Assembly (NCBI GenBank): GCA_005791875.1 | Contig: SXTU01000280.1 | Coordinates: forward strand, 1 to 56,049 | Source: Verrucomicrobiales bacterium | GTDB taxonomy: Bacteria > Verrucomicrobiota > Verrucomicrobiia > Limisphaerales > SXTU01 | Reading direction: 5' to 3' | DNA: 56,049 nucleotides | Shown here: positions 1 to 56,049 of the stretch, one piece after another | How positions within the stretch are numbered: the stretch's first letter is position 1 | Layout of the letters: each line of letters begins with the position of its first letter | Made by a program: the position numbers and the translations under genes | Notes under the pieces: generated by a model | Told to the model about the DNA's origin: nothing | What the model saw: only the letters and a program-made list of their open reading frames with translations | The model's database searches: none

Positions 1-130
1 AAAACCAAAAACAAAGCAATGGAAGAAAAGCAGGTTATTATTCATTTTACCTACGAAGCATCTTGGGCAACATGCATTCGTATTTGGCCTACTACTTATC
101 TGTTTGCCCATGGGTCTGAACACCGATTAG

Positions 131-664
131 AACCCCGTTGAGCAGGAGGGCACTTATCCGCTGCCCGCGGCGCAGACGGACCGCTTCATGTTTCACGTGC
201 GCGTGGACTACCCGACACGCGAGGAGGAGCGCGAGATCATCAAGCGCACGACGAGCGCCTACTCGGCGGACATTGACCCGGTCGTCACCGGCGAGGAAGT
301 CATCGCGATCCAGAAGACCGTCCGCAAAGTCCCCGTGCCTGATCACGTCACGGACTTCGTGCTCGACCTCGTGCGCCGCGCGCGGCCCACGGATGCGGAC
401 GCGCCGGCCTTTACGAAGGAGCTCATCGCGTGGGGTCCCGGCCCGCGCGCGTGCCAGCAGCTCGTCGTCGGCGGGAAAGTGCGCGCCGTGCTGCGAGGGC
501 GGTTCCACGTGACGATTGAGGACATCGAGGCGCTCGCGTATCCCGTGCTGCGTCACCGGCTCGTGCCCACCTTCAACGCGGAGGCGGAGGGCATCAAGGT
601 GGATGAGATCATCCGCCGCATCCTCAAGGAAACGCCCCGCCACGACGCGAAGAAGGTAATGTGA
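131..664 (+). CDS. MoxR-type AAA+ ATPase, C-terminal part only (5' truncated)
   Basis: In-frame translation from 131 is [28 protein letters not shown]..., the conserved MoxR sensor/arginine-finger region plus the C-terminal lid. The N-terminal Walker A/B part is absent; an in-frame TAG lies at 128-130 and AT-rich unrelated sequence lies upstream. Confidence 0.85.
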
Positions 665-704
665 CGCTGGGGCGCGAGAGCCGTCTCGATTTCAGAGTTC
701 GATC

Positions 705-1781
705 TCAACCCAGCTCCACCCACTGCTTCGTCTCGGCGGACTTCAGCGCCGCGTCCGTCACGTCCTGCATCCGCGCGCCGTCGTGAAAGGTCACACTGCA
801 CGCGCGCTGCTCGCGGATGGCGTTCACGAACTCCACAGCCTGGTCGTAGCGGAAGCTCACCAGCGGATCGCCCACACCCGGATCGCGCGGTGAGCCGGGC
901 CAGGTGTGAAACTCGCGCGGGATGGGCAGCGCCTTCAGCCCCGGCCCGCCGACCTTGCCGAACTGAAGCTCGTTCCAGCAGCCTGTCGTGAAGCTGAAGC
1001 TCGCCTCGCTGCCGTTCAACTCCACTCGGTCCGGACTGCGCCAGCTTTCGTTGGTGCCGCTGGCGAGCTTCGAGCTTTCCAGCACGCCGCTCGCGCCGCA
1101 CTTGAACTCGGAGAGAATTGCCACCCAGTCATCCGTGTCGTTCGGCCCGCCGTCGCGCATCGGCGTCAAGTTCTTCAAGTTCGCCACCAGCCGCGTCATC
1201 GGGCCGATGAGGTGGTGCGAGAAGTCAATGCGGTGCGAGAGCATGTCGCCAATCTCGCCCGTGCCCGCGAGCCGCTTCTGCTGCCGCCAGCCGACGTTGC
1301 GCGTGCCCCAGTCCTGCAAGCGGCACGAGCGGTAGTGATACGCGCGGCCCAAGTCGCCCCGGTCCACGAGGTGTTTCAGATAGCGCATCGCCGGCACGAA
1401 GCGGTAGGTGAACGCGGTCATGTGCCGGACGTTCGCTTTCTCCGCTTCATCCGCCATCGCGTGCGCGTCGGCGGCATTTAGCGCCAGCGGCTTCTCGCTG
1501 AGGACATGCTTTCCCGCACGCGCGGCGGCAATGGCGACCGGCGGATGAAACGCGTTCGGCGTGGCGATGATGATGGCGTCGACATCGTCGCGGCTCACAA
1601 TGTCCTCCCACTTCGTCGAGACGACGGGCGCGCCGGTCTGCTGGCGGGCGGCTTCGAGCGTGGCGGGGTTGGCGTCACAGAGCGCGTGGACTTTTACGTC
1701 CTTGCACAGCGCGAGGCCGGGCAGATGGTTTTGCAAGGTGATGCCGCCGGTGCCGATGATGGCGAAGTTGAGTGTGCTCAT
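705..1781 (-). CDS. Gfo/Idh/MocA family oxidoreductase
   Basis: MSTLNFAIIGTGGITLQNHLPGL... Rossmann motif and LSEKPLALN motif; start taken at the internal ATG rather than the 406-aa ORF start. Confidence 0.9.
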   Translation of the reverse strand: MSTLNFAIIGTGGITLQNHLPGLALCKDVKVHALCDANPATLEAARQQTGAPVVSTKWEDIVSRDDVDAIIIATPNAFHPPVAIAAARAGKHVLSEKPLALNAADAHAMADEAEKANVRHMTAFTYRFVPAMRYLKHLVDRGDLGRAYHYRSCRLQDWGTRNVGWRQQKRLAGTGEIGDMLSHRIDFSHHLIGPMTRLVANLKNLTPMRDGGPNDTDDWVAILSEFKCGASGVLESSKLASGTNESWRSPDRVELNGSEASFSFTTGCWNELQFGKVGGPGLKALPIPREFHTWPGSPRDPGVGDPLVSFRYDQAVEFVNAIREQRACSVTFHDGARMQDVTDAALKSAETKQWVELG

Positions 1782-1954
1782 GCGAGAAGCGCGCGAGTAT
1801 GCCGGGGGACCTCCCAAACGCAAGCGGGTCGGGCAAAGTTGTGAAGTCGCGGCCACCGTCGTAAGGCATTTCACCCCGTTGCGTTTCCCCGCGTCAGCGG
1901 GCACTGTTACGCCAGCAACAGCCAAAGCCAGTCGCCACCCGCGCCATCGCTCCG

Positions 1955-5509
<3,555 letters not shown>

Positions 5510-5538
5510 CGAAGCGTCGGCCTGTAGCCGGTTGCCGC

Positions 5539-6834
5539 TTACTTCCCGCTCTTCTTCGCCAGCGCGTCGGCGATGGTCTTCTCCAACTGCGCGCCGCGCA
5601 GGCCGGTGTTGGCGATGACCATGCCGGTGTCGCCATCCACGAGGTAGGCGGTGGGGATGGAGCGCACGCCGTAGGTCTGGGCGACCTCGGCCTGCCAATA
5701 CTTGCCGTCGAAGACCTGCGGCCACGGCATGTTCTTTGACTTGGTGAAGTCGGCGAGCTTCTTCTCGTCGCCCGCGCGGTCGAGGCTGATGCCCAGAATC
5801 TCAAAGCCCTGGCCGTGGAACTTCTGGTAGGCCGCCGTGAGGTTCGGCAGCTCACCGATGCACGGGCCGCACCAGATCGCCCAGAAGTCGAGCAGGACGA
5901 TCTTGCCCTTGAAGCTGGCGGGGAAATCAATCGCCACGCCCTCGGTGGTCTTGGCCTTGAAGACGGTGGCGGGTTTGCCGGTGGCGAGCAGGACGGGCCG
6001 CGGTGCGGCCTTCTTTTCGGCGACGACCTTGACGGACTTCTGGATGCGGAAGGACTCGCCGCCCGCCGTCAGCCCGGCGATCTCGTAGGTCTGGCCGGCG
6101 ATGTTGAAGGGCTGGCGCACGTCGAAAGCCTCGCTGCGCGCGTCGAGCTTGCCGTCCTCATTCGAGTCAATGAACAACTGCACGCCGGAGCCGCCTTCTG
6201 CTTCCTTGCCACGGAAGTCGCCCGTTGCCATGCGGTCTGCGAGCAGCGCCTTGTAAGTCTTGGCGCCGAGCGTGACCTCGCCCTCGCGCGCGTAGTCGGA
6301 GTAGTAGAACAAGACGCCGGCGGATGCAGCGCGGGCCGGGTCGCGTTTGTCGAAGCGATACATCGGGAAGTTCAGTTCGGCCTTTTCCGTCCCGAGCGAC
6401 ACCTGCACCTTGGAGCTCCCGGAGAACTGCTGGTATTCCTTGCCATCACTGCCTTTCACGGGGCGCGAGTTCCAGACGGGTGCGGCGTCGTCGGTGAGGT
6501 CACCGTTGGCGTTGGCGTCCACGAACAGGCGCGAGGGCTTGCCTTCGGGCTCGTCCAGCACCACGGCGACGGCGGTTGCGGCTCCGCCGAACTTGAGCGT
6601 CCCGAAGAGCGGGGCGGCGAGGTCGGCGGGAAGTTTCTTGATGGCTTCGGGTTTCTCTGCGGAGAGCGCGAGGCGTTGCGGCATATAGCCGCCCATCTTC
6701 GCCGCGCCGCCGATGGGGAGCAGCTTGAGCTGCACATCGGGCGTGGCAGGCGCGGCAAGCAATGGCGCGGCGGTCAGGAGCGCGAGCAGTTGGGGGAGGA
6801 GGACGGTTGGGCGGTTGCGGGGTTTGAGCTTCAT
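5539..6834 (-). CDS. TlpA-like thioredoxin-fold protein
   Basis: C-terminal VLLDFWAIWCGPCIGELPNLTAAYQKF (WCGPC active site); N-terminal signal peptide. Confidence 0.88.
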   Translation of the reverse strand: MKLKPRNRPTVLLPQLLALLTAAPLLAAPATPDVQLKLLPIGGAAKMGGYMPQRLALSAEKPEAIKKLPADLAAPLFGTLKFGGAATAVAVVLDEPEGKPSRLFVDANANGDLTDDAAPVWNSRPVKGSDGKEYQQFSGSSKVQVSLGTEKAELNFPMYRFDKRDPARAASAGVLFYYSDYAREGEVTLGAKTYKALLADRMATGDFRGKEAEGGSGVQLFIDSNEDGKLDARSEAFDVRQPFNIAGQTYEIAGLTAGGESFRIQKSVKVVAEKKAAPRPVLLATGKPATVFKAKTTEGVAIDFPASFKGKIVLLDFWAIWCGPCIGELPNLTAAYQKFHGQGFEILGISLDRAGDEKKLADFTKSKNMPWPQVFDGKYWQAEVAQTYGVRSIPTAYLVDGDTGMVIANTGLRGAQLEKTIADALAKKSGK

Positions 6835-6882
6835 GGTGGCAGAATAAATATCCAGCCCCGCCTGACAACAACTTCTTTGGAG

Positions 6883-6971
6883 CTGCGGCCTTCAGGCCGC
6901 AGGAACACGTGAGCTTTCAGTAACGGCCGAAGCGCTTCTCCGCACTGGCTTTCTGCGGCGTGAACGCCGCG
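6883..6971. repeat. Pair of short perfect hairpins (CTGCGGCC-TTCA-GGCCGCAG and GCGGCG-TGAA-CGCCGC)
   Basis: Hairpins at 6883-6902 and 6956-6971 in the gap between the thioredoxin and helicase genes; TTCA/TGAA loops are mutually complementary. Confidence 0.55.
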
Positions 6972-6982
6972 CTCGCGGCGCG

Positions 6983-9100
6983 TCAGAACGGCGATTCCTC
7001 GCTGTGCTCGCTGGTTTCGCCCATATCGCTGAAGTCCGGCGCCGGCGCATGCGGGCGGAGGTTCCATTCCTCGCGCAGCTCCACGGGGATGTCGGCGAGG
7101 AACCGGGAGGGCTGCTGCATCGCATCGCCGCCGCCCTGGATGAAACGCATGAGCGGGTGGCTCAAGTAGAGTTCGTCCTTCGCGCGCGTGACGGCCACGT
7201 AGAAGAGGCGGCGCTCTTCCTCCTCGCCCTCAGGTGAATCCATCGAGCGCGAGGAAGGAAAGAGTCCATCGCAGAGCATGATGACGAAGACGACGCGGAA
7301 CTCGAGGCCCTTGGCCTGGTGGATGGACGAGAGGCGAAGTTTCTCGTGGTCGTCCTCGCGCGGCTTGTCGTCCTCGGCCTCGACGTTCGTGAGCAGCGCG
7401 AGCTGGGTGAGGAAGTCCTCGACGGTCGGGAACTGGCGCGAGAAGGCGGCGAGCTGCTCCAAGTCTTCAAGCCGGTTGCGGAAGTTCGTGTAAGTCGCCT
7501 TGAGGTAATCCGCGTAGCCCGCCTCCAACACGAGCCGAATCATGGCGTCCGTCTTGGCGCGCAGTTCCGGCGCGCAAAGCTGCGCGATGGTGGCGGTGAA
7601 CTGCGCCCAGGCGACGGTTGTCTTCTTCGGCACGGCGGCGGCACAGCGGGCGAGGGAAGCAGCGAGGGAGGAAATGGCGAATGGCGAATGGTGAATGGCG
7701 CGTGAGCCGTCGGCCGTCACCGATTCGCCATTCGCCATTCGCCATTCGCCATTGAACTTCTGCCACAACTTGTCCGCGCTCTTGCCGCCCACGCCCGGCA
7801 TCATGCGCGCCAGCCGCTTGAAGCTTATTTCATCGTGCGGGTTGTGGACGAGCTTCAGGTAGGCGGCCACGTCCTTCACATGGGCCTGCTCGAAGAAGCG
7901 AATGCCACTAGTGATGCTGAAGGGGATGTTGCGCCGGGTCAGCTCGAACTGCAGCTCAAGCGCGTGGAAGTGCGAACGGTAGAGCACGGCCATCTCGGCA
8001 AGCGGGATGCCTTCATCACGCAGCTCCAGCGCGCGCTGGGCGACGAAGGAGGCTTGCTCGCCCGCGTCCATGCAGGCGGTGACGACGGGCTTCATGCCGG
8101 ACGGGCGCGCGGGGGCGAGGGCTTTCTGGAACTGGTGAATGTTCGGCGCGATGGCGGCGTTGGCGAAGGCAAGAATCTCCGGCGTGCTCCGGTAGTTGAC
8201 CTCAATCTTGAAGGTCTGGCAGCCGCAGTAGCGCTGGGGAAACTCGAGGATGTTTTTGAAGTTGGCCCCGCGCCAAGCGTAGATGCTTTGCGCGTCGTCG
8301 CCCACGACCATCACGTTCTTGTGGACGGCGGCGAGGCGGTCAATGAGTTCGCCCTGCAGCGAGTTCGTGTCCTGATACTCGTCCACGAGGATGAACTGGA
8401 AGCGGCGCTGGTAGAAGTCGCGCAGGTCGGGGAAGTCGCGCAGGACGGCGAGCCATTGCGTGAGCAGGTCGTCGAAATCCATGCCGTTGGTGGCTTGCTT
8501 GCGCGCGCGGTAGCGGGCGGCGATGTCCTCAATCTTGCCGACCAGCGGCGCGAAGTGGTCGTAGTCCTGCGCCAGCGTCTCGGCGATGGAGCGGCCCGTG
8601 TTCAGCGCCATCGAGAAGATGTCGCCGAGCACGTCGGGCTTCGGGAAACGCGTCTCCTTCACGTCGATGCCCGACTCGTCCACGCAGGCTTGGAGGAGGT
8701 CCTTGGCGTCCTCGCGGTCGAGGATGGTGAAGTCGGGCCGCCAGCCGAGCACGGCGGCGTGCTTGCGGAGGATGCGGTTGCCGACGGAGTGAAAGGTGCC
8801 ACCCCAGAGGTTGGAAACGTCGTTGCCCAACAGGTCGGAGACACGGCGCATCATCTCCTTCGCGGCCTTGTTCGTGAAGGTGAGTAGCAGGATGCGGTCG
8901 GGCGGCGTGCCGTGCTCGATGAGCCAGGCGACGCGGTAGGTGAGCGTGCGGGTCTTGCCCGCGCCCGCACCGGCGATGACGAGGGCGGGGCCGTCCTCGG
9001 CGGTGACGGCGGCGTATTGCTGGGCGTTCAGCTCGCGCGCGTAGTCAATCCGCAGCTCGACGGGCGTGGAGAAGCGGTTGAGTTGGTAGTCGCGAGACAC
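6983..9100 (-). CDS. ATP-dependent UvrD/PcrA-type DNA helicase
   Basis: LNAQQYAAVTAEDGPALVIAGAGAGKTRTLTYRVAWLI, VDEYQDTN, DDAQSIYAWRGA, SSIHQAKGLEFRVVFVI and YVAVTRAKDELYL motifs. Confidence 0.95.
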   Translation of the reverse strand: MSRDYQLNRFSTPVELRIDYARELNAQQYAAVTAEDGPALVIAGAGAGKTRTLTYRVAWLIEHGTPPDRILLLTFTNKAAKEMMRRVSDLLGNDVSNLWGGTFHSVGNRILRKHAAVLGWRPDFTILDREDAKDLLQACVDESGIDVKETRFPKPDVLGDIFSMALNTGRSIAETLAQDYDHFAPLVGKIEDIAARYRARKQATNGMDFDDLLTQWLAVLRDFPDLRDFYQRRFQFILVDEYQDTNSLQGELIDRLAAVHKNVMVVGDDAQSIYAWRGANFKNILEFPQRYCGCQTFKIEVNYRSTPEILAFANAAIAPNIHQFQKALAPARPSGMKPVVTACMDAGEQASFVAQRALELRDEGIPLAEMAVLYRSHFHALELQFELTRRNIPFSITSGIRFFEQAHVKDVAAYLKLVHNPHDEISFKRLARMMPGVGGKSADKLWQKFNGEWRMANGESVTADGSRAIHHSPFAISSLAASLARCAAAVPKKTTVAWAQFTATIAQLCAPELRAKTDAMIRLVLEAGYADYLKATYTNFRNRLEDLEQLAAFSRQFPTVEDFLTQLALLTNVEAEDDKPREDDHEKLRLSSIHQAKGLEFRVVFVIMLCDGLFPSSRSMDSPEGEEEERRLFYVAVTRAKDELYLSHPLMRFIQGGGDAMQQPSRFLADIPVELREEWNLRPHAPAPDFSDMGETSEHSEESPF
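7673..7753. repeat. In-ORF inverted heptamer array: 4x AATGGCG (one AATGGTG) / 25-bp spacer / 4x CGCCATT
   Basis: Left array 7673-7700, right array 7726-7753; 81 bp = 27 codons within the helicase ORF (peptide NGEWRMANGESVTADGSRAIHHSPFAI). Confidence 0.95.
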
Positions 9101-9152
9101 GCCGTGGATTCAACGGGCTGGGAGCGAGGGGGAGAAGGAAAAACCAACCCTC

Positions 9153-9238
9153 GTAGGAGACGACGTGAGGAGTCTCACTTCAACTGCGAAAGCCGGAACG
9201 TGGAGAAAAAGTTAGAGACTCCTCACGTCGTCTCCTAC
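9153..9238. repeat. Perfect 24-bp inverted repeat GTAGGAGACGACGTGAGGAGTCTC, 38-bp spacer
   Basis: Left arm 9153-9176, right arm 9215-9238 (GAGACTCCTCACGTCGTCTCCTAC); the right arm contains the stop codon of the HD-domain gene. Confidence 0.95.
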
Positions 9239-10092
9239 TTCGCCACGACCACCACCGGCTCCGCAAACATCCGGCGCGTGCGCTCGACATTCGACTCGAC
9301 GTGCGCGAGGTAGGCGCTTGTTCCGTCGGGATACGGCTCGTTGAGGAAGCGATCGACGCCTTGGAAATCCTTCTCGAGCTTGGGCCGCACGTATTTCTCC
9401 CAGAACATCGGCGTCGCCTTCATGAGGTGGCCGGCGCTCTCAAACATCATCTTGGTGCCGCTGTAGCCCGCCGACTCGGCAAACTCGCCGAAGAGGATGG
9501 GCAGCTTGTCCACGTAGTCATCGGCCGCCATCTGGCCCACCAAGTCCGCCGAGCCGATGCAGAAGCTGACGGTGCGCTCGACCTCGCCTTGGAACGGGAT
9601 CGCCTCGATCTTCACGTTGACACCCGTGCAGCGGATCATGCGCATGACGATGCCGGCGTCCTCGGTGGAGAAACCCTTCTCGGCGAGAAGCTGCTGGGCA
9701 AAGTTCGCGCTGCGGCTGACGTGGATGAGGGTGTATTTCGCGCCGGTTCCCTCGTTGTCGCCGCGCACCTTCAGGTAGCCGGTGTCGTGGAGGAGGATGG
9801 CGAGCAGGCCGAGTTCAAACATCCGCTGCGGCACGACTGGCGTCGCCCCGGCGCGCTGGCGGCCCCGGAGGATTTGCGCGTAGCAGAGCGTGCCTTGCAA
9901 CGTGTGCTCGAGGTCGTGGTAGAGCGCGTCAATCTGCTGGTAGTCCCGGTAGCGTCCCTCAAATGCATCCACGGCCCAGCCGAAAAATCTGGCGACGGAG
10001 TCCCGTTCCCCCTTGCTGAACATTTCGCTCTGTATCGCGGCAACGGCAGCCTGGACTGCCGCCGGACTTTTCGTGTCCGCTATCGGGAACAT
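9235..10092 (-). CDS. HD-domain (metal-dependent phosphohydrolase) protein
   Basis: YHDLEHTLQ..., LAILLHDTGYLK (HD motif), FCIGSADLVGQMA; start at MFPIADTK. Confidence 0.8.
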   Translation of the reverse strand: MFPIADTKSPAAVQAAVAAIQSEMFSKGERDSVARFFGWAVDAFEGRYRDYQQIDALYHDLEHTLQGTLCYAQILRGRQRAGATPVVPQRMFELGLLAILLHDTGYLKVRGDNEGTGAKYTLIHVSRSANFAQQLLAEKGFSTEDAGIVMRMIRCTGVNVKIEAIPFQGEVERTVSFCIGSADLVGQMAADDYVDKLPILFGEFAESAGYSGTKMMFESAGHLMKATPMFWEKYVRPKLEKDFQGVDRFLNEPYPDGTSAYLAHVESNVERTRRMFAEPVVVVAK

Positions 10093-10205
10093 CGGGGCGA
10101 GCCTAGGCAGACGGCACCGCCATTGCACGCCTTTTTTCAGGCCGAAGCCATGCAACGGCGGGAAATCGGCTGGCGGCTGTCTTCCGTTTCGCACAGGCTC
10201 CCGCC

Positions 10206-11180
10206 ATGCACTTGACCCGCCGCCAGTTTCTGCAACACGCCAGCGTCGTCGCCGTCGCGACCACCGGATGCGCCACCGTTCCCACGGCTCCGGACGCGCT
10301 CATCATTGACACGCACCAGCACCTTTGGGATCTGGCCAGCCAGAAACTCCCCTGGCTCGGCGACGCGCCGGCGGTGTTGCGCAAGAGCTACCGGACGGAG
10401 GAATACCGCGCTGCCACCGCGGGCTTGAACGTGCGCGCCATCTACATGGAAGTGGACGTGGCGGAAGCCGGACTCGTCGCCGAGGCGGAGTTTGTGCTGG
10501 GCCTCGCCACGGCCGGGCAGACTCCCACGCGTGCGGCGGTCATCGGTGGCCGGCCGGACGCGCCGGGCTTCGCTGATTACGTGAAACGCTTCAGTGCCAA
10601 CCCACGCTTCAAGGGCGTGCGCCGCGTGCTGCATTCACCCGCGACTCCGGCGGGCTACTGCCTGAAGCCCGAGTTCGTGCGCGGCGTGCGTTTGCTCGGC
10701 GAGGCGGGCAGGACCTTCGACCTCTGCATGAGGGCGCCCGAGTTGAAGGACGCTGTGAAGCTGACCGAAACCTGCCCCGGCACGCGCTTCGTCCTCGACC
10801 ACTGCGGCAATCCCGACCTCAAGTGCTTCCGCGCCTCACGGCCTGGCGAGGAGAAACCGCGCCACACCGCAGACCAGTGGAAGCGCTCGATTGACGCGCT
10901 CGCAAAACGCCCGAACGTCATCGGCAAAATTTCCGGCATCGCCGCGAGCCTCACGCCTGGAGGCGGCGCGGAGGACCTCGCCCCTGCGGTCAACCACTGC
11001 CTCGATGCCTTCGGCCCCGACCGCGTGGTCTTCGGCGGAGACTGGCCGGTCTGCCTGCTCGGCGCGACCTATCAGCAATGGGTGACGATGCTGTGCCAGA
11101 TCATCGCGAGCCGCCCGGCAGAGCAGCAGCGCAAGCTCTGGTCCGCCAACGCGCTGCGGCACTACGGATTGAAGGTTTAG
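10206..11180 (+). CDS. Amidohydrolase family (amidohydrolase 2) protein with Tat-like signal
   Basis: TRRQFLQHASVVAVATTGCA then IIDTHQHLWD..., VLDHCGNPD, VVFGGDWPV. Confidence 0.9.
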   Translation: MHLTRRQFLQHASVVAVATTGCATVPTAPDALIIDTHQHLWDLASQKLPWLGDAPAVLRKSYRTEEYRAATAGLNVRAIYMEVDVAEAGLVAEAEFVLGLATAGQTPTRAAVIGGRPDAPGFADYVKRFSANPRFKGVRRVLHSPATPAGYCLKPEFVRGVRLLGEAGRTFDLCMRAPELKDAVKLTETCPGTRFVLDHCGNPDLKCFRASRPGEEKPRHTADQWKRSIDALAKRPNVIGKISGIAASLTPGGGAEDLAPAVNHCLDAFGPDRVVFGGDWPVCLLGATYQQWVTMLCQIIASRPAEQQRKLWSANALRHYGLKV

Positions 11181-11192
11181 CTTGTGGGAAAT

Positions 11193-11220
11193 AAAAAAGG
11201 CAGGCTGTCACCAGCCTGCC
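11193..11220 (-). terminator. Intrinsic terminator of the 11244-11660 gene
   Basis: Minus strand: GGCAGGCTG-GTGA-CAGCCTGCC followed by TTTTTT. Confidence 0.8.
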
Positions 11221-11243
11221 CGTGATTGGTTTGCGGGAAGTGG

Positions 11244-11660
11244 CTACTTCTTTTCTTCCTTCTTCTTCTCGGTCTTGGCCGGCGGCTTGCCGATGTTGAG
11301 CACCGTGGCTTCCATCTTGCCGTCCGCGCTGAGTTTGTAGCCGCCGGAGACATCCTCGCCGTCCTTCAGGTCATCAAATGAGGCGGGCTTGCCGTCCTTG
11401 AGAACTCTGGTCGTGGCCGTGACCTGCACCACCCGGGCCTTCTCACCGGACAGCTTGATCGTCTTGGCGGTCTTGTCCACGGCCACGGCCTTGCCATTGA
11501 ACGGCAGCGTGCCCTCCTTCTTCTTTTCGTCGCCCTTGCCCTTCTCCTTGCCCTTCTCCTTCTCCTTGGCCTTGTCCTGTGCGGACGAGGTGGTGGGCGT
11601 GCCGAGCATGACGGCTGCGGCGAGGGATGTGATCACGAGCGCTTTGAACAATGGTTTCAT
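11244..11660 (-). CDS. Secreted Lys/Glu-rich small protein
   Basis: MKPLFKALVITSLAAAVMLGTPTTSSAQDKAKEKEKGKEKGKGDEKKK...; signal peptide, low-complexity KEKGK tract, C-terminal KTEKKKEEKK. Confidence 0.75.
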   Translation of the reverse strand: MKPLFKALVITSLAAAVMLGTPTTSSAQDKAKEKEKGKEKGKGDEKKKEGTLPFNGKAVAVDKTAKTIKLSGEKARVVQVTATTRVLKDGKPASFDDLKDGEDVSGGYKLSADGKMEATVLNIGKPPAKTEKKKEEKK

Positions 11661-11902
11661 AGTTTTTCCTCCAACGATTGAGTTGCTTTTTTTGGTTTGA
11701 CTGTAGGGGACCGTCGAGTCGATAGCAGGGCGACCGGAGTCGTGCAACTGCTTTTTGGAACAGCTTGGAGCGGGATTGTCCGAACGAAACCGCCGCGCCC
11801 GGCGTTCTACTCCTTGAACGGCCCGCGCACCGCGCGAGTCGAACGCCTGAAACCCGTGCTCTGCCACCAGACAAACCCCGCGTCCGCCGCGCACCGCTGA
11901 CC

Positions 11903-12556
11903 ATGCCGCTCTTCTCCCCAGCGTCGGCTGCGACCGACGAGCAGACCATGTCGGTCTTCCAGACGACCGCCGACCCCGAGGCGTTTGCCCTGATCGTCCA
12001 CCGTTGGCAAGGGCCAATCCGAAACCTCTGCATGCGCATGACCGCCGACCTGCATCGCGCCGAGGACCTCACGCAGGAGACGTTCTCCCGCCTCTGCGCG
12101 CGCCGCCGCGAGTGGCAGCCCACGGCCAAGCTCTCCACCTACCTCTGGCGCATCGCCATCAACCTCTGCCACGACGAAAACCGCCGTCGCACCCGCCACG
12201 GCGAGGTGCCGCTGGAGACCGGTGAGGACGGCGAACACCTTGCGCACATCACCGTCTTCCAGCCCACGCCGCACGACGAACTGGAGGCGGAGGAGCGCGC
12301 CGACCAGGTGCGCGCCGCGCTGCAACGCGTGACCGAACCCTTCCGCACCGTCCTCGTCCTGCGGCATTACGAGGGACTCAAGTTCCGCGAGATCGCCGAC
12401 GTGCTCGGCGTGCCGGAAGGCACCGTGAAGTCCCGCATGGTCGAAGGCCTGAGCCAGCTCACACGCCTCATGCAGCCCGCCTTGAACGACACTCCCTCAG
12501 TTCCCACCACGCCAGCCGCATGGCAACCACGTCCGCAAACGAAAGGCCGCTTATGA
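11903..12556 (+). CDS. RNA polymerase sigma-70 factor, ECF subfamily
   Basis: AFALIVHRWQGPIRNLCMRMTADLHRAEDLTQETFSRL; region 4 LRHYEGLKFREIADVLGVPEGTVKSRM. Confidence 0.9.
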   Translation: MPLFSPASAATDEQTMSVFQTTADPEAFALIVHRWQGPIRNLCMRMTADLHRAEDLTQETFSRLCARRREWQPTAKLSTYLWRIAINLCHDENRRRTRHGEVPLETGEDGEHLAHITVFQPTPHDELEAEERADQVRAALQRVTEPFRTVLVLRHYEGLKFREIADVLGVPEGTVKSRMVEGLSQLTRLMQPALNDTPSVPTTPAAWQPRPQTKGRL

Positions 12557-13119
12557 ACAACGCGAATCACGCAAACCACCCGACCCGCGAGGAAATCGTC
12601 GCGAAGCTCTACGACGAGCTGCCCCCTCAGCGTCACTCCGAAGTCGCCGCGCACCTCGGCCAATGCGCCGAGTGCCACAAGCTCGCCACCGAGTGGTGCG
12701 ACACCATGGAGCAGATGGATGCCTGGAAACTCCCCGCGCCGGAGCCGCAGCAGGAGTTCGAGCGCGAGCCGGTGGACTTCGCGCAGTTCTTCAAGTGGGC
12801 GCTCGCCGCGTGCCTCGTCGTGGGCCTGGGCTTTCTTGGCGGACGCCTCTCCGCGCCCGCGCCGGACGCCGCCGCCGCCTTAAGCGCCGCGCTGGCTCCC
12901 GAGCTGCAAAAACTCTACGCCGCCATGGACGCGAGGCTCGCCGAGGACCGCCGCGCCGTGACGGAGATTCTCCAGACCATGCAGACGCAGCGCACTGAAG
13001 ACTACGCCTCCCTCCGCCGCGCGCTGGAGACGCTCGCGGTCAACACCGAGGACGAACTGCAAACCGCCCAGCAGCAAATCGTGCAGCTCGCCTCGTTCAC
13101 TGAGCCGGTCAAACCCTGA
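12553..13119 (+). CDS. Anti-sigma factor with zinc-finger (ZAS-like) domain
   Basis: ATGA overlap with the sigma gene; HLGQCAECHKLATEW (HxxxCxxC) followed by a transmembrane segment. Confidence 0.8.
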   Translation: MNNANHANHPTREEIVAKLYDELPPQRHSEVAAHLGQCAECHKLATEWCDTMEQMDAWKLPAPEPQQEFEREPVDFAQFFKWALAACLVVGLGFLGGRLSAPAPDAAAALSAALAPELQKLYAAMDARLAEDRRAVTEILQTMQTQRTEDYASLRRALETLAVNTEDELQTAQQQIVQLASFTEPVKP

Positions 13120-13145
13120 TTTCCACCAACCAAACCAGACTCAAC

Positions 13146-14246
13146 ATGAAACACACACTCTTGGCCCTCACCCTCCTCACCTCATTGGCAGCGGCCCGTG
13201 CGCAAGACGCTGCGCCGCCACCGCCGCGCGAGAGCGCCAACTTCTTCGCCCAGGCACGGCCCGACGACAACCGCGACCGAAACCCGCAGCGTCCGCCTGG
13301 CTCGCCCGGTGGTCCGCCGTCCGGGGAGCGCCGCGAGTCGTTCATCACAGGCGGAGGTGCCGGGTCGTCCTTCTCAACCGGCAGCGGCGGCCCGAACCGC
13401 GTCGTTCGTCTGGACTCGCGCGGGCGCACGCAGCGCCCCGTCGTCGTCACCAGCAAGCCGCTCGACGGGAAGGAACTTGCCACTGTGGAGGAAGACCTCG
13501 GCATCATGGCGCGACTGCTCGAAAAGGAAATTGAGCGCGAGGCCGGCCCGGACGGGCTGCCCAACGCGATGGGCATCGCTCTCACGCGCCTCGACGGACG
13601 CGGGCCTTCCGTGATTCTGCTCGAGGGCTATGGTGCGGTGTTCACGTTCACCGTGCGCATGCCGCTCACAGCTCCGCCCGCCCGTGCCATAGAGAAGAAG
13701 CAGGATCGCCCGACGGACTCGCCGTGGGAACGGACACGCCGCGAGATGTTCGGCCCCTCTGGCAGCAGCGGCGGCTTTGGCGGAGGCAGCGGTGGTGGCG
13801 GTGGACGCAGTGGCGGCGGTGACATGAGCGGCTTCGGGGGAATGGCAGGCATGGGCATGGGGCCTTCAGGTGGCCATTTCGAGGGCCCGCAATACGACGC
13901 CAAGAAGGTGGAGGAGCTGAAGAAGTCCATCCTCGAAGCCTTCAAGCAGGCCGGCAACATCCGCGCTCTCAAGGCCGACGATTACCTGACCGTCGTCGTG
14001 CAGGGCGGCAGCGGCGGTGGCGGCGGCCCGATGGAGGTCGCCGTCGAGATGCGCACCACGACCAGCAGCAGCTCCGGTGGTGGCCCGCCCCGCACGGAGA
14101 CCTTCGTCAACCGCAGTGAAGGCGGCAGCGCCCCTCGCTCCGGCACGCTCACCGTCCGCGCGAAAAAGTCCGACTGCGAGGACTTCGCCAAGGGCAAACT
14201 TACCGCCGAGCAATTCGGCAAGAAGGCGCTGGTGAATCTCCACTAA
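13146..14246 (+). CDS. Hypothetical secreted protein with Gly/Ser-rich segment, third gene of the sigma/anti-sigma cluster
   Basis: Signal peptide MKHTLLALTLLTSLAAARAQ; GGFGGGSGGGGGRSGGGDMSGFGGMAGMGMG tract. Confidence 0.7.
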   Translation: MKHTLLALTLLTSLAAARAQDAAPPPPRESANFFAQARPDDNRDRNPQRPPGSPGGPPSGERRESFITGGGAGSSFSTGSGGPNRVVRLDSRGRTQRPVVVTSKPLDGKELATVEEDLGIMARLLEKEIEREAGPDGLPNAMGIALTRLDGRGPSVILLEGYGAVFTFTVRMPLTAPPARAIEKKQDRPTDSPWERTRREMFGPSGSSGGFGGGSGGGGGRSGGGDMSGFGGMAGMGMGPSGGHFEGPQYDAKKVEELKKSILEAFKQAGNIRALKADDYLTVVVQGGSGGGGGPMEVAVEMRTTTSSSSGGGPPRTETFVNRSEGGSAPRSGTLTVRAKKSDCEDFAKGKLTAEQFGKKALVNLH

Positions 14247-14297
14247 TACCAACCACGGATGGAGGCTGGCATAATCACTCGGCTGGCGGCTGGACAC

Positions 14298-14342
14298 TTT
14301 CTCCCTCACCCCAGCCCTCTCCCCCGATGAGGAAGAGGGAGA
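14298..14342. repeat. REP-like CTTTCTCCCTCACCCCRGCCCTCTCCC element, intergenic copy
   Basis: CTTTCTCCCTCACCCCAGCCCTCTCCC...GAGGAAGAGGGAGAA hairpin; second copy at 24305-24345. Confidence 0.8.
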
Positions 14343-14349
14343 AGCTCAA

Positions 14350-15342
14350 TCACCGTTTCTGCCCCTTGTCCGTGATGACCTTCGGCGTGAGCGCGGACGA
14401 CGGGATGATTTTCTTCTCCGCTCCGTCCACGCTCCACGAGAGTTTCGCCGAGGCGAAGCCGCTGTTCTCGTAATACTCCATGACAAGGTCGTAGCTCCTC
14501 CCAGCCTCGATCTTGATCTCGCCCTTGTGCTCGGTCGCGCCCTGATCCACCCACTGGTCCACGAGCTTCTGTCCGTTCACCCACAGCCGCACGCCGTCGT
14601 CGGTCTCGGTGATGAACGAGTAGGTGCCGGACTTCTCTGCCTTCACCAACCCCGTCCAGCGCGCGCAGAAATCCTCGCTGTCACCACCGCGCAAGCCAGG
14701 ACCGCCCTCGCCCCAGTCGAAGTCGATTTCCTTGTCGAGCCGCAACACCGGCTTACCGCTGAAGTCACGGCCCTTGAAGTAATGGCCCACCAGACTGCGC
14801 GTGTCCGGCGGCAGCTTCGCCACGTCGAGCTCGCCGGGCGGCGCGAGTTCCTTGGGTGTGAGGCGGAAGCTCGGGATGAGCTGCTTCATCGTCGAGGGGC
14901 CGCTCCACATCAGCTTCGCCGCCGCGCCGCCGCCGTTCTCGAAGAACTCCATGATGATCTCGTAGCGCTTGCCGTCCTGCATCATGAACTCCGGGCTTTT
15001 GTCCTCGGCCGGCGCGTGGTCGGTCCAGTTGTCAATCACCAGCTTGCCGTCCACCCACAGCCGCACCCCGTCGTCGGACTCGGTGATGAAGGTGAACTTC
15101 CCTGTCGCAGGCGATTGCACCGTGCCGCTCCAGCGCACGCCGAACTGGTCGCCCGGGAATCCCTCCGCCGGCGCCTCAGCCCAGTCGAAGTTCACTTGCG
15201 CATCCACGCGCTTGAGCGCGGGCGGGCCGGTCAGGGTCATGTTCTTGAAATACTGGCCGAGCAAGCCGGTCTTGCCATCGCCCTGCGCGGAGGCGGAGAC
15301 GGTGGCGACCAGAAGCGCGAGGAGGAGAAAGGTTTGGTGCAT
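14350..15342 (-). CDS. Secreted protein with two PA14-like domains
   Basis: GLLGQYFKNMTLTGPPALKRVDAQVNFDW...FTFITESDDGVRLWVDGKLVIDNW, repeated once (LVGHYFKGRDFSG...SFITETDDGVRLWVNGQKLVDQW). Confidence 0.88.
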   Translation of the reverse strand: MHQTFLLLALLVATVSASAQGDGKTGLLGQYFKNMTLTGPPALKRVDAQVNFDWAEAPAEGFPGDQFGVRWSGTVQSPATGKFTFITESDDGVRLWVDGKLVIDNWTDHAPAEDKSPEFMMQDGKRYEIIMEFFENGGGAAAKLMWSGPSTMKQLIPSFRLTPKELAPPGELDVAKLPPDTRSLVGHYFKGRDFSGKPVLRLDKEIDFDWGEGGPGLRGGDSEDFCARWTGLVKAEKSGTYSFITETDDGVRLWVNGQKLVDQWVDQGATEHKGEIKIEAGRSYDLVMEYYENSGFASAKLSWSVDGAEKKIIPSSALTPKVITDKGQKR

Positions 15343-15420
15343 AGGCTGACGCGGGAGGAAGGTGGGGATTTTTCCCGTGAGCGTCAATGCCACGCCTGCC
15401 GCGAGCAGCCCAATGGCGAA

Positions 15421-15497
15421 CTGTAGCCGCGCTCTCTGAGCGCCGAACGAACCGTGAGTCTCATCCAACGCTCGGCGGTCACAGACCGCCGCTACAG
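15421..15497. repeat. CTGTAGC-type palindromic element, copy 1
   Basis: CTGTAGC...GCTACAG termini with internal hairpins GCGCTCTCTGAGCGC and CGGCGGTCACAGACCGCCG. Confidence 0.85.
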
Positions 15498-16405
15498 CTA
15501 CCCTTGGATGATCTGCCGGAGCTGCTGCGCGTCGTTGTCCGTGTTGACCTGGATTCACAGCGGCAGATGGTCGGACATCTGGTAGGTGAACGCGTCTTCC
15601 GTCATTCCCTTGGGATACAGCTCCTTGATCGCCTTGCCGCCGCCGAAGAAATCCACCGTCCCGCCCAGCCGCGCAAAGCGATCCGGGTCCTTTGCGTAGT
15701 GCGCGATCTGGTCGTAGCGCGCGTCCCCACTGAGGTTCGTGCCGCCGATGACTTGCGCGCCAGCCGTGAGCCGCCGCAGTGCGGGCGGGATTCGCAAGCC
15801 ACGGCTGGTGAACGCTTGGAAAAGACTGTCGTCGAGCTTCGGGATGTTGAAGTCGCCCATCACGATGATGTCCTTGTCCTCGCCGAACTGGTCCTCGTGC
15901 CGCTCGGCCAGCCAGTCGGCGAAGAGCTGTATCTCCCCGCGCCGCGCAGCCACGCCGTCACCCCATCGCACGTGCAGGCCGACAGCGACAAAGTCAAAGT
16001 TCCCCGCTCGAAACGAAGCCGCGTAGGGCGCACGCGCTTGTCGTAGAGGAAGCCCACGCGCTCCGGGTTGCCGCCGGGGTCCGCGATGCAGTCGTTGTAA
16101 ATCAGCCGCCAGTAAGGCCCGAGGATCTGCATCACGCGCGCCATGTCCTCCAGGTTGTCCCGCAGCTCGACCACAGTGATGCGATCGAACTGGCCGAGGA
16201 TCTCGGCGACGTAGTGAAGCGACGCCTCCAGCCGGCGTTTCCTGCCGAACTCGCGGATGTTCCAAGTCGCGATGTTCAGGGTCTCGTCGAGCATGGAGGG
16301 CGGGATCTTGGCGGCCTTGATGCGGGCTTGCAGTGCGAGCAGGCCGCGGGCGATTTCCTTGGAGACGTTGCCGTGGTTTATGGTGGTTGGGCAGATGGTA
16401 GCCAC
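15498..16405 (-). pseudogene. Endonuclease/exonuclease/phosphatase family gene, frameshifted and interrupted by in-frame TGA
   Basis: N-terminal part in one frame (ETLNIATWNIREFGRKRRLEASLHYVAEILGQFDRITVVELRDN...VGFLYDKR), C-terminal part in another (YAASFRAGNFDFVAVGLHVRWGDG...IIVMGDFNIP...MSDHLPL). TGA at 15555-15557, then IQVNTDNDAQQLRQIIQG and TAG at 15498-15500. Confidence 0.85.
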
Positions 16406-16483
16406 CGCGTCTCCCGTGGCGAGGAGAGTTTGCCCGCGCGAAGTCGGCTTGGCCCGGCGCGGCGTTTCCCATACGCTGCCGCC

Positions 16484-17137
16484 GTGTTGAAACCGCTCTC
16501 CGACGCCCGCCTCTACACGTTTGTGGACACAGCCTACCTGCACGGTCGCGACCCGGCGGAGCTGGCGCGGCAACTCTGCGACGGCGGCTCTGACATCGTC
16601 CAACTCCGCGCGAAAGGCCAGACCTTGGAGGAAACGCGTCGGCTGGCCGAGGCAGTCCAACCTGTGTGCGAAGGGGCTGGCGTGTGGTTCGTGCTGAATG
16701 ACCACCCCAAGCTCGCGCTCGCGCTCGGGGCGGCCTGCTGTCATCTGGGCCAGGAAGATTTCTTCGACGCTGGTTTTCGCACGGCCCCGCAAGTCACCGG
16801 ATGTCCGCCTCAGATGAAGCTCGGCCTGAGCACGCATGCGCCCGACCAAGCCCAGCGCGCCCTTCGCGCAGCACCCAACTACCTCGCCATCGGCCCCGTC
16901 TTCCCCACCGGCACGAAGCCCGGTCGCGCGGCGGTCACACTCGACTACGTCCGCTGGGCCGCCGCAAACGTGACGATCCCGTGGTTTGCCATCGGCGGCA
17001 TCAACATGGACACCCTCGACTCCGTCCTCGCCGCCGGTGCGCGGCGCATCTGTGTCGTCTCCGCAATCCTGAACGCGCCGGACATCGCCGCCGAGTGCCG
17101 GGAGTTTTGCAAGCGCATCGAGTCCCACACCAGGTAG
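16484..17137 (+). CDS. thiE: Thiamine phosphate synthase
   Basis: DIVQLRAKGQTLEETRRLAEAV, VWFVLNDHPKLALALGAACCHLGQEDF, YLAIGPVFPTGTKPG, WFAIGGIN; likely GTG start. Confidence 0.88.
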   Translation: MLKPLSDARLYTFVDTAYLHGRDPAELARQLCDGGSDIVQLRAKGQTLEETRRLAEAVQPVCEGAGVWFVLNDHPKLALALGAACCHLGQEDFFDAGFRTAPQVTGCPPQMKLGLSTHAPDQAQRALRAAPNYLAIGPVFPTGTKPGRAAVTLDYVRWAAANVTIPWFAIGGINMDTLDSVLAAGARRICVVSAILNAPDIAAECREFCKRIESHTR

Positions 17138-17153
17138 GGCGCGCTGATGGAAA

Positions 17154-17225
17154 GAGCAGGATCAGGATTACGAGCAGGAAAGGCGGAGCGCACTCGTGCT
17201 CGTAATCCTGATCCTAATCCTGCTC
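17154..17225. repeat. Hexamer-built palindrome (TRATCC), copy 1
   Basis: GAGCAGGATCAGGATTACGAGCA / TGCTCGTAATCCTGATCCTAATCCTGCTC; second copy at 24901-24975. Confidence 0.9.
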
Positions 17226-17376
17226 CTCTCCCTGCTTCCCAAGCTTTGTCTTCCCTGAATCTTTGGGCGCTCCTCAGAAATAGTTTGCCCCCGCTTCACT
17301 CCGCTGGCGTCATCGGCACGAGCTTTACAGCGTGGCAAAAAGTCCGCGCCGTGCGCACCGACACCGTTTCCTCATC

Positions 17377-18636
17377 ATGGACAGTCTCCTCATCAAAGGC
17401 GGCGTTCCCCTACACGGGGACGTGCAGATCAGCGGCGCGAAGAACGCCGTGCTCCCCATCATGGCCGCCACGCTCCTCACCGCCGAGCCGTGCGTGATCC
17501 GCAACGTGCCAGACTTGAGCGACGTGAAGTTCATGGGGCGCATCCTCGAGTCGCTCGGCTGCGCAGTGAAGTTCGAGGGCGACACGCTCACCGTGCAGGC
17601 GCACCGGATCAAAGGCCACGGCGACTACGACCTCATCCGCAAGATGCGCGGCTCCATCTGCATCCTCGGCCCGCTGCTCGGACGCTTGCGCAAGGCCGAT
17701 GTCTCCCAGCCCGGCGGCTGCGTCATCGGCACGCGGCCCATTGACCTCCACTTGAAGGGACTCCGCGCGCTCGGTGCGAAGATCGTCATCGAGGAGGGCT
17801 ACGTCCGCGCCAAGGCCCCGCGTCTCACAGGCACGGAAATCTTCCTCGGCGGCCGCGCTGGCCCGACGGTGCTCGGCACCGCGAACATCATGAGTGCCGC
17901 CGTGCTCGCCGAAGGCGTGACCATCATCGAGAGCGCCGCGTGCGAGCCGGAGGTCAGCGACCTCGCGCAGTTCCTCAATGCGATGGGCGCGAAGATCCAG
18001 GGCGCGGGCAGCCCCACACTCACCATCACCGGCGTGAAGGAGCTGCACGGCGCGGAGCACGAGGTCATCCCCGACCGCATCGAGGCCGCGACCTTCGCCA
18101 TCGCCGCCGCGATGACGCACGGTGAAATCACCATCCATCGTGCAAAGGCAGAGCACTTGAACGCCGTGATAGACAAGCTGCGCGAGGCGGGCGTGAAGAT
18201 CGAGCGGCGCGGTGCGGCGTTGCTCGTGAAGCGTGGCGGCAAGCTCGCGCCCGTGGACGTCACCACGCTGCCTTACGCAGGATTCCCGACGGACGTGCAG
18301 GCGCAGATGATGGCGCTCATGTGCCTCACGCCCGGCATCAGCATCATCACCGAGCGCATCTTCGAGAGCCGCTTCGGCCACGTCGCGGAACTGGGCCGGC
18401 TCGGCGCGGACATTTCCATCGAGGGACCGAGCGCGATTGTGAAGGGCGGCAAGCGCCTTAGCGGCGCGCCCGTGATGGCCAGCGACCTCCGCGCCAGCGC
18501 CGCGCTCGTGCTCGCCGGCCTCGCCGCGAAAGGCACCACGCAGGTCAACCGCATCTACCACCTCGACCGCGGCTACGAGAAGATTGACGCCAAGCTCAAG
18601 CACCTCGGCGGCCGCATCTCGCGGATTCAGGAGTAA
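17377..18636 (+). CDS. murA: UDP-N-acetylglucosamine 1-carboxyvinyltransferase
   Basis: MDSLLIKGGVPLHGDVQISGAKNAVLPIMAATLLT...; KPGGCVIG-like QPGGCVIGTRPIDLHLKGLRALGA; RIFESRFGHVAEL. Confidence 0.96.
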   Translation: MDSLLIKGGVPLHGDVQISGAKNAVLPIMAATLLTAEPCVIRNVPDLSDVKFMGRILESLGCAVKFEGDTLTVQAHRIKGHGDYDLIRKMRGSICILGPLLGRLRKADVSQPGGCVIGTRPIDLHLKGLRALGAKIVIEEGYVRAKAPRLTGTEIFLGGRAGPTVLGTANIMSAAVLAEGVTIIESAACEPEVSDLAQFLNAMGAKIQGAGSPTLTITGVKELHGAEHEVIPDRIEAATFAIAAAMTHGEITIHRAKAEHLNAVIDKLREAGVKIERRGAALLVKRGGKLAPVDVTTLPYAGFPTDVQAQMMALMCLTPGISIITERIFESRFGHVAELGRLGADISIEGPSAIVKGGKRLSGAPVMASDLRASAALVLAGLAAKGTTQVNRIYHLDRGYEKIDAKLKHLGGRISRIQE

Positions 18637-18643
18637 CTCCTAA

Positions 18644-18720
18644 CTGTAGCAGTGCTCTGTGAGCGCCGACCGGAGCGCCAGGACTTGGCCAAACTCGACG
18701 GTCACAGACCGTCGCTACAG
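18644..18720. repeat. CTGTAGC-type palindromic element, copy 2
   Basis: CTGTAGCAGTGCTCTGTGAGCGCCGA...CGACGGTCACAGACCGTCGCTACAG between convergent murA and rsmE. Confidence 0.85.
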
Positions 18721-18732
18721 AACTGCGCTCCG

Positions 18733-19479
18733 TCAGCCAGCCGCCTCGTGCAACGCCAGCGCCAGCGTGGTCACAGCCGCCGTGTCGCAGCGGAGGACGA
18801 GTCTTCCGAGCGTGACGGGCTGCACGCCACTTTCCACGAGCGCCGCGATTTCCTCCGGCGTGAAATCTCCTTCCGGCCCGACCCACACGGCGACACTCGC
18901 GGGCCGACGGCCTTCCCGCGCCTGAAACCCCGCGAAGACCGCGCGCATCGGACGCGTGCCAGGATGCAGCGAGGCAACGAGGGCGAGGTCGAAGCGCTCG
19001 TTGCGGCGGAGGACGTCCGCGAAGGTCATGGGCGTTTCCACGCGCGGGAGCCATGGGTTGCCGCATTGCTTCACGGCTTCGAGTGCGGTGGTGCGCCACT
19101 TCTCCAGCTTGCTTGCGGCGTGGTCCTCGTCGGGGCGAGAGACGGTGTGCTCGGTGAGCAGCGGGACAATGCGCGACGCGCCCAACTCAGTGGCCTTCTC
19201 GACGATGCTATCCATGAGCCGGCCCTTGGGCAGCGCTTGGAGGAGCGTCACCGCGCAGGTCAATGGCGGGTGGACGATGCGCTCGCGCACGCCGACGCGC
19301 ACCGCGCGCTTGTCGGCGACGATGACGGAACCGCGTGCCTCGACGCCCGCCCCGTCGAGCAACGTCACGGCATCACCGGGCGCGAGCCGCAAGACGCGGA
19401 AAGCGTGATGAGATTCCTCTGGCGAGAGCGTGACCTCCGCGCCATTCGCGGTGCCGGGCGGGACGTGGAAGCGATGCAC
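18733..19479 (-). CDS. rsmE: 16S rRNA (uracil1498-N3)-methyltransferase
   Basis: HHAFRVLRLAPGDAVTLLDG, LLQALPKGRLMDSIVEKATELGASRIVPLLTE, VWVGPEGDFTPEEIAAL. Confidence 0.92.
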   Translation of the reverse strand: MHRFHVPPGTANGAEVTLSPEESHHAFRVLRLAPGDAVTLLDGAGVEARGSVIVADKRAVRVGVRERIVHPPLTCAVTLLQALPKGRLMDSIVEKATELGASRIVPLLTEHTVSRPDEDHAASKLEKWRTTALEAVKQCGNPWLPRVETPMTFADVLRRNERFDLALVASLHPGTRPMRAVFAGFQAREGRRPASVAVWVGPEGDFTPEEIAALVESGVQPVTLGRLVLRCDTAAVTTLALALHEAAG

Positions 19480-19564
19480 GCCAGAAGAGTCGGCAACTCA
19501 AGCGGGAGTGCAAGACAGTTCAGGCTGAGTTTCACCGTCCTCAGGCTGAAAGCCTGCAACATAC

Positions 19565-19716
19565 CAGCCCAGGGCAACACCCTGGGTGGTGGCCGGCGAA
19601 AGATTGCCGCACTGAAAGGGCGGAACACCTTGTATCGCCCCTTCAGGGCTTGCCGCTTGGGGCTGACCCTCCCAGGGCGTTGCCCCGGGCTGGTTTGTGA
19701 TGCTCCTTCGGAGCGC
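19565..19716. repeat. Long nested palindromic element (GGGCAACRCCCYGGG ... GGGCGTTGCCCCGGGCTGG), copy 1
   Basis: Shares the 42-bp GGGCGTTGCCCCGGGCTGGTTTGTGATGCTCCTTCGGAGCGC with copy 2 near 53860-53902; internal CTGAAAGGGCGGAACA...CGCCCCTTCAGGGC stem. Confidence 0.9.
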
Positions 19717-19767
19717 TGACTTTTGAGGCAGGCTGAATCGTTGGCTCAGACTCGGAGCGATCAACCC

Positions 19768-20535
19768 TCACGCTTTCTCCACCCGAGCGAGGAGCTTCTT
19801 CGCGCGCGAGACCCACGGCTTCTCCTGCCGGCGCTGGTATTCCGGCGTGTGCTTGTCCTCGGCGATGACTTCCTCTGCGAGTTGACGGGCGCGCGGGGCC
19901 TGGCCCTTGGCGGCGAGCAGTTCCGCGAATTGCGTCCGGGCGCGCGCGTAGGAGTGCTGGCCCACGACCTGTTCCCAGATGGCGATCGCGCCGTCCGTGT
20001 CGCCGCGCGCGGTGCGGGCCTCGGCCAGGGCCATGAGCGAATAGCCATAGTCGTGCTTGGGATTCTCGAAGCAGACGGCTTCGAGCCAAGGCCGCGCCTC
20101 GGCCGCACGATTCAGCCGTAGCAGGCATTGGCCGTAGTGGGCGCGGGCATCAATGTCGTCAGGCTCGCGTTCGAGGGCGCGCAGGTAGGATTCCTCGGCC
20201 AGCTTGAACTTGCCGCGCTGGAACTGGATGTCAGCCAGCTCGAAGTGATGGTGCGCCTTGTCGAGCAGGTGGATTTGCTTCTCCAGCTCCGCGATACGCT
20301 CGCGCTTGTGCTGACCGGGCAGCTCGAAACCGGTGGAGCCGAATGAAGCGGAGGAGCGATAGACCAGGAAGAAATAGAGGATCGGGTTGACGGGAAACAC
20401 GATCATGAACGCAAACCACACCCACTCGCCCCGCCGCGCCGCGTCCACGAGCATCCACACCATGAATACCGGGTAGAACCACGTCAGCGGGTGGTCGAAC
20501 CAGAACTCGAAGTCGAAGAAGGCCTGCATGGTCAA
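19768..20535 (-). CDS. TPR-repeat membrane protein
   Basis: N-terminal hydrophobic segments (FYPVFMVWMLVDAARRGEWVWFAFMIVFPVNPILYFFLVY) followed by TPR units (AEESYLRALEREPDDIDARAHYGQCLLRLNRAAEA). Confidence 0.8.
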   Translation of the reverse strand: MTMQAFFDFEFWFDHPLTWFYPVFMVWMLVDAARRGEWVWFAFMIVFPVNPILYFFLVYRSSASFGSTGFELPGQHKRERIAELEKQIHLLDKAHHHFELADIQFQRGKFKLAEESYLRALEREPDDIDARAHYGQCLLRLNRAAEARPWLEAVCFENPKHDYGYSLMALAEARTARGDTDGAIAIWEQVVGQHSYARARTQFAELLAAKGQAPRARQLAEEVIAEDKHTPEYQRRQEKPWVSRAKKLLARVEKA

Positions 20536-20565
20536 CGGCGGTCGGGCGCGGAAAATGCCCCAGAT

Positions 20566-21009
20566 TTACAGGCGCTGTCCATAGACGAAGATGCGTCCGT
20601 CCTTCCGGTCACGGAGAATGCCAAACCGAACGAAGTCGTTGGTCGAGACGAGCGTGTCGTATTCGGCGAGCGGCTTTGGCGCGAACCAGACGGGACGTTC
20701 AAGAACTAGCTTTGGCGGAATGTCGGAGACGCTGTTGGTGGCCAATGGTGCATCAGACTGATAGTTCCGCTGGCCGCTCTCGACCAAAGTCTGGAGCAGA
20801 TTCGAACCCTGCTTTGGCATCAATTCCAGATAGTAGCAGTGCTCGTCGGTAAAGTGCGCAGACTGCCAGTAATGGCTGTGAACGTGCTCCACGTCTGCGG
20901 GTTTGGAGACGTTCAGCGCCCGGAGAAAGTTCTGCGGGTCATCCCGATACTCGCCACCACATGCAACGAGTAGTCCGGCCATGCCAAGAGCGATGAGCGC
21001 GTGTCGCAT
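20566..21009 (-). CDS. Hypothetical lipoprotein
   Basis: MRHALIALGMAGLLVACGGEYRDD (lipobox LLVAC). Confidence 0.7.
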   Translation of the reverse strand: MRHALIALGMAGLLVACGGEYRDDPQNFLRALNVSKPADVEHVHSHYWQSAHFTDEHCYYLELMPKQGSNLLQTLVESGQRNYQSDAPLATNSVSDIPPKLVLERPVWFAPKPLAEYDTLVSTNDFVRFGILRDRKDGRIFVYGQRL

Positions 21010-21020
21010 TCTTGCTGCCT

Positions 21021-22622
21021 TTATGCTGCCACCCAATGCTGCCGCTCCCACAGCGCCGCAGACTTCTCCTTCGCCTCCTTCTCCCGCTCCTTTTGCAGCT
21101 CCTTGTCCAGATCGGGACCGACCTTGAGGTTCTCCCGGATGGGCACGGACGGGTTCTTGAAGTCAATGCCGGCGAGTTGCGTGTAGTGACGGAACACATC
21201 GGTGTTCTGGATAAAACCGCGGAAGCGCTCTGCGCCCGGTCCGCTCGCGACCAGCGGCACGAAGTCCGAGCAGTGCGCCGTGCCCGTCCAGCCGATGCCG
21301 AGGTGGTTGCCCATAAGCTGGCCGAGTTGCGCGACGGCGCTGTTCATCAGGGTGAACTGCGCCTTGCCCTTGCGCGCCAGATACGGCGCGAGCACAGCGG
21401 CCTTTTCCGGCGAGACCTGATAGTCGGTCGCCTCGCCCAGCACGTCGGCGATGATCTTCAAGTCTTGCTGGACCGGCGGCGCCACCGCGCCCTTCGCGAG
21501 CGGGGCCGTGTCGGGGCCGGGGACGTTGAGCTGCTTGAGGATTTCACTGAACGACTTCTTCACGCGCTGGACGTTGGTGAAGATCGCGGAGCTGAAGCCG
21601 TAGTTGGTGCCGAGGCCGTTGAGGCCAGGGTTGCCCGTCGTGTGGTCGGTGGTGATGACAATGAGCGTGTCCGGGTGGCGCTTCCGGAAGTCGAGGCACG
21701 CGTCAATCGCCTCGTCGAAGGCGATCTGGTCGTAGAGCGCGGCGACCGCGTCGCACATGTGCGCGCCGTGGTCAACGCGCCCGCCCTCGACCTGCATGAT
21801 GAAATGGTTTTCGTTCTCCAGCTTCGCGAGCGCCTTGCGCGTCAGGTCGGCGAGGTGCGGGACGGACTCCTTGAGCTTCGCGTCATTGCGCCAGTCCACG
21901 GTGAAGGGCAGGTGGCTGTTGGAGAAAATGCCGAGCCACTTGCCATCGTTCTTCGCAGCGGCGAAGTCCTTGGCGGTCTTGAAGACCTGATAGCCGGCCG
22001 TCTTGTAGTCCGGCACGAGGTCGCGCTTGTCCTTGCGCTTGGCGGGGTCGAAATACTTCTGCCCGCCCCCGAGAAGGACCTCGATGCCGCGCTCCATGTA
22101 TTGCACGGCGATGCTCTCCGCAGCCTCGCGCTTGAGGCCGCTGGCCGCGAAGCCAGCGGGCGTGGCGTGCGTGATCTCGGTGGTCGTGACGAGCGCGCGC
22201 TTCCAGCCCTGCTGGCCGAAGAGAGTGTAGAGCGGCGTCAGGATCGTGCCGTCGGGAAGGATGTTCACCGTGCCGTTGACGATGCGCGAGCCGCTGCCCC
22301 AGGCGCACGATGACGCAGAGGAGTCGGTCACAACGGAGTTCAGCGAACGCACATCCATGAACGAGCCGACGGTGCCGGGCTGGTTGTAGAGGTTTATCCA
22401 CGAGAGGCCCCGCCCGCGCACGGCGCGCGAGAGGTGGTCGGCCATCGAGAGCGTGGCCATCGCCATGCCGTCGGCGACGAGGTGAATGATGTGGCTGGGC
22501 TTCTGGCCGGGCTTGGCGTTGCCAGGCTCGGCGGCCCGGATGACGGCGGGCGCGGCCAGCGAAGTGGCGGCGAGCAGACCCGACCCAGTAAAGAAACGGC
22601 GGCGGTTCAAAGACATGGCCAA
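21021..22622 (-). CDS. Alkaline phosphatase
   Basis: HIIHLVADGMAMATL, VVTDSSASSCAWGSG, HFIMQVEGGRVDHGAHMCDAVAAL, ITTDHTTGNPG. Confidence 0.93.
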   Translation of the reverse strand: MAMSLNRRRFFTGSGLLAATSLAAPAVIRAAEPGNAKPGQKPSHIIHLVADGMAMATLSMADHLSRAVRGRGLSWINLYNQPGTVGSFMDVRSLNSVVTDSSASSCAWGSGSRIVNGTVNILPDGTILTPLYTLFGQQGWKRALVTTTEITHATPAGFAASGLKREAAESIAVQYMERGIEVLLGGGQKYFDPAKRKDKRDLVPDYKTAGYQVFKTAKDFAAAKNDGKWLGIFSNSHLPFTVDWRNDAKLKESVPHLADLTRKALAKLENENHFIMQVEGGRVDHGAHMCDAVAALYDQIAFDEAIDACLDFRKRHPDTLIVITTDHTTGNPGLNGLGTNYGFSSAIFTNVQRVKKSFSEILKQLNVPGPDTAPLAKGAVAPPVQQDLKIIADVLGEATDYQVSPEKAAVLAPYLARKGKAQFTLMNSAVAQLGQLMGNHLGIGWTGTAHCSDFVPLVASGPGAERFRGFIQNTDVFRHYTQLAGIDFKNPSVPIRENLKVGPDLDKELQKEREKEAKEKSAALWERQHWVAA

Positions 22623-22677
22623 AAGCTAGGCAGGGCGCGGACGTTTGCCAATGCCGAAGCCGGTGTTCACGAAGCAC

Positions 22678-22744
22678 TGGCATGGGAATGGGAGCAGGGG
22701 AATGAATTCCGATGAGCATATTCCTTTGCCTCCATTCCCCTGCC
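22678..22744. repeat. GGGAATGG-GGCAGGGGAATG imperfect palindrome
   Basis: TGGCATGGGAATGGGAGCAGGGGAATGAATTC / GCATATTCCTTTGCCTCCATTCCCCTGCCA between phoA-like and dus genes. Confidence 0.85.
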
Positions 22745-22757
22745 AAAACTCGGGCGG

Positions 22758-23897
22758 CTAAAGGTGCTCGCCCGCCAGCAAGTCCGTTTCCTTGAGCGCG
22801 AGTTGATACGGCTCCAGCGACATCGGGCGGTCGTGGTCGAGGAATTCCCCGCAGATGCGGAAGAAATCCTCGCGCGTGCTGACGCGGCGGATTTGGTGAA
22901 GGAACTGGCCTTCTGCGTCCACGGCGAGGCCGAGGTAGTTCAGATACTTCTTCATCTTCTGCACCTGCGACGACTCGCGGATGCCGGGCGTGGTGACCGC
23001 CTCGTAGAGCGCGCGGATGTAGCCGAGCACGTCGCGCCCGCGCGGGACGAAGAGCGGCTCGCCGCGCTGGTGCTGGCGAATTTGAGTGAAGAGCCACGGG
23101 TTGCGAATCGCGCCGCGACCGATCATCAGGCCGCGTGCGCCGGTGAGGCGCAGCACCTCGGCGGCCTTCGCAGCGGAATACACGTTTCCGTTCGCCATCA
23201 CGGGACACCGCATCGCCGCGACCGCGCGCGCGATGAAGTCGTAGTGAACCTCGCTGCGATACATCTCCAGCACCGTGCGCGCGTGGACGGTGAGCAGGTC
23301 CAGCGAGTGCCGCGCGAAGATGGGCAGCAACTCGTCGAAGACCGCCGGCGAGTCGAAGCCGAGCCGCGTCTTGACCGTGAAGGGAATCGTCACCGCCTCG
23401 CGCAGCGCGCCGAGGATGGCGTCCACTCGCTTTGGCTCGCGCAGCAGGCCGCCGCCGGCGCACTTGCGATACACAATGGGTGCGGGACAGCCGAGGTTCA
23501 GGTCAATCGCGGCAACCGGCAGCGTCTGGAGGAACTTCGCCGTGCGGATGAGCGCTGGAATGTCGTTACCGATCATCTGCGCGATGATGGGCCGGTCGGT
23601 GGTGTTTTCCTTGATGGACTGAACAATCCACTTCTCCGGCGTCGAGACGGTGTGGACGCGAAGATACTCGGTCCAGTAAACGTCCGGGCCGCCATAGCGC
23701 GACATGAGCGTCATAAACGCGCGGTCTGTCACGTCCTGCATCGGGGCGAGGGCGAGCCATGTGGAGTGCGGCGGCAAGGGGAGCGCGGGGCGGTCGTGGG
23801 GCGGACACTCTTGTCCGCTGTGACGCGGCGCGGTCGTGGCGATGGGCTGGGGGACAGGAGTGTCCCCCTTACGGATGAGCGGCTCGTGCGTGCTCAC
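22758..23897 (-). CDS. dus: tRNA-dihydrouridine synthase family protein
   Basis: LAPMQDVTDRAFMTLMSRYGGPDVYWTEYL, LNLGCPAPIVYRKCAGGGLL, VKTRLGF, LTVHART, GLMIGRGAIRNPWLF; GTGA overlap with the upstream gene. Confidence 0.92.
   Translation of the reverse strand: MSTHEPLIRKGDTPVPQPIATTAPRHSGQECPPHDRPALPLPPHSTWLALAPMQDVTDRAFMTLMSRYGGPDVYWTEYLRVHTVSTPEKWIVQSIKENTTDRPIIAQMIGNDIPALIRTAKFLQTLPVAAIDLNLGCPAPIVYRKCAGGGLLREPKRVDAILGALREAVTIPFTVKTRLGFDSPAVFDELLPIFARHSLDLLTVHARTVLEMYRSEVHYDFIARAVAAMRCPVMANGNVYSAAKAAEVLRLTGARGLMIGRGAIRNPWLFTQIRQHQRGEPLFVPRGRDVLGYIRALYEAVTTPGIRESSQVQKMKKYLNYLGLAVDAEGQFLHQIRRVSTREDFFRICGEFLDHDRPMSLEPYQLALKETDLLAGEHL
23799..23868. repeat. In-ORF palindromic pair GCGGACACTCTTGTCCGC / GGGGGACAGGAGTGTCCCCC
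   Basis: Two self-complementary units that are also mutually related, located in the N-terminal coding extension of dus. Confidence 0.75.
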
Positions 23898-24841
23898 TGG
23901 AATTGCGGGTGCGCCTGCAACCGCTCCCACGTCTCGGCGGTGAGCGGGGCTTGGCGATACTTCGGCTCGTGGAGCGGCTCGGCACTGGTGGAGCGGCGGG
24001 CGCGTTCGAGCCACTTGCGGTCGAGCGGCTCGTCGAGCAGCGCAAGGGTGTTTGCGGCGAGCGTGGTTTCATCCTTCTCGCCTGTCGCGTGGCCGACGCC
24101 GACGAGGAAGCCTGCGAGCAGCCAGGTCACGCGCAGCAGCGTCGCGCGCGAGTAGGTGGGCATGGCGCAAGGGCGCGCGGGGTCGAGGCGGCGGAAGAGG
24201 CTGGTGAAGATCGGGAGCGTCCACATCTCGGGGTTCTTGGCGGGGGAGAAGGCGTCGAAGAGGATGGCGTGCGGGGCAGGGACAGGCGCGGTGGAGTTGC
24301 CAACACTTTCTCCCTCACCCCGGCCCTCTCCCGCTGGGAGAGGTGGAGACGCAGTCAGCGTTGGGCCGGAACTGGCGCTCTTGAAATCAGCCAAACCAAG
24401 CCAAGTCGGGAAGTCGCCGACGTGCACGTTCCACGAGACGCGTTGTGGGCCGATGGTTTGCTCGGTCTTGCGCTCGGCAAGCAGCTCGGCAACGAGTTGC
24501 TCATACCCGCCGAAGTAACCGAGTTCCTCCCCGTGCTGAAGCGCGAACCGTAGCGGTTCCAAGGTGTGATCGAAACTGATCAGCCGCACGCGGCACGGCA
24601 GGTCGCGCGTGGCGCGCAGGACAGTCAGCGCATTGGCCGCCGCCCCCAGGCCCACGTCCCAGATGACGAACTCACCCGTGTGCGCGGCCAGCCGCTCGCG
24701 CAGCCGGAGTTGCCGCACGTAGAGCGCCTCCGCCTCCGCCTCCGGGCCGATGACGGGATGGAACGTCTCCGCCTCCGCGTGGGAGCGGACGCTGCGGACG
24801 CCATTGGCGAGGGTGACGAGACTGTAGCCGGGAGCCGACAC
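23894..24841 (-). CDS. MnmC/MnmD-like tRNA modification methyltransferase
   Basis: WDVGLGAAANALTVLRA, DHTLEPLRFALQH, ILFDAFSPAKNPEMWTLPIFTSLFRRLDPARPCAMPTYSRATLLRVTWLLAGFLVGVG. Confidence 0.85.
   Translation of the reverse strand: MSAPGYSLVTLANGVRSVRSHAEAETFHPVIGPEAEAEALYVRQLRLRERLAAHTGEFVIWDVGLGAAANALTVLRATRDLPCRVRLISFDHTLEPLRFALQHGEELGYFGGYEQLVAELLAERKTEQTIGPQRVSWNVHVGDFPTWLGLADFKSASSGPTLTASPPLPAGEGRGEGESVGNSTAPVPAPHAILFDAFSPAKNPEMWTLPIFTSLFRRLDPARPCAMPTYSRATLLRVTWLLAGFLVGVGHATGEKDETTLAANTLALLDEPLDRKWLERARRSTSAEPLHEPKYRQAPLTAETWERLQAHPQFQ
24305..24345. repeat. REP-like CTTTCTCCCTCACCCCGGCCCTCTCCC element, in-ORF copy
   Basis: CTTTCTCCCTCACCCCGGCCCTCTCCCGCTGGGAGAGG; encodes PPLPAGEGRGEGES in the MnmC-like protein. 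Confidence 0.85.
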
Positions 24842-24900
24842 GGGGCGAACGGTAGTGCGCGCGGGGTTTGGAGGAAACGGGGAACTTCGCCTTTCCCTCG

Positions 24901-24975
24901 TGCTCGTAATCCTGATCCTAATCCTGCTCCTCCCCTAGGCTCCGAAGAGCAGGATTAGGATCAGGATTACGAGCA
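24901..24975. repeat. Hexamer-built palindrome (TRATCC), copy 2: perfect 29-bp inverted repeat
   Basis: TGCTCGTAATCCTGATCCTAATCCTGCTC (24901-24929) / GAGCAGGATTAGGATCAGGATTACGAGCA (24947-24975). Confidence 0.95.
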
Positions 24976-25692
24976 GGAAGGATTGCGTGCTTTTCGTGCG
25001 TGATGCGCGAAGGCCGCGCTTGGGCGCGGGGACGGTCGGCCATCTCAACCGCCGCCTTCGGTCAAATCCCTCGCGAAAGGCCTGCTGGCATTGGCAAAAA
25101 CCGCGTCGCCTCCCGCTGGCAAGGCCATTGCTAAGTGGAACTCGCTCGTCGCCCGCGAGCAGCCGGGGCAGGCCCGCGGACGCTTTGCCCGACCAAACCA
25201 ACGGTAGTCCCGGGCGACGTTGCCGAGCGGTTCGCTGACGCGACAGGGCTTCACTCGCGTCGGCCACGACGAAAAACTGCCGGCAACGTCGCTCTTTTTG
25301 AAGACGGAGGCGGTGCGTTTCCGTCAAGCAATGCGACTCACATGGCCCGCGCGTATCCAGAAGCACAGCCGACCGGCCAGACCACCCTCGAAGTGGCCTG
25401 GCAACGGCGGTCGCGCGCGCAGCAGATGCCGGTTCAGTTCGTCACCTCCCCGCTGCCCCAAGCCGAAACCGCGCGGCCCACGGTGCAGGAACTGACGTGG
25501 CTCCCCCGCCACGAGCTTGGGGACGACCCAGAGCAGTCCTGAGGTTGGGAAGACTCTCCTGACGGAGCGCGGCCCTCCACGCCTGCCTGGGTGATGAGGT
25601 GAACGAAAGGCGCCGAACACCCGGCGCGTTCGCGGGCCGTTGAAGGGGCGGTCCTCCTCAACTGCTCAACGCTTCAACTCCCCGCTCCGGAC

Positions 25693-26589
25693 CTACTTGC
25701 CCTTCCAAGCGCGCACGAAGTCAATGCACTGCTTGATGTCCGGCACGGAGTTGTCCCAGTTGAACTCGTATTCGATGGAGATGTTGCCGGTGAACTTCTG
25801 GCGCTTCAGCTCGGCGAGCACGCCGGCCATGTCCGTGACGCCAGTGCCGAAGATGGTGTCGTGCTGGCCGGTGCCCAGCGCGGCGCGTTCCTTCGCGTGC
25901 AGGCTGATGATGCGACCCTCAAGAATCTTCAGGCAGTCAATCGCCTTCAGCCCCGAGGTCTGCCAGTGGCCGAGGTCCGCGCACGCGCCGATGCGGGCGT
26001 CGCGCTTGGCCACCTGGTCGCGCACATATTCGGGGCTCCACACCTTGTAGCTCGGGTCTTCGACTTGGTTTCCCTGCGCGTCGCGCTCCTTCTTGAAGCG
26101 CTTGGCGTGCTGGTGAATGCCGACTCGAATGTCGAACTCTTTCACGAGCTTCTCGATCAGGTCGAGGTTGTCCACGGACTCAGTGGTGACGCCGTAGAAA
26201 CCCATCTTCTTGGCGAACTCGAAGACCTTGCGCGCGGCGGCCTCGTCCTTCGGGATGCTGACGACGCCGTAGTTCACGGCGCGGACGCCGTGCTTGGCGA
26301 GCTTCTCCTTCACGCGGGCGATGACCTCGTCGGAGGCGTCGTGGTTCCACTTGATGGTGCGCTCCTCCTTGGTGAGGGCTTGTCCCGGATAGAACTCGAT
26401 GATCTTGCCGCCAGCCTCGGCGGTCTTCTCGATGGCCTCAAAGACGGTGAAGCGGTTGAAGCTGTAGGCCTGGCAGCCGATGGCGAAGCCGTTGATGCGG
26501 GCGCTGTCGGGGATGGGCGCGGCGGACGCGGAGAGCGCAGCAAACACGGTGGCTGTGACAAGGGCGAGGAGGGAGCGATGCAGTTTCAT
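25693..26589 (-). CDS. Sugar phosphate isomerase/epimerase (TIM-barrel)
   Basis: AIGCQAYSFNRFTVFEAIEKTAEAGGKIIEFYPGQAL..., RIGACADLGHWQTSGLKAIDCL, NISIEYEFNWDNSVPDIKQCIDFVRAW. Confidence 0.88.
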   Translation of the reverse strand: MKLHRSLLALVTATVFAALSASAAPIPDSARINGFAIGCQAYSFNRFTVFEAIEKTAEAGGKIIEFYPGQALTKEERTIKWNHDASDEVIARVKEKLAKHGVRAVNYGVVSIPKDEAAARKVFEFAKKMGFYGVTTESVDNLDLIEKLVKEFDIRVGIHQHAKRFKKERDAQGNQVEDPSYKVWSPEYVRDQVAKRDARIGACADLGHWQTSGLKAIDCLKILEGRIISLHAKERAALGTGQHDTIFGTGVTDMAGVLAELKRQKFTGNISIEYEFNWDNSVPDIKQCIDFVRAWKGK

Positions 26590-26689
26590 GATGTGGGTTC
26601 AGACCGGTCTGGCCGGTCACGGATTCGGGGCGATTACGTCCGCCCCGGCGCAGCGGGTCAAGCCAGCATCTTTGCGCCCCTGGCTGGGA

Positions 26690-27868
26690 TCACTTCCGGC
26701 CGGTGAGGAACCAGGTGGTGATTTCGCCGACGCCCTTGCACAGCACCAACCCGCGCTCGGCCAGCGCGTATTTGCCATCGAGCGCGGCGTGCGTGCTGGG
26801 CGAGACGTGGATGCTGTTGGGCAGTCCTGCGGACTCCATGCGGCTGGCGAGGTTCACCGTGTCGCCCCAGAGGTCGTAGGTGAATTTCTTCCGCCCGATG
26901 ACGCCCGCCACCACCGGCCCGGTGTTGATGCCGATGCGGATGCTGATCTGCCGCTGGTTTTTTTTGTTGATGCGGGCCACGTCGTCGAGCATGTCCAACG
27001 CCATCTCGGCCACGGCGGACGCGTGGTCGTCGCGCGCCAGGGGCAGGCCGCCGACGAGCATGTAGTTGTCGCCGATGGTCTTGATCTTCTCGACGCCGTG
27101 CCGCTCGGCGAGCTTGTCGAAGTGCGAGAAAACCTCGTTGAGCATCGTCACGAGTTCCTGCGGGCCGGTCTTGCGGGAAAGCAGCGAGAAGCCGACGAGG
27201 TCCGCGAAGAGCACCGTCACCTGCGGGTGGCTGTCGGCAATGGTGCGCTCGCCGCCCTTGAGCCGCTCGGCGATGGAGCGGGGCAGGATGTTGAGCAGCA
27301 GGTGCTCGGACTTCTCCTTCTCGAGTTGCAGCAGCTCCTTCTCGTATTGCAGCTCGACCAGCCGCACGCGATCCAAGTCGCGCAGGCGCTTCTTCTCGAG
27401 CGAGGACATCACCCGCGCGCGGAGCAGCACGGCGTTGAAGGGCTTGGGCAGGTAATCCTCTGCGCCCACCTCGATGCACTTCACGGCGTTGTCGAGCTGC
27501 TCCGCGCCGGAGATGACGATGACCGGCACAGAGCGCGTGAAGGGGTCGGCCTTGATCGCGTAGAGCACCTGCATGCCGTCCAGCTCCGGCATCTCCATGT
27601 CGAGAAGCACGAGATCGAATTCCTTGGTATGGAGAAGCTCCAGCGCCGCGCGCCCATCCGCCGACTCGGTGATGTTGGTGATGCCCAGCTCGTTCAGCGC
27701 ACGGATGAGCAGCCGGCGCAACGTGCGGCTGTCGTCCACCACCAGCACGGACGCGGTCTTGGCGGGGCCTTGGACGGCTGCCTGCGCGCCTTCCACGGCC
27801 TTCTCCATAGGCATCACGCCGCCGCCGCGCAGCATGAAGAGTGTATGGCTCTCGTCTCCTTCGCTCAT
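26690..27868 (-). CDS. Response regulator (REC) fused to class III adenylate/guanylate cyclase
   Basis: SVLVVDDSRTLRRLLIRAL...LVLLDMEMPELDG...VIVISG...LPKPF; then VTVLFADLVGFSLLSRK...IKTIGDNYMLVGGLP...GINTGPVVAGVIGRKKFTYDLWGDTVNLASRMES. Confidence 0.93.
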   Translation of the reverse strand: MSEGDESHTLFMLRGGGVMPMEKAVEGAQAAVQGPAKTASVLVVDDSRTLRRLLIRALNELGITNITESADGRAALELLHTKEFDLVLLDMEMPELDGMQVLYAIKADPFTRSVPVIVISGAEQLDNAVKCIEVGAEDYLPKPFNAVLLRARVMSSLEKKRLRDLDRVRLVELQYEKELLQLEKEKSEHLLLNILPRSIAERLKGGERTIADSHPQVTVLFADLVGFSLLSRKTGPQELVTMLNEVFSHFDKLAERHGVEKIKTIGDNYMLVGGLPLARDDHASAVAEMALDMLDDVARINKKNQRQISIRIGINTGPVVAGVIGRKKFTYDLWGDTVNLASRMESAGLPNSIHVSPSTHAALDGKYALAERGLVLCKGVGEITTWFLTGRK

Positions 27869-27975
27869 GGGTAGATCGGATTTGTGTTCGGCGAAGCATG
27901 CTCCCGGGCCGCTCAGGGATGCAACCGGAATGCCGACCGGGCGAAGCGCGCAAAGAGTTGCATCCCAAACAAAAT

Positions 27976-28028
27976 CGCCAACCGCCAACCGCCAACCGCT
28001 GATCGCTGCTCGCTGACCGCTGTCCGCT
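27976..28028. repeat. Degenerate heptamer array: CGCCAAC x3, CGCTGAT, CGCTGCT, CGCTGAC, CGCTGTC, CGCT
   Basis: Strict 7-bp periodicity with CGC at the start of every unit; intergenic between divergent cyclase and ThuA genes. Confidence 0.9.
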
Positions 28029-28094
28029 CAAACATCATTGCGGGAATTGCGCGAAGTCCTATCCTTCCGCCCGCGTCCAACGCCCCACTTGAAC

Positions 28095-29120
28095 ATGAAA
28101 CTCACTTCCCAACTCTCCCGTCGCGCCTTCGGAGCGCTGCTCACCACCTCGTTCATCGCCACTGCGAGCGCCGCCGAGCAAACCTGGGTCACCTACGAGC
28201 CGAAGGCAGGCCCCGGCAATGGCAAGCACATCGTGCTCATCGCCGGCGACGAGGAGTATCGCAGCGAGGAGGGCTTGCCGATGCTGGGCAAGATTCTCAG
28301 CCAGCGGCTCGGCTTCAAATGCACCGTGCTCTTCTCCGTGGACGCCGAGGGCTTCATCAACCCCGACGCCGGCGGCAGCCTCTCGAACCCCGCCGCGCTC
28401 GATTCCGCTGACGCCATCGTGTTCCTGCTACGCTTCCGCCACTGGGATGACGACGCGAACAAGCGCTTCGAGGCCGCTGTGAACCGGGGCGTGCCGCTCA
28501 TCGCGCTGCGCACGAGCACGCACGCCTTCAACGGGCTGAAGGGGCCTTACGAGAAGTGGAACTTCGGCAACAAGGGCGGCTTCGGCAAACAGGTGCTCGG
28601 CGAGACGTGGATTTCTCACTGGGGCCGGCACAAGGTCGAGGCGATGCTCGGCGTCATCGAGCCGGGCGCGGAGCAGCACCCGATCCTCAAGGGCACCGGC
28701 CAGATTTTCGCCGACTCCGACACTTACGAGGCTTACCCGCCCGCCGACGCGAAGATTCTCCTGCGCGGCCAGGTGCTCAAGGGCATGAAGCCCACCGACC
28801 CGCCCGCTGACTACGTGAAGAAGCGCGCGAGCGACAAGCAGGAGCAGGGCGTCAACAGCCCCATGATGCCGGTCGCGTGGACGCGTGAGGTGAGGAACGA
28901 GGCGGGCAAGGTGAACAAGATTTTCACCACCACGATGGGCGCGGCCACGGACCTCCAGAGCGAGGGCACGCGCCGGCTCGTCGTGAACAGCGTCTTCTGG
29001 GGCCTCGGCATCGGAGTCCCGGCGAAGGCCAACGTTGACTACATCGGCGACTACCAGCCCTCGATGTATTCCTTCAAGGGCTACAAGAAGGGCGTGAAGC
29101 CCTCGGACCACAAGCTCTGA
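28095..29120 (+). CDS. ThuA-like (trehalose utilisation/glutamine amidotransferase-like) protein
   Basis: HIVLIAGDEEYRSEEGLPMLGKILSQRLGFKCTVLFSVD..., TSTHAFN, WISHWGRHKVEAM. Confidence 0.85.
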   Translation: MKLTSQLSRRAFGALLTTSFIATASAAEQTWVTYEPKAGPGNGKHIVLIAGDEEYRSEEGLPMLGKILSQRLGFKCTVLFSVDAEGFINPDAGGSLSNPAALDSADAIVFLLRFRHWDDDANKRFEAAVNRGVPLIALRTSTHAFNGLKGPYEKWNFGNKGGFGKQVLGETWISHWGRHKVEAMLGVIEPGAEQHPILKGTGQIFADSDTYEAYPPADAKILLRGQVLKGMKPTDPPADYVKKRASDKQEQGVNSPMMPVAWTREVRNEAGKVNKIFTTTMGAATDLQSEGTRRLVVNSVFWGLGIGVPAKANVDYIGDYQPSMYSFKGYKKGVKPSDHKL

Positions 29121-29173
29121 GCCGCGCGGAAGCGGGCTTGCCTTGCGAGGTCCAATCCAGCAAATCTCTCCGC

Positions 29174-29428
29174 ATGGGAATGCCCCAAAACCCCGTCACG
29201 CTCACGCCGGAGCAGGTCGCCGAGCTTAACGAAAAGCTCGCCACCACGCGGCACGACATCAACAACAACCTCTCGCTCATCGTGGCGGCGGTGGAGTTGA
29301 TCCGTCGCAAGCCGGAGCTGACCCCGCGCATGGTCGAGAGCATCTCCCAGCAGCCGGACAAGATCATCGCGCAGATGCGCGCCTTCTCGGCGGAGTTCGA
29401 GCAGACGCTCGGCATCACGAAGGATTGA
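29174..29428 (+). CDS. Small hypothetical protein, histidine-kinase-dimerisation-like helix
   Basis: ATTRHDINNNLSLIVAAVELIRRKPEL (HDINN, resembles HisKA-type helices). Confidence 0.65.
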   Translation: MGMPQNPVTLTPEQVAELNEKLATTRHDINNNLSLIVAAVELIRRKPELTPRMVESISQQPDKIIAQMRAFSAEFEQTLGITKD

Positions 29429-29429
29429 T

Positions 29430-29480
29430 CTGTAGCGGCGGTCTGTGACCGCCGTTCGGCGCGCGCAGAGCGCCGCTACA
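29430..29480. repeat. CTGTAGC-type palindromic element, copy 3
   Basis: CTGTAGCGGCGGTCTGTGACCGCCGTTCGGCGCGCGCAGAGCGCCGCTACA; right end contains the TAG stop of the minus-strand gene at 29476-29478. Confidence 0.9.
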
Positions 29481-29847
29481 AAGCGCGCCCCGTCGCCGCC
29501 TTCACCAGCCGCCGGTATTCCTCCTCCGAAACCAGCCTGGGCACAGCCCGGCACGTCTGCTCGAAGCCGGGGAAATTCCACATGTTCGGAAAGTCCCGGC
29601 ATTGCTGCGGCTTCACCGGCTGCACCGCGCAATTCTCCCCTTCGAGGAAGACGCATTCGCCGTTGGGCTTGTCCATCAGCGCGAGGCCGGCGCGGTCTGG
29701 ACGCAATCGCGTGAACTGCTGGATGAAATCGTGCTCGTTCAGGCCCCGAAACTGCGCGAGCCGCGTGATCTCCGCGTCCGAAAGCCGCACCATCCCCGGC
29801 CACCGGCAGCAGGCGGTGCAACGCTGGCATTCGTGAAAGACCGGCAT
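29476..29847 (-). CDS. YkgJ-family cysteine cluster protein
   Basis: MPVFHECQRCTACCRWPGMVRLSDAEI...CVFLEGENCAVQPVKPQQCRDFPNMW. Confidence 0.85.
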   Translation of the reverse strand: MPVFHECQRCTACCRWPGMVRLSDAEITRLAQFRGLNEHDFIQQFTRLRPDRAGLALMDKPNGECVFLEGENCAVQPVKPQQCRDFPNMWNFPGFEQTCRAVPRLVSEEEYRRLVKAATGRAL

Positions 29848-29900
29848 TCCCGCGAGAGTAAGAGCGGCGTGGCGGCTGGCAAGTGGCGGGAGCGAGGTCC

Positions 29901-29961
29901 TGCCCACGGATGACGCGGATGAACCAGAGCGCAGCCTTCCCATCCGCGTGATCCGCGGGCA
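29901..29961. repeat. CCACGGATGACGCGGATG / CATCCGCGTGATCCGCGGG imperfect inverted repeat
   Basis: TGCCCACGGATGACGCGGATG (29901-29921) versus CATCCGCGTGATCCGCGGGCA (29941-29961), 19 of 21 paired. Confidence 0.75.
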
Positions 29962-30109
29962 CACCTTGCCGGAGCTGCGAACTTCCTTGTAACACCGCGC
30001 CCGCCGTGGCGTCTCAATCTCCGCTGCCGCCGCGAACTATTTGCCGGCTGGCGCGTTGAACCAGAAAGCCGGGCGACCACACGACCGTCAGGCGCACCCA
30101 AAACAAACT

Positions 30110-31069
30110 ATGAAACTGCCCACCCTCTTCCGCCCGCTGTTCGCAGCGTTGTGCGGTGTCACCCTCGCGGCCCTGCCCGGCGCCACCTCCGCTCAGGAGC
30201 GCTCCCGCGAAGATCGTCCGCGCGAAAATGCCCCGCGTGACGAACGCCCCGCCGAAGGCCAGCGCCCGCCGCGCGGCGATTTCCGCCCAAGTGAAGCCCC
30301 GCGTGGCGAACCCCGCCGCGAAGACGTCCGTCGCGATGACGCTCCGCGTGGCGAGCAGCGCGGTGAGTTCCGCCCCGGCGAGGGCCAGCGTGGCCAGCCC
30401 GGCCAGCCGTTCAACCCGCAGGAACTCTTCCGTGACCTGAACGACGACCAGCGCAATGCCTTGCGCGGCTACTTCGAGTCGCAGCAGGGCGTCATGCGCG
30501 AGGTGGGCGAGCGCTCCATGCGCCTGCGCCGCGAGATCACCGAGGCCACGATCGCCGACAAGCCGAACGAGGGTCTGATCCGCGACAAGATCATGGAGGC
30601 CGCCAAGCTCGAGGCCGAGTCCACCATCGCCCGCGCCCGCGCTTTCGCGCAGGCGCGCGAAAAGCTCCCCAAGGAAACTGTCGAGCGGTTGCGCAACATG
30701 ATCGCTAATTCCGGCCCGCGCCCCGGCATGCAAGGCCCAATGCAGGGCGGCCAGGGCGGCCAGCGCGAGGGCGGCGAAGCCCGTCGGACTGCCGGTGACA
30801 ATTTCAACCAGCCCGGTCGCGGCGCGCCGGACGGCCAGTTCCGCCGCCCCGATGCCCAGCTTGAAGGTGACCGCCGACCCGCTGAAGGCGATTTCCGCAA
30901 GCCCGGCGGCCCGCGTGATGGCGACCAAATCCGCAAGCCCGGCGAGGGCGACCGCGGCCCTCGTCCTGATGGAGATCGTGGCCCTCGTCCTGATGGCGAC
31001 CGTGGCCGCAACCCCGAAGGCGGCGACCGCAAGCCCGAGCTGCCGCGCCGTCCGCCAGCGGACCAGTAA
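30110..31069 (+). CDS. Secreted protein with Arg/Pro/Gly/Asp-rich disordered flanks around a CpxP/Spy-like helical core
   Basis: Signal peptide ...ALPGATSAQ; core LNDDQRNALRGYFESQQGVMREVGERSMRLRREI; C-terminal GDRGPRPDGDRGPRPDGDRG repeats. Confidence 0.75.
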   Translation: MKLPTLFRPLFAALCGVTLAALPGATSAQERSREDRPRENAPRDERPAEGQRPPRGDFRPSEAPRGEPRREDVRRDDAPRGEQRGEFRPGEGQRGQPGQPFNPQELFRDLNDDQRNALRGYFESQQGVMREVGERSMRLRREITEATIADKPNEGLIRDKIMEAAKLEAESTIARARAFAQAREKLPKETVERLRNMIANSGPRPGMQGPMQGGQGGQREGGEARRTAGDNFNQPGRGAPDGQFRRPDAQLEGDRRPAEGDFRKPGGPRDGDQIRKPGEGDRGPRPDGDRGPRPDGDRGRNPEGGDRKPELPRRPPADQ

Positions 31070-31095
31070 CCAAAGCGTCCGTTCCCCGTCTCTGC

Positions 31096-31139
31096 CAAAG
31101 CCATCGCCTGTCGGCGGTGGCTTTGCGCTTTTGCTTTTG
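31096..31139 (+). terminator. Candidate intrinsic terminator
   Basis: CAAAGCCATCGCC-TGTC-GGCGGTGGCTTTG followed by CGCTTTTGCTTTTG. Confidence 0.6.
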
Positions 31140-31167
31140 ACCAGCTGATTTGCCAGTGTCCGCCCCG

Positions 31168-31743
31168 ATGGAACCCAGCGATACCGAGCTGATCGCCGCC
31201 GTGCGCAAGGGCGACGTGGCGCAGTTCGAGCCGCTGATTGCCCGTTACCAGCCGCGCGTTTTCGCCACAGCGCGGCGCTATGCCCGGCGCGAGGACGAGA
31301 TCCAGGACATCGTGCAGGAGGTGTTCATCAAGGCGTTTCAGAAGCTCGACAGCTTCCGCGCGGAGGCTCCGTTCGAGCACTGGCTCATGCGCCTGGCCGT
31401 GCGCACCTGCTACGACTTCCTCCGAGCGCACCAGCGCAACCGCGAGACGACGCTCACCGACCTCTCCGATCCCGAGGTGGACTGGCTGGAGCGTTTCGCC
31501 GCAGGCCCGGAGGACAACAGCAAGAACACAGACGCCGCGCGCGCGCTGATCGAGCGTGTGATGGCGCAACTCTCGCCGGAGGCGCGGCTGGTCATCACGT
31601 TGCTGGAAATCGAGGACCGCTCCGTGAAGGAGATAGCCCAGCTCACCGGCTGGTCTGTCCCGCTGGTGAAGGTCCGCGCCTTCCGCACCCGCGCGCAGAT
31701 GAAAAAGATTTTGGAGACGCTGACGAAGGGGAAGTATTTGTAA
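31168..31743 (+). CDS. RNA polymerase sigma-70 factor, ECF subfamily
   Basis: ARRYARREDEIQDIVQEVFIKAFQKLDSFR...FEHWLMRLAVRTCYDFLR...SVKEIAQLTGWSVPLVKVRAFRTRAQMKKIL. Confidence 0.93.
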   Translation: MEPSDTELIAAVRKGDVAQFEPLIARYQPRVFATARRYARREDEIQDIVQEVFIKAFQKLDSFRAEAPFEHWLMRLAVRTCYDFLRAHQRNRETTLTDLSDPEVDWLERFAAGPEDNSKNTDAARALIERVMAQLSPEARLVITLLEIEDRSVKEIAQLTGWSVPLVKVRAFRTRAQMKKILETLTKGKYL

Positions 31744-31778
31744 CCGCGCCAAAGATGATTTCGTCTACCTTCACTGTT

Positions 31779-32078
31779 ATGGACTTGGAAAAGCTCCAGC
31801 AAAAGTTAATCGCCGCCGCAAAACTGTCGCCGCCGAGCGACCGGGTGCCGTATGCGTTTGAGAAGCGCATCATGGCGCGGCTCACCGCGCCGTTGTATGT
31901 GGACGAGTGGTCGCTCTGTGGCCGCTGGCTCTGGCGCGCGGTCGCTCCGTGCATGTCCGTGATGGCCGCGCTCGGCGTGTGGGTCCTCGCCACGATGCAT
32001 CCCGAGCCCGAAAGCCAGAACCTCGAGCAGGCGATCGAAAACACCCTCCTGTCCAGCGATGACGTCGCGGGCGAATAG
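31779..32078 (+). CDS. Small membrane protein, possible anti-sigma factor
   Basis: Immediately follows the ECF sigma gene; single hydrophobic segment (WLWRAVAPCMSVMAALGVWVLATM). Confidence 0.6.
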   Translation: MDLEKLQQKLIAAAKLSPPSDRVPYAFEKRIMARLTAPLYVDEWSLCGRWLWRAVAPCMSVMAALGVWVLATMHPEPESQNLEQAIENTLLSSDDVAGE

Positions 32079-32081
32079 CCG

Positions 32082-32633
32082 GTGAACCCGTGGAAGTTCA
32101 TCCTCGCCACGGTGTTGATCTACGGCACGGGCGTCGTGACCGGAGCGCTCCTCACCACCCTCGTTGAGCGCCCGCACAAGGCAGCCAAGTCTCCCCAACA
32201 GCTCACCTACAGCCAGATTCAGCGCGGGGAGTTTCTCGTCCGGCTTCAGAAGCAGCTCGACCTCACCCCCGAACAGCACGACCGCATCGGCCACATCCTG
32301 CGCGACAGCAACCAGCGCACGAAGCCCTACTGGGACCCTGTCGCGGCGAAGATGAAGGAAGAAATCCGGCTCGTGACCGAGAAGATTCGCGGGGAGCTGA
32401 CGCCCGAGCAAAGCACGAAGTTTGACGCCGAGATCAAGGCCACGCGCGCTCCCAAGAAGCTGGATGCCGACCGCAAGGAGAAGAAGGGTGGCTCCACCAA
32501 CTCCGTGCCGGCCAAAACCAAGCAGAAGATGTCGCCCACTTCACCAGTAACCAATTCCCCGCCAGAAGCCACCACGCCGCCCAAGGTCCTCGGACACCTC
32601 CGCGCGCAGCCCACTCCCGCTCCGCACGCCTGA
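32082..32633 (+). CDS. CpxP/Spy-like periplasmic or membrane-anchored sensor protein
   Basis: GTG start; N-terminal TM; FLVRLQKQLDLTPEQHDRIGHILRDSNQRTKPYWDPVAAKMKEEIRLV...LTPEQSTKFDAEIKA. Confidence 0.7.
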   Translation: MNPWKFILATVLIYGTGVVTGALLTTLVERPHKAAKSPQQLTYSQIQRGEFLVRLQKQLDLTPEQHDRIGHILRDSNQRTKPYWDPVAAKMKEEIRLVTEKIRGELTPEQSTKFDAEIKATRAPKKLDADRKEKKGGSTNSVPAKTKQKMSPTSPVTNSPPEATTPPKVLGHLRAQPTPAPHA

Positions 32634-32808
32634 CGGTCTGGGCTGGCGCGACACGGCAGACGAACAGCACCCCGCAGCTTCATTGGCTTGCGCCGTTCGT
32701 TCTCCACGGCTCAATGGACAGCCCTCATCTACATGGTTTCCCCAAGCCAAATCCTTTGCCCCGACCGCAACTTTTCCCTAGGCTCGCCGTTCAAGTCTCT
32801 GTTGCTGA

Positions 32809-34560
32809 ATGGCCTTTGTCTCCATCAAGAACGTCTTCGCCAGCGCCGCCCTGGCGACGCCCGAGCAGTTTGACGCCTGGTCCAAGCTCTGGCGCGCGGC
32901 GGTGGAGGGCGGTTCAGCGGAGCCGCTGACCGCGTTCATGGCGCGCGAGTCCGGCCTGAACGAAGACGTGTTTCTGGAGAAGCTCGCTGTTGCGCTCGGC
33001 TGGCCGTTCGTCAACCTCAAGCTCCTCGACATCCCGGTCGAGGCGCGCGGGCGCATCTCCACCAAGGTCGCGTTCCAGCACTTCGTCGTCCCCACCGCCT
33101 TCACTGAGGGCGTGCTCCAGGTCGCGGTAAGCAACCCCTTCGACACCGCGCTGCTCAACGCAGTTTCCTTCGACGCGCACTGTCCCGTGCAGTTCGCGCT
33201 CGCGCCGCGCGTCGAGATCGAGAAGGCACTCAAGAAGTATTACGGCGTCGGTGCCGAGACGCTCGACGAGATGTCCGAGAACGAGCCGCTCGAACTCGAG
33301 CTGGCAAGCGACAAGGAAATCACCGAGGGCGACCAGGAGGCGAGCGTCATCAAATTCGTCAACCAGATCGTCTGGGAGGCCTTCAAGGCGCGCGCCACGG
33401 ACATTCACTTCGAGCCGGCGGAGGACGAGCTGCGCATCCGCAACCGCATTGACGGCATCCTGCACCAGATTCCGCTGCCGCCGCAGCTCAAGCGCTTCCA
33501 GGCCGCCATCATCTCGCGCATCAAGGTCATGTCTGGCATGAACATCGCCGAGAAGCGCCTGCCGCAGGACGGCCGCATCAACGTCCGCATCAAGGGCGAA
33601 GAAATCGACATCCGCGTCTCCACCGTGCCGACGGTTTATGGCGAGAGCGTCTCGCTGCGCCTTCTGCTGCGCGGGAAAATTTTCCTCAGCCTGGACAAGC
33701 TCGGCTTCACGCCCACAGAGGAGACGGCGATCCGCGACATCATCTACAAGCCGCACGGCATCATGCTCGTCACCGGCCCGACCGGCTCGGGCAAGTCCAC
33801 GACGCTCTACGCCTTCCTCAGCTCCATCAACTCCGTCCAGAAGCGCATCATCACCATCGAGGAGCCGGTGGAATATGAGCTGAAGGGCATCAACCAGATC
33901 GCCGTGCGCTCGGACATCGGCCTGACGTTCGCCATGGGCCTGCGCCACATCCTGCGTCAGGACCCGAACGTCGTGATGGTCGGCGAAATCCGCGACCAGG
34001 AGACGGCGGAGATCGCCATCCGCGCCGCGCTCACCGGCCACCTGGTCTTCAGCACGCTGCACACGAACGACGCGCCCAGCGCCTTCACGCGCTTGATTGA
34101 CATGGGCATCGAGCCGTTCCTCGTGGCGTCCTCAGTCGAGGCGATCATGGCGCAACGCCTCGTCCGCACCATCTGCCCGGTGTGCAAGATCGAGCAGCAT
34201 GTTGAGCGCGCCTATCTCATGAAGAACGGTTTCCCGCCGGACGAGGTCGCGGCGACGAAGTTCATGCGCGGCGCAGGCTGCGAAGAATGCCGGATGCTCG
34301 GCTACCAAGGCCGGCAAGGCATCCACGAACTGTTGCTCGTCAACGAAGCCCTGCGGCCGCTCATCATGAACCGCGCGCCCGCCTCCACCATCGCCCAGCG
34401 CGCGCAGCAGGACGGCATGAGGACGCTCCGCATGGACGGCTGGAAGAAGGTGCAGTCCGGCATAACGACCATCGAGGAAGTCCTGCGCGTCACGCAGACC
34501 GAGGAGCACCTCAAGTCGCTGATGGACGACACGGGGACCATGTTTCTCACGAAGGCTTGA
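32809..34560 (+). CDS. GspE/PilB-type secretion or pilus assembly ATPase
   Basis: VTGPTGSGKSTTLYAFLSSIN, TIEEPVEYELKGINQIAV, LRQDPNVVMVGEIRDQETAEIAIRAALTGHLVFSTLHTNDA, CPVCK...GCEECRMLGYQGRQGIHELL. Confidence 0.95.
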   Translation: MAFVSIKNVFASAALATPEQFDAWSKLWRAAVEGGSAEPLTAFMARESGLNEDVFLEKLAVALGWPFVNLKLLDIPVEARGRISTKVAFQHFVVPTAFTEGVLQVAVSNPFDTALLNAVSFDAHCPVQFALAPRVEIEKALKKYYGVGAETLDEMSENEPLELELASDKEITEGDQEASVIKFVNQIVWEAFKARATDIHFEPAEDELRIRNRIDGILHQIPLPPQLKRFQAAIISRIKVMSGMNIAEKRLPQDGRINVRIKGEEIDIRVSTVPTVYGESVSLRLLLRGKIFLSLDKLGFTPTEETAIRDIIYKPHGIMLVTGPTGSGKSTTLYAFLSSINSVQKRIITIEEPVEYELKGINQIAVRSDIGLTFAMGLRHILRQDPNVVMVGEIRDQETAEIAIRAALTGHLVFSTLHTNDAPSAFTRLIDMGIEPFLVASSVEAIMAQRLVRTICPVCKIEQHVERAYLMKNGFPPDEVAATKFMRGAGCEECRMLGYQGRQGIHELLLVNEALRPLIMNRAPASTIAQRAQQDGMRTLRMDGWKKVQSGITTIEEVLRVTQTEEHLKSLMDDTGTMFLTKA

Positions 34561-34609
34561 GGCGATGAACGCGAGACTCCAATTCACATTCCGGCTGGCG
34601 ATGGGGGCA

Positions 34610-34690
34610 CGTGCTGCGTGTGGCGTGTGGCGTGAGCACGTCGGGGCGCTTTCGAACTGCTGTGGCCAACACGCAACACGCAACACGCAG
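34610..34690. repeat. Inverted heptamer array (CGTGTGG / CAACACG units)
   Basis: CGTGCTG CGTGTGG CGTGTGG CGTGAGC (34610-34637) versus CAACACG x3 CAG (34667-34690), between gspE-like and gspL-like genes. Confidence 0.9.
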
Positions 34691-34707
34691 CCCACCGTCT
34701 TCCCCGC

Positions 34708-36102
34708 GTGAAACCCTCTCCCCCCAACGCCTGCAACGTCCTGGACCTCTCTGCTGACCGGCGGCGGCTCTGGCATTTTGACATCGCGAGCGATGGCGAG
34801 GCGCAGCTGGACGAGGAGTTCTCCGGCCTGCCTGCCGATCCGCTCCCGGCCCACCACGTCGCCAAGAACTGGCGCGCGCTCTTCAGCAGTCGGCTCAACC
34901 TCGCGTGGCTCCCGGCGGGCAGCGTCTTCCTGCGCGTCGCGCAATTTCCCAAGTGCGACCGCACCGAGCTGCTCGCGATGGTCGAGCTGGCCTTGGAGAA
35001 AGTTTCCCCGCTGCCCGTGGCGCAGATCGTCTGGAGCGTCGAGCCGGTGCCTGCGCACACGACGATTCCCTCCGAGATGCAGACCGTCATCGTGCTCATC
35101 GCGGCGCGGCACGAGGTGGAAAAATTTCTCGGCACGCTGGAAGGCCGAGGCTTCCTCGCCGACCGGCTCGAAGCGCCGCTGCTGCATCAGGTGCTCGCAA
35201 CCAAAGTCGAGGGTGACGGCGCGTGGGTTTATCCCGGCACCGGCACGGACGCGAACTCCTGCCTCGTCGCGTGGTGGTATGGCGGCGAGCTGCGCAGCCT
35301 GACGATGGTGAAGCTCACCGCGCCCGAGCATTGGCAGCGCGAACTGGGCGAAGTGCTCTCGAAGTCTGCGTGGGCCGGCGAGCTGGAAGGCTGGCTCACC
35401 AGCCCGCCGCGCTACCGGCTCGTGGCCGCGCCGGAGGACGAAGACGTCTGGCTGCGTGTCCTGCGCGAGTTGTCCGAAGGCTCCGTGGACGTGACCAAGC
35501 CCTGTGCGCCCGAAGCGCTCGCGACGCTCTCCGCCCAGCGCGCCGCGCGCGGCGAGAGCCTGGCGAACCTGCTCCCGGCGGAGTTCATCACGCGCTATCG
35601 GCAACTGTTCGTGGACAGCGTGTGGATGCGCGGGCTGGGCGCGCTCGTGGTGATGTATCTCTTCGGCGTGGCGATCTTCCTCGGCTTTCTCTGGCGCGCG
35701 GAGACGCAGAAGCGCGACGTGGAGCAGCGCGTTGCCGAGCTTTCCGGCTCCTACACGAACGCGCTCGTCACCAAGGCGCGGATCCAGGTCTTGCAGGAGC
35801 AGATTGCGCTGAAATACGCCGCCATCGAGAGCCTCAAAGCCGTCTCCGCCAAGCTGCCCGAAGGAATGGTGCTCACGGACTTCGCCTTCCAGCGCGGCCA
35901 GAAAGTTTCCCTGCGCGGCATCGTGCCCGCGGAGCAGATCAGCAAGCTCACGGACTACAGCGGCGCGTTGCAGGCGGCCACGCTCAACGGAGTCCCGCTC
36001 TTCAAGTCCGTCAGCGCGCCCAGCTCCTCTGGCGGTGGCGTGGGAGCAAACCAGTTCAACTGGAACCTCAACTGCGAGCTGCGCGGCCCCGACCTCGAAT
36101 GA
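34708..36102 (+). CDS. GspL/PilM-PilN-like inner membrane protein
   Basis: Position after GspE; ALVVMYLFGVAIFLGFLWRAETQKRDVEQRVAELSGSY TM plus coiled coil; GTG start. Confidence 0.7.
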   Translation: MKPSPPNACNVLDLSADRRRLWHFDIASDGEAQLDEEFSGLPADPLPAHHVAKNWRALFSSRLNLAWLPAGSVFLRVAQFPKCDRTELLAMVELALEKVSPLPVAQIVWSVEPVPAHTTIPSEMQTVIVLIAARHEVEKFLGTLEGRGFLADRLEAPLLHQVLATKVEGDGAWVYPGTGTDANSCLVAWWYGGELRSLTMVKLTAPEHWQRELGEVLSKSAWAGELEGWLTSPPRYRLVAAPEDEDVWLRVLRELSEGSVDVTKPCAPEALATLSAQRAARGESLANLLPAEFITRYRQLFVDSVWMRGLGALVVMYLFGVAIFLGFLWRAETQKRDVEQRVAELSGSYTNALVTKARIQVLQEQIALKYAAIESLKAVSAKLPEGMVLTDFAFQRGQKVSLRGIVPAEQISKLTDYSGALQAATLNGVPLFKSVSAPSSSGGGVGANQFNWNLNCELRGPDLE

Positions 36103-36698
36103 AGAGCCTCTTCGACAAGTTGAACCTCGGCGCGATGGAGCGGCGCATCGTCGTGGGCGCGGCGCTCGTGCTCTTCGTCGTGCTCAACGCGATGTTCGTC
36201 TGGCCGCAGTTCAAGGATTGGAACCGCGTGCAGCTCGACATCCTCAAGGCGCAGAAGATGCTCGACGATTATCAGAAGGAAGTGGACCAGCTCCCCAAGC
36301 TCCAGCAGAAGGAGACGGAGCTGAAGGGCACCGGTGGCGCACAGCTCGCCTCCAGCGAGATGGCGCTGGCGCTCATGCGGACCGTGGACGCGAAGGCCCA
36401 GGCCTCCGGCATCCTCGTCGTGAACCGCATCCCCGGCCTCTCCGGCGGGCAGAACCCGAGCGCCTACTTCGAGGAGCAGACGCTGCGCATCAGCTTCCAG
36501 AACACCGGCGACGCCGAGCTGCTCAAGTTCATGGTGTCGCTGGGCGAGAACAATTCCACCATCCGCATCCGCGACCTGACCGTGAAGCCAGACCCGACGC
36601 AGATGAAATTGATGGGCGAGCTGACCATGGTGGCGAGCTACCAGAAGCCCGCGCCGGCAAGCAAGCAACCGACCACCGCAACTCCCAAACGTCCATGA
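36099..36698 (+). CDS. GspM/PilO-like protein
   Basis: ATGA overlap; IVVGAALVLFVVLNAMFVWPQFKDWNRVQLDILKAQKMLDDYQKEVDQLPKLQQKE (TM plus coiled coil). Confidence 0.7.
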   Translation: MKSLFDKLNLGAMERRIVVGAALVLFVVLNAMFVWPQFKDWNRVQLDILKAQKMLDDYQKEVDQLPKLQQKETELKGTGGAQLASSEMALALMRTVDAKAQASGILVVNRIPGLSGGQNPSAYFEEQTLRISFQNTGDAELLKFMVSLGENNSTIRIRDLTVKPDPTQMKLMGELTMVASYQKPAPASKQPTTATPKRP

Positions 36699-39055
36699 AA
36701 AACAAACTGACGGGCCTCCTCCTCACCGCCCTCGCGACGACGCTGCTCGCGCAAGCACCGCCGGCAATCCCGCCACCTGCCCCCGCGCCGCCGGGCACGC
36801 CCGGGAAGTCCAAGGCGATCAATGTCGAAGTTCGGCCGTTGAATCCCAAGGCCCCGGCCAATTTCAGCACCGTCACCACCAACGCCCCCGGCGCGCCACG
36901 GGTCGTGCCCAACGCCACGGCACCCGAGCCTTTCCGCCAGCCCCCGCCTCTGGGCGGACCCACTGCGAACTTGATTGCTCCCGCTGCTCCCGCCGCTGCC
37001 GCGACAGGCACGAACGCGATGGGCACGCTCGCCGCCCGTGCTGCTGCGGCGAAGGACGACGCGCCCAAGTTCTCGCTGGACCAGAGCTTGTCCCCCGAGT
37101 TGACGCGGCTTCAACTCGCGCCCCTGGATCAGGTGCTCGACAACTACGCGGAGCTGGCTGGCCGGACCATCCTGCGGCCCGCGAACCTTCCGCAGGTCGC
37201 GATCACCTTCAAGGCGCAGACCGAGCTGACGGTGAAGGAGACGTTGCAGGCGCTCGACAGCCTGCTTTCGCTCAACGGCATCGCGGTGATTCCAACGGGC
37301 GAAAAGTTTTTGACCGTGGTGCCGACGGCTGCGGCCAACCTGGAAGGCGCGGCTTTCAACACCAACAATTCTGCGGAGCTGCCCGAGGCTGGCCAATACA
37401 TCACGAAGATCGTGGAGGTGAAGAACGCCAAGCCCAGTGAAGTCGTCCCCGCCATCCAGCCCTTCGCCAAACTGCAGGGCGGCATCCTGCCGATTGACGC
37501 GACGGGCGTGCTGATCCTGCGCGACAACGCGATCAACATCAAACGCATGCTCGAGGTCCTGGAGAAGATTGATAAGGTCATCCCCTCGGACGAGGAGTTC
37601 AAAGTCATCCCGATCAACTACGCGCTGGCGGCGGACGTGGCGCAGGTGCTCGGCAGCTTCACCACGGCCGGGCCCTCCGGCGGTGGCACCACTGCGAGCC
37701 GCACGGGCAGCTCCACGACTCGGCGGACAGGCACCACCTCGCCGTTCGGCAACACAGGCATCGGCGGCGCGACTGGCTTGGGCGGTGCGCAGCCCTTCGG
37801 CACGCAGCCCGGAGTAAATCCTGCCATCCCCGGCGCGGCCCAGCCCGGCACGCAACAGTCGCAATTCCAAAATCGCCTGAACCAGATCGTCACCAACATC
37901 ACCGGCGGTCGCGGCGGTGCCGCGCCATTGCTGGGCGAGGCCAAGATCATCCCCTACGACCGGAGCAACTCGCTGCTGGTGCTGGCGAACAAGGCGGAGC
38001 TGGTGATGCTCACCCGGCTGCTCAAGGAAATCGACGTGCCGCAGCAGCAGGTGCTCATCGAGGCGCTCATCTTCGAGACCGACATCACGCACTCGCTGGA
38101 TGCCAGCTTCGGCGTGGGCCAGAAAACTGGCGCTACGGGGGCAACGTTCGCCGGGAGGGGCGGCATCAACTCCGTGATCAACTTCTCCACCAACACCACC
38201 GTGCTGGGCGTGGGCGCGGCCACGGGCGGGTTTGCCTACCTCGCGCAGATCGGTGCCAACTGGGCGGCGGCGGTTCAGATGCTCGAGGCCGATTCCAAGA
38301 CCGAGGTGCTCTCCCGTCCGCGCATCCAGACCTCGCACGCGGAGGCGGCGACGATCTTCTCCGGCGGCACCACGCCCTACGTAACGGGCAGCATCTCCGG
38401 CGCGGGCTTCGGCACGCAGCAGCAGATCCAGCAGTTGCAGATCGGCATCAACATGTCGGTGCTGCCGCTCATCACGTCCGACGGCCTTGTGGTGCTCGAC
38501 ATCAACCAGACCATTGAAGGCGAGAACGGCACGGTGCAGATCGACGCCAACCTGAAGGTGCCCAAGACCGTGCGCCACACCGCGCAGGCCAAGGTCGCGG
38601 TGAAGGACGGCGAGACGATCATCCTCGGCGGCCTCATCCGCACTGCCCGCACCAAGAGCGTCTCCGGCGTGCCGGTGCTCAAGGACATTCCCGGCATCGG
38701 CGCGCTGTTCCGGTCCACGAGTGAAAGCCCCACGCGGAAGGAGCTGATGGTCTTGATCCGCCCCACCGTGCTGCCCACGCCGCAGTCCGCCTCCCTCCAC
38801 GCGCGCGCCGAGCGCGAGCGCTCCGCCAGCCTGCGCGGTGTCGAGCAGACCGTCCGGATGGAGGAGACGAAGCAGAATAAGAAACTTGAGGAGGAGGAGA
38901 TCGAGGCGATGCGCAAGCTGATGAAGAAGTATCCCAAGGGCGCGATCCCGGTCCCGGACAACCCGTTGAGCGCTCCCGCCGCCCCAGCCACTCCCGCGCC
39001 GGACAAGAACACCTCCACCGACTTCCTGGAGATTCCGAAGACCAGCACGCCGTGA
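36695..39055 (+). CDS. GspD/PilQ-family secretin
   Basis: N-domains, then QQVLIEALIFETDITHSLDASFGVG, VLSRPRIQTSHAEAATIFSGGTTPYVTG, VKDGETIILGGLIRTARTKSVSGVPVLKDIPGIGALFRSTSESPTRKELMVLIRPTVL. Confidence 0.93.
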   Translation: MKNKLTGLLLTALATTLLAQAPPAIPPPAPAPPGTPGKSKAINVEVRPLNPKAPANFSTVTTNAPGAPRVVPNATAPEPFRQPPPLGGPTANLIAPAAPAAAATGTNAMGTLAARAAAAKDDAPKFSLDQSLSPELTRLQLAPLDQVLDNYAELAGRTILRPANLPQVAITFKAQTELTVKETLQALDSLLSLNGIAVIPTGEKFLTVVPTAAANLEGAAFNTNNSAELPEAGQYITKIVEVKNAKPSEVVPAIQPFAKLQGGILPIDATGVLILRDNAINIKRMLEVLEKIDKVIPSDEEFKVIPINYALAADVAQVLGSFTTAGPSGGGTTASRTGSSTTRRTGTTSPFGNTGIGGATGLGGAQPFGTQPGVNPAIPGAAQPGTQQSQFQNRLNQIVTNITGGRGGAAPLLGEAKIIPYDRSNSLLVLANKAELVMLTRLLKEIDVPQQQVLIEALIFETDITHSLDASFGVGQKTGATGATFAGRGGINSVINFSTNTTVLGVGAATGGFAYLAQIGANWAAAVQMLEADSKTEVLSRPRIQTSHAEAATIFSGGTTPYVTGSISGAGFGTQQQIQQLQIGINMSVLPLITSDGLVVLDINQTIEGENGTVQIDANLKVPKTVRHTAQAKVAVKDGETIILGGLIRTARTKSVSGVPVLKDIPGIGALFRSTSESPTRKELMVLIRPTVLPTPQSASLHARAERERSASLRGVEQTVRMEETKQNKKLEEEEIEAMRKLMKKYPKGAIPVPDNPLSAPAAPATPAPDKNTSTDFLEIPKTSTP

Positions 39056-39169
39056 CCTGAACAGGGCCGCGCGCGCGTGGGCGCAAGGATAATTTCATTG
39101 TCCCCCGGCCCTTTCTGGCTAGACACTGCCCTGACGGTCGGCCGACTGCCCCAGTTCCACAGCCACTTC

Positions 39170-39760
39170 ATGAAGATTCTGATCGCAGACGATGACCCGA
39201 TCATCCGGCAGATTTTGATGAACCTCCTGTCGAGATGGGGTTATGGAGTTGTCCCCACGACCAACGGCGCGGAAGCATGGGAAGTTCTCCAGCACGACAC
39301 CTCGCTGCGCATCGGACTCTTCGACTGGTTCATGCCGGAGATCAACGGCATGGAGCTGACCCGCCGCATCCGCGATGCGAACATCACCCCCTTCTACATC
39401 ATGCTCGTGACCGCGCGCGGTGGGAAGGAAAGCATGCTCGACGCGCTGGAGTCCGGAGCCGATGACTTCATCAGCAAGCCCTTCGACAAGGAAGTGCTCC
39501 AGACCCGCATCAAAGTCGGCGTGCGCGCGGTGGAGCTGCAGTCCTACCTCATCCAGCGCCTCTCCGAGGCCGAGGCAGCCGCGCAGGGGCTTGCGCAGCT
39601 GAAGAATTTCATCACCGTGTGCAGCGTGTGCGGAAACGTCCGTGACATGCAGGACCAGTGGCACAAGATTCAACTGCCCTTCTCCACGAACACCGGGGAG
39701 ACCGGCTTCCACGTCTGCTGCCCGGACTGCCGGGTGAAGATTGACAAGATGAAGAAGTAG
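39170..39760 (+). CDS. Response regulator with C-terminal CxxC...CCxxC segment
   Basis: MKILIADDDPIIRQILMNLLSRWGYGV...GLFDWFMPEINGMEL...SKPFDKE; CSVCGNVRDMQDQWHKI...FHVCCPDCRVKI. Confidence 0.9.
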   Translation: MKILIADDDPIIRQILMNLLSRWGYGVVPTTNGAEAWEVLQHDTSLRIGLFDWFMPEINGMELTRRIRDANITPFYIMLVTARGGKESMLDALESGADDFISKPFDKEVLQTRIKVGVRAVELQSYLIQRLSEAEAAAQGLAQLKNFITVCSVCGNVRDMQDQWHKIQLPFSTNTGETGFHVCCPDCRVKIDKMKK

Positions 39761-39781
39761 GGGCGTGCCAGCCCCGGGGCT

Positions 39782-41179
39782 TCAATTTGTCGTGGACTGC
39801 AACGCTGGCTTCTCCACCGCCCACAGCCAGCCGAGGAGGAAGAACGCCAGCCACGCCAGAGCCGGGATGTAGAGCGCGAACTCCACGAAGCCCTGCAACG
39901 CCCAGCCCAGCAGGCCAAGCCAGACGGCGAACAGCAGCCAGTCGCCGCGCGTTTGCCGGTGCAGCTTGAGGAGCGACGCCCAGATGAAGCCGCCGAACGC
40001 GAGCAACCCGACCACGCCGGAGTCGGAGGCCTGCTGGAGGTAGTCGTTGTGCGCGAGCCGCGCCATCTCGGCCTCCGGCGGCTTGGCCTGGCGATAGACG
40101 GCGTAGAAAGTTCCCGGCCCGCTGCCAAGGACCGGGCGGTTCAGTGTCGTGTCCAAAGCGACCTTCCAGTAGTCGAACCGCGCGTTCGCGCTGCGTGCGC
40201 CTCCGGCGAAGTAGCTCTGGTATTTCCACGCGAAGCCCGCAAGTCCCCCCGCACCCACCAGCGCGACCAGCCCGATCTTGAGCGCGCGCGGCAAGGGCAG
40301 GTTCAGCAACGCCACGCCTCCCAATGCGAGCGCGATGAGCCAGCCGGCCTTCGACCCAGACCAATACAGGCACGCCAGAGCCATGTATGCCACCAGCCCG
40401 ATGAGCACGCCACGCGTGACGTTCTGGAGCCGCGTCGTCACGCACCAGACGGTCATCAACGCGCCGGGCAGCAGAAGGAGCACGACCCCCGCGAGCGCGT
40501 TGGCATAGCCGAACGTGCCGAAGATGCGGTCCTTCGCCAGCTTCATGAGCAGGTCGGGATTGGTGGTGAGGCTGCCGTCGGGTTTGCGCACGAGGAGCCG
40601 GGTGGCCTCAAGCTCGCGCAGGTGTTCTGGCGCAACATCCTTCCAGCCGGTCTTTTCGTTCTCGCTGAAAAACTCCCGGTTCGCCGCCAGGCCGCCGTAT
40701 TGCTGGCGAAAGCCGGAGCCCAGCATCACCAACAGTCCTGCCAGCACACCCAGCCAGACCCGTCGCGCGCCCGGCGCAGCTCCCGCGCTCAAGCCCAGCG
40801 CGAAGCACACCGCTGTCGCAACGAAGTGCGGCAGGACCGCCTTGGTCAACGCGGTGTCCACCGTCGTCGTCGCCGCCACGAACTGCCAGCCCAGCCAGAT
40901 CGCGGGGAACACCAGCGCCCAAAGCGGGACATGAGGAAGTCGCCGCCAGTTCGCGAAACCAAGCACCGCCACCAACGCCAGCACGCCAATGCCCCAGACC
41001 GCAGGCCAGTTATCAAAAAACAGTTCCTGTGGGTTGCCTGGCGGGGGCGCGATGTGGTCGAGAATGACCGGGTTGCCCAGTTTCAGGAGGACGAAGGCGA
41101 GGAAGAGACCCGCGATCACCGGCCACCTGCGCGCCTGCGCGGCGGGTGCGGCGGCGGGTTGAGCAGGTGCGGCAGGCAT
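39782..41179 (-). CDS. O-antigen ligase / polymerase (Wzy_C-like) family membrane protein
   Basis: Polytopic; VLGSGPGTFYAVYRQAKPPEAEMARLAHNDYLQQASDSGVVGLLAF. Confidence 0.88.
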   Translation of the reverse strand: MPAAPAQPAAAPAAQARRWPVIAGLFLAFVLLKLGNPVILDHIAPPPGNPQELFFDNWPAVWGIGVLALVAVLGFANWRRLPHVPLWALVFPAIWLGWQFVAATTTVDTALTKAVLPHFVATAVCFALGLSAGAAPGARRVWLGVLAGLLVMLGSGFRQQYGGLAANREFFSENEKTGWKDVAPEHLRELEATRLLVRKPDGSLTTNPDLLMKLAKDRIFGTFGYANALAGVVLLLLPGALMTVWCVTTRLQNVTRGVLIGLVAYMALACLYWSGSKAGWLIALALGGVALLNLPLPRALKIGLVALVGAGGLAGFAWKYQSYFAGGARSANARFDYWKVALDTTLNRPVLGSGPGTFYAVYRQAKPPEAEMARLAHNDYLQQASDSGVVGLLAFGGFIWASLLKLHRQTRGDWLLFAVWLGLLGWALQGFVEFALYIPALAWLAFFLLGWLWAVEKPALQSTTN

Positions 41180-41242
41180 GTCGGTGGACGCTAGCAACGT
41201 GCGGCGTTGCAATCCAGTCCGGGCACGGGCGCTGCCGGATTT

Positions 41243-41830
41243 CTATTTCCTCAGCCGCGCCATGAACCCCGGCTCCGTCCCCGCCAAATCGCTCGCTCGC
41301 TGCGCCGCCAGTAGCGCGCCATACACCCGCACGTCACGCGTGAGCATTTCGAGCCGCGCCCGCAATGCATCGCTTGCCACCGCTCCATCCCGCACGTCCT
41401 CCTTGTCCACGAACGAGACGCCATAGGGCAGCGACCACGCGTAGCACTGCCGCGCGATGGTGCGGAGCTGGTCATGCACCGTCAGCCCCTTCTCGTGCGA
41501 CGCGACGAGCGTGGCAAACAGCTTTCCGGCGAACTCCTTCCAGAAGTGGTCGAGGAAATTCTTTAACGTGCTGCTCACGCTGCCGTGATAGTCCGGCGTC
41601 CCGAGCAGCAGGACATCCGCACGCTCCACGCGGGCCTTCAGCTCCGCAAAACCCGGCTGCGACCACGCCGTGTCTGGGTTGAAGGCCGGCAGCGGCGTCT
41701 GCTCGAAATCGAGCACGTCCACAGTGCAGCCACTCGCGCGCAGCGCCTCCGCCGCATGCAGGAGCGCGACGCGCGTAACGGACTTTTGATGCAGGCTTCC
41801 GACGACGGCGAGAATGTGCGGCATGGACAT
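41243..41830 (-). CDS. NADPH-dependent FMN reductase family protein
   Basis: [30 protein letters not shown]...[26 protein letters not shown]. Confidence 0.85.
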
Positions 41831-41987
41831 GATGGGAAGCTGTAGCCGGAAGCGTCCCCGCCCGCAACCCCCCGAACCCCAAAGCCAGAACTCCATGAGA
41901 ATGTCCCCATGGCGGCGAGCTTGCGAAAGTCCAACGCCACCGGGCACGGTTGCCAAATCCTCTCCGCTCCGCTTCAATGCCCGCGCT

Positions 41988-42509
41988 ATGGCCCGCCAGC
42001 GCAAACCACCCCAACCTCTCGTCGGCATCATCATGGGCAGCCAGTCCGACTGGGAGACGATGCAGCACGCCGCCGCGCAGCTCGACGTGCTCGGCGTGCC
42101 TTACGAGGCCGAGGTCGTCTCCGCGCATCGCACGCCGGACCGGATGTTCGAGTATGCGGAGTCGGCGGCGGCGCGCGGCCTCGAAGTCATCATCGCCGGT
42201 GCGGGCGGCGCGGCGCACTTGCCCGGCATGACGGCGGCGAAGACCTCGCTCCCCGTGCTCGGCGTCCCGGTGCAATCCAAGTCGCTCAACGGCCTCGACT
42301 CACTCCTCTCCATCGTGCAGATGCCCGGCGGAATTCCCGTGGGCGCGCTCGCCATCGGCAAGCCCGTCGCCATCAACGCCGCGCTCCTCGCCACCGCGAT
42401 GCTCGGCAACAAGCACGCGAAGTTCCGCAAGGCTTACGAGCAGTTCCGCGTGGAGCAGACGGCAAAAGTGCGGGTGAACCACACGCTGCCACCGGTGAAG
42501 TCCGCTTGA
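41988..42509 (+). CDS. purE: 5-(carboxyamino)imidazole ribonucleotide mutase
   Basis: [42 protein letters not shown]...[29 protein letters not shown]. Confidence 0.95.
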
Positions 42510-42540
42510 GCCAAACCGCCACCGCGCCTACCTTCCACCC

Positions 42541-42771
42541 ATGAGCACTGCCGCTACTGAATTGCTGCAACAAGCGCTGGAACTCCCCGAGACCGACCGC
42601 GAGTGGATGGTTTCCCAACTCTCTGAAAGTTTAGATCCCGTCATGTCGCCGGAGCAGGAAGCAGCGGTCCTCGAGTTGTTGGATTCCCGGCGCGCCGAAT
42701 ACCTCGCCGGGCGTGCCACGCTTGTTGATGCGGACGAGGTCATGCGTCAGGCCCGAGTTCTCCTGCGGTGA
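42541..42771 (+). CDS. Addiction-module antitoxin component (TIGR02574-like)
   Basis: LLQQALELPETDREWMVSQLSESL...; GTGA overlap with the ParE-like gene. Confidence 0.8.
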   Translation: MSTAATELLQQALELPETDREWMVSQLSESLDPVMSPEQEAAVLELLDSRRAEYLAGRATLVDADEVMRQARVLLR

Positions 42772-43067
42772 AACTCCGCTATCAGTCCCGCGCCTCGGCC
42801 GAGTTTCACCAAGCCGTCATCAGTTACCTAGAAGTGAACCCGCAGGCCGCCAGAAAACTCCTGAATGAAGTCGAGAGCGGACTGCGCCGGGTGCAACTTT
42901 TCCCGGAACTTTGTCGGCGCTGGCTGGGCGACTATCGGAAGTTTCGTCTGCCCAGTTTTCCTTACGGTTGGTTTTATCGTGTGGAACCGGGTGAAATCGT
43001 CATCTACGCCGTCCTGCATCTCCACCATGACCCGGCGGCAATCGCCGCTCGGCTGCATGAACGCTGA
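42768..43067 (+). CDS. RelE/ParE-family toxin
   Basis: KLRYQSRASAEFHQAVISYLEVNPQAARKLLNEVESGLRRVQLFPELCRRWLGDYRKFRLPSFPYGWFYRVEPGEIVIYAVLHLHHDP. Confidence 0.88.
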   Translation: MKLRYQSRASAEFHQAVISYLEVNPQAARKLLNEVESGLRRVQLFPELCRRWLGDYRKFRLPSFPYGWFYRVEPGEIVIYAVLHLHHDPAAIAARLHER

Positions 43068-43073
43068 ACGCCC

Positions 43074-44210
43074 GTGAACTTCCCCATCCTCCCCGGCTCG
43101 ACCCTCGGCATCCTCGGCAGCGGCCAGCTTGGGCGGATGCTGGCCATCGCCGCACGGCAGCTTGGCTACCACGTCGCGGTCTATTCGCCGGACGCGGACA
43201 CGCCCGCCGGCCAAGTCGCGGATGTCGAGGCAGTCGGAGATTACCTCGATGAGGAGCGCCTCGCCGACTTCGCGCAGCGCGTGAGCGTGCTGACGTTTGA
43301 GTTCGAGAACGTCCCATCGCTCGCGTCCGAGGTCGCCGCGCGCCACACCATCGTCCGCCCGTCCGGCAGCGTGCTCCACATCACGCAGGAGCGGCTGCGC
43401 GAGAAGACATTCCTCCGCGACCACGGCTTTCCCACCACGCCGTTTCGCGCGGTGAACACCTACGCCGAGCTCCACGCCGCCGCGCGCGACCTCGGGCTGC
43501 CCGCCGTGCTCAAGACCGCGAGCTTCGGCTACGACGGCAAGGGCCAGCAAATGGTTTACGCGCAGTCCGACCCCGCCGAAGTCTTCGCCAACCTGAAAGG
43601 CGCAACCGGCATCTACGAGGCCTTCGTGGACTTCGAGAAGGAAATCTCCGTCGTCGCCGCGCGCACGGCGGACGGGAAGTTCGCCGCGTTTCCTCTCTTC
43701 GAGAACCGGCACGCGAACCACATCCTCGACGTGACCTTCTCCCCCGCAGCGATCGACCCAAGGCTCGCGAAGGAAGCTGTGGACCTCGCGGCGGGCATCT
43801 TGGAAAAACTCGGCGTCATCGGCCTGCTCACCGTGGAACTCTTCGTCACCAAACGCGGCCAACTCGTCGTCAACGAACTCGCCCCGCGCACGCACAACAG
43901 CGGCCACCTCACGATGGACGCGTGCGTCACGAGCCAGTTCGAGCAGCAGGTCCGCGCCGTCTGCTGCCTGCCGCTCGGCTCCACCGCGTTGCGCCAGCCT
44001 GCCGCGATGGCGAACCTGCTCGGCCACGTCTGGGCCAAAGGCGAACCCAACTGGGCTGCCGCCCTGTCCGACCCACACGTGAAGCTCCACCTCTACGGCA
44101 AGGCGCAGGCGCGCGCAGGCCGCAAGATGGGGCACCTCAACGCCTGTGGCCGCAGCGTGGAAGCCGCCATCGCCCGTGTCGTGGCGGCGCGAGAGCGGTT
44201 GGTGAATTGA
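43074..44210 (+). CDS. purK: 5-(carboxyamino)imidazole ribonucleotide synthase
   Basis: LGILGSGQLGRMLAIAARQLGYHVAVYSPD...LTFEFENVP...VLKTASFGYDGKGQQ...VNELAPRTHNSGHLTMDACVTSQFEQQVRAVC; GTG start 6 nt after the toxin stop. Confidence 0.95.
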   Translation: MNFPILPGSTLGILGSGQLGRMLAIAARQLGYHVAVYSPDADTPAGQVADVEAVGDYLDEERLADFAQRVSVLTFEFENVPSLASEVAARHTIVRPSGSVLHITQERLREKTFLRDHGFPTTPFRAVNTYAELHAAARDLGLPAVLKTASFGYDGKGQQMVYAQSDPAEVFANLKGATGIYEAFVDFEKEISVVAARTADGKFAAFPLFENRHANHILDVTFSPAAIDPRLAKEAVDLAAGILEKLGVIGLLTVELFVTKRGQLVVNELAPRTHNSGHLTMDACVTSQFEQQVRAVCCLPLGSTALRQPAAMANLLGHVWAKGEPNWAAALSDPHVKLHLYGKAQARAGRKMGHLNACGRSVEAAIARVVAARERLVN

Positions 44211-44211
44211 A

Positions 44212-44280
44212 CGTGCTGCGTGCTGCGTGTTGCGTGAATCACTTCGGCAGCCAAGCCCCAACAAGCAGCACGCAGCACGC
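44212..44280. repeat. Inverted heptamer array (CGTGCTG / CAGCACG units)
   Basis: CGTGCTG CGTGCTG CGTGTTG CGTGAAT ... CAGCACG CAGCACG C, immediately after the purK stop. Confidence 0.88.
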
Positions 44281-44328
44281 CCCTCGCCGGCTGAAGCCTG
44301 CGACTACGAGGCCCGTCAGTTTCAACAC

Positions 44329-45777
<1,449 letters not shown>

Positions 45778-45790
45778 GCGTTCGCGCCCG

Positions 45791-46816
45791 CTACTTCTTC
45801 GGCGCGAACGGCGATGCCGGCACCTTCTTCGCAGCCGCGCGGGCCTCGTCGAAGCTCGTCACTTCCTCCTTCAACTCGATGAGCTGCCACAACTCGGGGA
45901 AGTCGAACGCCTGGCCTGGTTGCAGCGCGGTCATCGGGCTGAACAACTCCAGCGCGGCCATCTGGTCGCTCCACGAAAACTCCACCGTATGCCCCGCGCC
46001 CGCATACGCAGCGCCGCGCCACGTTTGGAAATACTTCACGAACAGCAGCCGCCCGCGCACGTAGGCCACCCAGCCACCGTCCGTGTCCGAGCCGAGCTTT
46101 CCCGGCGCGCCCGCCGCCTGCGCCACGAGCAAATCGCCGAAGACTCGCACGTTGGGCAAAGCCGGTTGCTCTCCATGGAAGGCCGAGCCTTCCTCGGTCG
46201 CGCGCAGCAGCGACCAGCCAGCGCGAGGCCGGCTCTGCTTCGGCAACCGGAACAGAGCGAAGCCGCCGGCCGGGCACAGCGTGCGGTCGTGCAGGCTGTG
46301 GCGCGATGCGTTGGGCGATGCGTTGACCATGCGCTGCATTACACCGAACGCACCAGTGTCCGGGTCGAGCGTGAAGCTCTTGAGCAGCCGCAGTCCGGTC
46401 ACGGCATCCAGCGGGCTGGCCGTCTCGACCGTCTGGTCGCGGGGCGCGACGAAGTCATGCGGTCCCAGCCACACCGCCTGTCGCTCCGGTCGTCCCAGCA
46501 GGCCAGGACCGAAGTCGCATTGATAGCCGCCCACCCAGAAACCGCCGGGGGATTGCGCGAGCGTCTTGCCGTTGCTGTCGGGATTCTCCAGCAGCGCGTT
46601 CACGCCGCCGCGGCTGTATTGCACCACGCGCCCGCCGATGTCCGGCACCACGACCGCGGTCACCTTCCCGTGATCGTCGCGCAGGCTCAACGCATTCGTC
46701 CAGCCGAGGAATTCTCCCTGGCTCACGCCCGCTGGCAACGCCGCCCGCAGGGACGCCGGAGCCAGCGCGAGCCACAGCGCCAACGCGAGCACGGCCAGGC
46801 CTCGGAAAAAACTCAT
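45791..46816 (-). CDS. Hypothetical secreted protein (DUF4380-like)
   Basis: Signal peptide; VVVPDIGGRVVQYSRGGVNALLENPDS...GGFWVGGYQCDFGP. Confidence 0.7.
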   Translation of the reverse strand: MSFFRGLAVLALALWLALAPASLRAALPAGVSQGEFLGWTNALSLRDDHGKVTAVVVPDIGGRVVQYSRGGVNALLENPDSNGKTLAQSPGGFWVGGYQCDFGPGLLGRPERQAVWLGPHDFVAPRDQTVETASPLDAVTGLRLLKSFTLDPDTGAFGVMQRMVNASPNASRHSLHDRTLCPAGGFALFRLPKQSRPRAGWSLLRATEEGSAFHGEQPALPNVRVFGDLLVAQAAGAPGKLGSDTDGGWVAYVRGRLLFVKYFQTWRGAAYAGAGHTVEFSWSDQMAALELFSPMTALQPGQAFDFPELWQLIELKEEVTSFDEARAAAKKVPASPFAPKK

Positions 46817-46870
46817 GCGCGCGGAAACTACCAGCCCCCGCCGCAGGCTCAATGCTGTTCGCGCGACGAG

Positions 46871-48171
46871 CTAAGCCACCAACTCCTTGATGACTTGCCC
46901 ACCGAACTGCGAGAGCTGCTTGAAGCGGCCGCCGTGGAAGTAAGTGAGCTTGTTGTCGTCCAGCCCCAGCAGGTGCAGAAGCGTGACATGCACCTCGCCG
47001 ATGGGGTGGATGTGAGTGACGGCCTTGTCGCCCAGCTCGTCGGTCGCGCCGAGGGTGTGGCCGACTTTCACGCCGCCACCGGCGAACCAAATCGTCATCG
47101 CGTGCGGGTTGGGGTCGCGTCCGTAGGCGGTGCCGCCGCGCACGCCGTTGTCCGGCGAGCGGCCGAACTCGCCGCACCAGACGACGCGCGTGCTGTCGAG
47201 CAAGCCGCGCTGTTTCAGGTCCGCGATGAGCGCGGCGATGGGCTGGTCCACCTGGCGGGCGAGGTTGCCGTGGGCGCGCTCGATGTAGTCGTGGCTGTCC
47301 CAGGTGCCGGCGTAGAGCTGCACGAAGCGCACGCCGCGCTCGACCAGTCGCCGCGCGAGCAGGCACTTGCGCCCGAAGGCGTCCGTCGGCTCCGCGCCGA
47401 TGCCGTAGCTGGCCTTGAGCCGGGCGTCTTCCTGGTCGAGGTCGAGGATGCCGGACACTTCCATCTGCATGCGGAAGGCGAGTTCGTAAGCGCCCATGCG
47501 CGCGGCGAGTTCGGCGTGCTGCGGGTGGGCGGCGCGGTGCGCGGCGTTGAGCTTGGCGAGCGGGGCGGGCTGAACGCCGGCGGGAAATTTCGCGGCGATG
47601 AATGCATCGATGGGATTACTGACCGCTGGTTTCTTCACCGGCTGGTAGCGGCGGCGGGTCTATTCAGCAGCGAGGCGCCGCTGGTCTTCACCATGATGCC
47701 ATCCTCGGCGGACCAATTGTCGGCGTTGGTTCTGGCAATCTCTGCCAGACGCTTTGCATCCGGCCACGGCGCACCGCCGGCAATCCACGCCTTCACCCAC
47801 GCGAGCTGCTTCTTGGTGAGCTTGTCGTTCTCCTTCGGCGGCATGGCAGCCCAGTTCTCTGCGTCGCCTTCGCGCGTGACGGCGAGCCAGAGCGGGCTGG
47901 ACTCAGCTTTGCCGGGGACGATGGACGGCTTCTCGCTCTCGCCGCCCTTGAGCAAGCCGCCGAGCGTGCGCATATCGAGGCCGCCCTTGATTTTCTTCGG
48001 GTCATCGCCGTGGCAGGCGAGACACTTCTCCCTGAAGAGCGGCTGGATGCGGCGGGCGAAGAGTTCTTCAGCGGACGCAGTCGGCGCAGCGGCCTTGGCA
48101 GCGGGCGACAAAGCCGAAACTGTCAGCAGCAGGGTGAGGAGCGCGTGATGGTTTAACGCACCGTTTGCCAC
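46871..48171 (-). pseudogene. Remnant: PSD1 N-terminus (cytochrome c + start of DUF1549) fused by deletion to the C-terminal half of a DUF1501 gene, with frameshift and nonsense change
   Basis: ORF 47635-48171 (CLACHGDDPKKIKGGLDMRTLGGLLKGGESEKPSIVPG...NWSAEDGIMVKTSGA) and ORF 46871-47638 (KKPAVSNPIDAFIAAKFPAGVQPAP then LAKLNAAHRAAHPQHAELAARMGAYELAFRMQ...WDSHDYIERAHGNLA...VVWCGEFGRSP). Confidence 0.82.
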
Positions 48172-48177
48172 AGCGGA

Positions 48178-49494
48178 CTAAGCAAACAACTGCCGCGCTG
48201 GCTCGCCGCGATCCGTGATCGGCACAGGGCGGGGGCCGTCGAAGAGGTTTTTCGCAGGGTTGATGCCGAGCGCGCAGTGGATGGTCGCGTGGGCATCGGG
48301 CACGGAAAGGGGCTGGCTCACGGGCTTCTTCGCCAGCTCGTCGGTCTCGCCGACGACCTGACCAGTCTTCAAGCCGCCACCCGCAAGCGCCATGCTGAAC
48401 GCAGCGCCTTGATGGCCGCGTCCGCCGCCGCCATCGAACTCCGGCGGACGGCCGAACTCCGTCGCCACGACGATGAGCGTCTTGTCGAGCAGCCGGTTCT
48501 TCTCCAAGTCGGACACGAGCGCGGCCAAGCCTTGGTCGAGTTGTTGGATGAGGATGTGCTGGTTGAGCTGGCCGTCGTTGTGCGTGTCCCAGCCGGTGCC
48601 GTTGATGAAGTTCAGGTTGAAGGAGACCTCGATGAACCGCACGCCACGCTGCACAAGCCGCCGCGCGAGCATGCAGCGTTGCCCGAACTCGCCGCCGTAG
48701 GTCTGCCGCAGTGACGACGCCTCGGTGGTGAGGTTGAACGCCTTCATAAAGTCGCCGTTGGCCAGCGTGAAGGAAGAGCCGACGGCCTCGTCGTAGTCGG
48801 CGATGACCTTGTCGCCGGGGTTGCGGGCGGCGTAGCCCTTACGCAGTTCGCCGAGCAAACGCTCGCGGTCGGCGGCGCGCGCGGTGTTGACGTAGGACGG
48901 ACGCGTGAGGCCGGCGGGGCCCTTCTCCGTGTCGGTGAGATAGACGTAGCCGTGCTTCGCGCCGAGGAAGCCGGGGCCGCGCATAATCATTGGGTAGCCG
49001 ATGACGACGTAGGGCGGGATGCCGTCCGCCAGCGCGCCGCGCTCGTGCGCGACAAGCGAGCCGATGCTGGGATAGGTGATGGTGCCCGTGGGCCGGCGGC
49101 CCGTGTGGACGAAGTTCGTGGCGGCGGCGTGCTCGTCAATGATGTCGTGGTTCACCGTGCGTAGGAGCGCGAAGCGGTCGAGCAGCTTCGCGGTGCCCTT
49201 GAGATGCTCGCAGAGCTGCACGCCGCGGATGGCGGTGTCAATGGCCGGGTAGGCGGAGCCGGCGATTTTCTTCTGCGGGTCGCCGAGGCGCTTGGGATCC
49301 CAGGTGTCCGTGTGCGCACAGCCGCCGCCGAGCCAGATGAAGATGCAATGCTCGGCCTTGCCCTGCGGGTAGGTCTTCTTTTCCTGGGCGAAGAGCGGGG
49401 AAAGTCCGCCGAGGCCAAGGGCGACTGCGCCCGCGCCGGTGCGGGCGAGGAAGGCGCGGCGGTTCGACGAGGTGGTTTCAAGGTTCATGTTCAT
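48178..49494 (-). CDS. DUF1501 domain protein (Tat-exported)
   Basis: [93 protein letters not shown]. Confidence 0.92.
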
Positions 49495-49520
49495 GTCTCT
49501 GTCTCAAAGTTCGACTGTCA

Positions 49521-49763
49521 TCAATTCCTGCCGTGGCTTAACAGCGGAAGCAACCGCTCCACCAAACGCAGTGCCCGCTCGCGGGACAGGCGGTGCAATT
49601 CTTCCCGGCAGCCCTGCCCAATCAACCAGCCGCTCGCGGAGCGCGGGGCGGGCGCTTGCTGCCGGGCCGTGCACTCCAGTTCCCGCGCGAGGTCGAGCAG
49701 CGTCGCGTGCTCCGGCATCCGGTTCACGAGGTCCATCACGGCGGCTTTGTCTTCCGGGTTCAC
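49521..49763 (-). CDS. Small hypothetical protein in the PSD1-DUF1501 operon
   Basis: GTG start overlapping the stop of the upstream 158-aa ORF (GTGA); MNPEDKAAVMDLVNRMPEHATLLDLARELECTARQQ. Confidence 0.65.
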   Translation of the reverse strand: MNPEDKAAVMDLVNRMPEHATLLDLARELECTARQQAPAPRSASGWLIGQGCREELHRLSRERALRLVERLLPLLSHGRN

Positions 49764-50197
49764 GTCAGCAAAGTCTCATTAGCACCCGGCTTCAGCCGGG
49801 TGTCATCGTCCGCGCCAGAGGCGAACCGTTTCAACGGTTTGCCACACCAACGCTCCCGTCCGCGAAAACCGTTGAAACGGTTTCCGCTCGCCTCACCGGC
49901 CAACACCCGGCTGAAGCCGGGTGCTAATGAGAGAAGGGATTTCATCTCCGCTTGGTCGTCACGCGTTTCCGAATTGCACGCAGCCTGCCCTGAGTCTATT
50001 TCTGCCAGCCGCCGCTCCATTTCAGCCCCGAACTCCGGCGTTCCGTAAGTCAGCACGCCGGGCGGTTTGCCCAGCGGCCAGATTTCCCGGGCCGTCCACC
50101 GATGCGCGGGTTTCAGCCGAGCACGCCGCAACAGACTTTTGCGGGCGGCTTCGCCCGTTCTGCGTTTCGCACGCTTGGCTGGCGGCGTCTTCTTCAC
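49760..50197 (-). CDS. Small basic hypothetical protein in the PSD1-DUF1501 operon, C-terminus encoded by a palindromic repeat
   Basis: GTGA overlap with the PSD1 stop and with the next gene; last third (APGFSRVLAGEASGNRFNGF...RLKPGANE) comes from the repeat at 49774-49932. Confidence 0.65.
   Translation of the reverse strand: MKKTPPAKRAKRRTGEAARKSLLRRARLKPAHRWTAREIWPLGKPPGVLTYGTPEFGAEMERRLAEIDSGQAACNSETRDDQAEMKSLLSLAPGFSRVLAGEASGNRFNGFRGRERWCGKPLKRFASGADDDTRLKPGANETLLT
49774..49932. repeat. 159-bp nested palindromic element, perfect 30-bp terminal inverted repeats
   Basis: TCTCATTAGCACCCGGCTTCAGCCGGGTGT (49774-49803) / ACACCCGGCTGAAGCCGGGTGCTAATGAGA (49903-49932), with internal AACCGTTTCAACGGTTT / AAACCGTTGAAACGGTTT. 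Confidence 0.97.
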
Positions 50198-53100
50198 GGC
50201 ACAAACACAAACTCCGGCGAGTTCACCATCGCCCACAGCACGTCTTCCATCCGCTCGCGCCAGTCCTTCTTCAGACGCGCCGTGGCGGTGTCGCCGAGGC
50301 GGGCTTTCTCCTCGACGGCGAGCTTGATTTCAGTGGCCTTCGCGTTGAGGTGGTTGGACCAGCTCAGGAGCTGGCTGGGGTCGTAGTCCTTGCGCACGGA
50401 CTTGCCGGCGGACACGACACGGTCGGCGTAACCGGCCTCGAGGTGGTTGCGAAAGCTCTCTCGCTCCGCGCTCGTGGGTGGGCGGGAGAGGACTCGGAGC
50501 GTCACCGCCTCGATGAGTTCCGGCAGCGGCTGCGCGCGGGTGAGCACGTCCACGAGGTCGCAATCGTCCGAGAGGCGCGTCACGCGACCGTTGCCCATGT
50601 CGCCGTTGGCGAGCACGGCGGGCTGGAGGACGTTCGGCGAATGGTCGCGCACGGAGAGCGGGCCTTGCCGCGTCTCGCGCCAGCCGAACATCAGCAGCAC
50701 GTCCGTGATGGCCTGCGTCCTGGGCATGGAGAGCGCGGGGCGGTCGCGGTCGTTCGAGAGGCCGGTGAACTCCCACGCGCGACGCGGCACGCCGAGCGTG
50801 AGGAAGTCTTTCGCCGAGCGGCGGCTGTCGTTGTCGAGCGTGAGCAGCTCGGAATCCATGCGCTTGCCGACGACGGCGAACATGGAGTCCACCAACTGCT
50901 CGGCCTGCAACCGCCGCCGCGCAGGCGAGGCGAACAGGCGGTCCGCCGGCTCGTCGGACGCGGGCGTGTGCAGGCCGGAGACGCGCTGATACGTGTGCGA
51001 GTTGAAGACGAGCCGCGCGAGGTGTTTCAAGTCGTAGCCATGCACCACAAACTCACGCGCGAGCCACGCCAGCAGCTCCGGGTGCGACGCTTTCTGGTTT
51101 TCCCAGTCGTCCACCGGCTCGACAAAGCCCCAGCCGAGGTAGCGTTTCCAGACACGGTTGACCATGACTTGTGCGAAGCGCTCGTTCTCCGGCGACGTGA
51201 CGAACGCGGCAAGCTGCTCGCGGGAATTCTTCGCGTCGCGCGCGAGGCTGGCGGCCGACTCGCCGTGCAGCAGCGCGGCGAACGGGAAGTTCGGCTCCAC
51301 CTTCTCGCCGGGGTGCAGCGTGACCTGGATGCGGCGGCCCACCTTGATGTTGGCGTTCGCGGGGATGGAGCTGCTCTTGGGCACGTCCTGCGCGCCTTGC
51401 TTGAGCATCGCGGCGAGGCTGAACAAATCCTTCTGCTTGAAGTCGTGGTAGGGCGCGTCGTGGCAGCGGGCGCACGCGAGGTTCATCGCGAGGAAGGCCG
51501 AGGAAACAATCTGCGCGCGGTCCGCCATCGGCACGTCGTTCTGCGTCGCGATGCCGAAACCCGCCGGGCCGCCGTGATAGACGCTGCCCTCCATCGCAAT
51601 CAGCTCGGTGGCGAAGCGGTCCATCGGCCGGTTGTCGAGGAACGACTCGTGAATCCACCAGCGGAAAGGGCCGGTGTTGTTGAGGGTGGGCTTGAGGATG
51701 GCGGGATTTTCCGCGAGCACGTCCTGCCAGTAGCCGACCCAGTTGTCCGCCCAGCCGGGCTGCGCGAGGAAGCGGTCAATCGCGTTCGCGCGGCGGGCCT
51801 TCGCGTCGTCGGCGAGGAAGCGCTTGATTTGCTCCGGCGTCGGCGGGAGGCCGACGGTGTCGAGCGCGAGACGGCGGAGGAAGGCGAGGTCATCCACGAG
51901 CGGCGCGGGCTTCACCTTCGCCGCTTCGAGCCGCGCGCCGATGAAGCGGTCAATCGCGTTCTGAACCGGCGTCGCGGCGGAGACGGACGGCACGGCGGGC
52001 GTGGGCTTGGCGGAAACGGCCTTGCGCGCGAGTTCGTGGCGTTGCGCCCAATACTTGTGCTCCTCGGCGGTGAAATCCTTGCGGCGCTGCGCGTCCACGG
52101 TGGCAAGCGTGGCGAGTTGAGTGTCGGTGAAAGCGGTCCAACCGGCGTCGGTGTGCGGGATTTTCTCCTTCGGCGCGAGCAGGTGGAACAGCTCGCTGCC
52201 GCGCGCCAGGCTCACCGTGAGTTCACCCACTTCCGGCTTCAGCCCCTTGCCGCCGATGATGCCTTCGAGCACGAAGAGATGCTCGCCGCCCTTGGACTTG
52301 AACGTGAGCCATTGCTCGTTGTGACCGGTGTGCGGGAAGCGCAGACCGGCGGGATACTCCGCGCCGGGCGGCTCCTCCACCTTCCCGTGCCCGCTGCCGT
52401 TCGGGATGATGAACTTCGTCTGGCCGAGCTGCTTGCCGTCCACGAAGAGCCGCGCGCTCTGGAGCGAGCGCAGCAGGACGCGATGTTCGCCCGCCGGAAG
52501 CGTGACCTTCGCCGTGGCGCGGAGCAGAAACGGGTTCGAGCGGTCCACACGCACGCCGCGCAACGAGTATTTCGTCGCCGTGTTGACGAAGCCAAACGCG
52601 GTCTCGGTGTAAACCTCCGCCGGCGCGCCGGGCGCGAAGTTCCAGTTCGGCGTGTTTGAGATGCCCTCGATGACTTCCACCTGCACGCGGTCCTTGGGCA
52701 GCTTGGCGAGGTCGAACTTCGGCGCGGGCGGGACGTGGTTGAAACGGTCCTTGAGGCTGCTCGCCGACAGCACGCGGCGATGGATGGCGACCTCGTTGAT
52801 GAGGCCGTTGAACGAGCTGCCGGCCTGCGCGCCCATCGAGGAGCCAATCCACAGCTCGTCGTCGTCCACGACCGGCGGGGCGTCGGACTTGCCGCCCATG
52901 TCCCACGTGCCCTTGACCTCCATGCCGTCAATGTAGCCCTTGATGCTCGCGCTCTTGCCGAAGGTGTAAGTCACCGCGACGTGATGCCAGCCGGAGCCGG
53001 GCGCGAAGCCGTCCGTCGAAGTCCAGCGATGCCAGTGCTTCTCAGATTCCTGCTTCTTCGCGCCAGCGACCGCGCCCTCCGCGTCGCGGAAGAGGAAGCT

Positions 53101-53619
53101 CACGCAGGCCGCGCTGTCGTCCCCGCGCAGGCGCAACGCGTAATTCTGGTTGTCCGAGGCGAAGCCCTTGTTGCCCGTGCGCCCCTTGCCGATGACATAG
53201 ACCTGCTGCCCGTCCTTGATGCTGTGCGCGAAGACCCACGCTTCGAGCGTGAGCGAATCGCCCTGGCTGAAATCCAGCGCGCTCTTCGCGCCGGGGTCCT
53301 TCACGCGGATGAACTCGCCCTTGCCGCTGAACCCCGCCGCCGTGCTATCCGGCTCGAACTCGGGGAACTCCGTCGCGAGTTGCGCGCGCTGGCCGAGCTG
53401 CACTTTGCCCTCAACCGTGCCGTTGAGCGCGGCGGCGTTCGCGCCGGGCGCGAGGTTCAGCGCCGTGCTGCCGCTGGCGTCGTTCAAGCGCCAGTAAGCC
53501 ACCGGCTTGTCCGCAAGAATCAAGTCGGCGTAACGCGAGGGTTTGGTGGCCGTGGCCGCGTCCGCCGTGAGCACGGCGGCGAGCAGCAGGAGTGCGGAGG
53601 AAGGACGCAGAACGTTCAT
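50194..53619 (-). CDS. LamG-like + DUF1549 + DUF1553 (PSD1) protein
   Basis: YADLILADKPVAYWRLNDASGSTALNLA; DGQQVYVIGKGRTG (LamG); RRLALDTVGLPPTPEQIKRFLADD; MVNRVWKRYLGWGFVEPVDDWENQKASHPELLAWLAREF. Confidence 0.92.
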   Translation of the reverse strand: MNVLRPSSALLLLAAVLTADAATATKPSRYADLILADKPVAYWRLNDASGSTALNLAPGANAAALNGTVEGKVQLGQRAQLATEFPEFEPDSTAAGFSGKGEFIRVKDPGAKSALDFSQGDSLTLEAWVFAHSIKDGQQVYVIGKGRTGNKGFASDNQNYALRLRGDDSAACVSFLFRDAEGAVAGAKKQESEKHWHRWTSTDGFAPGSGWHHVAVTYTFGKSASIKGYIDGMEVKGTWDMGGKSDAPPVVDDDELWIGSSMGAQAGSSFNGLINEVAIHRRVLSASSLKDRFNHVPPAPKFDLAKLPKDRVQVEVIEGISNTPNWNFAPGAPAEVYTETAFGFVNTATKYSLRGVRVDRSNPFLLRATAKVTLPAGEHRVLLRSLQSARLFVDGKQLGQTKFIIPNGSGHGKVEEPPGAEYPAGLRFPHTGHNEQWLTFKSKGGEHLFVLEGIIGGKGLKPEVGELTVSLARGSELFHLLAPKEKIPHTDAGWTAFTDTQLATLATVDAQRRKDFTAEEHKYWAQRHELARKAVSAKPTPAVPSVSAATPVQNAIDRFIGARLEAAKVKPAPLVDDLAFLRRLALDTVGLPPTPEQIKRFLADDAKARRANAIDRFLAQPGWADNWVGYWQDVLAENPAILKPTLNNTGPFRWWIHESFLDNRPMDRFATELIAMEGSVYHGGPAGFGIATQNDVPMADRAQIVSSAFLAMNLACARCHDAPYHDFKQKDLFSLAAMLKQGAQDVPKSSSIPANANIKVGRRIQVTLHPGEKVEPNFPFAALLHGESAASLARDAKNSREQLAAFVTSPENERFAQVMVNRVWKRYLGWGFVEPVDDWENQKASHPELLAWLAREFVVHGYDLKHLARLVFNSHTYQRVSGLHTPASDEPADRLFASPARRRLQAEQLVDSMFAVVGKRMDSELLTLDNDSRRSAKDFLTLGVPRRAWEFTGLSNDRDRPALSMPRTQAITDVLLMFGWRETRQGPLSVRDHSPNVLQPAVLANGDMGNGRVTRLSDDCDLVDVLTRAQPLPELIEAVTLRVLSRPPTSAERESFRNHLEAGYADRVVSAGKSVRKDYDPSQLLSWSNHLNAKATEIKLAVEEKARLGDTATARLKKDWRERMEDVLWAMVNSPEFVFVP

Positions 53620-53686
53620 AATGCTGATTTAAGCTAGCAATGGACGCGAACGATCGAAAGCGGAATCAAGCTGAGTCTGGGCCGGA

Positions 53687-54026
53687 GCGCCGGCTTCCAA
53701 GCCGGCTTGAGCCCGAACTCCGAAGTCGAGGCTGAAAGCCCCAGACATGACAGCCCGCGGCAACGCCCCGGGTAGCGGAATAGAAGGATCGCAGCCCTGA
53801 AGGGGCGGAACAATTTGTGTCGCCCTTTCAGGGCTTGGAATCTCCTTGCCGGGTAACCCGGGGCGTTGCCCCGGGCTGGTTTGTGATGCTCCTTCGGAGC
53901 GCCAGCTTCGGAGTTCGGCTTGGATCGGGACAAGGCGAATGCGTGCGTTTGGCTGCCGCTTAATGCCGCCTGCCTGACTTGGCCCTTTCTCCTCCGAACG
54001 CGCAAAGCCGGCTTGGAAGCCGGCGC
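53687..54026. repeat. Composite nested palindrome: three concentric inverted repeats around a copy of the GGGCAACGCCC element
   Basis: Outer 22-bp perfect IR GCGCCGGCTTCCAAGCCGGCTT (53687-53708 / 54005-54026); middle 13-bp IR CCGAACTCCGAAG (53713-53725 / 53906-53918); inner element 53751-53902. Confidence 0.93.
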
Positions 54027-54067
54027 GCCCACCAGAAGGGCGCGGCGCATGAACGCACCGTGGAGGG

Positions 54068-56049
54068 CTACTTGGCGGTCAGGCGGCGGGTGATGTATTC
54101 GCGGACGAGGGAGATCTTTGACTTGGCGAGGAGGAGCGCGCCTTGGGCGGGATTGGCGGCGACGATGGGTTCGGTGGCATACCAATACATCAGCGGGAGG
54201 TTGTGGTCGGTGGCGTCCTCAGCGTGGGCGAGGAGGCTCTCCACGATGGGCAGGCGCTCGGCCACGGTCAGGCGCTGGCAGGCGCTGGCGAGGTAGAGGC
54301 GCACAAGCGGGGAGGGGTCGTCCTTTGCGAGGCGGGTGAAGGTGCTCAAGTCGCCGCCTTCAAGCTTTCTTTCTTCAGCGAGAAGTTGCACAGCCCAAGC
54401 GCGGATGTGCTCGTCCGAATCGGAGAGCCAATTGACGTAATGCTCATGTCCGAGCGTGCGAGTGACATGAGCGGTCCAAAGAGCGCGAAGCCGAGTTGAG
54501 GAATTAACCTGCTTGTCCTGCGGCAGCGGCTGGTAGTTGGGCTTCGCGGGCCAGGATTTCATGCTGATGTAGTCATTCAGCAGGGTTGCATTTTCACCGG
54601 AAAGGCCGAGGCCACCAGAGGCGGTTCGCTCCTGAAGAATTCGACTGGCGTGCCGCGCGAGCCAATTGTTCTTGCTGAGAAGGCGCTGGATTAGCTCGGA
54701 GTCTTTCAGCTTCGCCAAATCCACCTGCGTTCCCTTCTTGTCGCCGTAGCTGATTTTGTAAATCCGCCCGTTGCTCCGGTCGTGGGCCGCCGCGTTGCCG
54801 GTGTGGCACTGCTGCTTGTCATACCAGTCGATGATGAAGACGTTGCCATCCTGGTCGTAGCGTTGGTCGAGCGTCTGGCTCCAGCGGTCGTTGAAGTTCA
54901 GGAAATCCGGCGCGTGCTTGCCCACGTAGCCGCTGCCTTTGCGCTCGGGCACATCCACGTTCAGGCGCTGGCCGTGGATATTCCCCATGAAGAGCTTGCC
55001 GTGATATTCCTTGGGCCAGCTCCCGCCGAGATAGCACATGAGGCCCGCGTGCGCATGGCCGCCGCCGGCCGTGTCGGAACGCGCGTTGCCGCCGTGCGGG
55101 GTCGCGCCGAGATAGTGGCGGTGGTCGGCGATGGTCTTGAGGTCGTCGTAGATGAACGGATTGATGGGCTGCTTGCCGGGCTTGGCGAAGTCCTGTTTGA
55201 AGTAATCCGGCGCGACGCGCTTCGCCTCCTCGATGCTCGGTGCGTAATGCTGGCCGCCCTGCCGCTGGTAGCGCCCGCCCTGAATCATGTGGAAGAGGTG
55301 CGGGATGACGCAGGCCTCGATGAAGAGCTGCCCGTGCTCGTTGAAGTCCAGCCCCCACGGATTGCTTGTCCCCTCGGCGAAGACCTCGAAGCGTTTCTTC
55401 ACCGGCTGGTAGCGCCAGACGCCGGCGTTGATGAACTGCCGCTCCGTGTCCGGCGCGCCAGCGACCTTTACGTGCGAATGCGTGAAGACGCCGTGGCAGC
55501 CGTAGAGCCAGCCGTCCGGCCCCCAGCGGAAAGTGTTCAGCATCTCGTGCGTGTCCTGCCACGCGAAGCCTTCGAGTAACTTCACCGGCTCACCGGCGGG
55601 CTGCGGCCCTTTGTCCGTCTCTTTCACCGGTATGTGCAGCAGCCACGGCGCAGCACCGACGAACACGCCACCGAAGCCATACTCGATAGCGCTGGCGAGG
55701 TTGAGCTTCTCCATGAAGACGGTGCGCTTGTCGAACTTGTGGTCCCCGTCGGTGTCCTCGAAGACGAGGATGCGGTCCGTGCCCTGGCCCTCGGGCGCGC
55801 GCTGCGGGTAGGTATAATTCTCGATGACCCAGAGCCGTCCGCGGTCATCAATGCAGAAGGCGATGGGCTGCTTCACGTCCGGCTCAGCGGCGAAGACGTG
55901 CAGCTTAAAACCCGGCGGGAGCGTCGCGGCCTTCACCACTTCAGCAGCGGTGAGGCCGGCGAACTTCACGTCGTCGGTCGGAAGCGGGCTGGCCTTCGGC
56001 GCACCCTTCGCAGCGGCCACGGCGGCGAAGGCGGGCTTGTCCTTGTAGA
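54068..56049 (-). CDS. TIGR02604-like membrane-bound dehydrogenase / PVC-type heme-binding glucose-dehydrogenase-like protein, N-terminus beyond window
   Basis: LPPGFKLHVFAAEPDVKQPIAFCIDDRGRLWVIENYTYPQRAPEGQGTDRILVFEDTDGDHKFDKRTVF; frame stays open to the window edge (YKDKPAFAAVAAAKG). Confidence 0.88.
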   Translation of the reverse strand, partial: YKDKPAFAAVAAAKGAPKASPLPTDDVKFAGLTAAEVVKAATLPPGFKLHVFAAEPDVKQPIAFCIDDRGRLWVIENYTYPQRAPEGQGTDRILVFEDTDGDHKFDKRTVFMEKLNLASAIEYGFGGVFVGAAPWLLHIPVKETDKGPQPAGEPVKLLEGFAWQDTHEMLNTFRWGPDGWLYGCHGVFTHSHVKVAGAPDTERQFINAGVWRYQPVKKRFEVFAEGTSNPWGLDFNEHGQLFIEACVIPHLFHMIQGGRYQRQGGQHYAPSIEEAKRVAPDYFKQDFAKPGKQPINPFIYDDLKTIADHRHYLGATPHGGNARSDTAGGGHAHAGLMCYLGGSWPKEYHGKLFMGNIHGQRLNVDVPERKGSGYVGKHAPDFLNFNDRWSQTLDQRYDQDGNVFIIDWYDKQQCHTGNAAAHDRSNGRIYKISYGDKKGTQVDLAKLKDSELIQRLLSKNNWLARHASRILQERTASGGLGLSGENATLLNDYISMKSWPAKPNYQPLPQDKQVNSSTRLRALWTAHVTRTLGHEHYVNWLSDSDEHIRAWAVQLLAEERKLEGGDLSTFTRLAKDDPSPLVRLYLASACQRLTVAERLPIVESLLAHAEDATDHNLPLMYWYATEPIVAANPAQGALLLAKSKISLVREYITRRLTAK

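Follow-up and report, generated by a model that had tools for sequence, protein, structure and literature searches.

A nested palindrome in a Verrucomicrobiales operon is very probably a non-autonomous element of the IS200/IS605 superfamily

The 56,049-nucleotide stretch of DNA analysed here (the window; contig SXTU01000280.1 of the Verrucomicrobiales MAG GCA_005791875.1, hereafter G000) carries at 49774-49932 a nested palindrome of 159 bp, or 53 codons, which is very probably a non-autonomous, MITE- or REPIN-like element of the IS200/IS605 superfamily bounded by tagged double palindromes. Autonomous relatives with the same ends carry a Y1 transposase, and the window element is therefore read as a non-autonomous derivative of them. 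The family is a variant of the known IS200/IS605 derivatives, with tagged double palindromes and a transposase that appears to be 1.2-like. The original prediction, made on the window alone, missed this multi-copy, transposon-derived nature.

Architecture of the element

The predicted terminal inverted repeats, perfect over 30 bp and self-complementary, are borne out, as is the second inverted pair that they enclose. The outer arms (49774-49803 and 49903-49932) have 99 nt between them and a self-complementary core in each, while the inner arms (49824-49840 and 49866-49882) form a perfect 17-nt pair; the parts are listed in Table 1. As single-stranded DNA the element folds with -65.1 kcal/mol, compared to -25.7 ± 3.1 kcal/mol for dinucleotide shuffles (z -12.7), so the palindrome structure is not due to chance. 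Rfam gave no match to the element at gathering scores.

Table 1. Parts of the palindromic element and genes of the surrounding operon, in window coordinates.
Feature	Position	Strand	Basis or remark
DUF1501 protein, operon downstream gene	48178..49494	-	Pfam; genus orthologues 86-95% identity
80-aa gene	49521..49763	-	conserved in G001 and G005 (85-87% DNA identity), internally deleted in G010
145-aa ORF (part of the predicted 158-aa ORF), putative gene, contains the element	49760..50197	-	open frame, GTGA overlaps on both sides
Left terminal tag TCTCATTAG, TTAG foot beside hairpin A	49774..49782	+	each position 92-100% conserved in 236 element ends
Palindrome A, CACCCGGC-TTCA-GCCGGGTG	49783..49802	+	C-G/G-C compensating swap among copies
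Spacer 1, 21 nt	49803..49823	+	fixed length, near-random sequence
Palindrome B, AACCGT-TTCA-ACGGTT	49824..49839	+	stems AACCGT/AGCCGT/AACCGC vary in pairs
Central spacer, 27 nt	49840..49866	+	transposase gene slot in autonomous relatives (L124, L126, L238: gene between B and B')
Palindrome B', AACCGT-TGAA-ACGGTT	49867..49882	+	inverted-arm analysis
Spacer 3, 21 nt	49883..49903	+	spacer lengths across copies
Palindrome A', CACCCGGC-TGAA-GCCGGGTG	49904..49923	+	inverted-arm analysis
Right terminal tag CTAATGAGA	49924..49932	+	end conservation across copies
PSCyt2/PSD1 (DUF1549/DUF1553) protein with LamG-like domain, operon upstream gene	50194..53619	-	Pfam

Comparison of about 115 copies gives the strand-symmetric plan TCTCATTAG-A-21-B-variable-B'-21-A'-CTAATGAGA, in which the consensus of palindrome A is CACCSGGC-TTCA-GCCSGGTG and that of B is ARCCGY-TTCA-RCGGYT, the outer spacers measure 21 ± 2 nt and the central spacer is mostly 14-23 or 27-37 nt long. 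A shorter variant of 117 bp, tags included, has a single central palindrome, usually AACTGTTTAAACAGTT. Among the copies of G000 the palindromes A and B are 86-95% identical; the spacers are near random, with a pairwise identity of 0.33 against 0.27 expected from composition. The hairpin stems are paired in 98.1% of cells, compared to 92.2% after shuffling, with 81 double changes against 23, and each hairpin varies by compensating pairs. Within an element, B and B' have the same stem type more rarely than expected (12 versus 24.6, permutation p 0.0006). Since B and B' avoid identity, often differ and each stay self-complementary, it is the local hairpins that are kept, and long-range B:B' pairing was rejected as a selected structure; pairing of spacer 1 with spacer 3 was also not above chance. 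The element ends are sharp: the TTAG foot is conserved at 97-100% per position in the 236 ends, and outside the tags there is only a weak preference for C. The original prediction had raised target-site duplication, but inspection of 11 copies from G000 revealed none apparent and no shared flanks.

A dispersed family in the order

The MAG G000 holds about 28 loci of the family: the element used as a query found 64 matching stretches, and a pattern scan for the terminal inverted repeats found 49 ends, 25 forward and 24 reverse, where the reversed-pattern control found 0. Of 97 relatives within the order, 25 carry the family, with up to 56 ends in one genome; of 288 genomes of Verrucomicrobiota outside the order, 0 do. 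A scan of named genomes returned at least 105 stretches, mostly in MAGs of Verrucomicrobia subdivision 3, Limisphaerales or Pedosphaera; among the matches listed, one is labelled Acidobacteria. Many copies of this order-specific element also lie in CAMAUZ records (L088, L094, L096, L097 and others) and RFSE records (L076, L084, L087) from MAGs titled Akkermansia muciniphila or Proteobacteria; these titles are probably mistaken, and the MAGs members of the order to which the window belongs. Half as well as full elements occur; one of the halves (tag-A-21-B only; L203:2750-2846, G005:C109) lies close to where an ORF of 352-385 aa with matches to HEAT repeats probably starts.

Autonomous relatives and their transposase

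Two loci emerged as longer units when the element ends were paired: L124 with 607 bp and L126 with 600 bp. A third, L238, came from a Y1_Tnp family search in the relatives. All three consist of tag-A-B, a gene for an HUH tyrosine transposase of about 150 aa, and B'-A'-tag; the frame of the L126 gene is apparently disrupted. The autonomous form is a single-gene transposon of about 600 bp, tag-A-21-B-(tnpA)-B'-21-A'-tag, and in the window copy, whose ends are the same, 27 bp stand in place of the gene. With the L124 protein as query, 58 of the 293 genomes searched in the order have matches at E <= 1e-25. The close clade comprises 19 loci (L252-L270) at 58-74% identity, L124's own genome apart, and 18 of the 19 have A- or B-type palindromes in their flanks, usually on both sides; subfamily variants of these are CACCTCGC, CACCCCGC, CACCCAAC and AACTGT, and most loci have TTAG or TTAA tags. 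In the distant clade (L271-L280, about 40% identity) the palindromes are different (CCCACCG..., CCCAGCG...) and often accompanied by an ATAG-like tag. These IS200-like transposases, flanked by palindromes CCCACCGTTGAAACGGTGGG or CCCAGCGATTCATCGCTGGG, probably represent another mobile palindrome family.

The transposase has the motifs DHVH and YIxxQxxHH (YIAGQEEHH), aligning as Y---Q--HH. It passes the NCBIfam IS200/IS605 model NF033573 with 62.7 bits (cut-off 55) and fails the NCBI model for REP-associated tyrosine transposases (RAYT) with 27.7 bits (cut-off 80), and its PDB matches are the solved IS608 and ISDra2-type transposases. Quentin et al. (2018; PMC6006769) give Y---Q--HH as the signature of TnpA_Y1 subclass 1.2 and describe its members as low in copy number, found mainly in cyanobacteria and Bacteroidetes, and in general devoid of terminal IS200 structures. 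We regard the enzyme as putatively subclass 1.2-like, an assignment made by motif and a length of about 148 aa rather than by the published HMMs.

The L124 protein search found no close-clade transposase in G000, a 91% complete MAG, or in its congeners. G000 has only two Y1 genes, with other palindromes, or none of A/B type, in their flanks. Both were rejected as the cognate enzyme: the IS200-like gene L206 has no A/B ends, and the palindromes flanking the RAYT-like gene L207 belong to another family. L207 (L207:1990-3040, G000:C79) encodes 255 aa amid GGGGACACTCTTGTCCCC palindromes, which fit the GGGGWSAS motif of published TIRYTs, and represents a second REP-like system of the same genome.

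Insertion in reading frames

When the lengths of 119 copies are divided by three, 52 leave no remainder, 44 a remainder of 2 and 23 a remainder of 1. Copies of the first kind are open in one phase per strand and those of the second in another phase; copies of the third kind are nearly always closed. Right-length copies read as (S)LAPGFSRV...TRLKPGANE. The length of exactly 53 codons to which the original prediction drew attention is correct but nothing special, as element lengths vary in this way; the match is a mod-3 accident.

Copies lie between genes as well as inside them. In G000 a 117-bp (39-codon) copy is in frame within a squalene-hopene-cyclase (SHC)-like gene (Pfam SQHop_cyclase), where the insertion reads ...LALHHLSLAPGFSRV...KLFKQF...DTRLKPGANES...REAAIAGV; in the orthologues of G002, G003, G008 and G009 the site is empty, and the sequence there is LALKQL-(short loop)-VREAAIAGV or close to it. 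G007 is filled with the same insertion, and a copy at this position is also present in G046, which belongs to a different family. The site is occupied in G004, G005 and G010 by a GTAG-type (GTAG...CTAC) hairpin repeat, in G006 by another insert and in G012 by a third kind of repeat. This loop (L282-L293) has been hit by several unrelated repeats, namely the present element, GTAG...CTAC and a CPHPALSP-type repeat, all of which are read through. Long open frames that match GcvP, PSCyt2/PSD1 and DUF6298 proteins in Pfam hold further copies. Comparison of L137 with L160 gives a near-empty site at which the insertion is not clean.

The window locus

The predicted 158-aa ORF runs from 50236 to 49760 on the minus strand and ends four codons past the element, and its TGA stop overlaps the GTG of the 80-aa gene in open frames; position and overlap stand as predicted. 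A likelier start of the ORF itself is the GTG at 50197: it forms a GTGA overlap with the stop of PSD1 and shortens the product from 158 to 145 aa. Excision of 159 bp would keep its frame by arithmetic. The 80-aa gene has a dN/dS of 0.28-0.38. For the 145-aa ORF, the core (residues 1-99) has no match in 97 relatives and only sub-significant scraps in 320 genomes, and the codon bias is ambiguous; it is a putative gene, with a repeat tail that may be translated. The predicted repeat-derived tail, APGFSRV...RLKPGANE, holds for the family, where the SHC-like gene provides an in-frame copy and empty orthologues, and is putative in the window ORF.

The original prediction had also looked to empty-site orthologues of the 158-aa ORF; none exists, and no natural empty site for the window copy was found among the relatives, in which PSD1 is either coupled directly to the 80-aa gene or followed by toxin-antitoxin genes. 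Nothing lies between PSD1 and DUF1501 in G003, G006 and G008, and in G010 PSD1 is coupled straight to the truncated 80-aa gene via GTGA. Ahead of the 80-aa gene there is an antitoxin-like/ParE-like pair in G001 and an antitoxin-like/PIN (VapC-type) pair in G005, with a half element (A-B) behind the gene in the latter. The 145-aa ORF occupies this small-module position. The junction (window 49521-50197; L199, L200, L201, L203) is a swap site for small modules, and GTGA coupling is kept there in G005, G010 and the window.

Age and persistence of the hairpins

No pair among 11 full copies compared in G000 exceeds 82.2% identity, so that there was no recent burst. Together with the failure to find a cognate transposase in this MAG, the 91% completeness of which must be borne in mind, this indicates that movement was not recent; the window copy is old and probably no longer moving. 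At vertically inherited sites, located by gene or flank, the differences amount to 4.4% in tags, 4.0% in palindromes, 33.2% in spacers and 11.0% in flanks. A pattern-selected set of eight pairs, biased for A, agrees (tags 2.8%, A 2.5%, B 5.0%, spacers 34.8%, flanks 22.0%); the orthologous sites are few and related. The copy in G002 is more decayed, at 6 of 72 palindrome positions. The hairpins outlast the expectation from drift, for which host function, transposase-linked correction and template-switch repair of palindromes are candidate reasons.

Alternative explanations

These inherited sites, with palindromes and tags so much better kept than spacers and flanks, are an argument for a domesticated structural or regulatory element, whose hairpins, whatever their origin, would be kept by selection for a host role in mRNA 3' ends or stability, termination or DNA-protein binding. 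The outer spacing fixed at 21 nt and the avoidance of B/B' identity point the same way. We nevertheless consider this reading unlikely. The same hairpins flank transposase genes, so that recognition by the transposase already accounts for the motifs; copies lie in enzyme genes and not just between genes, the plan is strand-symmetric, Rfam has no match, several palindrome positions of the copy in G002 have decayed, and the site pairs compared are not independent of each other.

Mobilisation by a class 2 RAYT (TnpA_REP), as for a classical REPIN or REP, is more improbable still. The family shares with REPINs (PMC3116915) and GTAG repeats (PMC3733652) the tagged, inverted doublets forming a hairpin, conserved ends, a symmetric unit and a variable spacer. 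However, neither the GTAG foot nor a linked class-2 RAYT (YIxxNP) was found for this repeat: the tag is TTAG, the linked transposase has Y---Q--HH and fails the RAYT model, and the RAYT-like gene of G000 has GGGGACAC palindromes around it instead. The intact frame and GTGA coupling would suit a third reading, in which APGFSRV...RLKPGANE evolved as the C-terminus of the 145-aa protein. The same sequence recurs at about 28 loci of G000 and across the order in unrelated contexts; these dispersed copies refute a conserved-gene tail, and we give the host-specific origin hardly any credence.

Mechanism and relation to known systems

For the favoured reading, a non-autonomous IS200/IS605-superfamily element, the transposase would recognise, in single-stranded form, the TTAG foot together with hairpins A and B in tandem, cut at the element ends and insert the element elsewhere without target duplication. 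Frame-open copies of the right length can survive inside coding regions; the window copy, close to the 3' terminus of a small ORF with GTGA coupling, has a length of 159 bp that preserves both this frame and the link to the 80-aa gene. Mobilisation by the transposase is inferred; neither transposition intermediates nor polymorphic insertions were seen in the MAG data. Also weighing against the favoured reading are the lack of the close-clade transposase in G000 and its congeners, the identity of at most 82.2% among the copies compared in G000 and the unclean near-empty site of L137 and L160.

IS200/IS605 single-gene transposons and their miniature derivatives resemble the family in the HUH/Y1 transposase of about 150 aa, the hairpin ends and the lack of apparent target duplication. 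Here each end has two tandem palindromes at 21-nt spacing and an inverted TTAG...CTAA tag, whereas typical IS200 elements have small subterminal hairpins. DHVH, Y---Q--HH, a length of about 150 aa and a low-copy transposase gene are shared with TnpA_Y1 subclass 1.2 (PMC6006769); unlike the described subclass, the present clade is from Verrucomicrobiota and has tagged double palindromes and multi-copy miniature derivatives. REPINs and GTAG-tagged REPs with RAYTs (PMC3116915, PMC3733652) are likewise assumed to be mobilised in trans, but here each unit has four (or three) hairpins, the transposase is of IS200 type and insertion is often intragenic. TIRtrons/TIRYTs (PMC3733652) also have a tyrosine transposase between double palindromes, some yielding repeat families; their hosts differ, and the likeness is one of description, not of palindrome sequence. 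GTAG repeats of Opitutus terrae have been noted to insert in frame (PMC3733652), and such insertion is known for Rickettsia palindromic elements (PMC10969869), palindromic repeats of about 150 bp that lie in frame in protein genes, each with a recognisable peptide. The family matches the latter in its in-frame insertion and element-free orthologues at the SHC-like gene. The resemblance, again by description and not by sequence, is to elements of another phylum, and here an autonomous transposase-bearing relative is identified.

A broader proposal, which we put forward tentatively as it is more doubtful than not, is that the 1.2-like TnpA_Y1, of a subclass described as having no DNA partners, forms an order-wide palindrome-mobilising system and that its miniatures are actively maintained, with hairpins long kept at fixed sites, enzymes included, while spacers are randomised, either because the structure is useful to the host or because the transposase keeps correcting it. 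The family itself connects single-strand transposases of an orphan-like branch with a concrete DNA partner and with miniature elements, in a phylum rich in uncultured members. It adds to Rickettsia a second, apparently independent case of palindromic mobile DNA in frame in enzymes, here with its autonomous relative, and its filled, empty and decayed orthologous sites offer a natural experiment on the lifetime of hairpins and its cause.
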